Part shown: positions 1 through 44,630 of the stretch, piece after piece | Layout: every line of letters begins with the position of its first letter | How positions within the stretch are numbered: the first letter of the stretch is position 1 | Assembly: GCA_017403265.1 (NCBI GenBank) | Contig: JAFQOJ010000058.1 | Location: 1-44,630 of the forward strand | Length of the DNA stretch: 44,630 nt | Origin: Clostridia bacterium | GTDB taxonomy: Bacteria > Bacillota > Clostridia > Oscillospirales > Acutalibacteraceae | Reading direction: 5' to 3' | The notes under the pieces: model-generated | Told to the model about the DNA's origin: nothing | Database searches by the model: none | Seen by the model: the letters and a program-made list of their open reading frames with translations, nothing else | Made by a program: the position numbers and the translations under genes

Positions 1-169
1 AAACGTTGATGATTGGGGTAAGCGCCGCTTGGCATACCTTATCAACGACGAAGCAGAAGGCTACTACGTTTTCTTTAATTTTGAAAGCGAAGCTACCTTC
101 CCCGCAGAATTAGAGCGTATTGCAAAGATTACTGACGGCGTGCTTCGTTTAATGGTTATCAAAAAATAA
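1..169 (+). CDS. rpsF: 30S ribosomal protein S6, C-terminal part (cut by window edge)
   Basis: The frame starting at base 2 runs 55 codons to TAA at 167-169 and encodes the end of ribosomal protein S6, recognisable by the segments WGKRRLAYLI and GYYVFFNFE followed by the short helix before the end. S6 binds 16S rRNA in the platform of the small subunit and pairs there with S18. The order rpsF-ssb-rpsR that follows is the conserved bacterial operon, which supports the call. The N-terminal part and promoter lie outside the window. Confidence 0.95.
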   Translation, partial: NVDDWGKRRLAYLINDEAEGYYVFFNFESEATFPAELERIAKITDGVLRLMVIKK

Positions 170-180
170 GGAGAAACATT

Positions 181-603
181 ATGTTTAACTTGGTTGTTTT
201 AACAGGTCGCTTAACCGCTGACCCCGAACTTAAAACCACTGCAAACGGCATTTCTGTAACTACATTTTCAATAGCTGTTGAGCGTCGTTATCGCTCAGGC
301 GAAGAGCGTCAGGCAGATTTTATAAATATTGTTGCTTGGCGTCAATCCGCTGAATTTATTACAAAATATTTCAAAAAGGGTAATATGATTGGTATTGAAG
401 GTTCTATTCAAACCAGAAGATATGAAGATAAAAACGGCAATAGCCGTACAGCTTTTGAAGTTGTTGCGAACAATGTTCAATTTGTTGAATCTAAAAGAGA
501 TTCAGCACCGTCAACCACGCCCGAGGCTGCTTCCTTTAGCAATGCTGATGTGAATGATTTTGCCGATTTGGGCGATGCAACTGATGATGATTTACCATTC
601 TAA
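181..603 (+). CDS. ssb: Single-stranded DNA-binding protein
   Basis: SSB coats single-stranded DNA in replication, recombination and repair and recruits partner proteins through its tail. The 140-residue product has an N-terminal OB fold starting [11 protein letters not shown], with the family segments [10 protein letters not shown] and [13 protein letters not shown] (residues about 1-105), a short polar linker and an acidic tail ending DDDLPF, the usual partner-docking motif. Length is typical. AAGGAG lies just before the ATG, and the gene sits 11 bases after rpsF and upstream of rpsR, as in most Firmicutes. Confidence 0.97.
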
Positions 604-638
604 TTTTAAATTTAATTTTAATTAAAGGAGGCTTAACA

Positions 639-881
639 ATGGAAGAAAGAAACGAAAGACCCATGCACAGAAAACCGCGCCGTAAGGTTTGCCACTTCTG
701 TGTTGACCGTGTTGAAGCCATTGACTATAAGGATGTAGCTCGTCTTCGCAAGTTCATTTCTGAACGCGCTAAGATTTTACCTCGCCGCGCTACCGGCACC
801 TGCGCTGCTCATCAGCGCGAATTGACAACCGCTATCAAGCGTGCTCGTCAAATTGCATTACTCCCTTATGTTAATGACTAA
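639..881 (+). CDS. rpsR: 30S ribosomal protein S18
   Basis: Ribosomal protein S18, 80 residues, a partner of S6 in the platform of the small subunit. The N-terminal RRKVCHFC segment, the central [21 protein letters not shown] and the C-terminal [11 protein letters not shown] are family hallmarks. A strong AAAGGAGG ribosome binding site lies before the ATG. It is the last gene of the operon and is followed directly by an intrinsic terminator. Confidence 0.97.
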
Positions 882-898
882 TATGTAAGTTGTTACAA

Positions 899-928
899 AA
901 CACTCTGCAGCAATGCAGAGTGTTTTTT
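899..928 (+). terminator. Intrinsic terminator of rpsF-ssb-rpsR
   Basis: Perfect stem CACTCTGCA (901-909) / TGCAGAGTG (914-922) with loop GCAA, followed by six T. It lies 20 bases after rpsR. Confidence 0.93.
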
Positions 929-985
929 ATATGGTGCTTTTAAAAATGCTATATTTAACAAACACAGAAAACTCAAAACAGTATA

Positions 986-1879
986 TCAAGAGTTATAAAG
1001 TTTATATATTAAGTCTTTTTCTGCTAACCATTTTGAAAAGGCAGTGGCACTACCTGCCGCCACTGCAAATTTGAGTGAATCGGCAAAATCGTTGGTTTCG
1101 CAGTAGCGTTTTATAAAACCTGCTATCATAGAATCTCCTGCCGCGACAGTGTTTATAGGGTTGCCTTCAGGTGCTTTTTGAAAATATGTTTTACCGTTAC
1201 TGTTAAGCAAAAAAGCACCAGCAGAGCCAAGAGAAATCATAACATTTTGCGCGCCCATATTTTGAAGCTTCTTGGCATAAATTTCAATATCCTCGTCGGC
1301 GATTTTATCAACACCGAAAAAGTCGCAAAGCTCATCGCGATTAGGCTTTATAAGAAAAGGTTTTGCCAATAAAGCCTGTTTTAAAGGCTCACCTACAGCA
1401 TCAATAACTGTAATAACACTGTCGGGTGCGCTCAAGGCTAATTCTTTGTAAATATCAGCTTTTGCACCTTTTGGAATACTTCCCGAAAGACAAAGCCAGT
1501 CACCGCTTTTTAAATTTTTAATCCTCGTTTTTAGCTTTTCAATTTTATCAGTATCAAGGGTTATTCCGCTACCGTTAAATTCGGTAATTTTACCTGAATT
1601 TAGTTTGAAGTTTATACGGGTTGTATCAGCAACTTCGGTAAAATTGCAGTTGATGCTTTCGGCTTTTAAAAGGTTTTGAAGCTCTTTGCCTGTAAACCCA
1701 CCAATAAAACCTAAAGCGGTTGAAGGGCAACACAAACGGGAAAGCAAAATTGAAATATTAAGCCCTTTTCCACCGGGGACTATATATTCATCTTTGGTAC
1801 GATTAGTTTTACCTTCGCAAATTGTGTCAGTAAAAGCGATATAATCAAGCGACGGATTAAGCGTTACGGTATATATCAT
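986..1879 (-). CDS. PfkB-family sugar kinase, 1-phosphofructokinase/tagatose-6-phosphate kinase type
   Basis: ATP-dependent kinase of the ribokinase/PfkB superfamily, 297 residues, close to the normal length of the LacC/FruK branch, which phosphorylates fructose 1-phosphate or tagatose 6-phosphate. It starts MIYTVTLNPSLDY, has the substrate-binding PGGKGLNIS near residue 37, IKPNRDEL near 177 and the C-terminal signature AAGDSMIAGF near 247 with the catalytic Asp. The usual G before AGD is A here. A GGAG site lies 4-8 bases before the ATG. No PTS permease or DeoR regulator is adjacent, so substrate and symbol are left open. It stands alone between convergent neighbours. Confidence 0.87.
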   Translation of the reverse strand: MIYTVTLNPSLDYIAFTDTICEGKTNRTKDEYIVPGGKGLNISILLSRLCCPSTALGFIGGFTGKELQNLLKAESINCNFTEVADTTRINFKLNSGKITEFNGSGITLDTDKIEKLKTRIKNLKSGDWLCLSGSIPKGAKADIYKELALSAPDSVITVIDAVGEPLKQALLAKPFLIKPNRDELCDFFGVDKIADEDIEIYAKKLQNMGAQNVMISLGSAGAFLLNSNGKTYFQKAPEGNPINTVAAGDSMIAGFIKRYCETNDFADSLKFAVAAGSATAFSKWLAEKDLIYKLYNS

Positions 1880-1918
1880 TTAGTTCTCCTTGAAAGTCAA
1901 AGCTTATTTTCTAAAATA

Positions 1919-1947
1919 ATTATATCGTAAACTTCAAGTCTTTTCAA
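1919..1947 (-). promoter_or_regulatory. Sigma-A-like promoter of the PfkB-family kinase
   Basis: On the minus strand TTGAAA (1947-1942), a 17-base spacer and TATAAT (1924-1919), about 40 bases upstream of the start codon. Confidence 0.7.
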
Positions 1948-1954
1948 TATGTAA

Positions 1955-1981
1955 ATCCTCCGCCATTTATTGACGGAGGAT
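1955..1981 (-). terminator. Hairpin after the first PepSY lipoprotein gene
   Basis: Inverted repeat ATCCTCCG (1955-1962) / CGGAGGAT (1974-1981), 23 bases downstream of the minus-strand PepSY gene. The following T-tract is poor (TTTACAT), so it may be a weak terminator or a stability hairpin. Confidence 0.5.
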
Positions 1982-2004
1982 AAAACCCTTAAGTGTAGTG
2001 AATT

Positions 2005-2400
2005 TTAATCTATAAGCTCGTTTTTGCTGTTACTGATATCGCCTGTGGTGGCGTCTACGTCATAATCGTATTCCTTGCCGTTTGATTCAAATGAAATTTC
2101 GTATACCAATTTTCCGTTTTCGTTATCAAGGTCGATTTCGTAATCAGTGATATCGGTTTCCTTTAAATTTGCGTGCTCTAACGCGATTTCTTTTGCCTTA
2201 TCCTTTGTTATTTTTGCTTCACTTTGGGTATTGCTTTGCTGTGTGGAGTTTGTGTCGCTTTGGTATGACGAATCAGTATTGGTGTCGGGCATCATAGAGC
2301 TTATATCACTGCTGATATCTTCTCCCATTTGTGTTCCACAGCCTGCAAGCATAGCCGAGAAAACAAGAGTACAAAAAGTTGCTAAAATCTTTTTAAACAT
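2005..2400 (-). CDS. PepSY-domain lipoprotein
   Basis: 131-residue predicted lipoprotein. An N-terminal signal peptide ends in the lipobox LAGC (Cys21), so it should be exported and lipid-anchored on the outer face of the membrane. A Ser/Asp/Gln-rich linker (about 25-65) leads to one C-terminal PepSY repeat that includes DKAKEIALEHA, EIDLDNENGKLVYEISFE and DYDVDATTGDI. PepSY domains occur in peptidase propeptides and many small exported proteins and are thought to bind or inhibit peptidases. The actual partner is not evident. It shares signal type, linker style and PepSY repeat with the next gene to the right, so the pair probably arose by duplication. Confidence 0.85.
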   Translation of the reverse strand: MFKKILATFCTLVFSAMLAGCGTQMGEDISSDISSMMPDTNTDSSYQSDTNSTQQSNTQSEAKITKDKAKEIALEHANLKETDITDYEIDLDNENGKLVYEISFESNGKEYDYDVDATTGDISNSKNELID

Positions 2401-2486
2401 AAATATTACTCCTTAAATTCAAATTTGAGCAATATTATTATGGACAATAATTTTAAAAATATAACAAATTTTTGTAATTAAGAATT

Positions 2487-2512
2487 AAAAAACTCCCCGA
2501 AGGGAGTTTTTT
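2487..2512 (-). terminator. Bidirectional-type intrinsic terminator after the two-PepSY gene
   Basis: Stem AAAACTCCC (2489-2497) / GGGAGTTTT (2502-2510), loop CGAA. On the minus strand it is followed by a U run, just 3' of the gene ending at 2516. Confidence 0.88.
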
Positions 2513-2515
2513 GAG

Positions 2516-3253
2516 TTAGTCGTCTATATCCTTTTCACTTTCAAGGATTTTGCCATTTTCGGCATTTATTGTGTAGTCATATTCAACATAGCCTACATTA
2601 AAGGAAATTTCATACTTCCAGATGCCGTCATCTTTTTCAAGTTCAATTTCATAGCGGGATATATCAGCAGCCTTTACGCCTGCGTGGCTCAAAGCGGTGC
2701 TTTTTGCTTTTGATTTTGAAATTTTTGCTTCGCTTGAAGTAACATTAGGCTTTTCAACCGATATGATTTTTCCGCTTGAGGCATTTATTTCATAATCATA
2801 ATCTCTACCTTCATATTCGAACGATACATCGTAATGCAATACACCGTTATCGCGGTCTAGTTCAATTTCATAATCATAGATTTGCGATTCTTTAAGTTGA
2901 GCATCCTTAAGGGCTATTTCTTTAGCCTTGGATTTTGAGATATTATCGCTTGAAGAAGTGGACTTTGAAGATGTTTCTTTGGAAGCGGTGGATTCTTCTT
3001 TTTTATTAGTGTCTACCCTTGAAGCTTCAGAGGAGGCAATACTTGTGTTAACAGAAGACTCTGATGTGCTTTCAACCTTTGCTTCTTCCTTTTGTGTTGT
3101 TTCTTCCTTTGAAACAGTTTCATTAGTAACTGCCGTTTCAGAAGAGCCGTCACCGGTGTGGATATGAATTTCGGGTACGCAAGCTGTAAGAGCCAATGCT
3201 AATAAGAGGGTGAGGGATAATGCAAATAATTGTTTAATGAGTTTATTTTTCAT
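2516..3253 (-). CDS. Lipoprotein with two PepSY domains
   Basis: 245-residue predicted lipoprotein. The start is placed at the ATG at 3253 because AAAGGAGGC lies 8 bases upstream and the signal peptide begins there; a longer frame to 3367 adds 38 residues of non-signal sequence. The signal peptide ends LTAC (lipobox). A long Ser/Thr/Glu/Lys-rich linker (about 30-100) is followed by two PepSY repeats (about 103-170 and 177-245), each with a KSKAKxxAL helix, a YEIELxxDxG strand and YDYxINAxxGKI. The linker looks like a cell-wall spacer. Function is probably peptidase inhibition or sensing outside the membrane, by family only. Confidence 0.85.
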   Translation of the reverse strand: MKNKLIKQLFALSLTLLLALALTACVPEIHIHTGDGSSETAVTNETVSKEETTQKEEAKVESTSESSVNTSIASSEASRVDTNKKEESTASKETSSKSTSSSDNISKSKAKEIALKDAQLKESQIYDYEIELDRDNGVLHYDVSFEYEGRDYDYEINASSGKIISVEKPNVTSSEAKISKSKAKSTALSHAGVKAADISRYEIELEKDDGIWKYEISFNVGYVEYDYTINAENGKILESEKDIDD

Positions 3254-3299
3254 AACTGTAAGCCTCCTTTGATGTTTGGCTTTGTTTTTATCATATACA

Positions 3300-3328
3300 A
3301 AACGGACGGATAGTATATCCGCCCGTTT
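3300..3328 (-). terminator. Terminator of the perR-rubrerythrin transcript
   Basis: Arms 3300-3311 and 3317-3328 form a 12 bp stem. In minus-strand RNA the single irregular pair is G-U, but in plus-strand RNA it would be A-C, so the hairpin favours minus-strand transcription. A short UUUUGUAU tail follows. It lies about 50 bases 3' of the rubrerythrin gene. Confidence 0.65.
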
Positions 3329-3377
3329 GATTTGTTTAATAGATGGGCGGCTAATATTGGTCGCCAAACATTATTAT

Positions 3378-3920
3378 TTATTTAAAATATCTATTTAGTA
3401 ATCCTTCAAAAGCCTTGCCGTGACGAGCCTCATCACGTGCCATTTCGTGAACGGTGTCGTGAATAGCGTCAAGGCCTAATTCTTTAGCTTTTTTAGCAAG
3501 CTCAAATTTGCCGAGAGTTGCACCGTTTTCAGCATCGATACGCATTTCAAGGTTTTTCTTTGTACTATCGGTTACAACTTCGCCTAAAAGCTCTGCAAAT
3601 TTTGCAGCATGCTCAGCTTCTTCATAAGCGGCTTTTTCCCAATAAAGACCAATTTCGGGATAACCTTCTCTATGAGCAACGCGAGCCATAGCAAGATACA
3701 TACCTACTTCACAGCATTCGCCGTTGAAGTTTTCGCGAAGACCGTCGATAATGCTTTGGTCAACGCCTTGTGCAACGCCTACAACGTGCTCAGCAGCCCA
3801 AGTTTTTTCGCCTGCTTGCTCTTGGAATTTAGAAGCGGGAGCGTGGCAGATGGGACATTCATCGGGAGCGGAATCTCCTTCGTGGGTGTAACCGCAGATA
3901 AGACATACATACTTTTTCAT
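3378..3920 (-). CDS. Reverse rubrerythrin (rubredoxin domain first)
   Basis: NADH-peroxidase-type protein that detoxifies H2O2 (and O2) in anaerobes. The 180-residue product has an N-terminal rubredoxin-like iron site (CLICGYTH and CPICHAP, within residues 4-28), then a ferritin-like four-helix di-iron domain with [25 protein letters not shown] and [13 protein letters not shown]. This order is that of clostridial reverse rubrerythrin, opposite to classical Rbr. The start is set at the second ATG (3920): the longer reading from 3935 contains GGAGG inside its own first codons, and that GGAGG is well spaced for 3920. It is co-transcribed 19 bases after the PerR-like gene, matching peroxide-inducible control. 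Confidence 0.92.
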
Positions 3921-3939
3921 TTTGTTTTCCTCCATAGAT

Positions 3940-4320
3940 TTAATTGATTTTTTTGTTACAGTTTTTGCAGATACCGTACGCTACATAAATTGTTGTGTCG
4001 GTTTTGAATCCGCTTTCATTGGCTACTTTTGAAATATAATCGGATTTAAGACTTTGGTCGAAAATTTTCTCGCACTCTTTACAGTATAAGTGAAGATGAG
4101 GAGAAATATCACCGTCAAAATGTTCAAACCCGTCGCCTACTTCAATTTGTAATATCTCGCCGTCGGCAGTAAGACCTGATAAATTGCGGTAAACTGTGCC
4201 AAGTCTAATATTTGGTATCCTTTCGCGGACCTTTTCGTAAATCCAATTTGCTGTGGGGTGGGTATCTGTTGAGCGTAGAACTTCTAATATTGCTTCACGC
4301 TGTTTTGAGTAGTGCTTCAT
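3940..4320 (-). CDS. perR: Fur-family peroxide-responsive repressor (PerR-like)
   Basis: 126-residue Fur-superfamily regulator: winged helix at the N-terminus ([26 protein letters not shown], then [12 protein letters not shown]), followed by the metal-binding dimerisation domain with [16 protein letters not shown] and CKNCNKK, two CxxC pairs for the structural zinc. PerR-type proteins sense H2O2 by oxidation of iron-ligating histidines. The assignment to PerR rather than Fur or Zur rests on the rubrerythrin next door and on the 6-1-6 palindromes AGTAAT-N-ATTACT overlapping both upstream promoters, which imply autoregulation. Confidence 0.85.
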
Positions 4321-4337
4321 TTAATCACCCCTAAATC

Positions 4338-4383
4338 AGTAATGATTACTATTTTATTATAACCATTTTTTTCCATTTGTCAA
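4338..4383 (-). promoter_or_regulatory. Proximal perR promoter with PerR-like operator
   Basis: On the minus strand TTGACA (4383-4378), 16-base spacer, TATAAT (4361-4356), then the palindrome AGTAATCATTACT (4350-4338) covering the expected transcription start. This resembles a PerR/Fur box, and repression by blocking initiation is implied. Confidence 0.85.
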
Positions 4384-4428
4384 TACCTTTTTTAAAATTT
4401 TTAATTTTTCGGGGGTATTTTCAAAAGT

Positions 4429-4475
4429 AGTAATGATTACTGTTTTTATTATACATATAATTATTTGTTTGTCAA
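4429..4475 (-). promoter_or_regulatory. Distal perR promoter with identical operator
   Basis: A second module 92 bases upstream of the first: TTGACA (4475-4470), 16-base spacer, TATAAT (4453-4448), and the same 13-base operator (4441-4429). Elements and spacing match the proximal copy, so it looks like a tandem duplication of a promoter-operator unit. Confidence 0.82.
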
Positions 4476-4503
4476 TAGTTTTTTAAAAAAATTTTTTGAA
4501 AAT

Positions 4504-4531
4504 AAAAAAAGCCTTCTCCAGAAAGAGAAGG
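4504..4531 (-). terminator. Intrinsic terminator of the small lipoprotein gene
   Basis: Stem CCTTCTC (4512-4518) / GAGAAGG (4525-4531). On the minus strand it is followed by CTTTTTTT. It separates the lipoprotein transcript from the distal perR promoter. Confidence 0.88.
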
Positions 4532-4570
4532 TGGCACAGCAACGCTGTGATGAATGAAGCGTTATTATTT

Positions 4571-4990
4571 TTAGGTTATTAAAATATTATCAATCAACTT
4601 GACTTTGAAAATAATCTCCCATAAGGCTTTGTTGCCATTATAGCGACCTTTATTTTCAATGACAGTAATGTGCGTAGATGTTTTGTAACCGTCACTTAAA
4701 GTGACCGAGGCCGAACCGTAGCCGATATCATTCCATTCGTCAATTTCGGTGACGGTGGCATTTACTTTGATTGTTTCTGTAGTATCAAGCGGAACTGTCC
4801 ATTCTTCACCGTCGGCAATTGTCCTACCGTTACAGGTGTAACTCTTTTTCCAGTCATTACCTACCGAATGGTTATAGATTAATTTAGCTACAATAGAAAC
4901 TTCGTATACAGCGTGAGTATAATTTCTTTGGCAGCTGGAAAAAGAGATCAGTGTCGCAACCATACACAGAAACGCAATGCTTTTTCGCAT
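4571..4990 (-). CDS. Small predicted lipoprotein of unknown function
   Basis: 139 residues. A signal peptide (MRKSIAFLCMVATLISF) ends in the lipobox FSSC at residue 20, so the mature protein should be membrane-anchored outside the cell. The rest alternates beta-strand-like segments (AVYEVSIVAKLIY, TIKVNATVTEID, SASVTLSDGYKTST, ALWEIIFKVKLID), suggesting a small beta-sandwich. I do not recognise the family. GAGGTG precedes the ATG. The gene sits alone downstream of a structured leader RNA whose terminator ends about 16 bases before the start codon, so its expression is probably set by antitermination. Confidence 0.75.
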   Translation of the reverse strand: MRKSIAFLCMVATLISFSSCQRNYTHAVYEVSIVAKLIYNHSVGNDWKKSYTCNGRTIADGEEWTVPLDTTETIKVNATVTEIDEWNDIGYGSASVTLSDGYKTSTHITVIENKGRYNGNKALWEIIFKVKLIDNILIT

Positions 4991-5005
4991 AGCTTTTCAC
5001 CTCAA

Positions 5006-5162
5006 TAAAAAAGCACACCCCGAAGAGTGTGCCGAAAAAGTGTCTCCTCGGTATAGTTGCGACACCAACCGAATCTTTCCAACGAAAAGGGAAGAGGAAA
5101 ACACCTTTTACTAAGGTATTATCCCTTTCGTTGAAAAACTTATTCAATTGGTGTCGCAAGAG
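5006..5162 (-). promoter_or_regulatory. Structured leader RNA with terminator/antiterminator, copy 1
   Basis: Untranslated leader of the lipoprotein gene. Read on the minus strand: a 12 bp closing helix (5159-5148 with 5068-5057, perfect, TTGCGACACCAA); an inner helix CAACGAAAGGGA with TCCCTTTTCGTTG; an apical hairpin AAUACCUU..AAGGUGUU (5120-5100); then CCGAGGAG, which can pair either with CUUUUUCGG just downstream or, over 8 bp, with CUCUUCGG inside the terminator (stem about 5031-5012, then U6). It contains no ATG. The same architecture and conserved blocks recur at 11963-12120. The family is not recognised. This entry also covers most of the 323 bases without a larger gene between 4991 and 5313; the rest is the promoter and an upstream terminator. 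Confidence 0.8.
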
Positions 5163-5163
5163 T

Positions 5164-5192
5164 ATTTTATCATACTTTACAGGAAATGTAAA
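5164..5192 (-). promoter_or_regulatory. Sigma-A-like promoter of leader RNA copy 1
   Basis: On the minus strand TTTACA (5192-5187), 17-base spacer, TAAAAT (5169-5164). The start falls about 7 bases later, at the first bases of the closing helix of the leader RNA. Confidence 0.78.
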
Positions 5193-5275
5193 GTAATTAT
5201 TGAGGAAAATCTGCCTTAGGAAATGATAGTGTATATATAACATTTTATCATTGAAATAAAGTATAGTCAGTAGGG

Positions 5276-5308
5276 TATAAAAAAGCACCGCATTTTTTGC
5301 GGTGCTTT
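5276..5308 (-). terminator. Intrinsic terminator of the oadB transcript
   Basis: Stem AAAGCACCGCA (5282-5292) / TGCGGTGCTTT (5298-5308). On the minus strand it continues into a U run. It lies 6 bases after the small OadG-like gene. Confidence 0.93.
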
Positions 5309-5313
5309 GAGTA

Positions 5314-5451
5314 TTACTTTTTCGAGAAAATTTTATTAAGAATTATTGTAGCTATTACTATAATGCCTATTACAATAAATATTGCTATCATTCCTGAAAG
5401 CATATATTTTAAATTATCTACGAAAGCCATTGGATTAAAACCACTAAACAT
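5314..5451 (-). CDS. Small single-span membrane protein, OadG-related
   Basis: 45-residue peptide MFSGFNPMAFVDN... ending in KIFSKK, with one transmembrane helix (about residues 17-40, rich in Ile/Val/Ala) and a basic C-terminus. AGGAGG is ideally placed before the ATG (TAGGAGGTAAATTATG). It begins 11 bases after the oadB-like gene and ends just before the terminator, so it belongs to that transcript. Size, position and sequence style match the short gamma-like (OadG-related) subunits that accompany sodium-pumping decarboxylase beta subunits, where the gamma subunit helps assemble the complex. It is much shorter than classical OadG and lacks its zinc-binding tail. Confidence 0.8.
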   Translation of the reverse strand: MFSGFNPMAFVDNLKYMLSGMIAIFIVIGIIVIATIILNKIFSKK

Positions 5452-5461
5452 AATTTACCTC

Positions 5462-6616
5462 CTACATAAAGAAGTTAAGGATAAGACCGCCTGCTATAAC
5501 CGAAGCGATTTGTCCCGAAACATTTACGCCGATAGACTGCATAAGCAGGAAGTTTTGGGGGTCTTCCTTAAGCCCCATCTTATGAACAACACGGCCTGAC
5601 ATTGGGAAAGCAGAGATACCTGCAGCGCCTATCATGGGGTTGATTTTCTTATCTTTTGGTAAGAATAGGTTAATAAGTTTTGCGAACATAACACCGCCTG
5701 CGGTATCAAAAATAAATGCAAACAAGCCAAGACCTAAGATAAGAAGTGTGTCAAGCTGTAAGAATTTGCTTGCTTCCATCTGAACAGCAATGGTAATACC
5801 AAGGAATATAGTAATAAGGTTTGCAAGCACCTTTTGTGCTGTTTCCGAAAGTGAGTTTAAAACACCGCATTCGCGAATAAGGTTACCGAACATCAAAAAG
5901 CCGATAAGAGAAACCGATTCGGGAGCAACTACACCTGCAATAGCGGTAATAATGATGGGGAATAAAATTTTTGTAAGCTTGGAAACTTCCTTAGCCTGAT
6001 AAGGCATTCTGATAAGGCGTTCCTTTTTGGTAGTAAGAGCCTTGATAACAGGAGGCTGAATGATGGGCACCAATGCCATATAGGAGTAAGCAGCAACCAT
6101 TATAGCGCCTGTAATACGGCTGTCAGAGCCTAAAAGCTTATTTGCAACAACTATAGCGGTAGGACCGTCTGCCGCACCGATAATACCGATAGAAGCCGCC
6201 TCTTCTGTTCCAAAGAAGATTGAAGCCAAGCAGAAGGTAAAGAATATACCAAACTGAGCCGCCGCACCGAAAAGCATAAGCTTAGGGTTGGTAAGCAATG
6301 GACCGAAGTCAATCATAGCGCCTATACCTATAAACAGTATAAGGGGGAAGAGCTCATTTGCAATACCTGCGTTAAAAAGTGTTGTAAGCGCACCTTCTTC
6401 ACCGATTGCGCCTGAGAAGGGGATGTTAACTAGAATTGTACCGAAGCCCATCGGTAAAAGAAGAGTAGGTTCCATATCGTGACGGATTGCAAGATAAATT
6501 AAAATTCCGCCGATAACCCACATTACGAGATACTTCCAACCGCCGCTAGCAGCAAAAGCGGAAACATTTTCCACAAGGACGCCAAGCTCGCTTAATGTTT
6601 CTTGGATGAATGTCAT
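5462..6616 (-). CDS. Sodium-pumping decarboxylase beta subunit (OadB/MmdB/GcdB family)
   Basis: 384-residue polytopic membrane protein of the family that couples decarboxylation of a carboxybiotin intermediate to export of Na+. Family motifs: GIGAMIDFGPLLTNP (about residue 96), GAADGPTAIVVANKL (about 147, ion-binding region), SAFPMSGRVVHKMG (about 337), and QSIGVNVSGQIASVIAGG near the C-terminus. Length fits the short OadB/MmdB form. No carboxyltransferase alpha subunit or biotin carrier is in the window, so the substrate (oxaloacetate, methylmalonyl-CoA or glutaconyl-CoA) is undetermined. AGGTG precedes the ATG. The long leader contains a yybP-ykoY-like riboswitch and terminator, an unexpected control for this family. 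Confidence 0.93.
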   Translation of the reverse strand: MTFIQETLSELGVLVENVSAFAASGGWKYLVMWVIGGILIYLAIRHDMEPTLLLPMGFGTILVNIPFSGAIGEEGALTTLFNAGIANELFPLILFIGIGAMIDFGPLLTNPKLMLFGAAAQFGIFFTFCLASIFFGTEEAASIGIIGAADGPTAIVVANKLLGSDSRITGAIMVAAYSYMALVPIIQPPVIKALTTKKERLIRMPYQAKEVSKLTKILFPIIITAIAGVVAPESVSLIGFLMFGNLIRECGVLNSLSETAQKVLANLITIFLGITIAVQMEASKFLQLDTLLILGLGLFAFIFDTAGGVMFAKLINLFLPKDKKINPMIGAAGISAFPMSGRVVHKMGLKEDPQNFLLMQSIGVNVSGQIASVIAGGLILNFFM

Positions 6617-6647
6617 AAATTTTACACCTTTCTTTTGTTTTTGGGAA

Positions 6648-6763
6648 TAAAAAAGACTCTTACCGCAAGCACGGTAAAAGTCTCGTTATTTAATGCAAAT
6701 CGCGGGCAAAAGCCGTAATGACGCAAAATGCAACGCGTGACCGCGCTAACTACTCCCTAATAC
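6648..6763 (-). promoter_or_regulatory. Probable yybP-ykoY (manganese) riboswitch with terminator
   Basis: On the minus strand: P1 5' strand GUAUUAG (6763-6757), the conserved loop GGAGUAG, P2 around GCGCGGUCACGCG, then a P3 arm with GUCAUUAC, an inner hairpin GGCUUUUGCC and a single bulged C before GCGAUUUGC, then CGAGA and the P1 3' strand CUUUUAC (6680-6674). Loop sequences and order match the yybP-ykoY Mn2+ class as I remember it from the Lactococcus element. The P1 3' strand is also part of the 5' arm of a terminator (6655-6665 / 6672-6682, then U6), so ligand binding should switch transcription on. P1 carries two U-U mismatches, which keeps confidence below certainty. Confidence 0.78.
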
Positions 6764-6769
6764 TAGAAA

Positions 6770-6798
6770 ATAATACCACATTTGTAATAAGGTTGCAA
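6770..6798 (-). promoter_or_regulatory. Sigma-A-like promoter of the oadB leader
   Basis: On the minus strand TTGCAA (6798-6793), 17-base spacer, extended -10 TGG-TATTAT (hexamer 6775-6770). The start falls just before the riboswitch P1. Confidence 0.78.
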
Positions 6799-6805
6799 GT
6801 GAAAA

Positions 6806-7465
6806 TTATAAAAAAGATTGATTATTTATTTCTAAATTAAATTTTAAGCCCAATTTTGCGGCGGCTTTTTGGCATAAAAGCATACGCGTTATAAAAATTT
6901 CAAAAAATTCCATAATATTTGCAAATTTGGTGTCGATTTTAAGGTAAAGGGTGATTTCGGTTTTATTAGGGTTGATTAGTAGTTTTGATTCTACAACCGA
7001 ATAGTTTACCCTATCGTGAATATCAAAGGTAGAAATATCGAAATTTCGGACACGGCTTCGGCGCACATCTGATTTATCGGCTAAAATCAGCGCTGCCGAG
7101 ATATTATCAATAGGAACACCCGTGCCCTCATCGTGATTGCCTATGGCAGAAATTATTTTAGCAATATCGGTAGCTTCCATATTAAGATTGTCAAGTATTC
7201 TGAAAGCCATAACCGCACCGCTTTGAGAATGCTCAATACGGTTAACTATATTGCCTATATCGTGCAGATATGCCGCAATTTGCGCAAGCTCAATATCATG
7301 GGCATTTGCTTCCAAGGTTTCAAGAATGTATTTTACTGTAGCGGCAACCTTGCCCACATGTTGAAAGCTATGCTCGGTAAAGCCTAAGCTTTTAAGCGTA
7401 ATATCGGCTGACTCGATATATGTATTTATATTTTCGTTATTTTTAATTTGTTCAAAAGTTACCAT
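6806..7465 (-). CDS. HD-domain metal-dependent phosphohydrolase
   Basis: 219-residue protein of the HD superfamily, which hydrolyses phosphate esters of nucleotides or (p)ppGpp-like molecules with one or two metal ions. Visible elements: SFQHVGKVAA (H36), AAYLHDIGNI with the HD pair (68-69), IEHSQSGAVMA (H79) and NHDEGTG (about 106). The C-terminal third (about 150-219) has no motif I can name. The start is placed at the ATG at 7465, preceded by AAGGGG; a longer reading to 7513 has no ribosome binding site and begins inside the promoter region. The substrate is unknown. It is divergent from the penicillin-binding protein gene. Confidence 0.85.
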   Translation of the reverse strand: MVTFEQIKNNENINTYIESADITLKSLGFTEHSFQHVGKVAATVKYILETLEANAHDIELAQIAAYLHDIGNIVNRIEHSQSGAVMAFRILDNLNMEATDIAKIISAIGNHDEGTGVPIDNISAALILADKSDVRRSRVRNFDISTFDIHDRVNYSVVESKLLINPNKTEITLYLKIDTKFANIMEFFEIFITRMLLCQKAAAKLGLKFNLEINNQSFL

Positions 7466-7503
7466 AGTTATTGTACCCCTTACTTTTAACACAATACTAC
7501 ATA

Positions 7504-7532
7504 ATAATACCACATAACTTTATAAAATGCAA
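7504..7532 (-). promoter_or_regulatory. Promoter of the HD-domain gene
   Basis: On the minus strand TTGCAT (7532-7527), 17-base spacer, extended -10 TGG-TATTAT (hexamer 7509-7504). Confidence 0.65.
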
Positions 7533-7535
7533 AAG

Positions 7536-7564
7536 TTGATTTTGTAATTTTTTTATGGTATACT
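7536..7564 (+). promoter_or_regulatory. Promoter of the class A PBP gene
   Basis: TTGATT (7536-7541), 17-base spacer, TATACT (7559-7564). The start lies about 25 bases before the ATG at 7597. It is back-to-back with the promoter of the HD-domain gene. Confidence 0.7.
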
Positions 7565-7596
7565 ATAAAATGAATTCTTATGGATAGGAGATTCGT

Positions 7597-9918
7597 ATGG
7601 ACGACAGAGATATTTTTAGTTACGATAATTCTAACAATGAAATAAATAGCGAAAATTCTAGCTTTGACCTTAATAGCTTTTCTACTCAACCCCAAAATAT
7701 TGAAAGCAAGAGTAGTAAAAAGCCTCAGCAAAAGCCTAAAAATACAAAGCAGAAGATATTAAAAATAGTTTTAAGTTGTTTTCTTATAGGTGTTATTACT
7801 GTTGCTATTGTTGCCGGTAGCTTTCTTGTATATGCATTTACTATGGTTGACGGCACGGTTGATAACAATCTTAACGACCTTAAGGTTAATTTTACCACAA
7901 CCGTTCATGTTCAGAATGACAAGGGCGATTGGGAAGAACATCAGCGCTTGCACGGAATGTACAATCGTATTTGGGTGGATTATGATATTACTGCAATTGA
8001 GCGTGGGGACAAGGATTATGACGGTATACCCGCAAACCTTGCCAATGCCTTTGTAGCAATTGAAGATAAGGATTTTGAAACCCACTACGGTGTTGACTGG
8101 AAGCGTACCTTTGGTGCTTTGCTTAATGAATTTTTCCATTTTAGAGATAAATTCGGTGGCTCTACCATAACACAGCAGTTGGTTAAAAACCTTACTGATG
8201 ACCGCGAGCAAGATGCGGGCCGTAAGGTTAGAGAAATTATGCGCGCAAGATATTTGGAAACAAAATATTCCAAGGATGTTATTTTAGAATGTTATCTTAA
8301 TACTATTCCAATGGGTAAGGGTACTTACGGTGTAGAAACTGCCGCTAATTATTATTTTGGCAAGAGTGTTAATGAGCTTTCAATCGTTGAATGTGCTTCA
8401 CTTGCTTCTATTACAAAAGCGCCTTCATACTACTCTCCTGATACTAACCCCGAAAATAACAAAAAGCGGCGCAATACTGTACTTTATGAAATGTATGACC
8501 AAGGCTACATCACTAAAGAAGAGTATGATAATGCGGTAAAAACCGAATTAAAAATAGATGTAAATGAGAATGCAATTTCTAATAACAGTATAAATTCTTA
8601 TTTTGTTGATGCTTTAACCGAACAGGTTATCAACGATTTAATTGATAAATACGGTTACACTAAGGAAAAGGCAGGCGACCTTTTCTACACAGCAGGCTAT
8701 AAAATTTATGCAACAGTTGACCCCGAGATTCAAGCAACTGTAGAAAAAGCTTACCTTGATGTTGCTAAAAAGGCTCAAAAAAGCAGTAAAGGCGACCCGC
8801 TTTGGGGCGCTATGACCGTTATGGATTACGAGGGTAATGTTAAAGGTATTGTAGGTGGCATAGGCGAAAAGACTAAAAACCGCGGTTTCAACTGTGCTAC
8901 AGACGCTAAACGTCAGCCTGGTTCTACTATGAAGCCACTTGCGGTATATGCACAGGCAATTGAAAAAAATATTATTAACTATTCGAGTATTTTAAATGAT
9001 ACTAAAGCTAGCTACGGTAAATGGTCGCCTAAAAATGCCGGCGGCGGTTATTCGGGTAATATGACAGCTCAAAAGGCGCTTGAACGTTCTATAAACACTA
9101 TACCCGTAGCGCTTGCTAATAAAATGGGCGCGTCATCCTGCTATAATTTCTTAACCGAGAAATTAGGGCTTAAATATCTTACCGAGCAAGATATCAACCT
9201 TTCCGCAATGGGACTTGGTGGTACAAGCGGCGGTATTACAACCTTGCAGTCTGCCGCGGCTTATGCAATATTCGGTAACGGCGGCCGTTATTACGAGCCT
9301 ACCTTCTATACAAAGGTTACCGACCAAAAGGGTAATATAATACTTGAAAAAAATACCAAGCCCACAATGGCTATAAGCTCTGATACCGCCACTGTAATGA
9401 ATAAAATGCTTCAAAATGTTATTTACGGAAGTCAGGGTACAGGTACCTCTGTTGCATCTTCTGTATCTAAAATGAAGCTTTTCGGCAAAACAGGTACTTC
9501 AAGCTCGGATAATGATAAATGGTTTGTAGGCGGTTCGCCGTATTATGTAGTTTCTTCTTGGTGCGGATATGAAACTATGCAGAAAATGCCTTCCGGTAAC
9601 CTTGGTATTGCCAAAAGCCAATGGGCTACTGTTATGAGCAAAATTCATAAGGGCTTAAAGGCAAAGGAATTTCCTGAAAGCTCGTATGCAGTTGAAAGAT
9701 ATTACTGCACCAAAACAGGCGGTTTAGCAACAGATAATTGTAAAAAAACTGCTATTGGTTGGTATAAAAAGGGTTATCTGCCCGATACCTGCCACAAGCA
9801 CAGCGGCGAGCTTATGAAAACACCCGAGGAAGTAAGAAAAGAAGAGGAAAAGAAAGAAAAAGAAAAACAAGAGAAAGAAGAAACCAAACAAGACAATACC
9901 TCTTCAGAAAATGAATGA
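7597..9918 (+). CDS. Class A penicillin-binding protein (transglycosylase/transpeptidase, PBP1A-like)
   Basis: Bifunctional peptidoglycan synthase of 773 residues. A polar cytoplasmic tail (1-48) and one membrane anchor (about 50-75) precede the GT51 glycosyltransferase domain, with the catalytic Glu in AIEDKDFETHYG (about 154) and GGSTITQQLVKN (about 187). The transpeptidase domain follows, with the active serine in STMK (about 445), the SIN triad (about 497) and KTGTS (about 630). The C-terminus is a Lys/Glu-rich tail of about 40 residues. AGGAGA precedes the ATG. The next gene overlaps its stop by 8 bases, indicating translational coupling. Confidence 0.95.
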   Translation: MDDRDIFSYDNSNNEINSENSSFDLNSFSTQPQNIESKSSKKPQQKPKNTKQKILKIVLSCFLIGVITVAIVAGSFLVYAFTMVDGTVDNNLNDLKVNFTTTVHVQNDKGDWEEHQRLHGMYNRIWVDYDITAIERGDKDYDGIPANLANAFVAIEDKDFETHYGVDWKRTFGALLNEFFHFRDKFGGSTITQQLVKNLTDDREQDAGRKVREIMRARYLETKYSKDVILECYLNTIPMGKGTYGVETAANYYFGKSVNELSIVECASLASITKAPSYYSPDTNPENNKKRRNTVLYEMYDQGYITKEEYDNAVKTELKIDVNENAISNNSINSYFVDALTEQVINDLIDKYGYTKEKAGDLFYTAGYKIYATVDPEIQATVEKAYLDVAKKAQKSSKGDPLWGAMTVMDYEGNVKGIVGGIGEKTKNRGFNCATDAKRQPGSTMKPLAVYAQAIEKNIINYSSILNDTKASYGKWSPKNAGGGYSGNMTAQKALERSINTIPVALANKMGASSCYNFLTEKLGLKYLTEQDINLSAMGLGGTSGGITTLQSAAAYAIFGNGGRYYEPTFYTKVTDQKGNIILEKNTKPTMAISSDTATVMNKMLQNVIYGSQGTGTSVASSVSKMKLFGKTGTSSSDNDKWFVGGSPYYVVSSWCGYETMQKMPSGNLGIAKSQWATVMSKIHKGLKAKEFPESSYAVERYYCTKTGGLATDNCKKTAIGWYKKGYLPDTCHKHSGELMKTPEEVRKEEEKKEKEKQEKEETKQDNTSSENE

Positions 9919-11287
9919 TTTTATGTTAGAATTTAAACCTATAACATTAGAAGACGCACAAGTTTTAAGGCCGTTTGTTACATCACCCGCGCGGTTTTCG
10001 TGCGAATCAAGCACTGCTAACTTGGTTGTTTGGGCAAAAATGTACGATAATAAGTATGCTATCAAAGACGGTATGCTATTTATAAAATCAGCAGGTGCCG
10101 AAAAGGAAACCTACCGCTTGCCTTTTGGTGGAAATCTGCAAAAAGGCATTCAAATATTAAAGGATTACACCAAAACCGAGTATCCGCCTTTATGGGTGCA
10201 ACAGGGAGAGCGGTTTTTGGATTTTAAGGTAAACTTTGGCGAGTTTTATGAGTTTATACCCCAACGTGATGCTTTTGATTATGTTTATTTACAAGAAGAT
10301 TTAGCAAATCTCTCGGGAAAAAAATACCACAGTAAGCGTAATCATATTTCGGCTTTCAGTAAAAAATACAATTGGGAATATAGGAAAATAACAAGGGATA
10401 ATCTGCCTGATATTTTTGAATGTATGAAAAAATGGTATAGCGAGAAAACCGATAGGTTTGACGATACCATGAGTACCGAAAAGCAGGGAATAGAGCTTAT
10501 TTTAAACAATATGGAGTCTTTAAATATTAAAGGCGGTGCTATTTATATTGACGGTAAGGTGGTCGCCTTTACCTTAGGCTCACCTATAAACAAGGATGTT
10601 TTTGATGTTCATATAGAAAAAGCGCTTGCGGAGTATGCTACTGCTTATACAGTTATAAATAACGAATTCGCGAAAACTTTAAGCGATTATAAGTATATTA
10701 ACCGTGAAGACGATTTAGGATTAGAAGGACTACGCAAAGCAAAGCTTTCATATAAACCACATTTATTGCTCAAAAAATATCTTTGCATTTCTAAAAAAGA
10801 ATGGATTAAAAATATATATCACAGAGCTTTCTCGGAAGAGGATAACACCTTTGAGGACAAGCTGTTTGATACCTGCTTTAAATATATAAGAACCTTGGAA
10901 AAGGAAGACAGAACAGTTGCAATGTGTTTTGCGCTTCCTTGTAAAATAGGCGAAAAACAAGCCAAATATATTTTTGCGGTAACAACCGCCTACGAATTTC
11001 GCGGTAAAGGGTGTGCTACTGAGCTTATTGAAAAAATTAAAGCAGAAGATGACAGTATACTGATTCTTCGCCCCGTAAATGAGGGACTGATACCTTTTTA
11101 TGAAAAGATGGGTTTTAGTACATTTACTGCCACCAATGAACCAAACGGGTTTGCACTAACACCCTTAGAGGAATATGCACAGTTGGCAAACGAAAATAAA
11201 GAAGAAAACGGCACATTTACCGCTATGTATTACAGCAAAGAAACTGAAAATTTAGAAAATTTATATTTTCCGTACAGTATGCCGTAA
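9911..11287 (+). CDS. DUF2156 (phosphatidylglycerol lysyltransferase-like) domain fused to a GNAT acetyltransferase
   Basis: 458-residue two-domain protein. Residues about 5-295 match the DUF2156 fold (start FKPITLEDAQVLRPF, then FSCESSTANLVVWAKMY, KYHSKRNHISAFSKKY, INREDDLGLEGLRKAKLSYKP), related to the C-terminal domain of MprF that transfers amino acids from tRNA to lipids. Residues about 300-455 look like a GNAT acyltransferase, with TTAYEFRGKGCATELIEKI as acyl-CoA loop. No transmembrane segments are present, so it is not a full MprF. It overlaps the PBP gene by 8 bases, hinting at cell-envelope work. A second in-frame ATG at 9923 is an alternative start; neither has a strong Shine-Dalgarno, consistent with coupling. 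Confidence 0.85.
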   Translation: MNDFMLEFKPITLEDAQVLRPFVTSPARFSCESSTANLVVWAKMYDNKYAIKDGMLFIKSAGAEKETYRLPFGGNLQKGIQILKDYTKTEYPPLWVQQGERFLDFKVNFGEFYEFIPQRDAFDYVYLQEDLANLSGKKYHSKRNHISAFSKKYNWEYRKITRDNLPDIFECMKKWYSEKTDRFDDTMSTEKQGIELILNNMESLNIKGGAIYIDGKVVAFTLGSPINKDVFDVHIEKALAEYATAYTVINNEFAKTLSDYKYINREDDLGLEGLRKAKLSYKPHLLLKKYLCISKKEWIKNIYHRAFSEEDNTFEDKLFDTCFKYIRTLEKEDRTVAMCFALPCKIGEKQAKYIFAVTTAYEFRGKGCATELIEKIKAEDDSILILRPVNEGLIPFYEKMGFSTFTATNEPNGFALTPLEEYAQLANENKEENGTFTAMYYSKETENLENLYFPYSMP

Positions 11288-11310
11288 AAAACGATTTTTG
11301 CAATACAGTT

Positions 11311-11338
11311 AAAAGACTTCCATTAGGAAGTCTTTTTT
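11311..11338 (+). terminator. Intrinsic terminator after the PBP/DUF2156 operon
   Basis: Stem AAAAGACTTCC (11311-11321) / GGAAGTCTTTT (11326-11336), loop ATTA, T run. Confidence 0.93.
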
Positions 11339-11377
11339 ATGTAAACCAACGGTTGATAAGAATATATGGGTTTTTAA

Positions 11378-11406
11378 TTGACTTAATGCTCTTCTTGTGA
11401 TATACT
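11378..11406 (+). promoter_or_regulatory. Sigma-A promoter of the leader-peptide/XRE transcript
   Basis: TTGACT (11378-11383), 17-base spacer, TATACT (11401-11406). The start is near 11413, about 40 bases before the leader peptide. Confidence 0.8.
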
Positions 11407-11451
11407 ACAAGGGAAATAAATTCCAAATAAAAAATGAAGGAGGCGACGGAA

Positions 11452-11508
11452 ATGATGAAAACTTATACTTATTGGATGTCATATTTGTTGCCCAAAAAAG
11501 TATTTTAA
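11452..11508 (+). CDS. 18-residue leader peptide of an attenuator
   Basis: Short frame MMKTYTYWMSYLLPKKVF preceded by a perfect AAGGAGG 10 bases upstream, a stronger site than most genes here have. Its stop codon lies in the 3' arm of a 9 bp hairpin (11496-11504 / 11507-11515), and two terminator-like hairpins follow at 11528-11552 and 11583-11606 before the XRE gene. That layout is typical of ribosome-mediated attenuation, as for drug-resistance and amino-acid operons. The peptide has three Tyr and one Trp. Which signal would stall the ribosome cannot be read from sequence. Confidence 0.7.
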   Translation: MMKTYTYWMSYLLPKKVF

Positions 11509-11515
11509 TACTTTT
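11496..11515 (+). promoter_or_regulatory. Hairpin at the end of the leader peptide
   Basis: AAAAGTATT (11496-11504) / AATACTTTT (11507-11515), two-base loop. It contains the leader stop codon, so a ribosome finishing the peptide would melt it. Confidence 0.6.
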
Positions 11516-11527
11516 AGGAGCTTTATG

Positions 11528-11552
11528 CACATCCGAAACGGGTGTGTTTTTT
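11528..11552 (+). terminator. Attenuator terminator 1
   Basis: CACATCCG (11528-11535) / CGGGTGTG (11539-11546), loop AAA, then six T. It lies 19 bases after the leader-peptide stop. Confidence 0.78.
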
Positions 11553-11582
11553 GTTTTATAAGTGATTTATACTTATGATTTC

Positions 11583-11606
11583 AAGCACCCGTGGGGGTGC
11601 TTTTTT
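11583..11606 (+). terminator. Attenuator terminator 2 with competing hairpin
   Basis: AAGCACCC (11583-11590) / GGGTGCTT (11595-11602), then a T run. Its 3' arm GGGGGTGC (11593-11600) can instead pair with GCACCCCC (11616-11623), an antiterminator-like alternative. With the two entries before it, this accounts for the 374 bases without a larger gene between 11288 and 11661. Confidence 0.72.
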
Positions 11607-11661
11607 GGTTTTTAGGCACCCCCGAATATAATTGCACTTTAACGAAAGAGGTATTACGGCA

Positions 11662-11886
11662 ATGGGTCCGGTTTATGAGATTAAGATTTCAGATAAGATT
11701 AAAGAATATAGAAAAACGCACAAGCTGTCACAAGCAGCATTTGGTAAAAGCCTTGGTGTTTCTGCACAGGCGGTTTGTAAATGGGAGCAGGAGCTATGTT
11801 ATCCCGACATCACTTTTTTGCCACAGTTAGCAGAAATTTTGGAATGTAGGGTGGAAGATTTTTTTGAATCGGGTATAAAAATATAG
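11662..11886 (+). CDS. XRE-family helix-turn-helix regulator
   Basis: 74-residue DNA-binding protein of the Cro/CI (XRE) family: IKEYRKTHKLSQAAFGKSLGVSAQAVCKWEQELCYPDITFLPQLAEILECRVEDFF is a complete HTH_3 domain filling almost the whole chain, with a short hydrophobic end. The start is the ATG at 11662 behind AAAGAGG; an in-frame ATG at 11632 lacks a binding site. It lies between a leader-peptide attenuator and the ABC exporter pair and has the same orientation, so it may regulate the exporters, though a strong promoter of their own intervenes at 11930. Confidence 0.85.
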   Translation: MGPVYEIKISDKIKEYRKTHKLSQAAFGKSLGVSAQAVCKWEQELCYPDITFLPQLAEILECRVEDFFESGIKI

Positions 11887-11929
11887 AGCTTATAATATTT
11901 TGAAATTATTGATATTATTAATTCATAGA

Positions 11930-11958
11930 TTGACTGTTTTAAATGTTTATGGTATAAT
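11930..11958 (+). promoter_or_regulatory. Sigma-A promoter of leader RNA copy 2 and the ABC exporter operon
   Basis: TTGACT (11930-11935), 17-base spacer, consensus TATAAT (11953-11958). The start is at about 11965, at the beginning of the closing helix of the leader RNA, exactly as in copy 1. Confidence 0.85.
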
Positions 11959-11962
11959 TTAC

Positions 11963-12120
11963 TTGCTACACAAACTGCATATTTATTCACAACACGGGAA
12001 AATACCTTTTGTAAAAGGTGTTGCCCTTATTAACTCATACCGTGTTGTAGGAGCGTTTGTGTAGCAACAACGAAGGGAACGCTTTTTCGGTGTGTTCTCT
12101 TTGTGGGAGCACACTTTTTT
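11963..12120 (+). promoter_or_regulatory. Structured leader RNA with terminator/antiterminator, copy 2
   Basis: Untranslated leader of the ABC exporter operon, homologous to the minus-strand element at 5006-5162. Closing helix TTGCTACACAAAC (11963-11975) / GTTTGTGTAGCAA (12055-12067); inner helix ACAACACGG (11989-11997) / CCGTGTTGT (12040-12048); conserved apical hairpin AAUACCUU..AAGGUGUU (12001-12022). Then ACGAAGGGAAC (12070-12080) can pair over 11 bp with GUUCUCUUUGU (12094-12104) in the terminator, or locally with CUUUUUCG. Terminator stem 12090-12099 / 12105-12114 plus U6. No ATG precedes the terminator. Family not recognised; no T-box sequence or known aptamer core was found by eye. 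Confidence 0.82.
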
Positions 12121-12136
12121 ATTTTTGGAGGTCCAA

Positions 12137-13972
12137 ATGAAAGGAAAAACTAAAAAGGAAAAAAAGGAAAAGCTGAGCTTTAAAAAGACAGTTTCAAATA
12201 ACCTTTTTGCTATAAAGGCTATTTGGCGTTCTTCACCAAGCTATATGCTGGTTTATTTTGGTTCATCTTTTGTTTATGGAATACTTGGTTTTTTAAGTAA
12301 TACATACCTTTTGCGAAAAATTGTAAATGATGCCACAAGCGGTAAAAGTATTGACGGTGTAATACAGTATGTTATTCTTATTACTGCACTGAATATTATT
12401 ACAGGTGTAGCGCTCAGGTGGTTTTGGAATGTTATGTCACCGCCAAGGCAACGAAAAATTGCGGCAGACATTGAAAAAATGCTGTTTAGACAGGCAGCAC
12501 GCGTTGAGCTTGCTTGCTATGAAACACCGTCGTTTTATGATAAATATGTGCGTGCTATGGATGAAGCATATAATCGAATGATAAGTGTTATGCGCTCGTT
12601 TGATGGTTTGATTTATAAAGCAATTGCACTTACCGCTAACTCGATGTTATTGTTTATAATAGACCCGTGGCTTATTGTGTTTGGTTTGTTTCCGCTGTTA
12701 CTTGGGTTTTTCAAAAGACTTCAAAATATTGAACGCCACGCGTACCAAGTCGATTTTAAACCCATAAAGCGTAGGGAAGACTATGTTCGCCGTACTTTTT
12801 ATTTAGGTGAATACGCTAAAGAGATGCGTATAGGCGGTATGTATGTTCAAATGCTATCCGACTTACGTGATACATACAAGGATTATATGGTTATTCTTCG
12901 CAAGCACGGTGTTAAATGCTTTCTTTATTCCTATATACAAAAGGTGGGTTTAGAAGTATTTACCGTTTTGGGTGCTACCCTTTATGCCGTATGGCGCATA
13001 ATGGTAGACGGCGGTATGCAGGTGGGCGACGGTATAGTGGTTTTAAGCTCTATCGGTTCAATTTCTTATGCACTGAGCAACTTAATACAAAATGTTGCCG
13101 AATTTGGCGAGCACGCTTTATTCTTGGAAGATGTACGCTATTTTCTTGATTACACACCTAAAATACTTGACGGGGAGCATAAACTGCCTGAAAGTCCTGA
13201 TGAATTAGAAGTTAAAAATCTTTCTTTTAGATATGAAGGAAGCGAAAGCGATACTTTAAAAAATATAAGCTTTAGTTTGAAAAAGGGCGAACGAATTGCA
13301 CTTGTGGGCAGTAACGGCTCAGGTAAAACCACCTTGGTAAAACTGCTTTTAAGGCTATACGACCCAATAAACGGTGAAATTAATCTTAACGGCAACAATA
13401 TTAAAAATTTTAAAATTGACGAATACCGTGACACCTTTAGTACTGTTTTTCAAGATTTTAAAATGTTGTCATTATCGGTTAAGGATAACGTTTTATTAAG
13501 AGAAGGTAAGCAAGGTGATACCGAGCTTGTACTGAACGCTTTAAAGGAAAGCGGAGTTTATGAAAAAATACAAACCTTAGATAATGGACTTGATGCTATT
13601 TTAACCCGCGAGTTTGATGATAAGGGCGTTAATTTATCGGTTGGAGAGCAGCAAAAATTGTCCTTAGCGCGTGTTTTTGCAACCGATACTCCATTTGTTA
13701 TTCTTGATGAGCCCTCAAGCGCACTTGACCCGATTGCCGAATATAAAATGTTTGAAAATATGATGCGCGCAACTGTTGGCAGAAGTGTTATATTTATATC
13801 CCACAGGCTTTCTTCGGCAGTTTTGGCTGATAAGGTTTTGCTTATGGAAAATGGAGAAATTGCCGAATGTGGAACCCATACCGAGCTTATGGAAAAGAAC
13901 GGTAAATATGCCGCTATGTTCCGCCGACAAGCAGAAAATTATTTAGGAAACGAGGTGCAGGGTAATGAATAA
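12137..13972 (+). CDS. ABC exporter half-transporter, subunit 1 (permease-ATPase fusion)
   Basis: 611-residue half-transporter: a transmembrane domain with about six helices (about 35-330) and a C-terminal nucleotide-binding domain with Walker A GSNGSGKTTLVKLL (about 397), signature LSVGEQQKLSLARV (about 500), Walker B FVILDEPSSALDP and H-loop ISHRLSS. The signature reads LSVGE instead of LSGGQ/E, a departure at the third position that its partner does not share. The start is the ATG at 12137 behind GGAGG; the upstream ATG at 12092 lies inside the leader terminator. The next gene overlaps by 8 bases, so the two should form a heterodimeric exporter of peptide, lipid or drug. The substrate is unknown. 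Confidence 0.92.
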   Translation: MKGKTKKEKKEKLSFKKTVSNNLFAIKAIWRSSPSYMLVYFGSSFVYGILGFLSNTYLLRKIVNDATSGKSIDGVIQYVILITALNIITGVALRWFWNVMSPPRQRKIAADIEKMLFRQAARVELACYETPSFYDKYVRAMDEAYNRMISVMRSFDGLIYKAIALTANSMLLFIIDPWLIVFGLFPLLLGFFKRLQNIERHAYQVDFKPIKRREDYVRRTFYLGEYAKEMRIGGMYVQMLSDLRDTYKDYMVILRKHGVKCFLYSYIQKVGLEVFTVLGATLYAVWRIMVDGGMQVGDGIVVLSSIGSISYALSNLIQNVAEFGEHALFLEDVRYFLDYTPKILDGEHKLPESPDELEVKNLSFRYEGSESDTLKNISFSLKKGERIALVGSNGSGKTTLVKLLLRLYDPINGEINLNGNNIKNFKIDEYRDTFSTVFQDFKMLSLSVKDNVLLREGKQGDTELVLNALKESGVYEKIQTLDNGLDAILTREFDDKGVNLSVGEQQKLSLARVFATDTPFVILDEPSSALDPIAEYKMFENMMRATVGRSVIFISHRLSSAVLADKVLLMENGEIAECGTHTELMEKNGKYAAMFRRQAENYLGNEVQGNE

Positions 13973-15839
13973 CAGACCAAAGCAAAAGATTTCCTCAATC
14001 CTAAAAAATAATTTTTATATGCTTAAAATTGTTGCAAAGTATATACCTGCATACTTTATATTGCGAATGATACACGGCGCTTTATACGGCGTTTTGGACT
14101 TTTCGGCAACGCTGTTTAGTTATCATTTGCTAAGGCAAGTAAGTGATGTAGGTGATTTTGGTAATGCGGTATTAGTAATAGGTCTTATGGCGGCATTTTA
14201 CCTTAGCTTTTATCTTTTCGATAATTGGTTTAGGGAGCTGCACGACCCCGCGCAAAAGCAAAAACTGCATTTAAGAATGCATAAGGACCTTTTTGAAAAA
14301 GCGCTGTCTTTAGACCTTGCGTGCTTTGATGACCCCGAGTTTTATAATGACTTTGTGTGGGCTATGAACGAATCGGACACTCGTGCAATAGCAGTGCTTG
14401 ACAGCACTTCGCAAATGACACATAAAATTGTTGGCGCATTTTCGATTTTATCCTTGTTATTTACTATTGAACCCTTAGTAGCGGTGATATTAATTATATC
14501 TTCGCTGGTTACAATGTTTTGTAATATACAGGGTAACAAGGTTAATTTCCGTCATAGAAAAGAAGCAAATTCGCTTTGGCGCAAAAAGGATTACATAAAC
14601 CGCGTGTACCATCTTACTGATTATTCTAAAGAGCTTAGAATAGGTAAGGCAGATAACCTTCTTATGAAGGAGTACGACGAAAATAACGAAAAAATTATTG
14701 AAGCCGATGTAAGATACGGTAAAAAGTATTTTGTATGGTGGGGTCTTGGCTGGGAGTTGCTTGGTGAAATAACCCATTTTGCAGTACTGATTTATATGGT
14801 TTTTAGCCTTAAAAACGGGACTTCGCAAATAGGTGCATTTGCTGCAGCGGTAGGTGTTATTTGGAAAATCAGATGGACACTTGCAAGTCTTTCAGATGTT
14901 ATTTCTAAGTTTGTTGAGCATTCACTCTTTATAGAGAAATACCGCGAGTTTATGCGTTTTGTGCCACAGATTAAGGATGGCGAAACAGAGCTTCCCGAAT
15001 TCCAGAGTCTTGAATTTAAAAATGTAAGCTTTTCTTATGAGTTTGCGGCTCATCCAAAGTATAAGTATCACGATAAAGATTATGAGCCGCCTAAAGCAGA
15101 AGACGGTAAGAATGCTCTTAAAAATGTTAATCTTAAATTAACGGCAGGGGATAAGATAGCCATTGTGGGTTATAACGGTGCTGGTAAGACTACCCTTATT
15201 AAGCTTATGATGCGACTTTATGACCCGACCGAAGGTGAAATTCTTTACAACGGGGTTAATATTAAAACTTATGACCCCGTAGCCTACAGAGATAAAATTG
15301 GTACTGTTTTTCAGGATTATAAGATATTTGCAACCACTGTTGCGCAGAATGTTAAAAACGGTGTTTATGATGAAAATGCCGATAAGGATGATGTACTAAA
15401 GGCGCTTGACAGTGCCGATTTCACCGAAAAGCTTGCTACATTAAAAGACGGTATCAACACACACTTAACCCGCGAATTTAATGATGAAGGCACCAATCTT
15501 TCGGGCGGTGAAGCGCAAAAGGTTGCAATAGCGCGAGTTTTTGCTACCGATTATCCAATAGTAATTATGGATGAGCCTTCAAGCGCGCTTGACCCAATGG
15601 CAGAGTATAATTTAAACCGCTCGGTGCTAAACAATACGCAGAATAAAACGGTAGTATTTATTTCTCACCGTCTTTCTACCACCCGTATTGCCGATAAGAT
15701 TTATATGTTTTCGGGCGGTGAGCTTATAGAAGAAGGTTCTCACCAAGAATTATTAAACTTAAACGGTAAATATGCTGAAATGTTTTATTTGCAAGCAGAA
15801 AAATATGAGAGAGATTACAGAACAAGCCAAAGTCCGTAA
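13965..15839 (+). CDS. ABC exporter half-transporter, subunit 2
   Basis: 624-residue partner of the preceding gene: transmembrane domain (about 20-320), then an ATPase domain with Walker A GYNGAGKTTLIKLMMRLYDP (about 402), canonical signature LSGGEAQKVAIARV (about 512), Walker B IVIMDEPSSALDP and ISHRLSTT. A charged insertion of about 20 residues (HPKYKYHDKDYEPPKAEDG, near 363) sits between the first strands of the ATPase domain. GAGGTG precedes the ATG, which overlaps the end of the partner by 8 bases. A 15 bp terminator follows within 20 bases. Confidence 0.92.
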   Translation: MNNRPKQKISSILKNNFYMLKIVAKYIPAYFILRMIHGALYGVLDFSATLFSYHLLRQVSDVGDFGNAVLVIGLMAAFYLSFYLFDNWFRELHDPAQKQKLHLRMHKDLFEKALSLDLACFDDPEFYNDFVWAMNESDTRAIAVLDSTSQMTHKIVGAFSILSLLFTIEPLVAVILIISSLVTMFCNIQGNKVNFRHRKEANSLWRKKDYINRVYHLTDYSKELRIGKADNLLMKEYDENNEKIIEADVRYGKKYFVWWGLGWELLGEITHFAVLIYMVFSLKNGTSQIGAFAAAVGVIWKIRWTLASLSDVISKFVEHSLFIEKYREFMRFVPQIKDGETELPEFQSLEFKNVSFSYEFAAHPKYKYHDKDYEPPKAEDGKNALKNVNLKLTAGDKIAIVGYNGAGKTTLIKLMMRLYDPTEGEILYNGVNIKTYDPVAYRDKIGTVFQDYKIFATTVAQNVKNGVYDENADKDDVLKALDSADFTEKLATLKDGINTHLTREFNDEGTNLSGGEAQKVAIARVFATDYPIVIMDEPSSALDPMAEYNLNRSVLNNTQNKTVVFISHRLSTTRIADKIYMFSGGELIEEGSHQELLNLNGKYAEMFYLQAEKYERDYRTSQSP

Positions 15840-15853
15840 ATATCTTTAAAAGT

Positions 15854-15889
15854 ACAAACAACCAAGGCAAAAGCCTTGGTTGTTTGTTA
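15854..15889 (+). terminator. Terminator shared by the ABC operon and the convergent XRE gene
   Basis: Perfect 15 bp stem (15854-15868 / 15873-15887; core ACCAAGGC/GCCTTGGT), loop AAAA. Its arms are rich in A on the left and T on the right, so it can work in both directions. The end of the minus-strand XRE gene touches it. Confidence 0.88.
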
Positions 15890-16099
15890 TTTATAGGGTT
15901 TTGGATTATTAGTTAACTCGACAATATAATCAATGCTTGTGTCGTAAAGCTTTGCGAGCTTGATTAAAACTTCAATAGGTACATTAAGATTTCCAAGTTC
16001 ATAATCAGAATATGTTGTTTGGTGAATTTGTAAATATTCAGCAATTTGTTTTTGCTTTAAATCCTTATCTTCTCGTAAATTTCTTATTCTTTCAAACAT
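15887..16099 (-). CDS. XRE-family repressor (divergent from the SLOG gene)
   Basis: 70-residue HTH regulator: MFERIRNLREDKDLKQKQIAEYLQIHQTTYSDYELGNLNVPIEVLIKLAKLYDTSIDYI is a complete Cro/CI domain with a short basic tail. The start at 16099 is chosen because GGGTGAT lies just upstream; a TTG at 16111 is less likely. It faces away from the SLOG-like gene, and the shared intergenic region holds two related palindromes with TAAGG/CCTTA ends, which look like its operators. It probably represses both genes. Confidence 0.85.
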   Translation of the reverse strand: MFERIRNLREDKDLKQKQIAEYLQIHQTTYSDYELGNLNVPIEVLIKLAKLYDTSIDYIVELTNNPKPYK

Positions 16100-16124
16100 A
16101 ATATCACCCAAAATTATTATGCCG

Positions 16125-16141
16125 TAAGGGAATATGCCTTA
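16125..16141. promoter_or_regulatory. Operator-like palindrome 1
   Basis: TAAGGGAATATGCCTTA, an imperfect palindrome with TAAGG/CCTTA ends, centred at 16133 on the XRE side of the intergenic region. Confidence 0.6.
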
Positions 16142-16170
16142 TTGACTTTTAAGGGAATTTCCCTTAAAAT
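16142..16170 (+). promoter_or_regulatory. Promoter of the SLOG-like gene with operator 2 in its spacer
   Basis: TTGACT (16142-16147), 17-base spacer, TAAAAT (16165-16170). The perfect palindrome TTAAGGGAATTTCCCTTAA (16149-16167) fills the spacer and is centred at 16158, 25 bases from palindrome 1. Binding there would block RNA polymerase. Confidence 0.75.
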
Positions 16171-16187
16171 GTTTTTGGTGATAGTTA

Positions 16188-16637
16188 ATGAAGTGGTGTA
16201 CATTTATTGGTCATAAAGATTGTCCTGTTGAAATATTTGATAAACTGTATTATGAAATAGAAAAACTGATACTTAAAGAGAATGTAAGAATATTCTATGT
16301 GGGTACTAATGGGAATTTTGATAAAATGATTTATCAAGTTTTAGAAAAATTAGAATCGAAGTATAATATAACCATATATGTAGTATTGGCATATTTAAAT
16401 ATGAAAAAAAAGAATATATACTTTAATATTAACAAAACAATTTTTCCCAATACTTTAGAAAAAACACCATTAAGATATGCAATAAATAAGCGTAACGAAT
16501 ATATGATTAAAAAATCGGATTATATAATATGTTTTGTTAAAAACACTTTCTCAAATAGTTACAATTATCTTCAAGTTGCTATGAAAAATAATTTAGAAAT
16601 TATAAATTTGGGTAGCTATAAATCAAATGAAAGTTAA
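16188..16637 (+). CDS. SLOG-superfamily (YpsA/DUF1273-like) protein
   Basis: 149-residue Rossmann-like protein. The start MKWCTFIGHKDCP and the strand-turn RIFYVGTNGNFDKMIYQVL correspond to the two nucleotide-binding motifs of the SLOG/YpsA class; AINKRNEYMIKKSDYIICFV is the conserved C-terminal strand-helix region. The second motif has GTNGNFD where many members read GGAxGFD. Such proteins are thought to bind nucleotides or nucleotide-derived signals; exact function unknown. The gene is visibly more A+T-rich than its neighbours (many AAA, ATA and AAT codons). GGTGAT precedes the ATG. With the divergent XRE repressor and operators it forms a self-contained two-gene unit. Confidence 0.75.
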   Translation: MKWCTFIGHKDCPVEIFDKLYYEIEKLILKENVRIFYVGTNGNFDKMIYQVLEKLESKYNITIYVVLAYLNMKKKNIYFNINKTIFPNTLEKTPLRYAINKRNEYMIKKSDYIICFVKNTFSNSYNYLQVAMKNNLEIINLGSYKSNES

Positions 16638-16686
16638 TGAAAATTCTTGTGGTAGAAATTTGATCTAAATATTACAAAAGTGTTTC

Positions 16687-16715
16687 TTGTTTATAATTGT
16701 TTTTTATGTTAATAT
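16687..16715 (+). promoter_or_regulatory. Possible promoter of the repeat surface protein
   Basis: TTGTTT (16687-16692), 17-base spacer, TAATAT (16710-16715) in a very A+T-rich stretch, so chance matches are likely. Confidence 0.4.
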
Positions 16716-16756
16716 TAAAAAAACAAAATATTTTAATAATTAGGAGGATAGAATTT

Positions 16757-19291
16757 ATGAAAAAAAGGATTTTTAATGTTTTATTGGCAAGTATTTTATC
16801 GGTTTTGGTTTTGGCTACCAATGTTTTTACTGTATCGGCTTCAACCCAAAAAATAGATGAAATCAATGTTACTGTATCTATCCCAAAGGTTTCGACTACA
16901 GGTTCGGCGGTAGATTTTACTGTTAGTGACGACCGATATACCGTAACAACTTCTAAACAATGGATTGATGCGGGCGGTGTTGCAGAAGCAACAGAGTTTA
17001 TTAGTGGTAATGATTATAGGGCTATGTTTAATGTAGTAGCTGCGGCCGGTTATGAAATTACGGCTGATACTATTGTTAAGGTTAACGGTTCTCAGGATAA
17101 TGTTGACCTTTTAGGCGGTAATTCAACACCGGCTAGCGATTTTGAGTTTCTGACTCTTCCGGAATTACTAGGTACTGTTGAACAAATTAATATAGATGAT
17201 ATACCCAACGTTGATATAGGTGATAAATCTGCTGAATATGTTTATAACGGTGAAAATTATTCGGTAAACGGAATTTGGCAAAAATACGATTATGATACTA
17301 AAGAATTTGCTGATATAACTGTTGGCACAGAGTTTACTGATAAAAATATATACAGACTAAAGCTTACTGCAAAGACACAGGATGGATATGAATTCGGTGA
17401 CGGTTGTGAGTTATATATAAACGGTGATTATTACAATATTGATAGATCTTATTCCTCAGTTACAGCATATTATTATGTGAACTTTGCAACCCTAATTGAA
17501 AATATTACTATTAATGAAAAGTTAATACCCAAAGTTAAAGTGGGTGATAAATTTAAAGAATCGGATGTTATTAAACTAGGCAATGCTAAAGGTTATGAAG
17601 CTGTTGGCTATTGGATTTATACAGATGAAGAAGGTATCATGCATAAAAATGGCACTTTTAAAAAGGGTAAAGCGTACACATTAGTAGTTGAAGTATTTGC
17701 TAAGTCGGTATATACATTATCAGAACATTTAAATTTTGAGTTGGATGAAGAAGTTTATTTCGCAACAGAATCAAATTTCGGTAGTGCAAAATTTGAAGTG
17801 CGAAAATCTTTTGCAACCATTATAGACACAGTTAAGCTTTTAGATTTGCCTAAGGCGGTTGTGGGCGAAAAGATTAAAAAAGGCGAATTTAATGTAAAGG
17901 TTCCTAAAAATGCTAAATATACCGCAAAGGCATATTGGATGGTTTTAAACGGCGAAGAATGGAATAATGTGGAATCCGCAGTTTTTGAAAAAGGTAAAGC
18001 ATACGAGCTTTGGGTAGATTTAACATCTAAATCGGGTTATGAATTCAAAAATATTGTTATTGTTAATGCTTATGGTATTGATCAAAAAGTTTATGCTGGT
18101 GGATATGATTCACTTACCTATGTAAGACAATTTTCTTTCCGCAAGGTGATAGATAAAATTGAAATTGAGGGCGTTATAGAGCCAAAAGCTGCAGCGAAAG
18201 CAACTGTAAATACAATTAAAGCTCCTAAGGGTGCTAATTATAGTATAGAAAATGCATACTGGATGGATATGGAAGATTATTCTATGGTAGATAACTTCCA
18301 AAAGGGCCATATTTATAGTCTTATACTTGACATTAGGGCAAAAGACGGTTATGAGTTTTCCAATAATGCTTTAGCTTTTGTAAACGGCAAAAAAGAGGAT
18401 TTTGATAAAAGTGAAACTCAAGCACAGATTAGTAAAGAATACTCGCTAAAAACAACGATTAAAAAAGTTGAATTAGAAAATATCCCTGTAATGAAAATAG
18501 GCGAAACCGCAAAGTCAGATATAAAATTGCCGAAAGATGCTAAATACACCGCAATGGCTAATTGGAGTGTTTGGAACGAAGCAAAACAGGAGTATGTTGC
18601 TTTTGAAGGCAAGTTTGAAACAGGTAAGGTGTATGCTTTGAACCTTTTTGTTTTGCCTAAGGATAGTTATGGCTTCTCAGAAGAAACCGTTCTTATAGTA
18701 GATGGCAAAAAAGTGAAAGATGCAGCGGTATTTCCTTTTGCAGTGGATTATAGAAAAGAATACTTTACCGAGCAAAAGGTTATAGATAAAGTAGAAATAA
18801 AGATTGAAAAATACAAGGTGGGCAACCATGCAAGCATTATGCCACAGATTTCAATTATTACTAAGGGCTGCAAGGCAGTTGATAAAGATGGCCTGACTAA
18901 TTGGTTATATGGCGATTTTGAAAGCAACAGAGTATATCATTCTTTCTTTGAAGAAAACGGTCAATATGGTGTAAGCTTTGCCTTATTAGCAGATTCGGGA
19001 TATGTATTTGCCGAAGATTTAGAGGTTGTTGTAAACGGTGTGGTACTACCCAAAAAAGCAATTCGACGCGGAATAAAAATGAAATCGGTAGATTATTTCT
19101 TTGATATGCAAACCAAAGCAGATGGTAATAAGGGCAAAACTAATAAAAATGACGATACGAATAAAGAGGTTGAGTACTCGCCTTTAACACAGGATAATTC
19201 ACTTAACAATGTTATGGCATTGCTTTGTGTTGTAAGCTTAATTAGCGCTTGTGTACTCTTCTTTAGAAAAAGAATATGGGATGTAAGTTAA
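16757..19291 (+). CDS. Secreted surface protein with seven divergent repeats and a C-terminal anchor
   Basis: 844 residues from the ATG at 16757, which has AGGAGG 10 bases upstream. A signal peptide (about 1-28, ending TVSA) is followed by seven diverged repeats of about 105 residues. Each opens with an I-D/E-x-V/I strand, often has a proline-lysine element (IPKVKVG, LPKAVVG, IEPKAAAK), then YW, then F-x-x-G-K-x-Y-x-L and a GYEF/GYxF strand before a short Asn-Gly-containing turn. A polar spacer, SPLTQDNS, a hydrophobic segment (about 815-833) and FRKRIWDVS end the chain. This resembles a sortase signal, but T-Q replaces the usual T-G. Function is probably adhesion or wall structure; no enzyme motif was seen. 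Confidence 0.82.
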   Translation: MKKRIFNVLLASILSVLVLATNVFTVSASTQKIDEINVTVSIPKVSTTGSAVDFTVSDDRYTVTTSKQWIDAGGVAEATEFISGNDYRAMFNVVAAAGYEITADTIVKVNGSQDNVDLLGGNSTPASDFEFLTLPELLGTVEQINIDDIPNVDIGDKSAEYVYNGENYSVNGIWQKYDYDTKEFADITVGTEFTDKNIYRLKLTAKTQDGYEFGDGCELYINGDYYNIDRSYSSVTAYYYVNFATLIENITINEKLIPKVKVGDKFKESDVIKLGNAKGYEAVGYWIYTDEEGIMHKNGTFKKGKAYTLVVEVFAKSVYTLSEHLNFELDEEVYFATESNFGSAKFEVRKSFATIIDTVKLLDLPKAVVGEKIKKGEFNVKVPKNAKYTAKAYWMVLNGEEWNNVESAVFEKGKAYELWVDLTSKSGYEFKNIVIVNAYGIDQKVYAGGYDSLTYVRQFSFRKVIDKIEIEGVIEPKAAAKATVNTIKAPKGANYSIENAYWMDMEDYSMVDNFQKGHIYSLILDIRAKDGYEFSNNALAFVNGKKEDFDKSETQAQISKEYSLKTTIKKVELENIPVMKIGETAKSDIKLPKDAKYTAMANWSVWNEAKQEYVAFEGKFETGKVYALNLFVLPKDSYGFSEETVLIVDGKKVKDAAVFPFAVDYRKEYFTEQKVIDKVEIKIEKYKVGNHASIMPQISIITKGCKAVDKDGLTNWLYGDFESNRVYHSFFEENGQYGVSFALLADSGYVFAEDLEVVVNGVVLPKKAIRRGIKMKSVDYFFDMQTKADGNKGKTNKNDDTNKEVEYSPLTQDNSLNNVMALLCVVSLISACVLFFRKRIWDVS

Positions 19292-19306
19292 TTGTGATAT
19301 CATAAA

Positions 19307-19343
19307 GAAAAACCCTGTCAGGTTAATCTGACAGGGTTTTATA
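19307..19343 (+). terminator. Bidirectional terminator between the surface protein and PFOR genes
   Basis: Stem AAAACCCTGTCAG (19309-19321) / CTGACAGGGTTTT (19328-19340), loop GTTAAT. It serves two convergent genes. Confidence 0.92.
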
Positions 19344-19354
19344 ATGGTTAAATA

Positions 19355-22300
19355 TTATTTGCTGTAAAGTTCAACCAATTTTTCAAGATGAGCGCGACGC
19401 TCTTTTGCAGTTTGAGCTGCTTGTTCGAACAATTCTTCAGCACGTTCTGGGAAAGAACGGGTGAGAGAAGAGTAACGAGCTTCGTTCATAATGAATTCCT
19501 TATAATCTGCAGTTGCAGGCTTGCAGTCAACAGAGAATGGATTCTTGCCTTCAGCCTTGAGTGCGGGGTTGTAACGGAATAAATCCCAATATCCGCAATC
19601 AACAGCCTTCTTCATTTCATTCTGGCAGTTAACCATACCACCTTTAATAGAGTGCATTTCGCAAGGTGAGTAAGCAATGATGATTGAAGGACCGTCATAA
19701 GCTTCTGCTTCCTTGATAGCCTTTAAGGTCTGGTTCATATCGGCGCCCATAGCGATTTGTGCTACATATACATAGCCATAAGACATAGCAATTTCAGCAA
19801 GGCTCTTCTTAGCGATTGCTTTACCGGCAGCTGCGAATTGAGCAACCTGACCGATGTTAGATGCCTTAGAAGCCTGACCGCCTGTGTTAGAGTAAACTTC
19901 GGTATCGAATACCATAATATTTACATTCTTACCAGCAGCTAATACGTGGTCAACACCGCCGAAGCCGATGTCGTATGCCCAACCGTCACCACCGAAGATC
20001 CAGATAGACTTCTTAGCAAGGTATTCAGCATTAGCGATAACATCATTGCAGGTTTCGCAAGAGCAGTTTTGAGCTTTAAGAGCAGCTACAAGAGCTTCTG
20101 CTGCAGCGCCGTTCTTAGCACCGTCGTTAACAGTGTCAAGATATACATTAGCAGCAGCCTTAGCTTCTTCAGAAGCTTTGTCAGAAACAGCGATATCCTT
20201 AACTTCAGCAATAAGTCTGTTGCGGATAGCTTCCTGACCTAAATACATACCGTAACCGTGTTCAGCGTTGTCTTCAAAGAGTGAGTTAGCCCAAGCAGGA
20301 CCTTGACCCTTTGCGTTAACGGTGTAAGGTGATGTAGCAGCAGGGCCGCCCCAAATGGACGAACAACCTGTAGCATTAGAAATGTACATTCTGTCGCCGA
20401 AGAGCTGGGTAATAAGGCGAGCGTAAGCAGTTTCTGCACAGCCTGCGCAAGAGCCTGAGAACTCAAGTAATGGCTTCTTGAACTGAGAAGTGATAACGTT
20501 AGCGTCTGTAGCTACGCCGTCCTTTTCAGTAACATTTTCAACACAGTAATTGAATACTTCTTGTTCTGCAAGTTGAGATTCCTGAGAAACCATCTTGAGT
20601 GAGTTTGTAGGACAAACGCCGATACAAACGCCGCAACCCATACAGTCAAGCGGAGAAACAGCAAGAGTGTATGTGTAATCTGTCTTCAAGAAAGGCTTCG
20701 GAGACTTCTTCATATTAGCAGGAGCATTAGCTACTTCATCGGCATCTAAAGCGAAGGGACGGATAGTAGCGTGAGGACATACAAATGCGCACTTGTTACA
20801 TTTAGCGCAGGTGTCAGGATTCCATTCAGGAACCATAACAGCAACACCGCGTTTTTCGTAAGCAGCGGCGCCCTGCTCGAATGTACCGTCAGCATGGTCG
20901 TTAAATGCAGAAACGGGGAGAGAGTCACCGTTCATAAGTGCTACCGGCTTCATAATGCCGTCAACCATCTTAACGAGCTTGTCCTTACCTTCAGACTTAA
21001 CTGCTACAGCATCATCGGTAGCGTTAGCCCAGTCGGCAGGAACGTCAATCTTAACGTAAGCAGTAGCGCCTGCGTCGATTGCCTTCTCGTTCATTTCAAC
21101 GATTTCTTTACCCTTCTTCATGAACTTCTGAGCTTTTTCCTTCATGTAGCCGATAGCTTCTTCAGCAGGAAGAACCTTAGAAAGTGAGAAGAAAGCAGAC
21201 TGTAAAACAGTATTGGTACGCTTGCCAAGACCTATTTGAGCAGCCAAGTCGATAGCGTTAACGGTATAAAGCTGAATGTTATTTTTAGCAATATAGCGCT
21301 TAGCTTCAGCGGGCATATGCTTGTTTAATTCTTCAGCGTTCCACTGGCAGTTGATAAGGAATACACCGCCTGGTTTAACATCGTTAACCATCTTGTAACC
21401 CTTGATTACATAAGAGGGGTTGTGGCAAGCAACGAAGTCAGCCTTGTTTATGTAGTAAGGACTCTTAATAGGCTTATCACCGAAACGTAAGTGAGAGATG
21501 GTGATACCGCCGGTCTTCTTAGAGTCATACTGGAAGTAAGCCTGAACATATTTATCAGTATGGTCACCGATAATTTTGATAGAGTCTTTGTTAGCGCCAA
21601 CAGTACCGTCACCGCCGAGACCCCAGAATTTACATTCAATAGTACCTTCGGCTGCGGTGTTGGGAGCTTCTTCTTCGGGGAGAGAAAGCTCGGTAACATC
21701 GTCTACAATGCCGATAGTGAAGTTGTGCTTAGGAGCATCCTTTTCGAGTTCTTTGTAAATAGCAAAGATGCTTGAAGGGGGAGTATCCTTAGAACCAAGA
21801 CCGTAGCGACCGCCTACAACAGCGTCAATCTTATGACCCATGCCAGCGAGAGCGGCAACAACATCTAAGTAGAGAGGTTCGCCTAATGCGCCGGGTTCCT
21901 TAGTTCTGTCAAGAACAGCAATCTTCTTAACAGTCTCAGGGATAGCTTCTACTAACTTAGCAGCAGAGAAAGGACGGTAAAGACGAACCTTTACAAGACC
22001 TACCTTTTCACCTGCGGCTACTAAATAGTCGATAACTTCTTCTGCAACGTCGCAGATAGAGCCCATAGCGATGATAATCTTTTCAGCATCAGGTGCGCCA
22101 TAGTAGTTGAAGAGCTTATAATCGGTGCCAAGCTTGGCATTAACCTTGTCCATATACTTTTCAACAATAGCAGGGCAAGCATCATAGTACTTGTTGCAAG
22201 CCTCACGGTGCTGGAAGAAGATGTCGCCGTTTTCGTGTGAACCACGCATAACAGGACGCTCAGGATTCAAAGCACGCTTGCGGAATGCGTCAACTGCATC

Positions 22301-22891
22301 CATATCGCACATTTCTTTAAGGTCTTCATAATCCCAAGCAGCAACCTTTTGGATTTCGTGAGAAGTACGGAAACCGTCGAAGAAGTTGATGAAAGGAACA
22401 CGACCCTCGATAGCTGCTAAGTGAGCAACTGCGCCTAAGTCCATAACTTCTTGTGTATTTGTTTCAGCAAGCATTGCAAAACCTGTTTGACGGCAAGCGT
22501 AAACGTCTGAATGGTCGCCGAAAATGTTAAGAGCATGTGATGCTACACAACGAGCCGATACGTGAAAAACGCAGGGGAGAAGCTCACCGGCGATTTTGTA
22601 CATATTCGGAATCATGAGCAAGAGACCTTGAGAAGCAGTATAGGTGGTGGTTAAAGCACCTGCAGCAAGAGAACCGTGTACGGTACCTGCAGCGCCCGCT
22701 TCAGATTGCATTTCGGCAACATTTACGGTTGTACCGAAAATGTTTTTAACGCCTTGAGCGGACCATTGGTCAACATAGTCTGCCATAGGGCTGGACGGGG
22801 TAATAGGATAAATACCTGCAACTTCTGTAAACGCGTAAGACACGTAAGCAGCAGCGTTATTACCGTCCATAGTTTTGAATTTTCTGGACAC
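19355..22891 (-). CDS. nifJ: Pyruvate:ferredoxin (flavodoxin) oxidoreductase, single-chain
   Basis: Oxidises pyruvate with CoA to acetyl-CoA and CO2 and reduces ferredoxin, the central step of anaerobic fermentation. At 1178 residues it is a full-length fused enzyme: N-terminal pyrimidine-binding domain (ITPSSPMADYVDQWS, about 27), CoA region, a two-cluster ferredoxin domain (CAKCNKCAFVCPHA, about 690; CMGCGVCIGVCPTNS, about 750), a further Cys pair in SGSCAGCAETAY (about 817) and the thiamine diphosphate site GGDGWAYDIGFGG (about 967). The start is GTG at 22891, behind AGGAGG. It has its own promoter with a palindrome over the -35 box. Confidence 0.97.
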   Translation of the reverse strand: MSRKFKTMDGNNAAAYVSYAFTEVAGIYPITPSSPMADYVDQWSAQGVKNIFGTTVNVAEMQSEAGAAGTVHGSLAAGALTTTYTASQGLLLMIPNMYKIAGELLPCVFHVSARCVASHALNIFGDHSDVYACRQTGFAMLAETNTQEVMDLGAVAHLAAIEGRVPFINFFDGFRTSHEIQKVAAWDYEDLKEMCDMDAVDAFRKRALNPERPVMRGSHENGDIFFQHREACNKYYDACPAIVEKYMDKVNAKLGTDYKLFNYYGAPDAEKIIIAMGSICDVAEEVIDYLVAAGEKVGLVKVRLYRPFSAAKLVEAIPETVKKIAVLDRTKEPGALGEPLYLDVVAALAGMGHKIDAVVGGRYGLGSKDTPPSSIFAIYKELEKDAPKHNFTIGIVDDVTELSLPEEEAPNTAAEGTIECKFWGLGGDGTVGANKDSIKIIGDHTDKYVQAYFQYDSKKTGGITISHLRFGDKPIKSPYYINKADFVACHNPSYVIKGYKMVNDVKPGGVFLINCQWNAEELNKHMPAEAKRYIAKNNIQLYTVNAIDLAAQIGLGKRTNTVLQSAFFSLSKVLPAEEAIGYMKEKAQKFMKKGKEIVEMNEKAIDAGATAYVKIDVPADWANATDDAVAVKSEGKDKLVKMVDGIMKPVALMNGDSLPVSAFNDHADGTFEQGAAAYEKRGVAVMVPEWNPDTCAKCNKCAFVCPHATIRPFALDADEVANAPANMKKSPKPFLKTDYTYTLAVSPLDCMGCGVCIGVCPTNSLKMVSQESQLAEQEVFNYCVENVTEKDGVATDANVITSQFKKPLLEFSGSCAGCAETAYARLITQLFGDRMYISNATGCSSIWGGPAATSPYTVNAKGQGPAWANSLFEDNAEHGYGMYLGQEAIRNRLIAEVKDIAVSDKASEEAKAAANVYLDTVNDGAKNGAAAEALVAALKAQNCSCETCNDVIANAEYLAKKSIWIFGGDGWAYDIGFGGVDHVLAAGKNVNIMVFDTEVYSNTGGQASKASNIGQVAQFAAAGKAIAKKSLAEIAMSYGYVYVAQIAMGADMNQTLKAIKEAEAYDGPSIIIAYSPCEMHSIKGGMVNCQNEMKKAVDCGYWDLFRYNPALKAEGKNPFSVDCKPATADYKEFIMNEARYSSLTRSFPERAEELFEQAAQTAKERRAHLEKLVELYSK

Positions 22892-22942
22892 TAAAATTCC
22901 TCCTAAAGATAATTTAATGAGTTAAATGCTCATACATTATAT

Positions 22943-22980
22943 ATATTATCACTTTTAATTCGGTTTGTAAATACCGAATT
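22943..22980 (-). promoter_or_regulatory. PFOR promoter with palindromic operator candidate
   Basis: On the minus strand TTTACA (22971-22966), 17-base spacer, TAATAT (22948-22943). The -35 box sits inside an inverted repeat AATTCGGT (22957-22964) / ACCGAATT (22973-22980), well placed for repression. It does not resemble Rex or CcpA sites that I know. Confidence 0.7.
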
Positions 22981-23051
22981 TGCAGATATTTTAATTTTTT
23001 TGTCACAAAATTAACAAAAAAAGATTTTTTTGATTTTTTTAAAAATAATGC

Positions 23052-23080
23052 TTGACAAATGGAATGGGTTGTGGTAATAT
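23052..23080 (+). promoter_or_regulatory. Promoter of the 5S rRNA gene
   Basis: Consensus TTGACA (23052-23057), 17-base spacer, TAATAT (23075-23080). The start lies about 25 bases before the mature 5S end. Confidence 0.82.
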
Positions 23081-23111
23081 ATCAAAGTCGCCTACGGGTG
23101 ACAAACAAAAA

Positions 23112-23229
23112 GTTGGTGTTGATTGCGGCGAGGGTCCACCCGTTCCCATACCGAACACGGAAGTTAAGCTCGCTTGCGCCGAAGATACTTGGCGGGAGGC
23201 TGCCCGGGAAAATAGGTAGATGCCAACAC
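23112..23229 (+). rRNA. rrf: 5S ribosomal RNA
   Basis: About 117 bases, with terminal helix GTTGGTGT / ATGCCAAC (starting 23112, ending about 23228), the conserved block CCCGTTCCCATACCGAACACGG (23149-23160 core), AAGTTAAGC and a loop with GGGAGGCTGCC. These are the standard 5S landmarks. No 16S or 23S is adjacent: its own promoter is upstream and its own terminator downstream, so it is a free-standing 5S gene. Confidence 0.95.
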
Positions 23230-23230
23230 A

Positions 23231-23264
23231 AAGAGATGTGACTATGGTCACATCTCTTTTTTTA
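23231..23264 (+). terminator. Terminator of the 5S rRNA gene
   Basis: Stem AAGAGATGTGAC (23231-23242) / GTCACATCTCTT (23247-23258), loop TATG, long T run. Confidence 0.94.
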
Positions 23265-23360
23265 TTGCAATAATACCACATTTTTACTAATTTCGAGCAT
23301 TATTGTGCTATACATATATTAATTAATATGTTATACTAAGCTTGTATGGAGGTGTACGTG

Positions 23361-24257
23361 GTGGTATTTTCGCAAGTATTTGCACTTTTGTTTTTTGTTT
23401 CTTTAGGTTTTGCATTGGCTAAAAGTAAGCTTATAAACGCTTCACATGCCGATACGCTGTCCAAAATAATTGTTTGCGTTTTTTTGCCGGCTAATATTTT
23501 TAAAACCTTTGCTTTAAATTTTAATAGGGATTACATATTTAAAAATTACACTATTATCATTTTTGCTGCCCTTTCTTTACTTGTGATTAACTTTATTGCA
23601 TTTTTGGCTGCAAAGTTATTTTCAAAAGTAAAATATGAAAGAGACGTTTATGAATATTCAATAGCAATACCTAATTCGGGTTATATGGGTTACCCTTTGG
23701 TTGAAGGTATTGGCGGACAGGCTATGCTGCTTGATTTTATGACCTATGCCATACCGAATTCACTTTATATTTATCTGGTGGCTTTTGCCAAGCTTACAAA
23801 ACGCGGTTTTTCGGTAAAAAAGCTTTTGAATCCACCAACTGTTACAATAGCTATAGGAATGTTTTTTGGTATTTTGGAAATTCCTGTGCCGGATGTTTTT
23901 GCTAATATAGTAAAAACCGCAAGTGGATGTATGGGACCTATGGCGATGTTAATGACGGGTATTGTATTATCCGATTTTAATTTAAAGAAAATGGCGTTAA
24001 AATGGAAAATATACCCTGCTTTATTATTAAGGCTTATAGTTATTCCGCTTGGCTTAGGTGGGGTTTTAAGTTTATTTGCTTCTGATACTATTGTTAAAAT
24101 TTCGGTATTGTTTTATTGTATGCCGTGTGGACTTAATACGGTGGTTTTCCCAAAACTTGTTGGGGAAGACTGCGAAACGGGTGCGGCGCTTTCAATTTTT
24201 TCTACCGTTGCATCCCTTGCAACAATACCAATGATTTGCGCGATATTTGGTATTTGA
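23361..24257 (+). CDS. AEC-family transporter (auxin efflux carrier-like permease)
   Basis: About 298 residues, strongly hydrophobic, with roughly ten membrane segments. The AEC pattern is seen in ALAKSKLIN and LSKIIVCVFLPANIFKTF near the N-terminus, IPNSGYMGYPLVEGIGG mid-chain and a second half starting SVKKLLNPPTVTIAIGMFFG. Family members move organic acids such as malate or other anions. The start is uncertain: the ATG at 23346 overlaps GGAGGT, which would itself serve the GTG codons at 23358 or 23361; 23361 has the best spacing. It leads a run of same-strand genes through mnmE. Confidence 0.85.
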   Translation: MVFSQVFALLFFVSLGFALAKSKLINASHADTLSKIIVCVFLPANIFKTFALNFNRDYIFKNYTIIIFAALSLLVINFIAFLAAKLFSKVKYERDVYEYSIAIPNSGYMGYPLVEGIGGQAMLLDFMTYAIPNSLYIYLVAFAKLTKRGFSVKKLLNPPTVTIAIGMFFGILEIPVPDVFANIVKTASGCMGPMAMLMTGIVLSDFNLKKMALKWKIYPALLLRLIVIPLGLGGVLSLFASDTIVKISVLFYCMPCGLNTVVFPKLVGEDCETGAALSIFSTVASLATIPMICAIFGI

Positions 24258-24285
24258 TATAACTTTTTAAAAGGAGATTGTTGTT

Positions 24286-25545
24286 ATGCAAGCAAAAGAA
24301 TTTTGTAAATTAATTGAAGAACGCAAGGAAGAACTTTTCACACTACTTTCCGATTTGGTTAAAATTAATTCAGAAAGTTTTGGTAGTCACGGTAACGAGG
24401 CTGAGTGCGCTAAGTACATATATAATATGTGTAAGGATTTAGGTTTTGAATGTGATATGTACAGTCCGTTAGAGCTTGAAGGCTTTTCGGAGCATTACGA
24501 TTATTTAGATGGTCGAAGCCTTGAAAACCGTTATAATACCGTCGCTCGCTATAAGGGTGAGGAAGATATAGACGAAGTTATGATTATGTCGCATACTGAT
24601 ACAGTGGGAATAGGCGACCTTGTTAATTGGGAAAAAGACCCGCTTTCAGGTGAAATTAGCGACGGCAGAGTTTATGGCCGTGGTTCCAGTGATGATAAAT
24701 ACGGTTTAGCGGCTGCGATTTTTATTATGAAGCTTTTAAAAGAACAAGGCTTTACCCCTAAAAAGAATCTTTTGTTTGCGGCTTATTCAGATGAAGAATA
24801 CGGCGGTTCTCACGGAGCTATGGCTGCGGTTATGAAGTACCCTTGTAACCGTATTGTTAGTATGGACTGTAAGGAAGATGAAATTTGGCATTGTGGCTCA
24901 GGCGGTGGTGAAGTTAAATATTTCTTCCATGTTGACCGACCTGTTGACAGCGCTAAAAAAGCGGCTTTAGCAATACCTGTTGTGATTGAGTGTATGGAAA
25001 AGTTTGCTAAAAACCGCTATGAAGAGCTTGAAAATAATCGCTTTTATAAAGGAACAATTATTCCAAAAACTTCGGTACGTTATATGGGCGTAAAAGCCGG
25101 TAATAACGGTATGGATTTAGACCGTGGCGAAGTACACTTTGTATTTTATACCGATAAACAAAAGGAAGAAATTTTCCAGGAGTTTGATGCACTTCATAAG
25201 GAAATTGCCGAAAGGCTTTTGCCATTGGGTATAATTGGTGACGGTTTTAAAATGCAAACAAGATTTTTCCACTATGTATGGTGTGAGCCCGATAGCGAAG
25301 ATGTTTTATTAATGCAACAAAGCGCAAAGGAAGTTACAGGTAAAGAACCTAATATTTGCGGTTCCTGTCTTTCAGATTTATCGGTTATCTCGAAACATGG
25401 TAGCAGTAAGGCGTTTGCTTTTGGTCAAGGTCGTGGCTTTGAAAAAGAAGGCGGCGCACATCAGCCTAACGAGTTTATTGAGTGCGATAAGCTTGTTGAA
25501 TTTACAAAAACTATTGCTACCTATATCTTAAAAGTTTTAGGATAA
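24286..25545 (+). CDS. M20-family metallopeptidase
   Basis: 419-residue dizinc hydrolase of the ArgE/DapE/carboxypeptidase G2 family, cleaving amide bonds in small peptides or acyl-amino acids. Visible metal/active-site motifs: IMSHTDTVGIGD (about 102), DGRVYGRGSSDDKYG (about 128, bridging Asp), YSDEEYGGSHG (about 163, catalytic Glu pair) and a C-terminal GGAHQPNEFIE with the last His ligand. AAGGAG precedes the ATG. Its place between an AEC permease and two GH20-like enzymes suggests scavenging of peptide- or acyl-linked compounds (inference). Confidence 0.9.
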   Translation: MQAKEFCKLIEERKEELFTLLSDLVKINSESFGSHGNEAECAKYIYNMCKDLGFECDMYSPLELEGFSEHYDYLDGRSLENRYNTVARYKGEEDIDEVMIMSHTDTVGIGDLVNWEKDPLSGEISDGRVYGRGSSDDKYGLAAAIFIMKLLKEQGFTPKKNLLFAAYSDEEYGGSHGAMAAVMKYPCNRIVSMDCKEDEIWHCGSGGGEVKYFFHVDRPVDSAKKAALAIPVVIECMEKFAKNRYEELENNRFYKGTIIPKTSVRYMGVKAGNNGMDLDRGEVHFVFYTDKQKEEIFQEFDALHKEIAERLLPLGIIGDGFKMQTRFFHYVWCEPDSEDVLLMQQSAKEVTGKEPNICGSCLSDLSVISKHGSSKAFAFGQGRGFEKEGGAHQPNEFIECDKLVEFTKTIATYILKVLG

Positions 25546-25594
25546 AGGTAAAATGTTAAACCAAGCACAATTTTACTAAAAAGGAGAAAAGAAA

Positions 25595-27442
25595 ATGAAA
25601 ATTATTGGTTTAGAAAAAAAGTATATTGAAGCGTTAGAACTCGAAAAAGCACAGCTTGAAATCAAATTTGATGGCGAAATTGAATTCAAAGAGAGCGACT
25701 GTCTTCGTGTTTACAAAGAGAACGAAAAAATCGTTGTAGAATATAGTGAGCTTTGTGAGGTTTACCGTGGCTTTTCTTTTGTTGAGCGTGTAGTTGCCGG
25801 CGAAAACATTGAGCAAAAGGCGAAGGTTTCTATTCGCGGTACTATGATTGACTCTTGCCGTAATGGTGTATTAAACGTTCCATCAGTTAAGGAACACATT
25901 ATAAACACCGCCGCTATGGGTTATAATATGATACTTTTATACGTAGAAGATATCTTTACAATGCCCGAATATCCATATTTTGGTCACAAGCGCGGCGCAT
26001 ATACAAGGGAAGAATATAAAGAGTTTGTAGAATTTGCAAAGCTTTTCGGCCTTGAACTTTCTTTACATATTCAAACACTCGGTCATTTAAAGGTTATAAG
26101 CGATTGGCCTTGTTTTGGTGGTATGTGGGACGAGCCCGGTATACTTTTGGCTGACGAACCTAAAACATACGAGTTTATTGAAAATGAAATTAAAGCAATG
26201 CGCGAAATCTTGGATTATAATGTTTTGTTTATTGGTATGGACGAAGCTTATAGTATGGGTAGGGGTAGATATCTTGACCTACACGGTCATGTTGATAAGG
26301 TGGATTTATTCATTCGTCACCTAACTAAAGTTTGCGATATTTGTACCAAATACGGCTTTAAGCCATTCATTCCAAGTGATATACTTATACACTTTACTTG
26401 CGGTGGTTATTGGTCGAAGGATGCCACAATTTCTAAAGAAATTATTGATATGTTACCCAAGAATTTGGGCTTTGAATATTGGGATTATTACTATCTCCCA
26501 GAAGAAAGCGACATTATTGATAATATGTGTAAAATTCACGCTGAGTCAGGTATCGAAACCTGGTATTGCTGTGGCGCTTGGAGTTGGCATGGTATTACCC
26601 CTAAGAACTACTACTCTAACCACGTAACACCTAATGCATGCGAATACGCCCTAAAATACGGTATAGACGCTGTATTGGATTTCACCTTTGGTGATGACGG
26701 TGGCGAATGTCCGATAATGAACGTTTTACCTGCTATTTTAAATACTGCCGAATGGCTTTACGATAAAACCGATATTGCCGAGCTTAACAAAAGAAGCAAA
26801 GAAGTTTTAGGTATTAGCTATGACGACTTTATGAAGATTGATGCGCTTGGACGCTTGGGTGACGAGCTTGACTTTGACCGTCGTTGTCCGTCAACCCTTG
26901 AAAGAAGTGCGCTTTACAATGATCCAATGATTGGCATTGTAAATGCAAACTTTAAGAAGTTTGACCTTGACGGTAGGTATGCCCGCGATGCTGAAACTTT
27001 GAGAACTGTTGACAGTAAGCGTTACGGGATTTTGTTTGAAACACAGGCAAAATGCGGTGACTTCCTTGATATGAATTGGCATTTGTCGATTGATATTAAA
27101 AAGGCATATAAAGACGGCGATAAAGCTGAGCTTAGAAATCTTGGTGAAAATGTTATTCCTGCCGCTATCAAAGCTTTGGAAGAATTTGAAGCCATATTTA
27201 ATAAGCAATGGCATAAATATTATAAGCCTTATGGCTTTGACGTTCAGCAAATGCGTATAGGCGGACAGCTTTTACGCCTTAAGGATTCGGCAGAGCGAAT
27301 TTTAAGCTATGCAAACGGTGAAATCGACCGTATGGAAGAGCTTGAAGAAGAAGATTTAGAGTTCGATATGGGTGCTTGTGGTTTCCGTGGTTCGCCAAGT
27401 TGGAGAATATCGTTCACGCGTAGTAAAATTTCCGGTAACTAA
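25595..27442 (+). CDS. GH20-like beta-N-acetylhexosaminidase family protein, paralogue 1
   Basis: 615 residues, no signal peptide, so intracellular. The N-terminal 75 residues resemble the small non-catalytic domain of GH20 enzymes. The TIM barrel follows, with YGY-like MGYNMILLYVEDIFTMPEYPYFG (about 108-130) and the family pair Asp-Glu in LFIGMDEAYSMGRGR (D216, E217), as expected for substrate-assisted cleavage of N-acetylated amino sugars. YWDYYYLPEE and WCCGAWSWHG-like segments form later strands, and an alpha-helical C-terminal part (about 470-600) ends in WRISFTRS. The next gene is a paralogue of identical length. Confidence 0.8.
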   Translation: MKIIGLEKKYIEALELEKAQLEIKFDGEIEFKESDCLRVYKENEKIVVEYSELCEVYRGFSFVERVVAGENIEQKAKVSIRGTMIDSCRNGVLNVPSVKEHIINTAAMGYNMILLYVEDIFTMPEYPYFGHKRGAYTREEYKEFVEFAKLFGLELSLHIQTLGHLKVISDWPCFGGMWDEPGILLADEPKTYEFIENEIKAMREILDYNVLFIGMDEAYSMGRGRYLDLHGHVDKVDLFIRHLTKVCDICTKYGFKPFIPSDILIHFTCGGYWSKDATISKEIIDMLPKNLGFEYWDYYYLPEESDIIDNMCKIHAESGIETWYCCGAWSWHGITPKNYYSNHVTPNACEYALKYGIDAVLDFTFGDDGGECPIMNVLPAILNTAEWLYDKTDIAELNKRSKEVLGISYDDFMKIDALGRLGDELDFDRRCPSTLERSALYNDPMIGIVNANFKKFDLDGRYARDAETLRTVDSKRYGILFETQAKCGDFLDMNWHLSIDIKKAYKDGDKAELRNLGENVIPAAIKALEEFEAIFNKQWHKYYKPYGFDVQQMRIGGQLLRLKDSAERILSYANGEIDRMEELEEEDLEFDMGACGFRGSPSWRISFTRSKISGN

Positions 27443-27452
27443 GGAGAAAATT

Positions 27453-29300
27453 ATGGGTATTGAAAACGAAAAGCTATTGCAAATTGAGGCGGTTGCGAAA
27501 AAATTAAACCTAAAATTCCAAGGCGAAATTGAATTTTGTGAGAGCGACTGTTTTCGAGTTTATAAAGATGACGAGAAGGTAGTTGTAGAATACACTGAAC
27601 TTTGTGAAGTTTTTCGCGGCCTTTCATTTGTTGACCGTGTTGTAAAAGAAGATTGCAAAATTGAGCAAAAGTGTTTGATTCCTTTTAGGGCAACCTCGCT
27701 TGACCTTAGCCGTAATGCTGTTATGACAGTAGCTGCGGTTAAGGACTGGATAGTTTTAAGTGCGGCTATGGGTCTTAATGGATTGTATTTATATATGGAA
27801 GATGTTTATACAATTCCTGAATATCCTTATTTTGGACATCAACGCGGCAGATATTCTCATAAGGAATTACAAGAAATCGAAAGTTATGCAAATAGCTTCG
27901 GTATTGAAATTACTCCTATTATTCAAACATTGGGCCACTTAAACGCCCTAAAGGGTTGGGATTGTTTTGAGCCTTTATGGGATATTGATGATATTTTAAT
28001 GGTTGATAATGAAAAAGTTTATGAGTTTATCGAAGCTGAGATTCGCGCTATAAGAAACTCGCTGCCTAATGCTAAGATTATAAGTGCAGGTATGGACGAG
28101 GCTACCCTTATGGGACGCGGAAAATATATGGATAAATTCGGTCAGCCCGATACCGTAAAGCTTTTCCTTAAACATCTTAAGCGTGTTAGTGGAATTTGTA
28201 AAAAATATGGTTTTAGAACTATTGCTGATACCGATTTGCTTATGAGTCTTCGTTACGGCTGTTATTGGTCGGCTGAAAATAAAATTACACCCGATATGAT
28301 AGAAGATTTCCCCGAAGATGTGATTATTGCTTATTGGGATTACTATCATTATCCCGAAGACCGAGCAATGACCGAAAATATGATGCAAACCCATATTGAT
28401 ACAGGTAAGGATGTGCTTTATATTGCAGGTGCTTGGAACTGGTGGGGTTTTACTCCAAAAAACTTCTATTCAAATTATGTAACTCCTACTGCGGTTGACG
28501 TTGCTATAAAGAAAGGCGTAAAATATATTAAAATTTCTATCTTTGGTGATGATGGAGCTGAATGTCCTATTCACGCTGTTTTACCCTCAATTGTTCGTAC
28601 TGTGGAACAGTTATACGGTAATGATGCTGATACAGAAAAGCGTTTTATGGAACTTATCGGTGCCGATTATAACGATTTTATGAAGCTTGATACTATATCA
28701 ATTCTTCACTCGGACGCCGATTATACCGGTATTTGCCCATCTGCGCTTGAGAAAAGTGTTTTCTATAACGATATTATGGTAGGTCTTATGAATGATGATA
28801 TTAAGCAGTATAGTCTTACTGAGAAATATATAAAAGACCTTGAAATTTTAAATGGTGCAAATTTGGGTCAGTATGATTATTTAATGGAAACCCAAAGAAG
28901 AATGGCACAGTTTTTGATTTTCAAAGCCGAGTTGCCTGTAAACCTTAAGGAAGCTTACAAAAAAGGTGATAAAGCTACCCTTGAAAACATTTGTGAGGAA
29001 ATTATCCCATGCGCTATTGATGCTTTAGAAAGCTTTAATGACGCTTTTGAGTATCAATGGCATAAAACAAACAAGCCGTTTGGTTACGATGTTCAAGAGC
29101 TTCGCATAGGCGGGCAGCTTTTACGACTTAAGGATAGTAAAAAGCGTATAGAAAGATATTTAAACGGCGAGCTCGACCGCTTGGAAGAGCTTGAAGTAGA
29201 AGATTTACCGTATAAAACAAAAAATAATCTTCATAAGGGTACTAATGGTATTTGGAAATTAGCATTAACGCGTAGTGTGGTTTCACAGACTAAATTTTAA
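27453..29300 (+). CDS. GH20-like beta-N-acetylhexosaminidase family protein, paralogue 2
   Basis: 615 residues from the ATG at 27453 (AAGGAG upstream), exactly the length of paralogue 1 and alignable throughout: EIEF..SDCxRVYK, YPYFGH.RG, IQTLGHL, AGMDEATLMGRG (D215, E216), WDYYHYPED, GAWNWWGFTPKNFYSNYVTP, FGDDGAECPI and a C-terminal QELRIGGQLLRLKDS. The longer frame from 27372 overlaps the first gene and has no binding site. The pair is a tandem duplication with moderate divergence, probably giving two substrate specificities. No signal peptide, so it acts on imported sugars. Confidence 0.8.
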   Translation: MGIENEKLLQIEAVAKKLNLKFQGEIEFCESDCFRVYKDDEKVVVEYTELCEVFRGLSFVDRVVKEDCKIEQKCLIPFRATSLDLSRNAVMTVAAVKDWIVLSAAMGLNGLYLYMEDVYTIPEYPYFGHQRGRYSHKELQEIESYANSFGIEITPIIQTLGHLNALKGWDCFEPLWDIDDILMVDNEKVYEFIEAEIRAIRNSLPNAKIISAGMDEATLMGRGKYMDKFGQPDTVKLFLKHLKRVSGICKKYGFRTIADTDLLMSLRYGCYWSAENKITPDMIEDFPEDVIIAYWDYYHYPEDRAMTENMMQTHIDTGKDVLYIAGAWNWWGFTPKNFYSNYVTPTAVDVAIKKGVKYIKISIFGDDGAECPIHAVLPSIVRTVEQLYGNDADTEKRFMELIGADYNDFMKLDTISILHSDADYTGICPSALEKSVFYNDIMVGLMNDDIKQYSLTEKYIKDLEILNGANLGQYDYLMETQRRMAQFLIFKAELPVNLKEAYKKGDKATLENICEEIIPCAIDALESFNDAFEYQWHKTNKPFGYDVQELRIGGQLLRLKDSKKRIERYLNGELDRLEELEVEDLPYKTKNNLHKGTNGIWKLALTRSVVSQTKF

Positions 29301-29315
29301 GTTAGGAGATAAAGA

Positions 29316-30677
29316 ATGAGCGAGCGCACAATAGCTGCTATAGCAACACCTTTAGGTGAAGGCTCGATAGGAGTTATTAGAATTTCAGGTGATGATGCAC
29401 TAAAGGTGGCGGACAAGGTTTTTCGTTCCTTTTCGGGTGAAAATCTTTGCGAAAAGTTAGGATATACTGCTGCTTACGGTGAGATAATTGATGGAGACAG
29501 AATAATAGATGACGGCGTTGCGCTTGTTTTTCGTTCTCCTAAGAGCTACACAGGTGAAGATGTTGTGGAAATTTCTATCCACGGTGGACGTCTTATGCTA
29601 AAATCTGCTTTGCGTGTTATTTTGCAAAACGGTGCTTTTATGGCAGAACCGGGTGAATTTACCAAACGCGCCTTTTTAAACGGTAAGCTTGATTTAACCA
29701 AAGCCGAAAGCGTTATGGGGCTTATAAGCGCTAACAGTGAAGCTGAGCTCAGGCTTTCGCGTGCGGCTCATATAGGTAAGGTTTCTGAGAAAATTGACGG
29801 AATTGAAGCTGATTTAGTTTCTGCTGATGCTTCTATTGCGGCATATTCTGATTATCCTGACGAAGATATTGAAGGTCTTAACTACGATAATTTTTTAAAG
29901 ATGTTACAAAACGCAAAAACACAAATCGAAAAAATGCTTTCCACTTACGATGCTGGCAGAATTTTGCGAGAAGGCATTGAAACTGTAATAGTAGGTAAAC
30001 CAAATGTTGGTAAATCCACTTTAATGAATATGTTAAGCGGTGCTGAGCGCTCAATTGTTACCGAGGTTGCAGGTACTACACGCGATATTATTGAAGATAC
30101 CGTAACGGTGGGTGATATAACCCTTCGCCTTGCTGATACGGCGGGTATTCACGAAACGCAGGATACCGTTGAAAGCATAGGTGTAAACCGTGCTATTGAC
30201 AGAATTGACAAGGCGGAATTGGTGCTTGCGGTTTTTGACAGTACAATGCCGCTTGATAGTGACGACCTTAAATTGTTAGAAACGGTTAAGGGTAAGAATA
30301 CGATAGTTGTTGTGAATAAAACCGACCTTGAAAGCAATATTGATATGACCGCGTTTTACGGAATGCGAGTAGTTACGATTTCGGCTAAGAATAATACAGG
30401 CTACGAAGAACTTTCTAAAGAGATTGCCGAAATTTCGGGTACCAATAGCCTTAATCCCGATACTGTGGTGCTTATTAGTGAGCGGCAACGCGCCTGCACC
30501 GAAAGGGCGCTTGACGGTGTGAATGAAGCCATAAACGCCTTGCAATCGGGACAGACTATGGATGCTGTAGGTGTTTGTGTGGACGATGCACTTGCAGCAT
30601 TGTTTGAACTTACAGGTAAGCGTGTCACTAACGAAGTAACTGATGAAATATTTAGAAAATTCTGTGTAGGAAAATAA
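29316..30677 (+). CDS. mnmE: tRNA modification GTPase MnmE (TrmE)
   Basis: With MnmG it installs the carboxymethylaminomethyl group on wobble U34 of certain tRNAs. The 453-residue protein has the N-terminal tetrahydrofolate-binding domain (AIATPLGEGSIGVIRISG; SPKSYTGEDVVEISIHGG), a helical domain split by the G domain with GKPNVGKSTLMN (about 227), TRDI, DTAG and NKTD, and the C-terminal FCVGK with the conserved Cys. GGAG precedes the ATG. No mnmG or rsmG follows, unlike the common oriC-linked arrangement. Confidence 0.96.
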   Translation: MSERTIAAIATPLGEGSIGVIRISGDDALKVADKVFRSFSGENLCEKLGYTAAYGEIIDGDRIIDDGVALVFRSPKSYTGEDVVEISIHGGRLMLKSALRVILQNGAFMAEPGEFTKRAFLNGKLDLTKAESVMGLISANSEAELRLSRAAHIGKVSEKIDGIEADLVSADASIAAYSDYPDEDIEGLNYDNFLKMLQNAKTQIEKMLSTYDAGRILREGIETVIVGKPNVGKSTLMNMLSGAERSIVTEVAGTTRDIIEDTVTVGDITLRLADTAGIHETQDTVESIGVNRAIDRIDKAELVLAVFDSTMPLDSDDLKLLETVKGKNTIVVVNKTDLESNIDMTAFYGMRVVTISAKNNTGYEELSKEIAEISGTNSLNPDTVVLISERQRACTERALDGVNEAINALQSGQTMDAVGVCVDDALAALFELTGKRVTNEVTDEIFRKFCVGK

Positions 30678-30690
30678 TATAATTTACTTT

Positions 30691-30719
30691 TAAACCCCGA
30701 TTTTTTCGGGGTTTATTTT
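30691..30719 (+). terminator. Terminator after mnmE
   Basis: TAAACCCCGA (30691-30700) / TCGGGGTTTA (30706-30715), T loop, then TTTTA. Confidence 0.88.
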
Positions 30720-30782
30720 ATGTACATAATATGAACTGTTTGTTAATAGTCAGAGAAAGTCAAAGAATTTTTCAAAAAACTA

Positions 30783-30845
30783 TTGACAAATGAAAAATTT
30801 GGTATATAATAATAATCGTTAGCACTCGAAACGTTAGAGTGCTAA
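30783..30845 (+). promoter_or_regulatory. Heat-shock operon promoter with CIRCE operator
   Basis: TTGACA (30783-30788), 16-base spacer, TATAAT (30805-30810), then the complete CIRCE element TTAGCACTC-N9-GAGTGCTAA (30819-30845) at the start site. HrcA binds CIRCE, so the operon controls itself. Confidence 0.96.
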
Positions 30846-30857
30846 AAATGAAACGGG

Positions 30858-31892
30858 GTGACAAAAATAGAGTTAACTCCCAGAAAACAAGCGGTTTTAA
30901 AGGCAATTGTAAAGGCTTATATCGAAACGGGCGAGCCTATTGGCTCAAAGTTTTTAACAGGTCTTATTGAGAATGCACCGTCTTCCGCAACGCTTCGTAA
31001 TGAAATGAACGAGCTTTCGAGTATGGGGCTTTTAGAGCAACCGCATACTTCTGCAGGGCGTATTCCTACAAGTGATGGATTAAAGCTTTATGTAAATAAC
31101 CTTATGGTTAAAAACGAGATTTTACCCGAGCATAAACACTTTATTGACGAAAGCTTTCAGCGTATAACCGAATTACCTGAAAAGATACCAGCAAAAGCGG
31201 GGGGGATACTTTCGGATTTAACACATTTGCCGGTTATTGCCTGTGTGCTTACTCCTGATACGGCAACAGTTAGAAAGGTTGAGCTTTTAAACATAACCCA
31301 TAACACCGTAATGCTTTTAGTGGTTATGAGTGATTCTAGAACGAGAAACCGTATTTTCCGTCTTTCAGATGATTTTACACCTGAGCTACTAGAAAAATTT
31401 AAAAGGCTTGTAGATACCAAAATTAAGGGTAAGCTTTTAAAGGATTTATGTACGGGTTATATGCAAAGCATTGTTGCTTCCGTGGGGCTTGATGCATTTA
31501 ATCTTATGCCGTTGTTTACAGCTTTATTTGATACCGCAAACGAAATTGAAAATACCGCAGTAGATTTAAGCGGTGTGTCAAGACTTTATAATATATGCGG
31601 CAATGAAGAAAAAGCCAAACGCATAATTTCCTTGGTTGAGCGGCGTGACCCTATTATTTCTTTATTTGAATGTATGGGTAACGGTGTAGTATTCGGTAAA
31701 GATACAGGATATAACGAGTTTCAAAGCGATACATTGATAGCCGCTAAGTTTACTAGTGATAAATATAAGGGGTATATTGCTTTAATAGGTCCTAACAGGC
31801 TTTCTTATGAGCAACTTATACCTACTATAGAATATACGGCAGATAAGCTATCAGAGGTTATAACTGCCGCACAAAAGGATATGGAGGATTGA
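30858..31892 (+). CDS. hrcA: Heat-inducible transcription repressor HrcA
   Basis: 344-residue repressor of class I heat-shock genes. An N-terminal winged helix (LTPRKQAVLKAIVKAYIETGEPIGSKFL, then SSATLRNEMNELSSMGLLEQPHTSAGRIPTSDG) is followed by a GAF-like and dimerisation core. Length is typical. The start is GTG at 30858, only 13 bases after CIRCE, with a weak GGGG binding site. HrcA binds the CIRCE upstream and is normally kept active by GroEL. It opens the operon hrcA-grpE-dnaK-dnaJ. Confidence 0.96.
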   Translation: MTKIELTPRKQAVLKAIVKAYIETGEPIGSKFLTGLIENAPSSATLRNEMNELSSMGLLEQPHTSAGRIPTSDGLKLYVNNLMVKNEILPEHKHFIDESFQRITELPEKIPAKAGGILSDLTHLPVIACVLTPDTATVRKVELLNITHNTVMLLVVMSDSRTRNRIFRLSDDFTPELLEKFKRLVDTKIKGKLLKDLCTGYMQSIVASVGLDAFNLMPLFTALFDTANEIENTAVDLSGVSRLYNICGNEEKAKRIISLVERRDPIISLFECMGNGVVFGKDTGYNEFQSDTLIAAKFTSDKYKGYIALIGPNRLSYEQLIPTIEYTADKLSEVITAAQKDMED

Positions 31893-31897
31893 TTTTT

Positions 31898-32407
31898 GTG
31901 GAAGAAACAAAGGTAAATGATACCCCACAAGAAAAACCAAAGGCTGAGAAAAAGAAAAGCAAAAAGGATTTAGAGATTGAAGCGTTAAAAGCAGAGGTTT
32001 CCGAAAAGAGTGATTTACTTTTACGCACCGCTGCTGAGTTTGATAACTACAAAAAACGCACTGAGCGCGAAAAGTTAAACGTTGCTGAATTTGCTAAAGC
32101 AGGGCTAATTAAACAGCTTTTACCTATACTTGATAATATAGACCGTTCAGCACAGGTAGAAAAGGATACGCCCGACTATATTAAAGGTATAGAGATGATA
32201 GTAAAACAGTTTGAAGGTATTACCGCTGATCTTGGTATAGTTGAAATTGCAAAGGTTGGGGATACTTTCGACCCCGAACTTCACGAAGCAGTAATGCATG
32301 TGGATGATGAAGCATTAGGCGAAAATGTTATTGCCGATGTTTTACAAAAGGGCTATAAAATAGGGGATACGGTTATCCGTGCCGCTATGGTTAAGGTTGC
32401 TAATTAA
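31898..32407 (+). CDS. grpE: Nucleotide exchange factor GrpE
   Basis: 169-residue co-chaperone that releases ADP from DnaK. A charged Lys/Glu-rich coiled-coil region (about 1-65, with LLRTAAEFDNYKKRTEREK) precedes the beta-domain with LPILDNIDRS, VGDTFDPELHEAVMHVDDE and GYKIGDTVIRAAMVKV. The start is GTG at 31898: GGAGG sits 10 bases upstream, inside the last codons of hrcA, and the alternative TTG at 31889 is too close to it. Confidence 0.95.
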   Translation: MEETKVNDTPQEKPKAEKKKSKKDLEIEALKAEVSEKSDLLLRTAAEFDNYKKRTEREKLNVAEFAKAGLIKQLLPILDNIDRSAQVEKDTPDYIKGIEMIVKQFEGITADLGIVEIAKVGDTFDPELHEAVMHVDDEALGENVIADVLQKGYKIGDTVIRAAMVKVAN

Positions 32408-32435
32408 AATATTTATTTATATTAAGGAGAAATGA

Positions 32436-34285
<1,850 letters not shown>

Positions 34286-34295
34286 TAGGGAATAG

Positions 34296-34380
34296 GTAAT
34301 AGTGAAAAGGTAAGGTGTCCGCATGCGGACAAAATATATATTGTTTCGCATTGCCAAACACATAACTTATTCACTATTAC
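34296..34380. repeat. MITE-like palindromic insert between dnaK and dnaJ
   Basis: Outer inverted repeat GTAATAGTGAA (34296-34306) / TTCACTATTAC (34370-34380) encloses a perfect 16-base palindrome TGTCCGCATGCGGACA (34316-34331). It carries no coding potential. The outer arms belong to the GTGAATAATGAA-type intergenic repeats common in Clostridia. It lengthens a spacer that is usually short in this operon. Confidence 0.55.
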
Positions 34381-34399
34381 TTCTTACTTATTACTTTAA

Positions 34400-34429
34400 A
34401 CATCGCCTGGAGTAACAGGCGATGTTTTA
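34400..34429 (+). terminator. Attenuator-like hairpin before dnaJ
   Basis: ACATCGCCTG (34400-34409) / CAGGCGATGT (34416-34425), loop GAGTAA, then TTTTAT, directly before the dnaJ binding site. It may reduce read-through from dnaK into dnaJ. Confidence 0.7.
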
Positions 34430-34442
34430 TAGGAGAATTACT

Positions 34443-35599
34443 TTGGCTGATAAAAGAGATTATTATGAAGTTTTGGGTGTAGATAAATCTGCATCTGATG
34501 ACGAATTAAAAAAAGCCTATAGAAAAGCGGCTAAAAAGTACCATCCAGACTTAAATCCAGGGGACGAAAAGGCCGAAAAAGCCTTTAAAGAAGTTAATGA
34601 AGCCTACGAAGTTTTATCCGATAAGGATAAACGTGCCCGCTATGACCAATTTGGTCACGCAGGTGTAGACCCTAACTTCGGCGCAGGTGGCGGTGGCTAC
34701 GGTGGCGGATTTGGCGGCGGATCGGGGATTTTGGCGATTTGGGTGATATTTTCAGTTCATTCTTTGGCGGCGGTTTCGGCGGTGGCGGAAGACGCTCTAA
34801 CCCCAATGCCCCAAGACGCGGTAATGATACTGCGGCTTCGGTGGTTATTTCCTTTGAAGAGGCTGCAAAGGGTTGCAAAAAGAACATAAAGGTTACTAAA
34901 ATCGATTCTTGTCCCGATTGTTCGGGCACAGGAGCCAAAAAGGGTACTACCGTTAAAACCTGCCCTATTTGTCACGGAAGCGGTCAGGTTGCGGCTACAC
35001 AGCGAACACCGTTTGGTGTTATTCAAACCCAACAGGTTTGTAATCAATGCCATGGAAGCGGTAAAATTATTGAAAAACCCTGTGATACCTGTAACGGTAA
35101 GGGTAGAATACGACATACTGTAGAAAAGACGGTTGAAATTCCTGCAGGTATTGATGATGGTCAGGTAATAAATGTACGCGGTGGCGGAGACAGCGGTATA
35201 AACGGCGGTCCAAGCGGTGACCTTCGCATCAATGTAAGTGTGCGTCCGCACCCGATTTTTGTGCGTGACGGCTACGATGTTTACTGCGAGATACCCATTA
35301 CCTTTACACAGGCGGCTTTGGGTGATGAAATTACTGTTCCTACATTAGACGGTAAGGTTAAATTTACCATTCATGAAGGCACCCAACCAGGTGACGAGTT
35401 CAAATTAAAGGGTAAGGGTATTCAAAGGCTTAACTATTCGGGTAAAGGTGACCAGTATGTAAAAATTACGGTTGAAGTACCCAAGGACCTGTCGCGTGCC
35501 CAAAAAGGAAAACTTCAAGAGTTTGAAGACCTTATGGACGATAAAAACTATAATAAGAAAAAGACTTTTATGGATAAATTAAAAGATTTTTTTGATTAA
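34443..35599 (+). pseudogene. dnaJ: Chaperone DnaJ, reading frame broken by a -1 shift
   Basis: Frame A starts at TTG 34443 (AGGAG 7 bases upstream) and encodes the J domain with [13 protein letters not shown] (HPD motif) and the Gly/Phe-rich linker, then runs off into unrelated sequence to a stop at 34889. Frame B takes over near 34724 and encodes [15 protein letters not shown], the four CxxCxGxG zinc repeats (CPDCSGTG, CPICHGSG, CNQCHGSG, CDTCNGKG), the C-terminal substrate domain and the end at 35599. The junction is GGATCGGGGATTTTGG. One missing T (GGATTC) would restore [11 protein letters not shown]; slippage of tRNA-Gly on GGGG would give a full protein too. Mutation, sequence error and recoding cannot be separated here. 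Confidence 0.85.
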
Positions 35600-35638
35600 A
35601 AAAAGCATAATGCAGAAATTTCTGCATTATGCTTTTAA
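35598..35638 (+). terminator. Bidirectional terminator between dnaJ and ktrA
   Basis: A perfect 36-base palindrome (35601-35618 / 35619-35636, core GCATAATGCAGAAA) with A run on the left and T run on the right, between convergent genes. Confidence 0.88.
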
Positions 35639-35643
35639 ATTAT

Positions 35644-36288
35644 TTATTTTACTATTTTTTCAATCTCTTTACTGTTACCTAGAACGAGTAAATGCTCACC
35701 TTCGGTAAATACATAGTCGGCATTTAAGAATGGAATAACCTTGCCGTCTTTTTTGCAGGCGATAATGTTTAGGTTGTATCTGTTACGGAAGTCTAGCTCC
35801 ATAACAGTTTTACCCAACCATTTTTTAAGTGGTTCTATTTCAAAAATAGAGTAATCATCGGCAATGTTTATATAATCAAAAACATGCTGCGCACACTCTA
35901 TACCCGCAATTTTACGGCAGATGTCTCTTTCGGGGTAAATAATACAGTCGGCACCGCTTCTCAGTAAGAATTTTTCTTCAATTTGTCGGTTAGCGGTACT
36001 GTAAATTTTCTTGGCGCCCATTTCTTTGAGTAAATCGGTTATTTCAAGGCAAGCTTGGAAGTAGTCCTCTATACAAACGAAGCAAACATCAAAATCCTCT
36101 ACACCAAGGCTTTCAAGCACGCTGCGTTTGGTACAGTCGCATACGCGTGAGGTAACAACCGCTGAGTTGATATTTTCAACCTTTGCAGAGTTTATATCTG
36201 CAAGCATTATTTCACAGTTGTTTTTACTAAGCTCATCGCAAAGGTGATTGCCAAGCGAGCCCATACCTATAATTAAAAAAGATTTCAT
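35644..36288 (-). CDS. ktrA: Potassium uptake regulatory subunit, KtrA-like (RCK protein)
   Basis: 214-residue cytoplasmic RCK protein that gates the KtrB channel in response to nucleotides. It has an N-terminal Rossmann domain (FLIIGMGSLGNHLCDEL, glycine-rich loop; LADIN at the end of the second strand) and a C-terminal TrkA_C domain (about 135-214, with NLNIIACKKDGKVIPF and GEHLLVLGN). Length matches single-RCK KtrA. AAGGAG precedes the ATG. It lies 21 bases downstream of ktrB on the same strand. Confidence 0.9.
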   Translation of the reverse strand: MKSFLIIGMGSLGNHLCDELSKNNCEIMLADINSAKVENINSAVVTSRVCDCTKRSVLESLGVEDFDVCFVCIEDYFQACLEITDLLKEMGAKKIYSTANRQIEEKFLLRSGADCIIYPERDICRKIAGIECAQHVFDYINIADDYSIFEIEPLKKWLGKTVMELDFRNRYNLNIIACKKDGKVIPFLNADYVFTEGEHLLVLGNSKEIEKIVK

Positions 36289-36309
36289 AATAAAACTCCT
36301 TTATACAAA

Positions 36310-37644
36310 TTAACCTACAGTAATTGTTTCAGCGGGGTAGTTGATAGGTGCAGAATGTTTCTTCTCAAATAAAGCTGCCGCAAAAGAGACACTTCCTACT
36401 CTGCCGCAGTACATAAGCAGAATTAATACTATTTGTGAGATTGAGCTGAGTGAAGTTGTAATACCAGCAGTAAGACCTACGGTGCTTATGGCTGAAAAGG
36501 TTTCGATTAAAGCGCTGCTAAGGCTTACAGGCTCGGTTGCACAAATTATAAATGCACCGCCCAAAGCAAGCGATAGATTGATAAAGGTAATAAGCAAAGC
36601 CTTATTTAAAAATTCATTTTTGATGCTTTTGCCAAATGCGGTGATACCGTCCCTGCCGCGTATTGAAGAGAAAACAAAGGCAAGCATAACAAAAAGTGAT
36701 GTGGTTTTTATACCACCTGCAGTTGAGCTTGAACTGCCGCCTATGAACATAAGGAAAATTGTTAAAAGCTTTGATGCTTCTGAAAGGGAGGCAATATCAA
36801 CGCTGTTAAAGCCTGCCGTTCTGGGAGTTACGGCGCTGAAAAAGCTGTTTAAAAGCTTTCCGCCTAATGACATATCATCAAATAACTTATTATGTTCAAA
36901 AATAAAGAATAAGCAGGTGCTGAGTAATAAAAGTATGGCGGTAACTGTCATTACAATTTTGCTGTGTAAATTAAGCCTTTTAAAGCGGAAGCGCTTCACA
37001 GTAATGTCATCCCAAACAAGAAAGCCTAAGCCGCCTATAATAATAAGTGCTGAAATTACAAGTATTACCAATGGGTCGTTATTAAAACTGACAAGAGAGT
37101 TGAATGGTGTGGGCTTTCCAAGTAGGTCAAACCCTGCATTACAAAATGCCGAAACGGAATGGAAAACGCTATAATATACACCTTTTAAAAATCCAAAAAG
37201 CGGAATAAAGCGGATAGATAAAAGCACGGCACCCAATGTTTCGACAATAAGCGTGCCCCAAAAGATTTTTTTAATGAGGTTAGAAAAATTATTCATACGG
37301 GTGGTATTTATGCTTTCTGCCATAATCACCTTCTCGCGAAGTCCTTTTCTACGAATAATAAGTCTGTAGAAAACTGTAGCAATGGTCATATATCCGAGAC
37401 CGCCCAGCTGAATAAGCCCTAAAATTACAATTTGACCGAAAACTGACCAATAGGTTACAGTGTTTTGTAGAACAAGCCCCGTAACGCAAGAAGCCGACAC
37501 TGAGGTGAACAATGCAGTACAAAAGGGAGCAGAGTCACCACTGCGGGTTGCAAAGGGGAGCATAAGCAGCAATGTGCCAATTATAGCTATACAAAAATAC
37601 CCTAAAGCGATAATCTGTATATGGGAAAGTATTTTCCGCTTCAT
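36310..37644 (-). CDS. ktrB: Potassium uptake channel subunit, KtrB-like (Trk/Ktr/HKT family)
   Basis: 444-residue membrane protein with four M1-P-M2 units. Filter-like stretches are visible: SASCVTGLVL (about 48), SVSAFCNAGFDLLG (about 160), TPRTAGFNSVDIAS (about 270) and STVGLTAGITTSL (about 390); FIGGSSSSTAGGIKTTS is the gating-loop region. It starts MKRKILSHIQIIALGY behind AGGTGA. With ktrA it should form Na+-dependent K+ uptake. It is divergent from a second K+ system 144 bases away. Confidence 0.93.
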   Translation of the reverse strand: MKRKILSHIQIIALGYFCIAIIGTLLLMLPFATRSGDSAPFCTALFTSVSASCVTGLVLQNTVTYWSVFGQIVILGLIQLGGLGYMTIATVFYRLIIRRKGLREKVIMAESINTTRMNNFSNLIKKIFWGTLIVETLGAVLLSIRFIPLFGFLKGVYYSVFHSVSAFCNAGFDLLGKPTPFNSLVSFNNDPLVILVISALIIIGGLGFLVWDDITVKRFRFKRLNLHSKIVMTVTAILLLLSTCLFFIFEHNKLFDDMSLGGKLLNSFFSAVTPRTAGFNSVDIASLSEASKLLTIFLMFIGGSSSSTAGGIKTTSLFVMLAFVFSSIRGRDGITAFGKSIKNEFLNKALLITFINLSLALGGAFIICATEPVSLSSALIETFSAISTVGLTAGITTSLSSISQIVLILLMYCGRVGSVSFAAALFEKKHSAPINYPAETITVG

Positions 37645-37673
37645 TTGATCACCTAACTTAAAAAACTAGAATA

Positions 37674-37702
37674 ATTATACTACAGTTTTTTGGTAATTTC
37701 AA
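37674..37702 (-). promoter_or_regulatory. Promoter of ktrB-ktrA
   Basis: On the minus strand TTGAAA (37702-37697), 17-base spacer, TATAAT (37679-37674), about 30 bases before the ATG. The leader is too short for a c-di-AMP riboswitch. Confidence 0.75.
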
Positions 37703-37717
37703 CATTATAAAAAAATA

Positions 37718-37746
37718 TTGTAATATTGAAGATAAAGTGTTAAAAT
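37718..37746 (+). promoter_or_regulatory. Promoter of trkA-trkH
   Basis: TTGTAA (37718-37723), 17-base spacer, TAAAAT (37741-37746). It starts only 15 bases from the -35 of the opposite promoter. Confidence 0.6.
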
Positions 37747-37788
37747 AAAATTATATATGTTTATATTTTAAGGTGAAGGACGCTTTAT

Positions 37789-39147
37789 ATGAAAATAATT
37801 ATTAGTGGTTGCGGAAAAATAGGACGAACGATTCTTAAAAACTTAGCTAATGAAGGGCATGATATTGTAGCTATAGATACTAATCCCGATGTTATAACCG
37901 AACTAACGAATATTTATGATGTAATGGGTGTTTGCGGTAACGGTACCGATAGCGATGTATTGCAAGAGGCAGGCGTTTCCGATGCTCAGTTGGTGGCATC
38001 TTTTACAAACTCGGACGAGCTTAATATGCTAACCTGCTTTTTGGCAAAAAAGCTGGGTGCTGCCCATACAATTGCCCGTATTCGTAATCCCGAATATAAT
38101 GACAAAAGCCTTGCTTTTATGAAGCAACAATTAGAAATTTCCTTTACAGTAAATCCCGAACTTATGGCAGCACGTGAAATTTTTAATATCCTGCAGCTTC
38201 CGTCGGCTGTTAATGTGGAAACCTTTAGCGTGCGTAATTTTGAGATGATAGAGCTTAAATTAAAAGCAGATTCTGCTTTAGATAATTTAAAGATAAGCGA
38301 TTTGCGAGGTAAGTATAAATCAAAGTATTTAATTTGTGCTGTACAGCGTGGAGAAAATGCATATATTCCTGATGGTAATTTTGTGCTTAAAAGCGGTGAC
38401 AAGATAGGTATCTGCGCCACTCCAACCGAGATTCTGAAGTTAATGAGAGAAATGGGTGTACAACAAAATCCTGCTAAAAAAATTATGATATTGGGTGGAG
38501 GCAGTACGGCATATTATTTAGCAAAGCAGCTTTCAAGTCTCAATAATTTGGTAATTATAATTGAGAAAAGCTCAGAGGTTTGCGCGAAGCTTTGCGAAGC
38601 CTTCCCGAAGGCAGTAGTAGTTAACGGTGATGGTACCAACCAAGAGGTTTTGATAGAAGAGGGCGTTGGCGTAATTGATGCCCTTGTGTCACTTACGGGT
38701 ATGGATGAGCAAAACATATTGATGTCGGCTTATGCTCAGAACAAAGGAGTTCCAAAGGTTATTACTAAAATCAACAGAAGTGTACTTGTGCCTATGGCAG
38801 ACAGTTGGGGCCTTGATACAATAATAACACCTAAGAAAATAGTTTCGGATGTTATATTAAAATATGTTCGTGCGCTTGAAAATTCGCAAGATAGCAGTGT
38901 GGAAACTCTTTATAGGCTTATGGACGATAAGGTTGAAGCGCTTGAATTTATTGTTAAAGAAGGTTTGGATTTCTTGGGAGTTCCATTCAAAGAACTCAAA
39001 ATGAAGTCTAATATACTTATCGCGGGTATTATACGTGATAGAAAAACTATCATTCCCTCAGGTGAGGATATGCTTCTTGCAGGGGATAAGGTGGTTGTTT
39101 TGGCGGCAAATCAGCGAATAAATAATTTATCGGACATCAAAGGGTGA
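37789..39147 (+). CDS. trkA: Trk system potassium uptake protein TrkA (double RCK)
   Basis: 452-residue peripheral NAD-binding subunit with two RCK modules: first Rossmann loop IISGCGKIGRTILKNL (about 2-17) with VAIDTN, first TrkA_C (about 140-220), second loop MILGGGSTAYYLAKQL (about 231-247) and second TrkA_C to the end. Double-RCK TrkA partners TrkH, which follows 6 bases later. AGGTG lies upstream of the ATG at 37789. Confidence 0.94.
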   Translation: MKIIISGCGKIGRTILKNLANEGHDIVAIDTNPDVITELTNIYDVMGVCGNGTDSDVLQEAGVSDAQLVASFTNSDELNMLTCFLAKKLGAAHTIARIRNPEYNDKSLAFMKQQLEISFTVNPELMAAREIFNILQLPSAVNVETFSVRNFEMIELKLKADSALDNLKISDLRGKYKSKYLICAVQRGENAYIPDGNFVLKSGDKIGICATPTEILKLMREMGVQQNPAKKIMILGGGSTAYYLAKQLSSLNNLVIIIEKSSEVCAKLCEAFPKAVVVNGDGTNQEVLIEEGVGVIDALVSLTGMDEQNILMSAYAQNKGVPKVITKINRSVLVPMADSWGLDTIITPKKIVSDVILKYVRALENSQDSSVETLYRLMDDKVEALEFIVKEGLDFLGVPFKELKMKSNILIAGIIRDRKTIIPSGEDMLLAGDKVVVLAANQRINNLSDIKG

Positions 39148-39153
39148 TAATTT

Positions 39154-40611
39154 ATGAATCGTAGAATCATTTTTTATATGCTCGGTCAAATTTTAAAGGT
39201 TGAAGCTGTGCTGATGTTATTACCGCTTATATGCTCTGTTATATACCGTGAAAAAAGCGCAATAACATTTGTTATAACGATTGCCCTAGCATTACTGCTT
39301 GGTTTTTTACTTACTTTATTAAATAAACCTAAAGACAAAACTTTTTTCGCAAAGGAAGGTTTTGTAATAGTAGCATTATCGTGGATGACCTTATCGGTTG
39401 TTGGGGCGCTTCCCTTTGTTATAAGCGGTGCAATTCCTAATTTTGTGGATGCTTTTTTTGAAACGGTGAGTGGCTTCACTACAACGGGTGCTACCATTTT
39501 GGGTGGCACCGAAATTGAAGGGATGTCAAAAGGGCTTTTATTTTGGCGTAGCTTTACTCACTGGATAGGCGGTATGGGAATACTTGTGCTTGTTATGGCT
39601 ATTGTTCCTACCGATTCGGGACGCTCTATTCATATTATCCGTGCCGAAATGCCAGGACCGATAGTAGGTAAGCTTGTGCCAAAGCTTAAAAGTACCGCTA
39701 AAATTTTATATCTAATTTATATCATCCTTACATTGTTAGAGGTTATACTGCTGTTTGCAGGCGGAATGAGTCTTTTTGAATCACTTGTACATTCTTTTGG
39801 TACTGCGGGTACGGGCGGCTTCGGTGTTAAGGGTGACAGTATAGCTTCTTACAGCCCATATTTACAGTGGGTTATCACGGTGTTTATGCTGATTTTCGGT
39901 ATAAACTTCAATATTTATTATCTTATAATTGCGGGCAAGCTTCGTACTGCATTTAAAAGTGAGGAGCTTTGGTGCTATGTTGGTATAGTTATAGCAGCAG
40001 TAGCGCTTGTAACATACAATATCCATAATTTATTTGATGGTTTTTGGGAAACAGTACGGCAATCGGCTTTTCAGGTGGCGTCTATTATTACCACAACAGG
40101 TTATGCCACAACCGATTTTAATTTGTGGCCCGGTCTTTCAAAGGGAATACTTTTTATCCTTATGTTCATCGGTGCTTGTGCAGGATCTACTGCGGGCGGT
40201 ATCAAGGTTTCGAGAATTGTATTGCTGTTTAAGCGTATTTCTGCGAATCTTCGGCATATGATACATCCGCGCGGTGCTGAGGCGGTGCGCTTTGAGGGTA
40301 AAAAAGTAGAAAGCGAAACATTAAACGGAGTTTTAGTTTACTTTGCGATATATTTTGTTTGCTTTACGGTAATACTGTTTGTACTCCTTTTTGAGCCGTT
40401 TGATTTTGAAACTAACATATCCGCTGTTGCGGCTTGCTTTAATAATGTAGGCCCCGGTCTTTCTAAAGTAGGACCAATGGGTAACTACGATATTTTTTCA
40501 TATCTTTCGAAAATGGTTTTGTCGGTTGCTATGCTACTCGGCAGACTTGAAATTTATCCGCTTATACTTTTATTCTCACCGCGCAATTGGATTAAATCTA
40601 GAAACAAATAA
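39154..40611 (+). CDS. trkH: Trk system potassium uptake channel TrkH
   Basis: 485-residue membrane protein, longer than KtrB because of two extra N-terminal helices, as in TrkH. Filter motifs: SGFTTTGATILGG (about 107), SFGTAGTGGFGVKG (about 215), ITTTGYATTDFN (about 313) and CFNNVGPGLSKVGP (about 427). FIGACAGSTAGGIKVSR is the gate-loop region. It is co-transcribed with trkA. A terminator follows within 5 bases. Confidence 0.95.
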   Translation: MNRRIIFYMLGQILKVEAVLMLLPLICSVIYREKSAITFVITIALALLLGFLLTLLNKPKDKTFFAKEGFVIVALSWMTLSVVGALPFVISGAIPNFVDAFFETVSGFTTTGATILGGTEIEGMSKGLLFWRSFTHWIGGMGILVLVMAIVPTDSGRSIHIIRAEMPGPIVGKLVPKLKSTAKILYLIYIILTLLEVILLFAGGMSLFESLVHSFGTAGTGGFGVKGDSIASYSPYLQWVITVFMLIFGINFNIYYLIIAGKLRTAFKSEELWCYVGIVIAAVALVTYNIHNLFDGFWETVRQSAFQVASIITTTGYATTDFNLWPGLSKGILFILMFIGACAGSTAGGIKVSRIVLLFKRISANLRHMIHPRGAEAVRFEGKKVESETLNGVLVYFAIYFVCFTVILFVLLFEPFDFETNISAVAACFNNVGPGLSKVGPMGNYDIFSYLSKMVLSVAMLLGRLEIYPLILLFSPRNWIKSRNK

Positions 40612-40615
40612 CTTT

Positions 40616-40643
40616 AAAAGGACTTCATAAGAAGTCCTTTTAT
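40616..40643 (+). terminator. Bidirectional terminator between trkH and the Rieske oxidoreductase
   Basis: AAAAGGACTTC (40616-40626) / GAAGTCCTTTT (40631-40641), loop ATAA, between convergent genes. Confidence 0.92.
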
Positions 40644-41942
40644 TTATAGCTTTTTATCGTCAGTAGCAGGGTTATTAAGCAGTTTTCCGCTTTTAGAAAA
40701 GCGCGAGCCGTGGCAGGGGCAGTCCCATGAATGCTCTGCCTTGTTATACTTTAAAGCACACCCTAAATGCGGGCAACGCGGTTTAGTGGGCGTTAAAAGA
40801 TTTATTACGCTTTCGGCACCGTTTATTGCTAATTGCGGACGCAAAATTGTTCTTGTAGGTAAAAAAATCTCTTTATAACAATTTTCTTTGCCTGTTATTA
40901 AATCACAAAGCAGTTTTGCCGATACTAATGCCGAAGTCATACCCCATTTATTAAAGCCTGTTGCGACATACAGCGTTGGTGTATTTTTAGAATATTCGCC
41001 TATATATGCAATATCGTCTAAGGTTTTACAGTCCTGAGTTGCAAAATGGGTAATCTCTTTTGATTGTGGATAATGAATGTTTGCAAAGTGACGAAGTTCT
41101 GTATAGCTTCCGCCTTTTTTGCCTGTGCGATGACCGCGACCACCCAAAAGCAGTAAATTATTATAGTTTCTAAACGAAAGCCCTGTGTCCGCTTCGTCTA
41201 CGTATATTCCGTTTACATTTTGGGCATTTTTTAGCGCTAAAACATACGAACGGTGTTGATACATTTTTAAAAAATATCCGCCGTGTTTATTGATAAAGGG
41301 GAAGTGGGTTGCTACGATAATTTTTTTAGCTTTAATTTTGCCGTACCCAGTTTTAGCACCGCTTGGGAGTAATTCTAATACTTTTGTATTTTCGTAGATA
41401 TTAAGCTCTTTTGCTATGGTATATAGAAATTTTAACGGGTTAAACTGCGCTTGATTTTTAACCTTTACGGCACCCGAAACCTTAAGGGGAAGCGGTAAAT
41501 CGGTAACAAGCTCGGCATTAACACCTGCTTCATTTAATGCTTTAACTTCATTTTCTATTTTTCGTATGCTTTTTAAAGAATAAACATACGAGTCGGTTTC
41601 CAAGAAATCACAGTCAATACTTTGGCACATATTACGGTAGTCGCCGAGTGCTTCATTATGTGCTTTTAAATAAAGTGATAATGTATCCTTGCCAAAGCGT
41701 TTAAGCATTTTATCAAAAATAGCGCCGTGATGATAGGTTATTTTAGCGGTTGTGTTTTGTGTTACGCCACTGCAAATAGTGTTTTGCTCGGCAATAACAT
41801 AGTCAACACCTGCCGCTTTAAGCATATATCCGCATAATATTCCGCTTATTCCGCCGCCGATAATTAAAACATCGGTTTTAATATCGCCTTTTAATGTGGG
41901 GAAATTGGGCTTTTTTGTACCGCCGTGCCAAATAGATTCCAT
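40644..41942 (-). CDS. FAD-dependent oxidoreductase with C-terminal Rieske domain
   Basis: 432 residues. The N-terminal DAO-type flavin fold has DVLIIGGGISGILCGYMLKAAGV (dinucleotide loop, about 25-47), AEQNTICSGVTQNTTAKITYHHG and a closing ATGFNKWGMTSAL (about 343). The Rieske [2Fe-2S] domain occupies the last 50 residues, with CPHLGC and CPCHGSRF (two Cys-His pairs). This architecture is common in Firmicutes, with an unknown electron partner. At 432 residues it is shorter than the roughly 500-residue relatives I know: the Rieske part ends soon after GKLLNNPATDD. It is divergent from lexA. Confidence 0.88.
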   Translation of the reverse strand: MESIWHGGTKKPNFPTLKGDIKTDVLIIGGGISGILCGYMLKAAGVDYVIAEQNTICSGVTQNTTAKITYHHGAIFDKMLKRFGKDTLSLYLKAHNEALGDYRNMCQSIDCDFLETDSYVYSLKSIRKIENEVKALNEAGVNAELVTDLPLPLKVSGAVKVKNQAQFNPLKFLYTIAKELNIYENTKVLELLPSGAKTGYGKIKAKKIIVATHFPFINKHGGYFLKMYQHRSYVLALKNAQNVNGIYVDEADTGLSFRNYNNLLLLGGRGHRTGKKGGSYTELRHFANIHYPQSKEITHFATQDCKTLDDIAYIGEYSKNTPTLYVATGFNKWGMTSALVSAKLLCDLITGKENCYKEIFLPTRTILRPQLAINGAESVINLLTPTKPRCPHLGCALKYNKAEHSWDCPCHGSRFSKSGKLLNNPATDDKKL

Positions 41943-41978
41943 ACTAACACCTCATTTTTTAGTATTCAATAATTTTGC

Positions 41979-42026
41979 TTGCAATATACCTAAATAAATG
42001 TTATACTGAATACGAATAAATGTTCG
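41979..42026 (+). promoter_or_regulatory. lexA promoter with SOS box
   Basis: TTGCAA (41979-41984), 17-base spacer, TATACT (42002-42007), then CGAATAAATGTTCG (42013-42026), one base from the Gram-positive LexA consensus CGAAC-N4-GTTCG, over the start site. Autoregulation of lexA is implied. Confidence 0.9.
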
Positions 42027-42037
42027 AGGTGTGATTT

Positions 42038-42625
42038 ATGCCTAAAAAACCGCTAAGTGAAAAACAACAAAGTGTTTATAATTTTATAGTAAAGCAAATG
42101 GCAAGCGGATTTCCGCCCACAGTTCGCGAAATTTGCAATAATACAGGTATTAAGTCTACTTCAACCGTACACGCAATTTTGGGTGTACTTGAAGAAGAAG
42201 GCTATATTGTACGTGATGCTAAATATTCACGCGCAATAAAGCTTGATATGGGGTATGATTCATCTATGGTGCCGCTTGTGGGTAGAATTACCGCAGGTAA
42301 GCCTATATTGGCGGTTGAGGAAATTGAGGATTACATACCATATCCCTCAAAGGATGCCGACGGTCTTTTTGCGTTAAAGGTTGTAGGCTACAGTATGAAA
42401 AATGTTGGAATAATGGACGGCGATGTAATAGTTGCCGATAAAAATTCTCCCTGCCGCAGCGGTGATATTGTTGTAGGTATGGATGGGGAAGAAGCTACTG
42501 TAAAGCGCCTTTTAATTAAGGACAAAAAGATTATATTTATGCCCGAAAATGAAGATTTTGAGCCTATTTATCCCGAGAATCCTACCGTGCTCGGCAAGGT
42601 TGTAGGTAGTTTCAGGAAGTATTGA
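42038..42625 (+). CDS. lexA: SOS-response repressor LexA
   Basis: 195-residue repressor and self-cleaving protease. The N-terminal winged helix (LSEKQQSVYNFIVKQM, PPTVREICNNTGIKSTSTVHAIL) binds SOS boxes. The C-terminal S24 domain has the Ala-Gly cleavage site in RITAGKP (86-87), the nucleophile Ser119 in VVGYSMKN and the general base Lys156 in EEATVKRLL. RecA filaments trigger cleavage after DNA damage. AGGTG precedes the ATG. Three bases separate it from rnhA, suggesting co-transcription under SOS control. Confidence 0.96.
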   Translation: MPKKPLSEKQQSVYNFIVKQMASGFPPTVREICNNTGIKSTSTVHAILGVLEEEGYIVRDAKYSRAIKLDMGYDSSMVPLVGRITAGKPILAVEEIEDYIPYPSKDADGLFALKVVGYSMKNVGIMDGDVIVADKNSPCRSGDIVVGMDGEEATVKRLLIKDKKIIFMPENEDFEPIYPENPTVLGKVVGSFRKY

Positions 42626-42628
42626 TTT

Positions 42629-43075
42629 ATGAAATATATTGAACTTTTTACTGACGGAGCTTGTTCAGGTAATCCCGGCCCTGGCGGATGGGGAGTAGTG
42701 CTTCGTTATAACGGCTATGAAAAAGAGCTTTCGGGCGGAGAAGAAAACACCACAAATAACCGTATGGAATTAACCGCCGCAATAGAAGGGCTTTCGGCAC
42801 TAAAAGAGCCTTGCAAGGTAAGGCTTGTTACCGATTCTAAATATGTGGCTGACGGAATTACTAAAGGTTGGGCAGAATCTTGGCGTAATAATAATTGGCG
42901 CAAATCTGATAAAAAGCCTGCTTTAAACCCTGATTTATGGCAAAAGCTTTTAGACCTTATTAAAGAACATGATGTTACGATTGACTGGGTAAAAGGTCAC
43001 GCAGGTCACCCTGAGAATGAGCGCTGTGACCAATTAGCCGTAGCGTACTACAAAAAATTACAGGAGAATTTATGA
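42629..43075 (+). CDS. rnhA: Ribonuclease HI
   Basis: Cuts the RNA strand of RNA-DNA hybrids. The 148-residue protein has the complete catalytic set: D9 in [17 protein letters not shown]47 in [14 protein letters not shown]69 in LVTDSKYV and D134 in NERCDQLA, with H124 in the VKGHAGH loop and the basic handle [13 protein letters not shown]. Length and features are those of type 1 RNase HI. Its stop overlaps the start of mtaB (ATGA). Confidence 0.96.
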
Positions 43076-44346
43076 ATGTAGCGTTTTATACCTTGGGTTG
43101 CAAGGTGAACCAATATGAAACTCAGGTTATGCGAGAAGCATTTATAAAAAAAGGATACACAGCGGTGCCGACAACGGCACCGTTTGATGTGCTTATAATA
43201 AATTCGTGTACAGTTACTGCTGAGAGTGACCGCAAAACAAGACAAATACTTCACCGTTTTCGTAAAAACAACCCTAATGCTGTAATGGTGCTTACGGGTT
43301 GTATGGTACAAGCCTTTAGCGGTAAGGCTAAGGAGCTTGTAGGCGCGGATATTGTGATAGGTAATACCGATGTTTTAAGGGTTGTAGAAAGTGTTCAAAC
43401 CTTTTTAAGTAACGGTGAGCCGATTTTTGAAGTGGGTGAGCATAAGCGTACCGAAAGGTTTAATACCCCGTCAATAGAAAACTTTTCCGAGCGTACTCGC
43501 GCTTATATGAAAATTGAAGACGGGTGTGACCGCTTTTGTACCTATTGCATAATTCCTACCGCACGCGGATGGGTGCGTTCAAAACCTATAAATGAAATAA
43601 AAGCAGAAGCCCAAAGGCTTTCGCAAAACGGCTTTGTTGAGGTTGTGCTTGTAGGTATAAACCTTACTTCCTACGGTAAGGGTGAGGATATTAATATTTG
43701 TGATGCTATAGATGCGGTTTGTGAGGTAGAAGGCATTAAGCGTGTGCGTTTAGGCTCGCTTGAGCCTGACCATATTACCGACGAGATGCTGTCTCGCTTT
43801 AAAAATCAGGATAAATTTTGCCCGCAGTTTCATTTGTCGTTGCAGTCGGGTTGTGACGCAACCTTAAAGCGTATGAACAGGCATTACGATACCGCCTTTT
43901 ACCGCGATTTAGTTAAGCGTATCCGCAAAGCTTTTCCCGATGCGGCTATTACAACCGATATTATGGTAGGCTTTGCAGGCGAAAGTGAGCAAGAATTTTC
44001 CGAAAGCCTTGCTTTTGCTAAGGAAATCGGCTTTGCAAAGGCACACATTTTCGCCTATTCTCGCCGCGAAGGTACGGTGGCTTACGGTTTGCCTAATCAA
44101 GTAAGCAATGCCGAAAAAACCGACCGCTCAAGGCGTATGATTGAAACAACCCTTAAGACTGAAGAAGCGTTTTTAGAGTCGCAAATCGGAACAGCGCAAG
44201 CCGTTCTTTTTGAAAATGAAAATGAAGGCTATACAAAAAACTACTGCCGTGTTAAGCTGCAAAGCGGCAAGGTTTTGGTGGGAGAGATAGCCGAAGTTAA
44301 AATCATTTCCAGAGATAAGGATACACTTATCGGTGTGGTGAAATAA
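43072..44346 (+). CDS. mtaB: tRNA t6A37 methylthiotransferase MtaB
   Basis: Radical-SAM enzyme that adds a methylthio group to t6A37 of ANN-decoding tRNAs. The 424-residue protein has an N-terminal UPF0004 domain with three cluster Cys in [27 protein letters not shown] and LTGCMVQ; the radical-SAM CxxxCxxC in [18 protein letters not shown] (about 150); and a short TRAM-like end (about 365-424). The KVNQYET start and length favour MtaB over MiaB or RimO. AGGAG lies before the ATG, and the start overlaps rnhA by 4 bases. Confidence 0.93.
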
Positions 44347-44368
44347 TTTGAAATTTATTATTTAAAAC

Positions 44369-44396
44369 AAAAAACTCCGCGCGAGCGGAGTTTTTT
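44369..44396 (+). terminator. Terminator of the lexA-rnhA-mtaB operon
   Basis: AAAACTCCGC (44371-44380) / GCGGAGTTTT (44385-44394), loop GCGA, T run. Confidence 0.93.
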
Positions 44397-44400
44397 GTTT

Positions 44401-44630
44401 GGGCTCTTTGTCAATAGTTGGGGTAAAGAGTTAAAATGAAAATGTTTTATGCAAGCAGTCGCAATTAAGCGGCTGCTTGTTGCGTTTTTAGTTGTTGATG
44501 AGAAAATATATGTAAAATACGGTTTCTGAATCGCTTAAAATTTTGGTAACCGTATGCATTTCGTTTTAAAACTTTAATCTTGTTGTTGCAACCTTCGGTA
44601 AATCCGTTGGTAATAGTGGTTGAAAATGAA
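44401..44630 (-). mobile_element. ISL3-like insertion sequence, one end (cut by window edge)
   Basis: The end begins near 44401 with GGCTCTTTGTCAATAGTTGG, which resembles ISL3-family terminal repeats, directly after the mtaB terminator, and continues into a transposase C-terminus on the minus strand. The other end and any target-site duplication lie outside the window. Confidence 0.8.
44465..44630 (-). CDS. ISL3-family transposase, C-terminal fragment
   Basis: Minus-strand frame of 54 codons entering from the right edge and ending at TAA 44467-44465. It reads TNGFTEGCNNKIKVLKRNAY followed by GYQNFKRFRNRIL and a Gln/Ala-rich end. The first segment is the conserved C-terminal part of DDE transposases of the ISL3 family, including the last catalytic Glu in TEG. 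Whether the element is intact cannot be judged. Confidence 0.88.
   Translation of the reverse strand, partial: SFSTTITNGFTEGCNNKIKVLKRNAYGYQNFKRFRNRILHIFSHQQLKTQQAAA

Follow-up and report, generated by a model that had tools for sequence, protein, structure and literature searches.

An apparently uncatalogued family of putative attenuator RNAs with promoters in fixed register

A pair of ABC exporter genes in a Clostridia bacterium (Acutalibacteraceae; GenBank assembly GCA_017403265.1) is preceded by a structured element, and a similar element lies some 7 kb away, on the opposite strand, ahead of a different gene. What kind of RNA do these two elements encode, how might it act, and to what extent is it bound to the genes that follow it? 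The stretch of DNA that was analysed (hereafter 'the window') comprises the 44,630 nucleotides of contig JAFQOJ010000058.1; its two elements, 'copy 1' and 'copy 2', are laid out in Table 1. Each consists of a structured domain (helices P1 and P2 and the apical hairpin P3), a strand termed X, and an intrinsic terminator. The original prediction correctly placed a leader at copy 2, with a start at 11963; judging from the promoter, its first base is most likely 11965.

Table 1. Coordinates of the two leaders and of the genes behind them in the window
Feature	Position	Strand	Remarks
Copy 1, whole leader	5157-5007	-	upstream of small putative lipoprotein gene
Copy 1, promoter	5164..5192	-	-35 TTTACA 5192-5187, TG, -10 TAAAAT 5169-5164; +1 at 5157
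Copy 1, structured domain (P1, P2, P3)	5059..5157	-	
Copy 1, strand X	5035..5058	-	AACTATACCGAGGAGACACTTTTT
Copy 1, intrinsic terminator	5007..5032	-	stem 5032-5013, U-tract 5012-5007
Gene under copy 1	4571..4990	-	small putative lipoprotein (by eye), 139 aa
Copy 2, whole leader	11965-12120	+	upstream of two ABC exporter genes
Copy 2, promoter	11930..11958	+	-35 TTGACT 11930-11935, TG 11950-11951, -10 TATAAT 11953-11958, giving +1 at G11965; from sequence
Copy 2, structured domain (P1, P2, apical hairpin P3)	11965..12065	+	
Copy 2, P1	11965-11975 with 12055-12065	+	layout compared with the DNA
Copy 2, P2	11986-11996 with 12041-12052	+	
Copy 2, apical hairpin P3	11997-12008 with 12015-12026	+	
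Copy 2, strand X	12066..12087	+	AACAACGAAGGGAACGCTTTTT; partners are the 3' side of P3 plus the junction after it (P4), or the 5' arm of the terminator (antiterminator)
Copy 2, intrinsic terminator	12090..12120	+	stem 12090-12114, U-tract 12115-12120 (U6)
First gene under copy 2	12137..13972	+	one half of an ABC exporter (ABC_tran, 611 aa), with GGAGG at 12127-12131 and its start codon 16 nt past the U-tract
Second gene under copy 2	13965..15839	+	partner ABC exporter half, 624 aa

A short distance upstream of copy 2, at 11452-11550 (+), the window also holds a short open reading frame with a good Shine-Dalgarno (SD) site (MMKTYTYWMSYLLPKKVF) followed by a hairpin like that of an intrinsic terminator, both of which precede a small gene at 11632-11886 (an HTH regulator, by eye); this may be a separate leader-peptide attenuator.

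Structure and distribution of the leader

Both leaders fold more stably than dinucleotide shuffles of their own strands, with z scores of -6.9 (copy 2) and -9.8 (copy 1) and with 0 of 200 shuffles equally stable in either case. A third copy was recognized by reading the DNA upstream of an ABC exporter orthologue (locus L013, from the metagenome-assembled genome of a Clostridia bacterium of roe-deer colon), and a fourth was found in a genome of the same family (G076, locus L030), ahead of a homologous lipoprotein gene. When these four copies were aligned by hand, 97.2% of 178 pair cells were standard, and both sides had changed in 28 of 46 pairs. Among 82 and 28 matches aligned by covariance model, pairing was found in 96.0% and 96.7% of cells, with both sides changed in 43 and 45 of the 46 pairs, and it dropped to 36-58% when the partners were slid by 1-3 columns as a control; the hand and model alignments were all fitted to the structure, and are biased towards it. 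The original prediction had described the two window copies as homologous leader RNAs, with compensatory changes of the sort expected under selection. That description is upheld: the helices it named are present, they covary in the wider alignments, and both copies fold below their shuffles. On this comparative evidence, P1, P2, P3 and the terminator are shown to be real helices. Several segments are also kept outside the main helices, namely GTAAAA (72 of 93 copies) and AATA within nucleotides 10-26 (69 of 93), and the P3 loop is GGUAAAA-like in 66 of 93.

The four copies were used to build a covariance model (R1), which, at E<=0.01, matched 125 of the 398 genomes sampled from the same family (117 of them at E<=1e-6) and 74 of 391 genomes of the class at E<=1e-6, the latter spread over 18 family labels; the window's own genome is included in both counts. 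In a phylum-wide draw of 299 genomes, which served as a negative control, the own genome was the only match at E<=1e-6. The model was calibrated briefly, which renders its E-values rough. The antisense strand of a long hairpin can obtain a score too, 36-38 bits in copy 1 and L040 with E down to 4e-7, so that matches near E 1e-6 must be taken with care; each of the 110 genome matches that entered the later counts has an E of at most 4.1e-10. The family is probably one of Clostridia.

The possibility, raised alongside the original prediction, that only two copies exist is contradicted both by these matches and by the own genome, where R1 finds seven copies (not counting one antisense and one weak match). 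Copies per genome are lower bounds, as 7 to 9 candidates were scored in each. When copy 2 was used as a plain blastn query against the own genome, it returned, besides itself, short matches only (best E 0.011), and copy 1 and the other five were detected by the covariance model only. An exact-pattern search of 150 family genomes matched three: the own genome (at two sites), G076 (a real leader) and G122 (where no leader structure was seen by eye), compared with one match for a reversed control pattern. Two of the own-genome copies (L067 1501-1714 and L068 1501-1709, on contigs C25 and C44) are longer variants, of 214 and 209 nt, that possess an extra inner domain and have in common an inner segment, GGATAATTGCG, absent from the short copies examined.

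Promoter register and the two pairings of strand X

Ahead of the leaders lies an extended -10 promoter in a fixed register, such that P1 starts at +1 in 78 of 93 nonredundant copies. By the criterion used (TG at -15/-14 plus T-12, A-11 and T-7), these 78 lie at shift 0, and at most 5 copies satisfy it at any other shift tested. The first transcribed base would be the first base of P1. For this analysis one A11 antisense match was dropped, as were 33 redundant sequences of 127, and one of the 94 nonredundant sequences was set aside for having too little upstream DNA, leaving 93; two A7 antisense matches are absent from the later counts. The register does not figure in the original prediction, and the same is true of P4, the tandem arrays and the phage copies described below.

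Strand X follows P1 and ends in a U-run, with CG directly after it in 77 of 93 copies, and the terminator comes next. Two pairings are available to it: one with the 3' strand of P3 and the junction behind (P4), and the other with the 5' arm of the terminator (the antiterminator). The 11-bp antiterminator that had been proposed for copy 2, ACGAAGGGAAC/GUUCUCUUUGU, is present and reaches slightly further than was described, with a pairing energy of -17.4 kcal/mol. Across 93 copies (one of 94 having been dropped because its P1 pairing was below 8 of 10), the mean energy of P4 was -16.9 kcal/mol with a copy's own X versus -12.5 (sd 0.33) with a swapped X, and that of the antiterminator was -16.2 versus -10.7 kcal/mol (sd 0.32), with 0 of 2000 permutations equalling the native pairing in either case, a result that kinship among the sequences can inflate. 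Confining the swaps to three sequence types brought the swapped means to -14.7 (P4) and -11.5 (terminator arm), still with 0 of 2000.

An earlier test of 108 copies gave averages of -17.1 kcal/mol for a copy's own X, -12.4 for the X of other copies and -9.4 for shuffled X. The native X ranked first among 40 swaps for only 8% of those copies, with a median of 6 swaps equal or better, indicating that much of the match between X and P3 is shared consensus. In the 36 that were examined of the 108 best duplexes, X was paired with the 3' strand of P3 and the junction behind it. The 3' half of X resembles the 5' strand of P3 when copies are compared by eye (for example, GCAUUUUUC and GCAUUUUUA in L050).

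In all 93 copies, P4 and the antiterminator have at least 4 bases of X in common (9.7 on average), and both pairings are sequence-specific. The original prediction of a terminator with a competing antiterminator is supported. At the level of sequence, the leaders bear both marks of a transcription attenuator, namely an intrinsic terminator ahead of the gene and an alternative pairing that cannot coexist with it. The two resulting states, P3 plus antiterminator (mean energies of -10.8, from 88 of 93 copies, and -16.2 kcal/mol) and P4 plus terminator (-16.9 and -13.9 kcal/mol), are near balance before any pseudoknot cost; P4 forms a pseudoknot across P1, and the energies given exclude its loop cost.

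Genes behind the leader, phage copies and tandem arrays

A start codon with an SD-like site is found 5-40 nt past the U-tract in 54 of 90 copies (four of 94 were too close to the end of the locus, and were left out), versus 153 of 1800 random positions (8.5%). For the remaining 36 of the 90 the rule used gives no nearby start, and some of these are upstream members of tandem arrays. One copy in the own genome (L064 1501-1656, minus strand) is followed by a second hairpin soon after and by no open reading frame start for approximately 198 nt, with promoter-like sequence in between; it may have decayed, or may serve as a free-standing RNA.

Arrays of two to four tandem units are found at L071, L072, L056, L094, L097 and L100. 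The array at L100 1829-2638 (-) consists of four tandem units of differing sequence ahead of a SLOG-like gene; a full promoter is found on three of them, and on the fourth a -10 box is seen where the fetched sequence ends.

Proteins encoded downstream were picked by the start-codon rule with additions by hand, and some of their frames may be wrong. The 82 that were scanned gave matches to 36 unrelated Pfam families, the commonest of which was found in 6 (SLOG YAcAr 6, SHOCT 5, BspA-type LRR 3, zinc ribbons 3, AMP-binding 2, ABC 2, MazE 2, and others); with PADLOC, 6 of the 82 had weak ShosA-like matches, and there were scattered matches of other kinds. The original prediction had suggested that both copies may answer one signal, perhaps an envelope-active compound or a small metabolite. 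A link of the signal with envelope-active compounds, or with the ABC exporter, is not supported: downstream genes are diverse, and the leader adjoins the exporter gene in only 1 of 17 orthologues with upstream sequence, that one (L013) being itself a member of the model. The SLOG gene likewise failed as a fixed partner, with the leader at 2 of 30 homologous loci returned, one of them in the own genome. The window itself encodes a SLOG-like protein of the YpsA family (16188-16637, plus strand; below the Pfam cut-off), ahead of which R1 finds no leader; elsewhere, SLOG proteins are among the commonest genes behind it.

The putative lipoprotein behind copy 1 has no Pfam or NCBIfam match. Among 250 family genomes, 7 hold its homologues, which occupy 8 places, and 6 of these places (window copy 1 included) carry the leader; one (L165) is without it, and the remaining place is at a contig edge. 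Two of the 6 (window copy 1 and G076) also belong to the covariance model. With 6 of 8 for the lipoprotein, 2 of 30 for SLOG and 1 of 17 for the exporter, the association of the leader varies with the gene, close in some cases and loose in others.

When viral contigs were scanned by pattern, 19 stretches were recovered; R1 matches 17 of them (E<=1.9e-9), and three of these leaders have the same sequence. In the two that were tested, the leader lies ahead of a PASTA-domain protein (L145) and a DUF4839 protein (L150). The L145 contig also matches endonuclease, exonuclease, terminase, portal and head-protease families, and a chromosomal copy, L074, likewise has a DUF4839 protein behind its leader. 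Three genes past the PASTA protein, L145 8805-11552 (-) encodes a 915 aa protein matching a PHROGs family labelled RNA-dependent RNA polymerase. No match was found among INPHARED phages (queried with two leader sequences) or PLSDB plasmids (queried with one).

Known systems, the proposed switch and its alternatives

In scans against Rfam 15, no family reached its gathering threshold on the leaders of the window or of 20 loci, and those of a further 20 loci gave no match at E<=0.01; with the limit raised to E<=10, copy 1 overlapped a pair of models for microRNA hairpins (E 0.52 and 7), far under their cut-offs and at the level of chance. The T-box, with its hallmarks of a Stem I specifier loop and a UGGN antiterminator bulge, was not matched by the leaders in these scans. 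Riboswitches are defined by direct binding of a specific small ligand. Those that act on transcription have a folded 5' domain followed by a strand whose partner is either a part of that domain or the terminator, and an intrinsic terminator. The leader would work like those that operate by strand displacement (such as the ZMP and Mn2+ riboswitches), with a 5' domain, a switching strand and an intrinsic terminator. Unlike them, it has no Rfam riboswitch match among the leaders scanned, it begins with P1 at +1 under a promoter in fixed register, its X resembles one strand of an internal hairpin, and its downstream genes share no evident pathway.

No description of the leader RNA was found in the literature that was searched (supplements and subscription papers lay outside the search). 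The SLH motif, a riboswitch candidate of which approximately 60% precede SLH-domain genes (PMC6429828), is likewise a candidate leader RNA, partly of Clostridia, that precedes genes for surface proteins and proteins of unknown function; an SLH domain is found here in 1 of 82 downstream proteins, though on a comparison of descriptions the two may yet be one and the same RNA. A catalogue from human microbiomes lists 3161 candidate structured RNAs, many of them upstream of genes and phage-linked (PMC8040213), and a member of the leader family could be among its unnamed candidates. The leaders appear to constitute an uncatalogued family of candidate promoter-locked attenuator RNAs in (probably) Clostridia and in their phages.

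The sequences make it likely that the leader is a cis-acting transcription attenuator in which X swaps partners, and that promoter, leader and terminator form a unit found across a large family. RNA polymerase would begin at the first base of P1; P3, P2 and P1 would fold during synthesis, with X emerging next. Using the junction after P3 as a toehold, X would then oust the P3 5' strand and form P4, whereupon the terminator would form and transcription would end ('OFF'). Were P3 held shut, X would be left free to pair with the 5' arm of the terminator, and transcription would enter the gene ('ON'). We infer, from sequence, that the two X pairings compete in the cell, that displacement follows this order, and that an effector would gate the switch by binding the P1-P2-P3 domain and stabilizing P3. 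The default would be OFF, since X encounters the side of P3 when the arm of the terminator has yet to be made. The downstream genes, having no evident common pathway, suggest no ligand. For a small molecule as effector the chances appear about even; a protein or RNA seems a weaker candidate, and the absence of any specific effector (with temperature, transcription rate or ions in its place) weaker again.

Several of the same observations might be read differently. A regulator protein that recognizes the P3 region and lets RNA polymerase pass (LoaP-, ANTAR- or BglG-like) would suit a single signal acting on many unrelated genes, phage genes included, and LoaP in particular acts through a leader hairpin and an intrinsic terminator (PMC12691694). 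Like the present leaders, those of LoaP (dfn) place a hairpin and an intrinsic terminator ahead of genes; however, LoaP antagonizes NusA on long operons, and its hairpin is described as small and of the UNCG type (PMC12691694), whereas the P3 loops are mostly GGUAAAA-like, and the evidence here points to a swap of RNA partners, often ahead of single genes. A protein that modifies polymerase would not, by itself, need two overlapping X pairings, and this explanation is judged unlikely, if still deserving of some weight. Considerably less probable is a stand-alone small RNA, a terminated transcript of approximately 155 nt with its 5' end locked in P1 that acts in trans, the downstream genes being incidental. 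Its own promoter and terminator do make a complete transcription unit, and the copies with no near start codon (L064 among them) and the tandem arrays fit such a role, but start codons are found close behind the U-tract far more often than at random positions, and a plain small-RNA terminator would not need the antiterminator pairing that is specifically kept.

The multiple dispersed copies with inverted repeat ends might also suggest a MITE-like mobile repeat, whose terminal inverted repeat has been read as P1; yet the copies have diverged strongly in sequence with their pairing kept, the promoter stays in fixed register, and the blastn search with copy 2 disclosed no second strong match in the own genome, so that such a repeat is very improbable. 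Leader-peptide attenuation is known for many antibiotic-resistance ABC proteins. An attenuator ahead of an ABC exporter, and an ATG in the P3 3' strand of some leaders, bring such ribosome-mediated control to mind; however, closed ATG reading frames of at least 8 codons are rarer in the leaders (38 of 93) than in their mononucleotide shuffles (61, sd 4.5), those with an SD-like site number 3 of 93 versus 6.9 in shuffles (the window copies not among them), and no conserved leader peptide was found in the 93 leaders when ATG starts and a simple SD rule were applied. This is the least credible of the alternatives, at the very edge of plausibility. An attenuator in which X swaps partners remains the preferred reading.

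A broader interpretation is offered tentatively, and is perhaps somewhat more apt to fail than to hold: that the leader represents a new class of RNA switch, abundant and responsive to a signal, which may be a riboswitch and would be carried among the accessory genes of Clostridia and their phages as a cassette locked to its promoter. One signal would then set genes of lysogenic conversion and of islands, with an internal hairpin invaded from a toehold by a near copy, located downstream, of one of its own strands. A cis-regulatory RNA that is found in 117 of 398 family genomes and 74 of 391 class genomes, in multiple copies in some, with no Rfam match, is unusual. The switch between P3, P4 and the antiterminator can be tested directly with compensatory mutants, and the promoter-locked start offers a defined system for the study of co-transcriptional strand exchange. 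With the family as a guide, many accessory genes of unknown role (those for lipoproteins, SLOG proteins, phage PASTA proteins and DUF4839 proteins) could be gathered under one putative signal.
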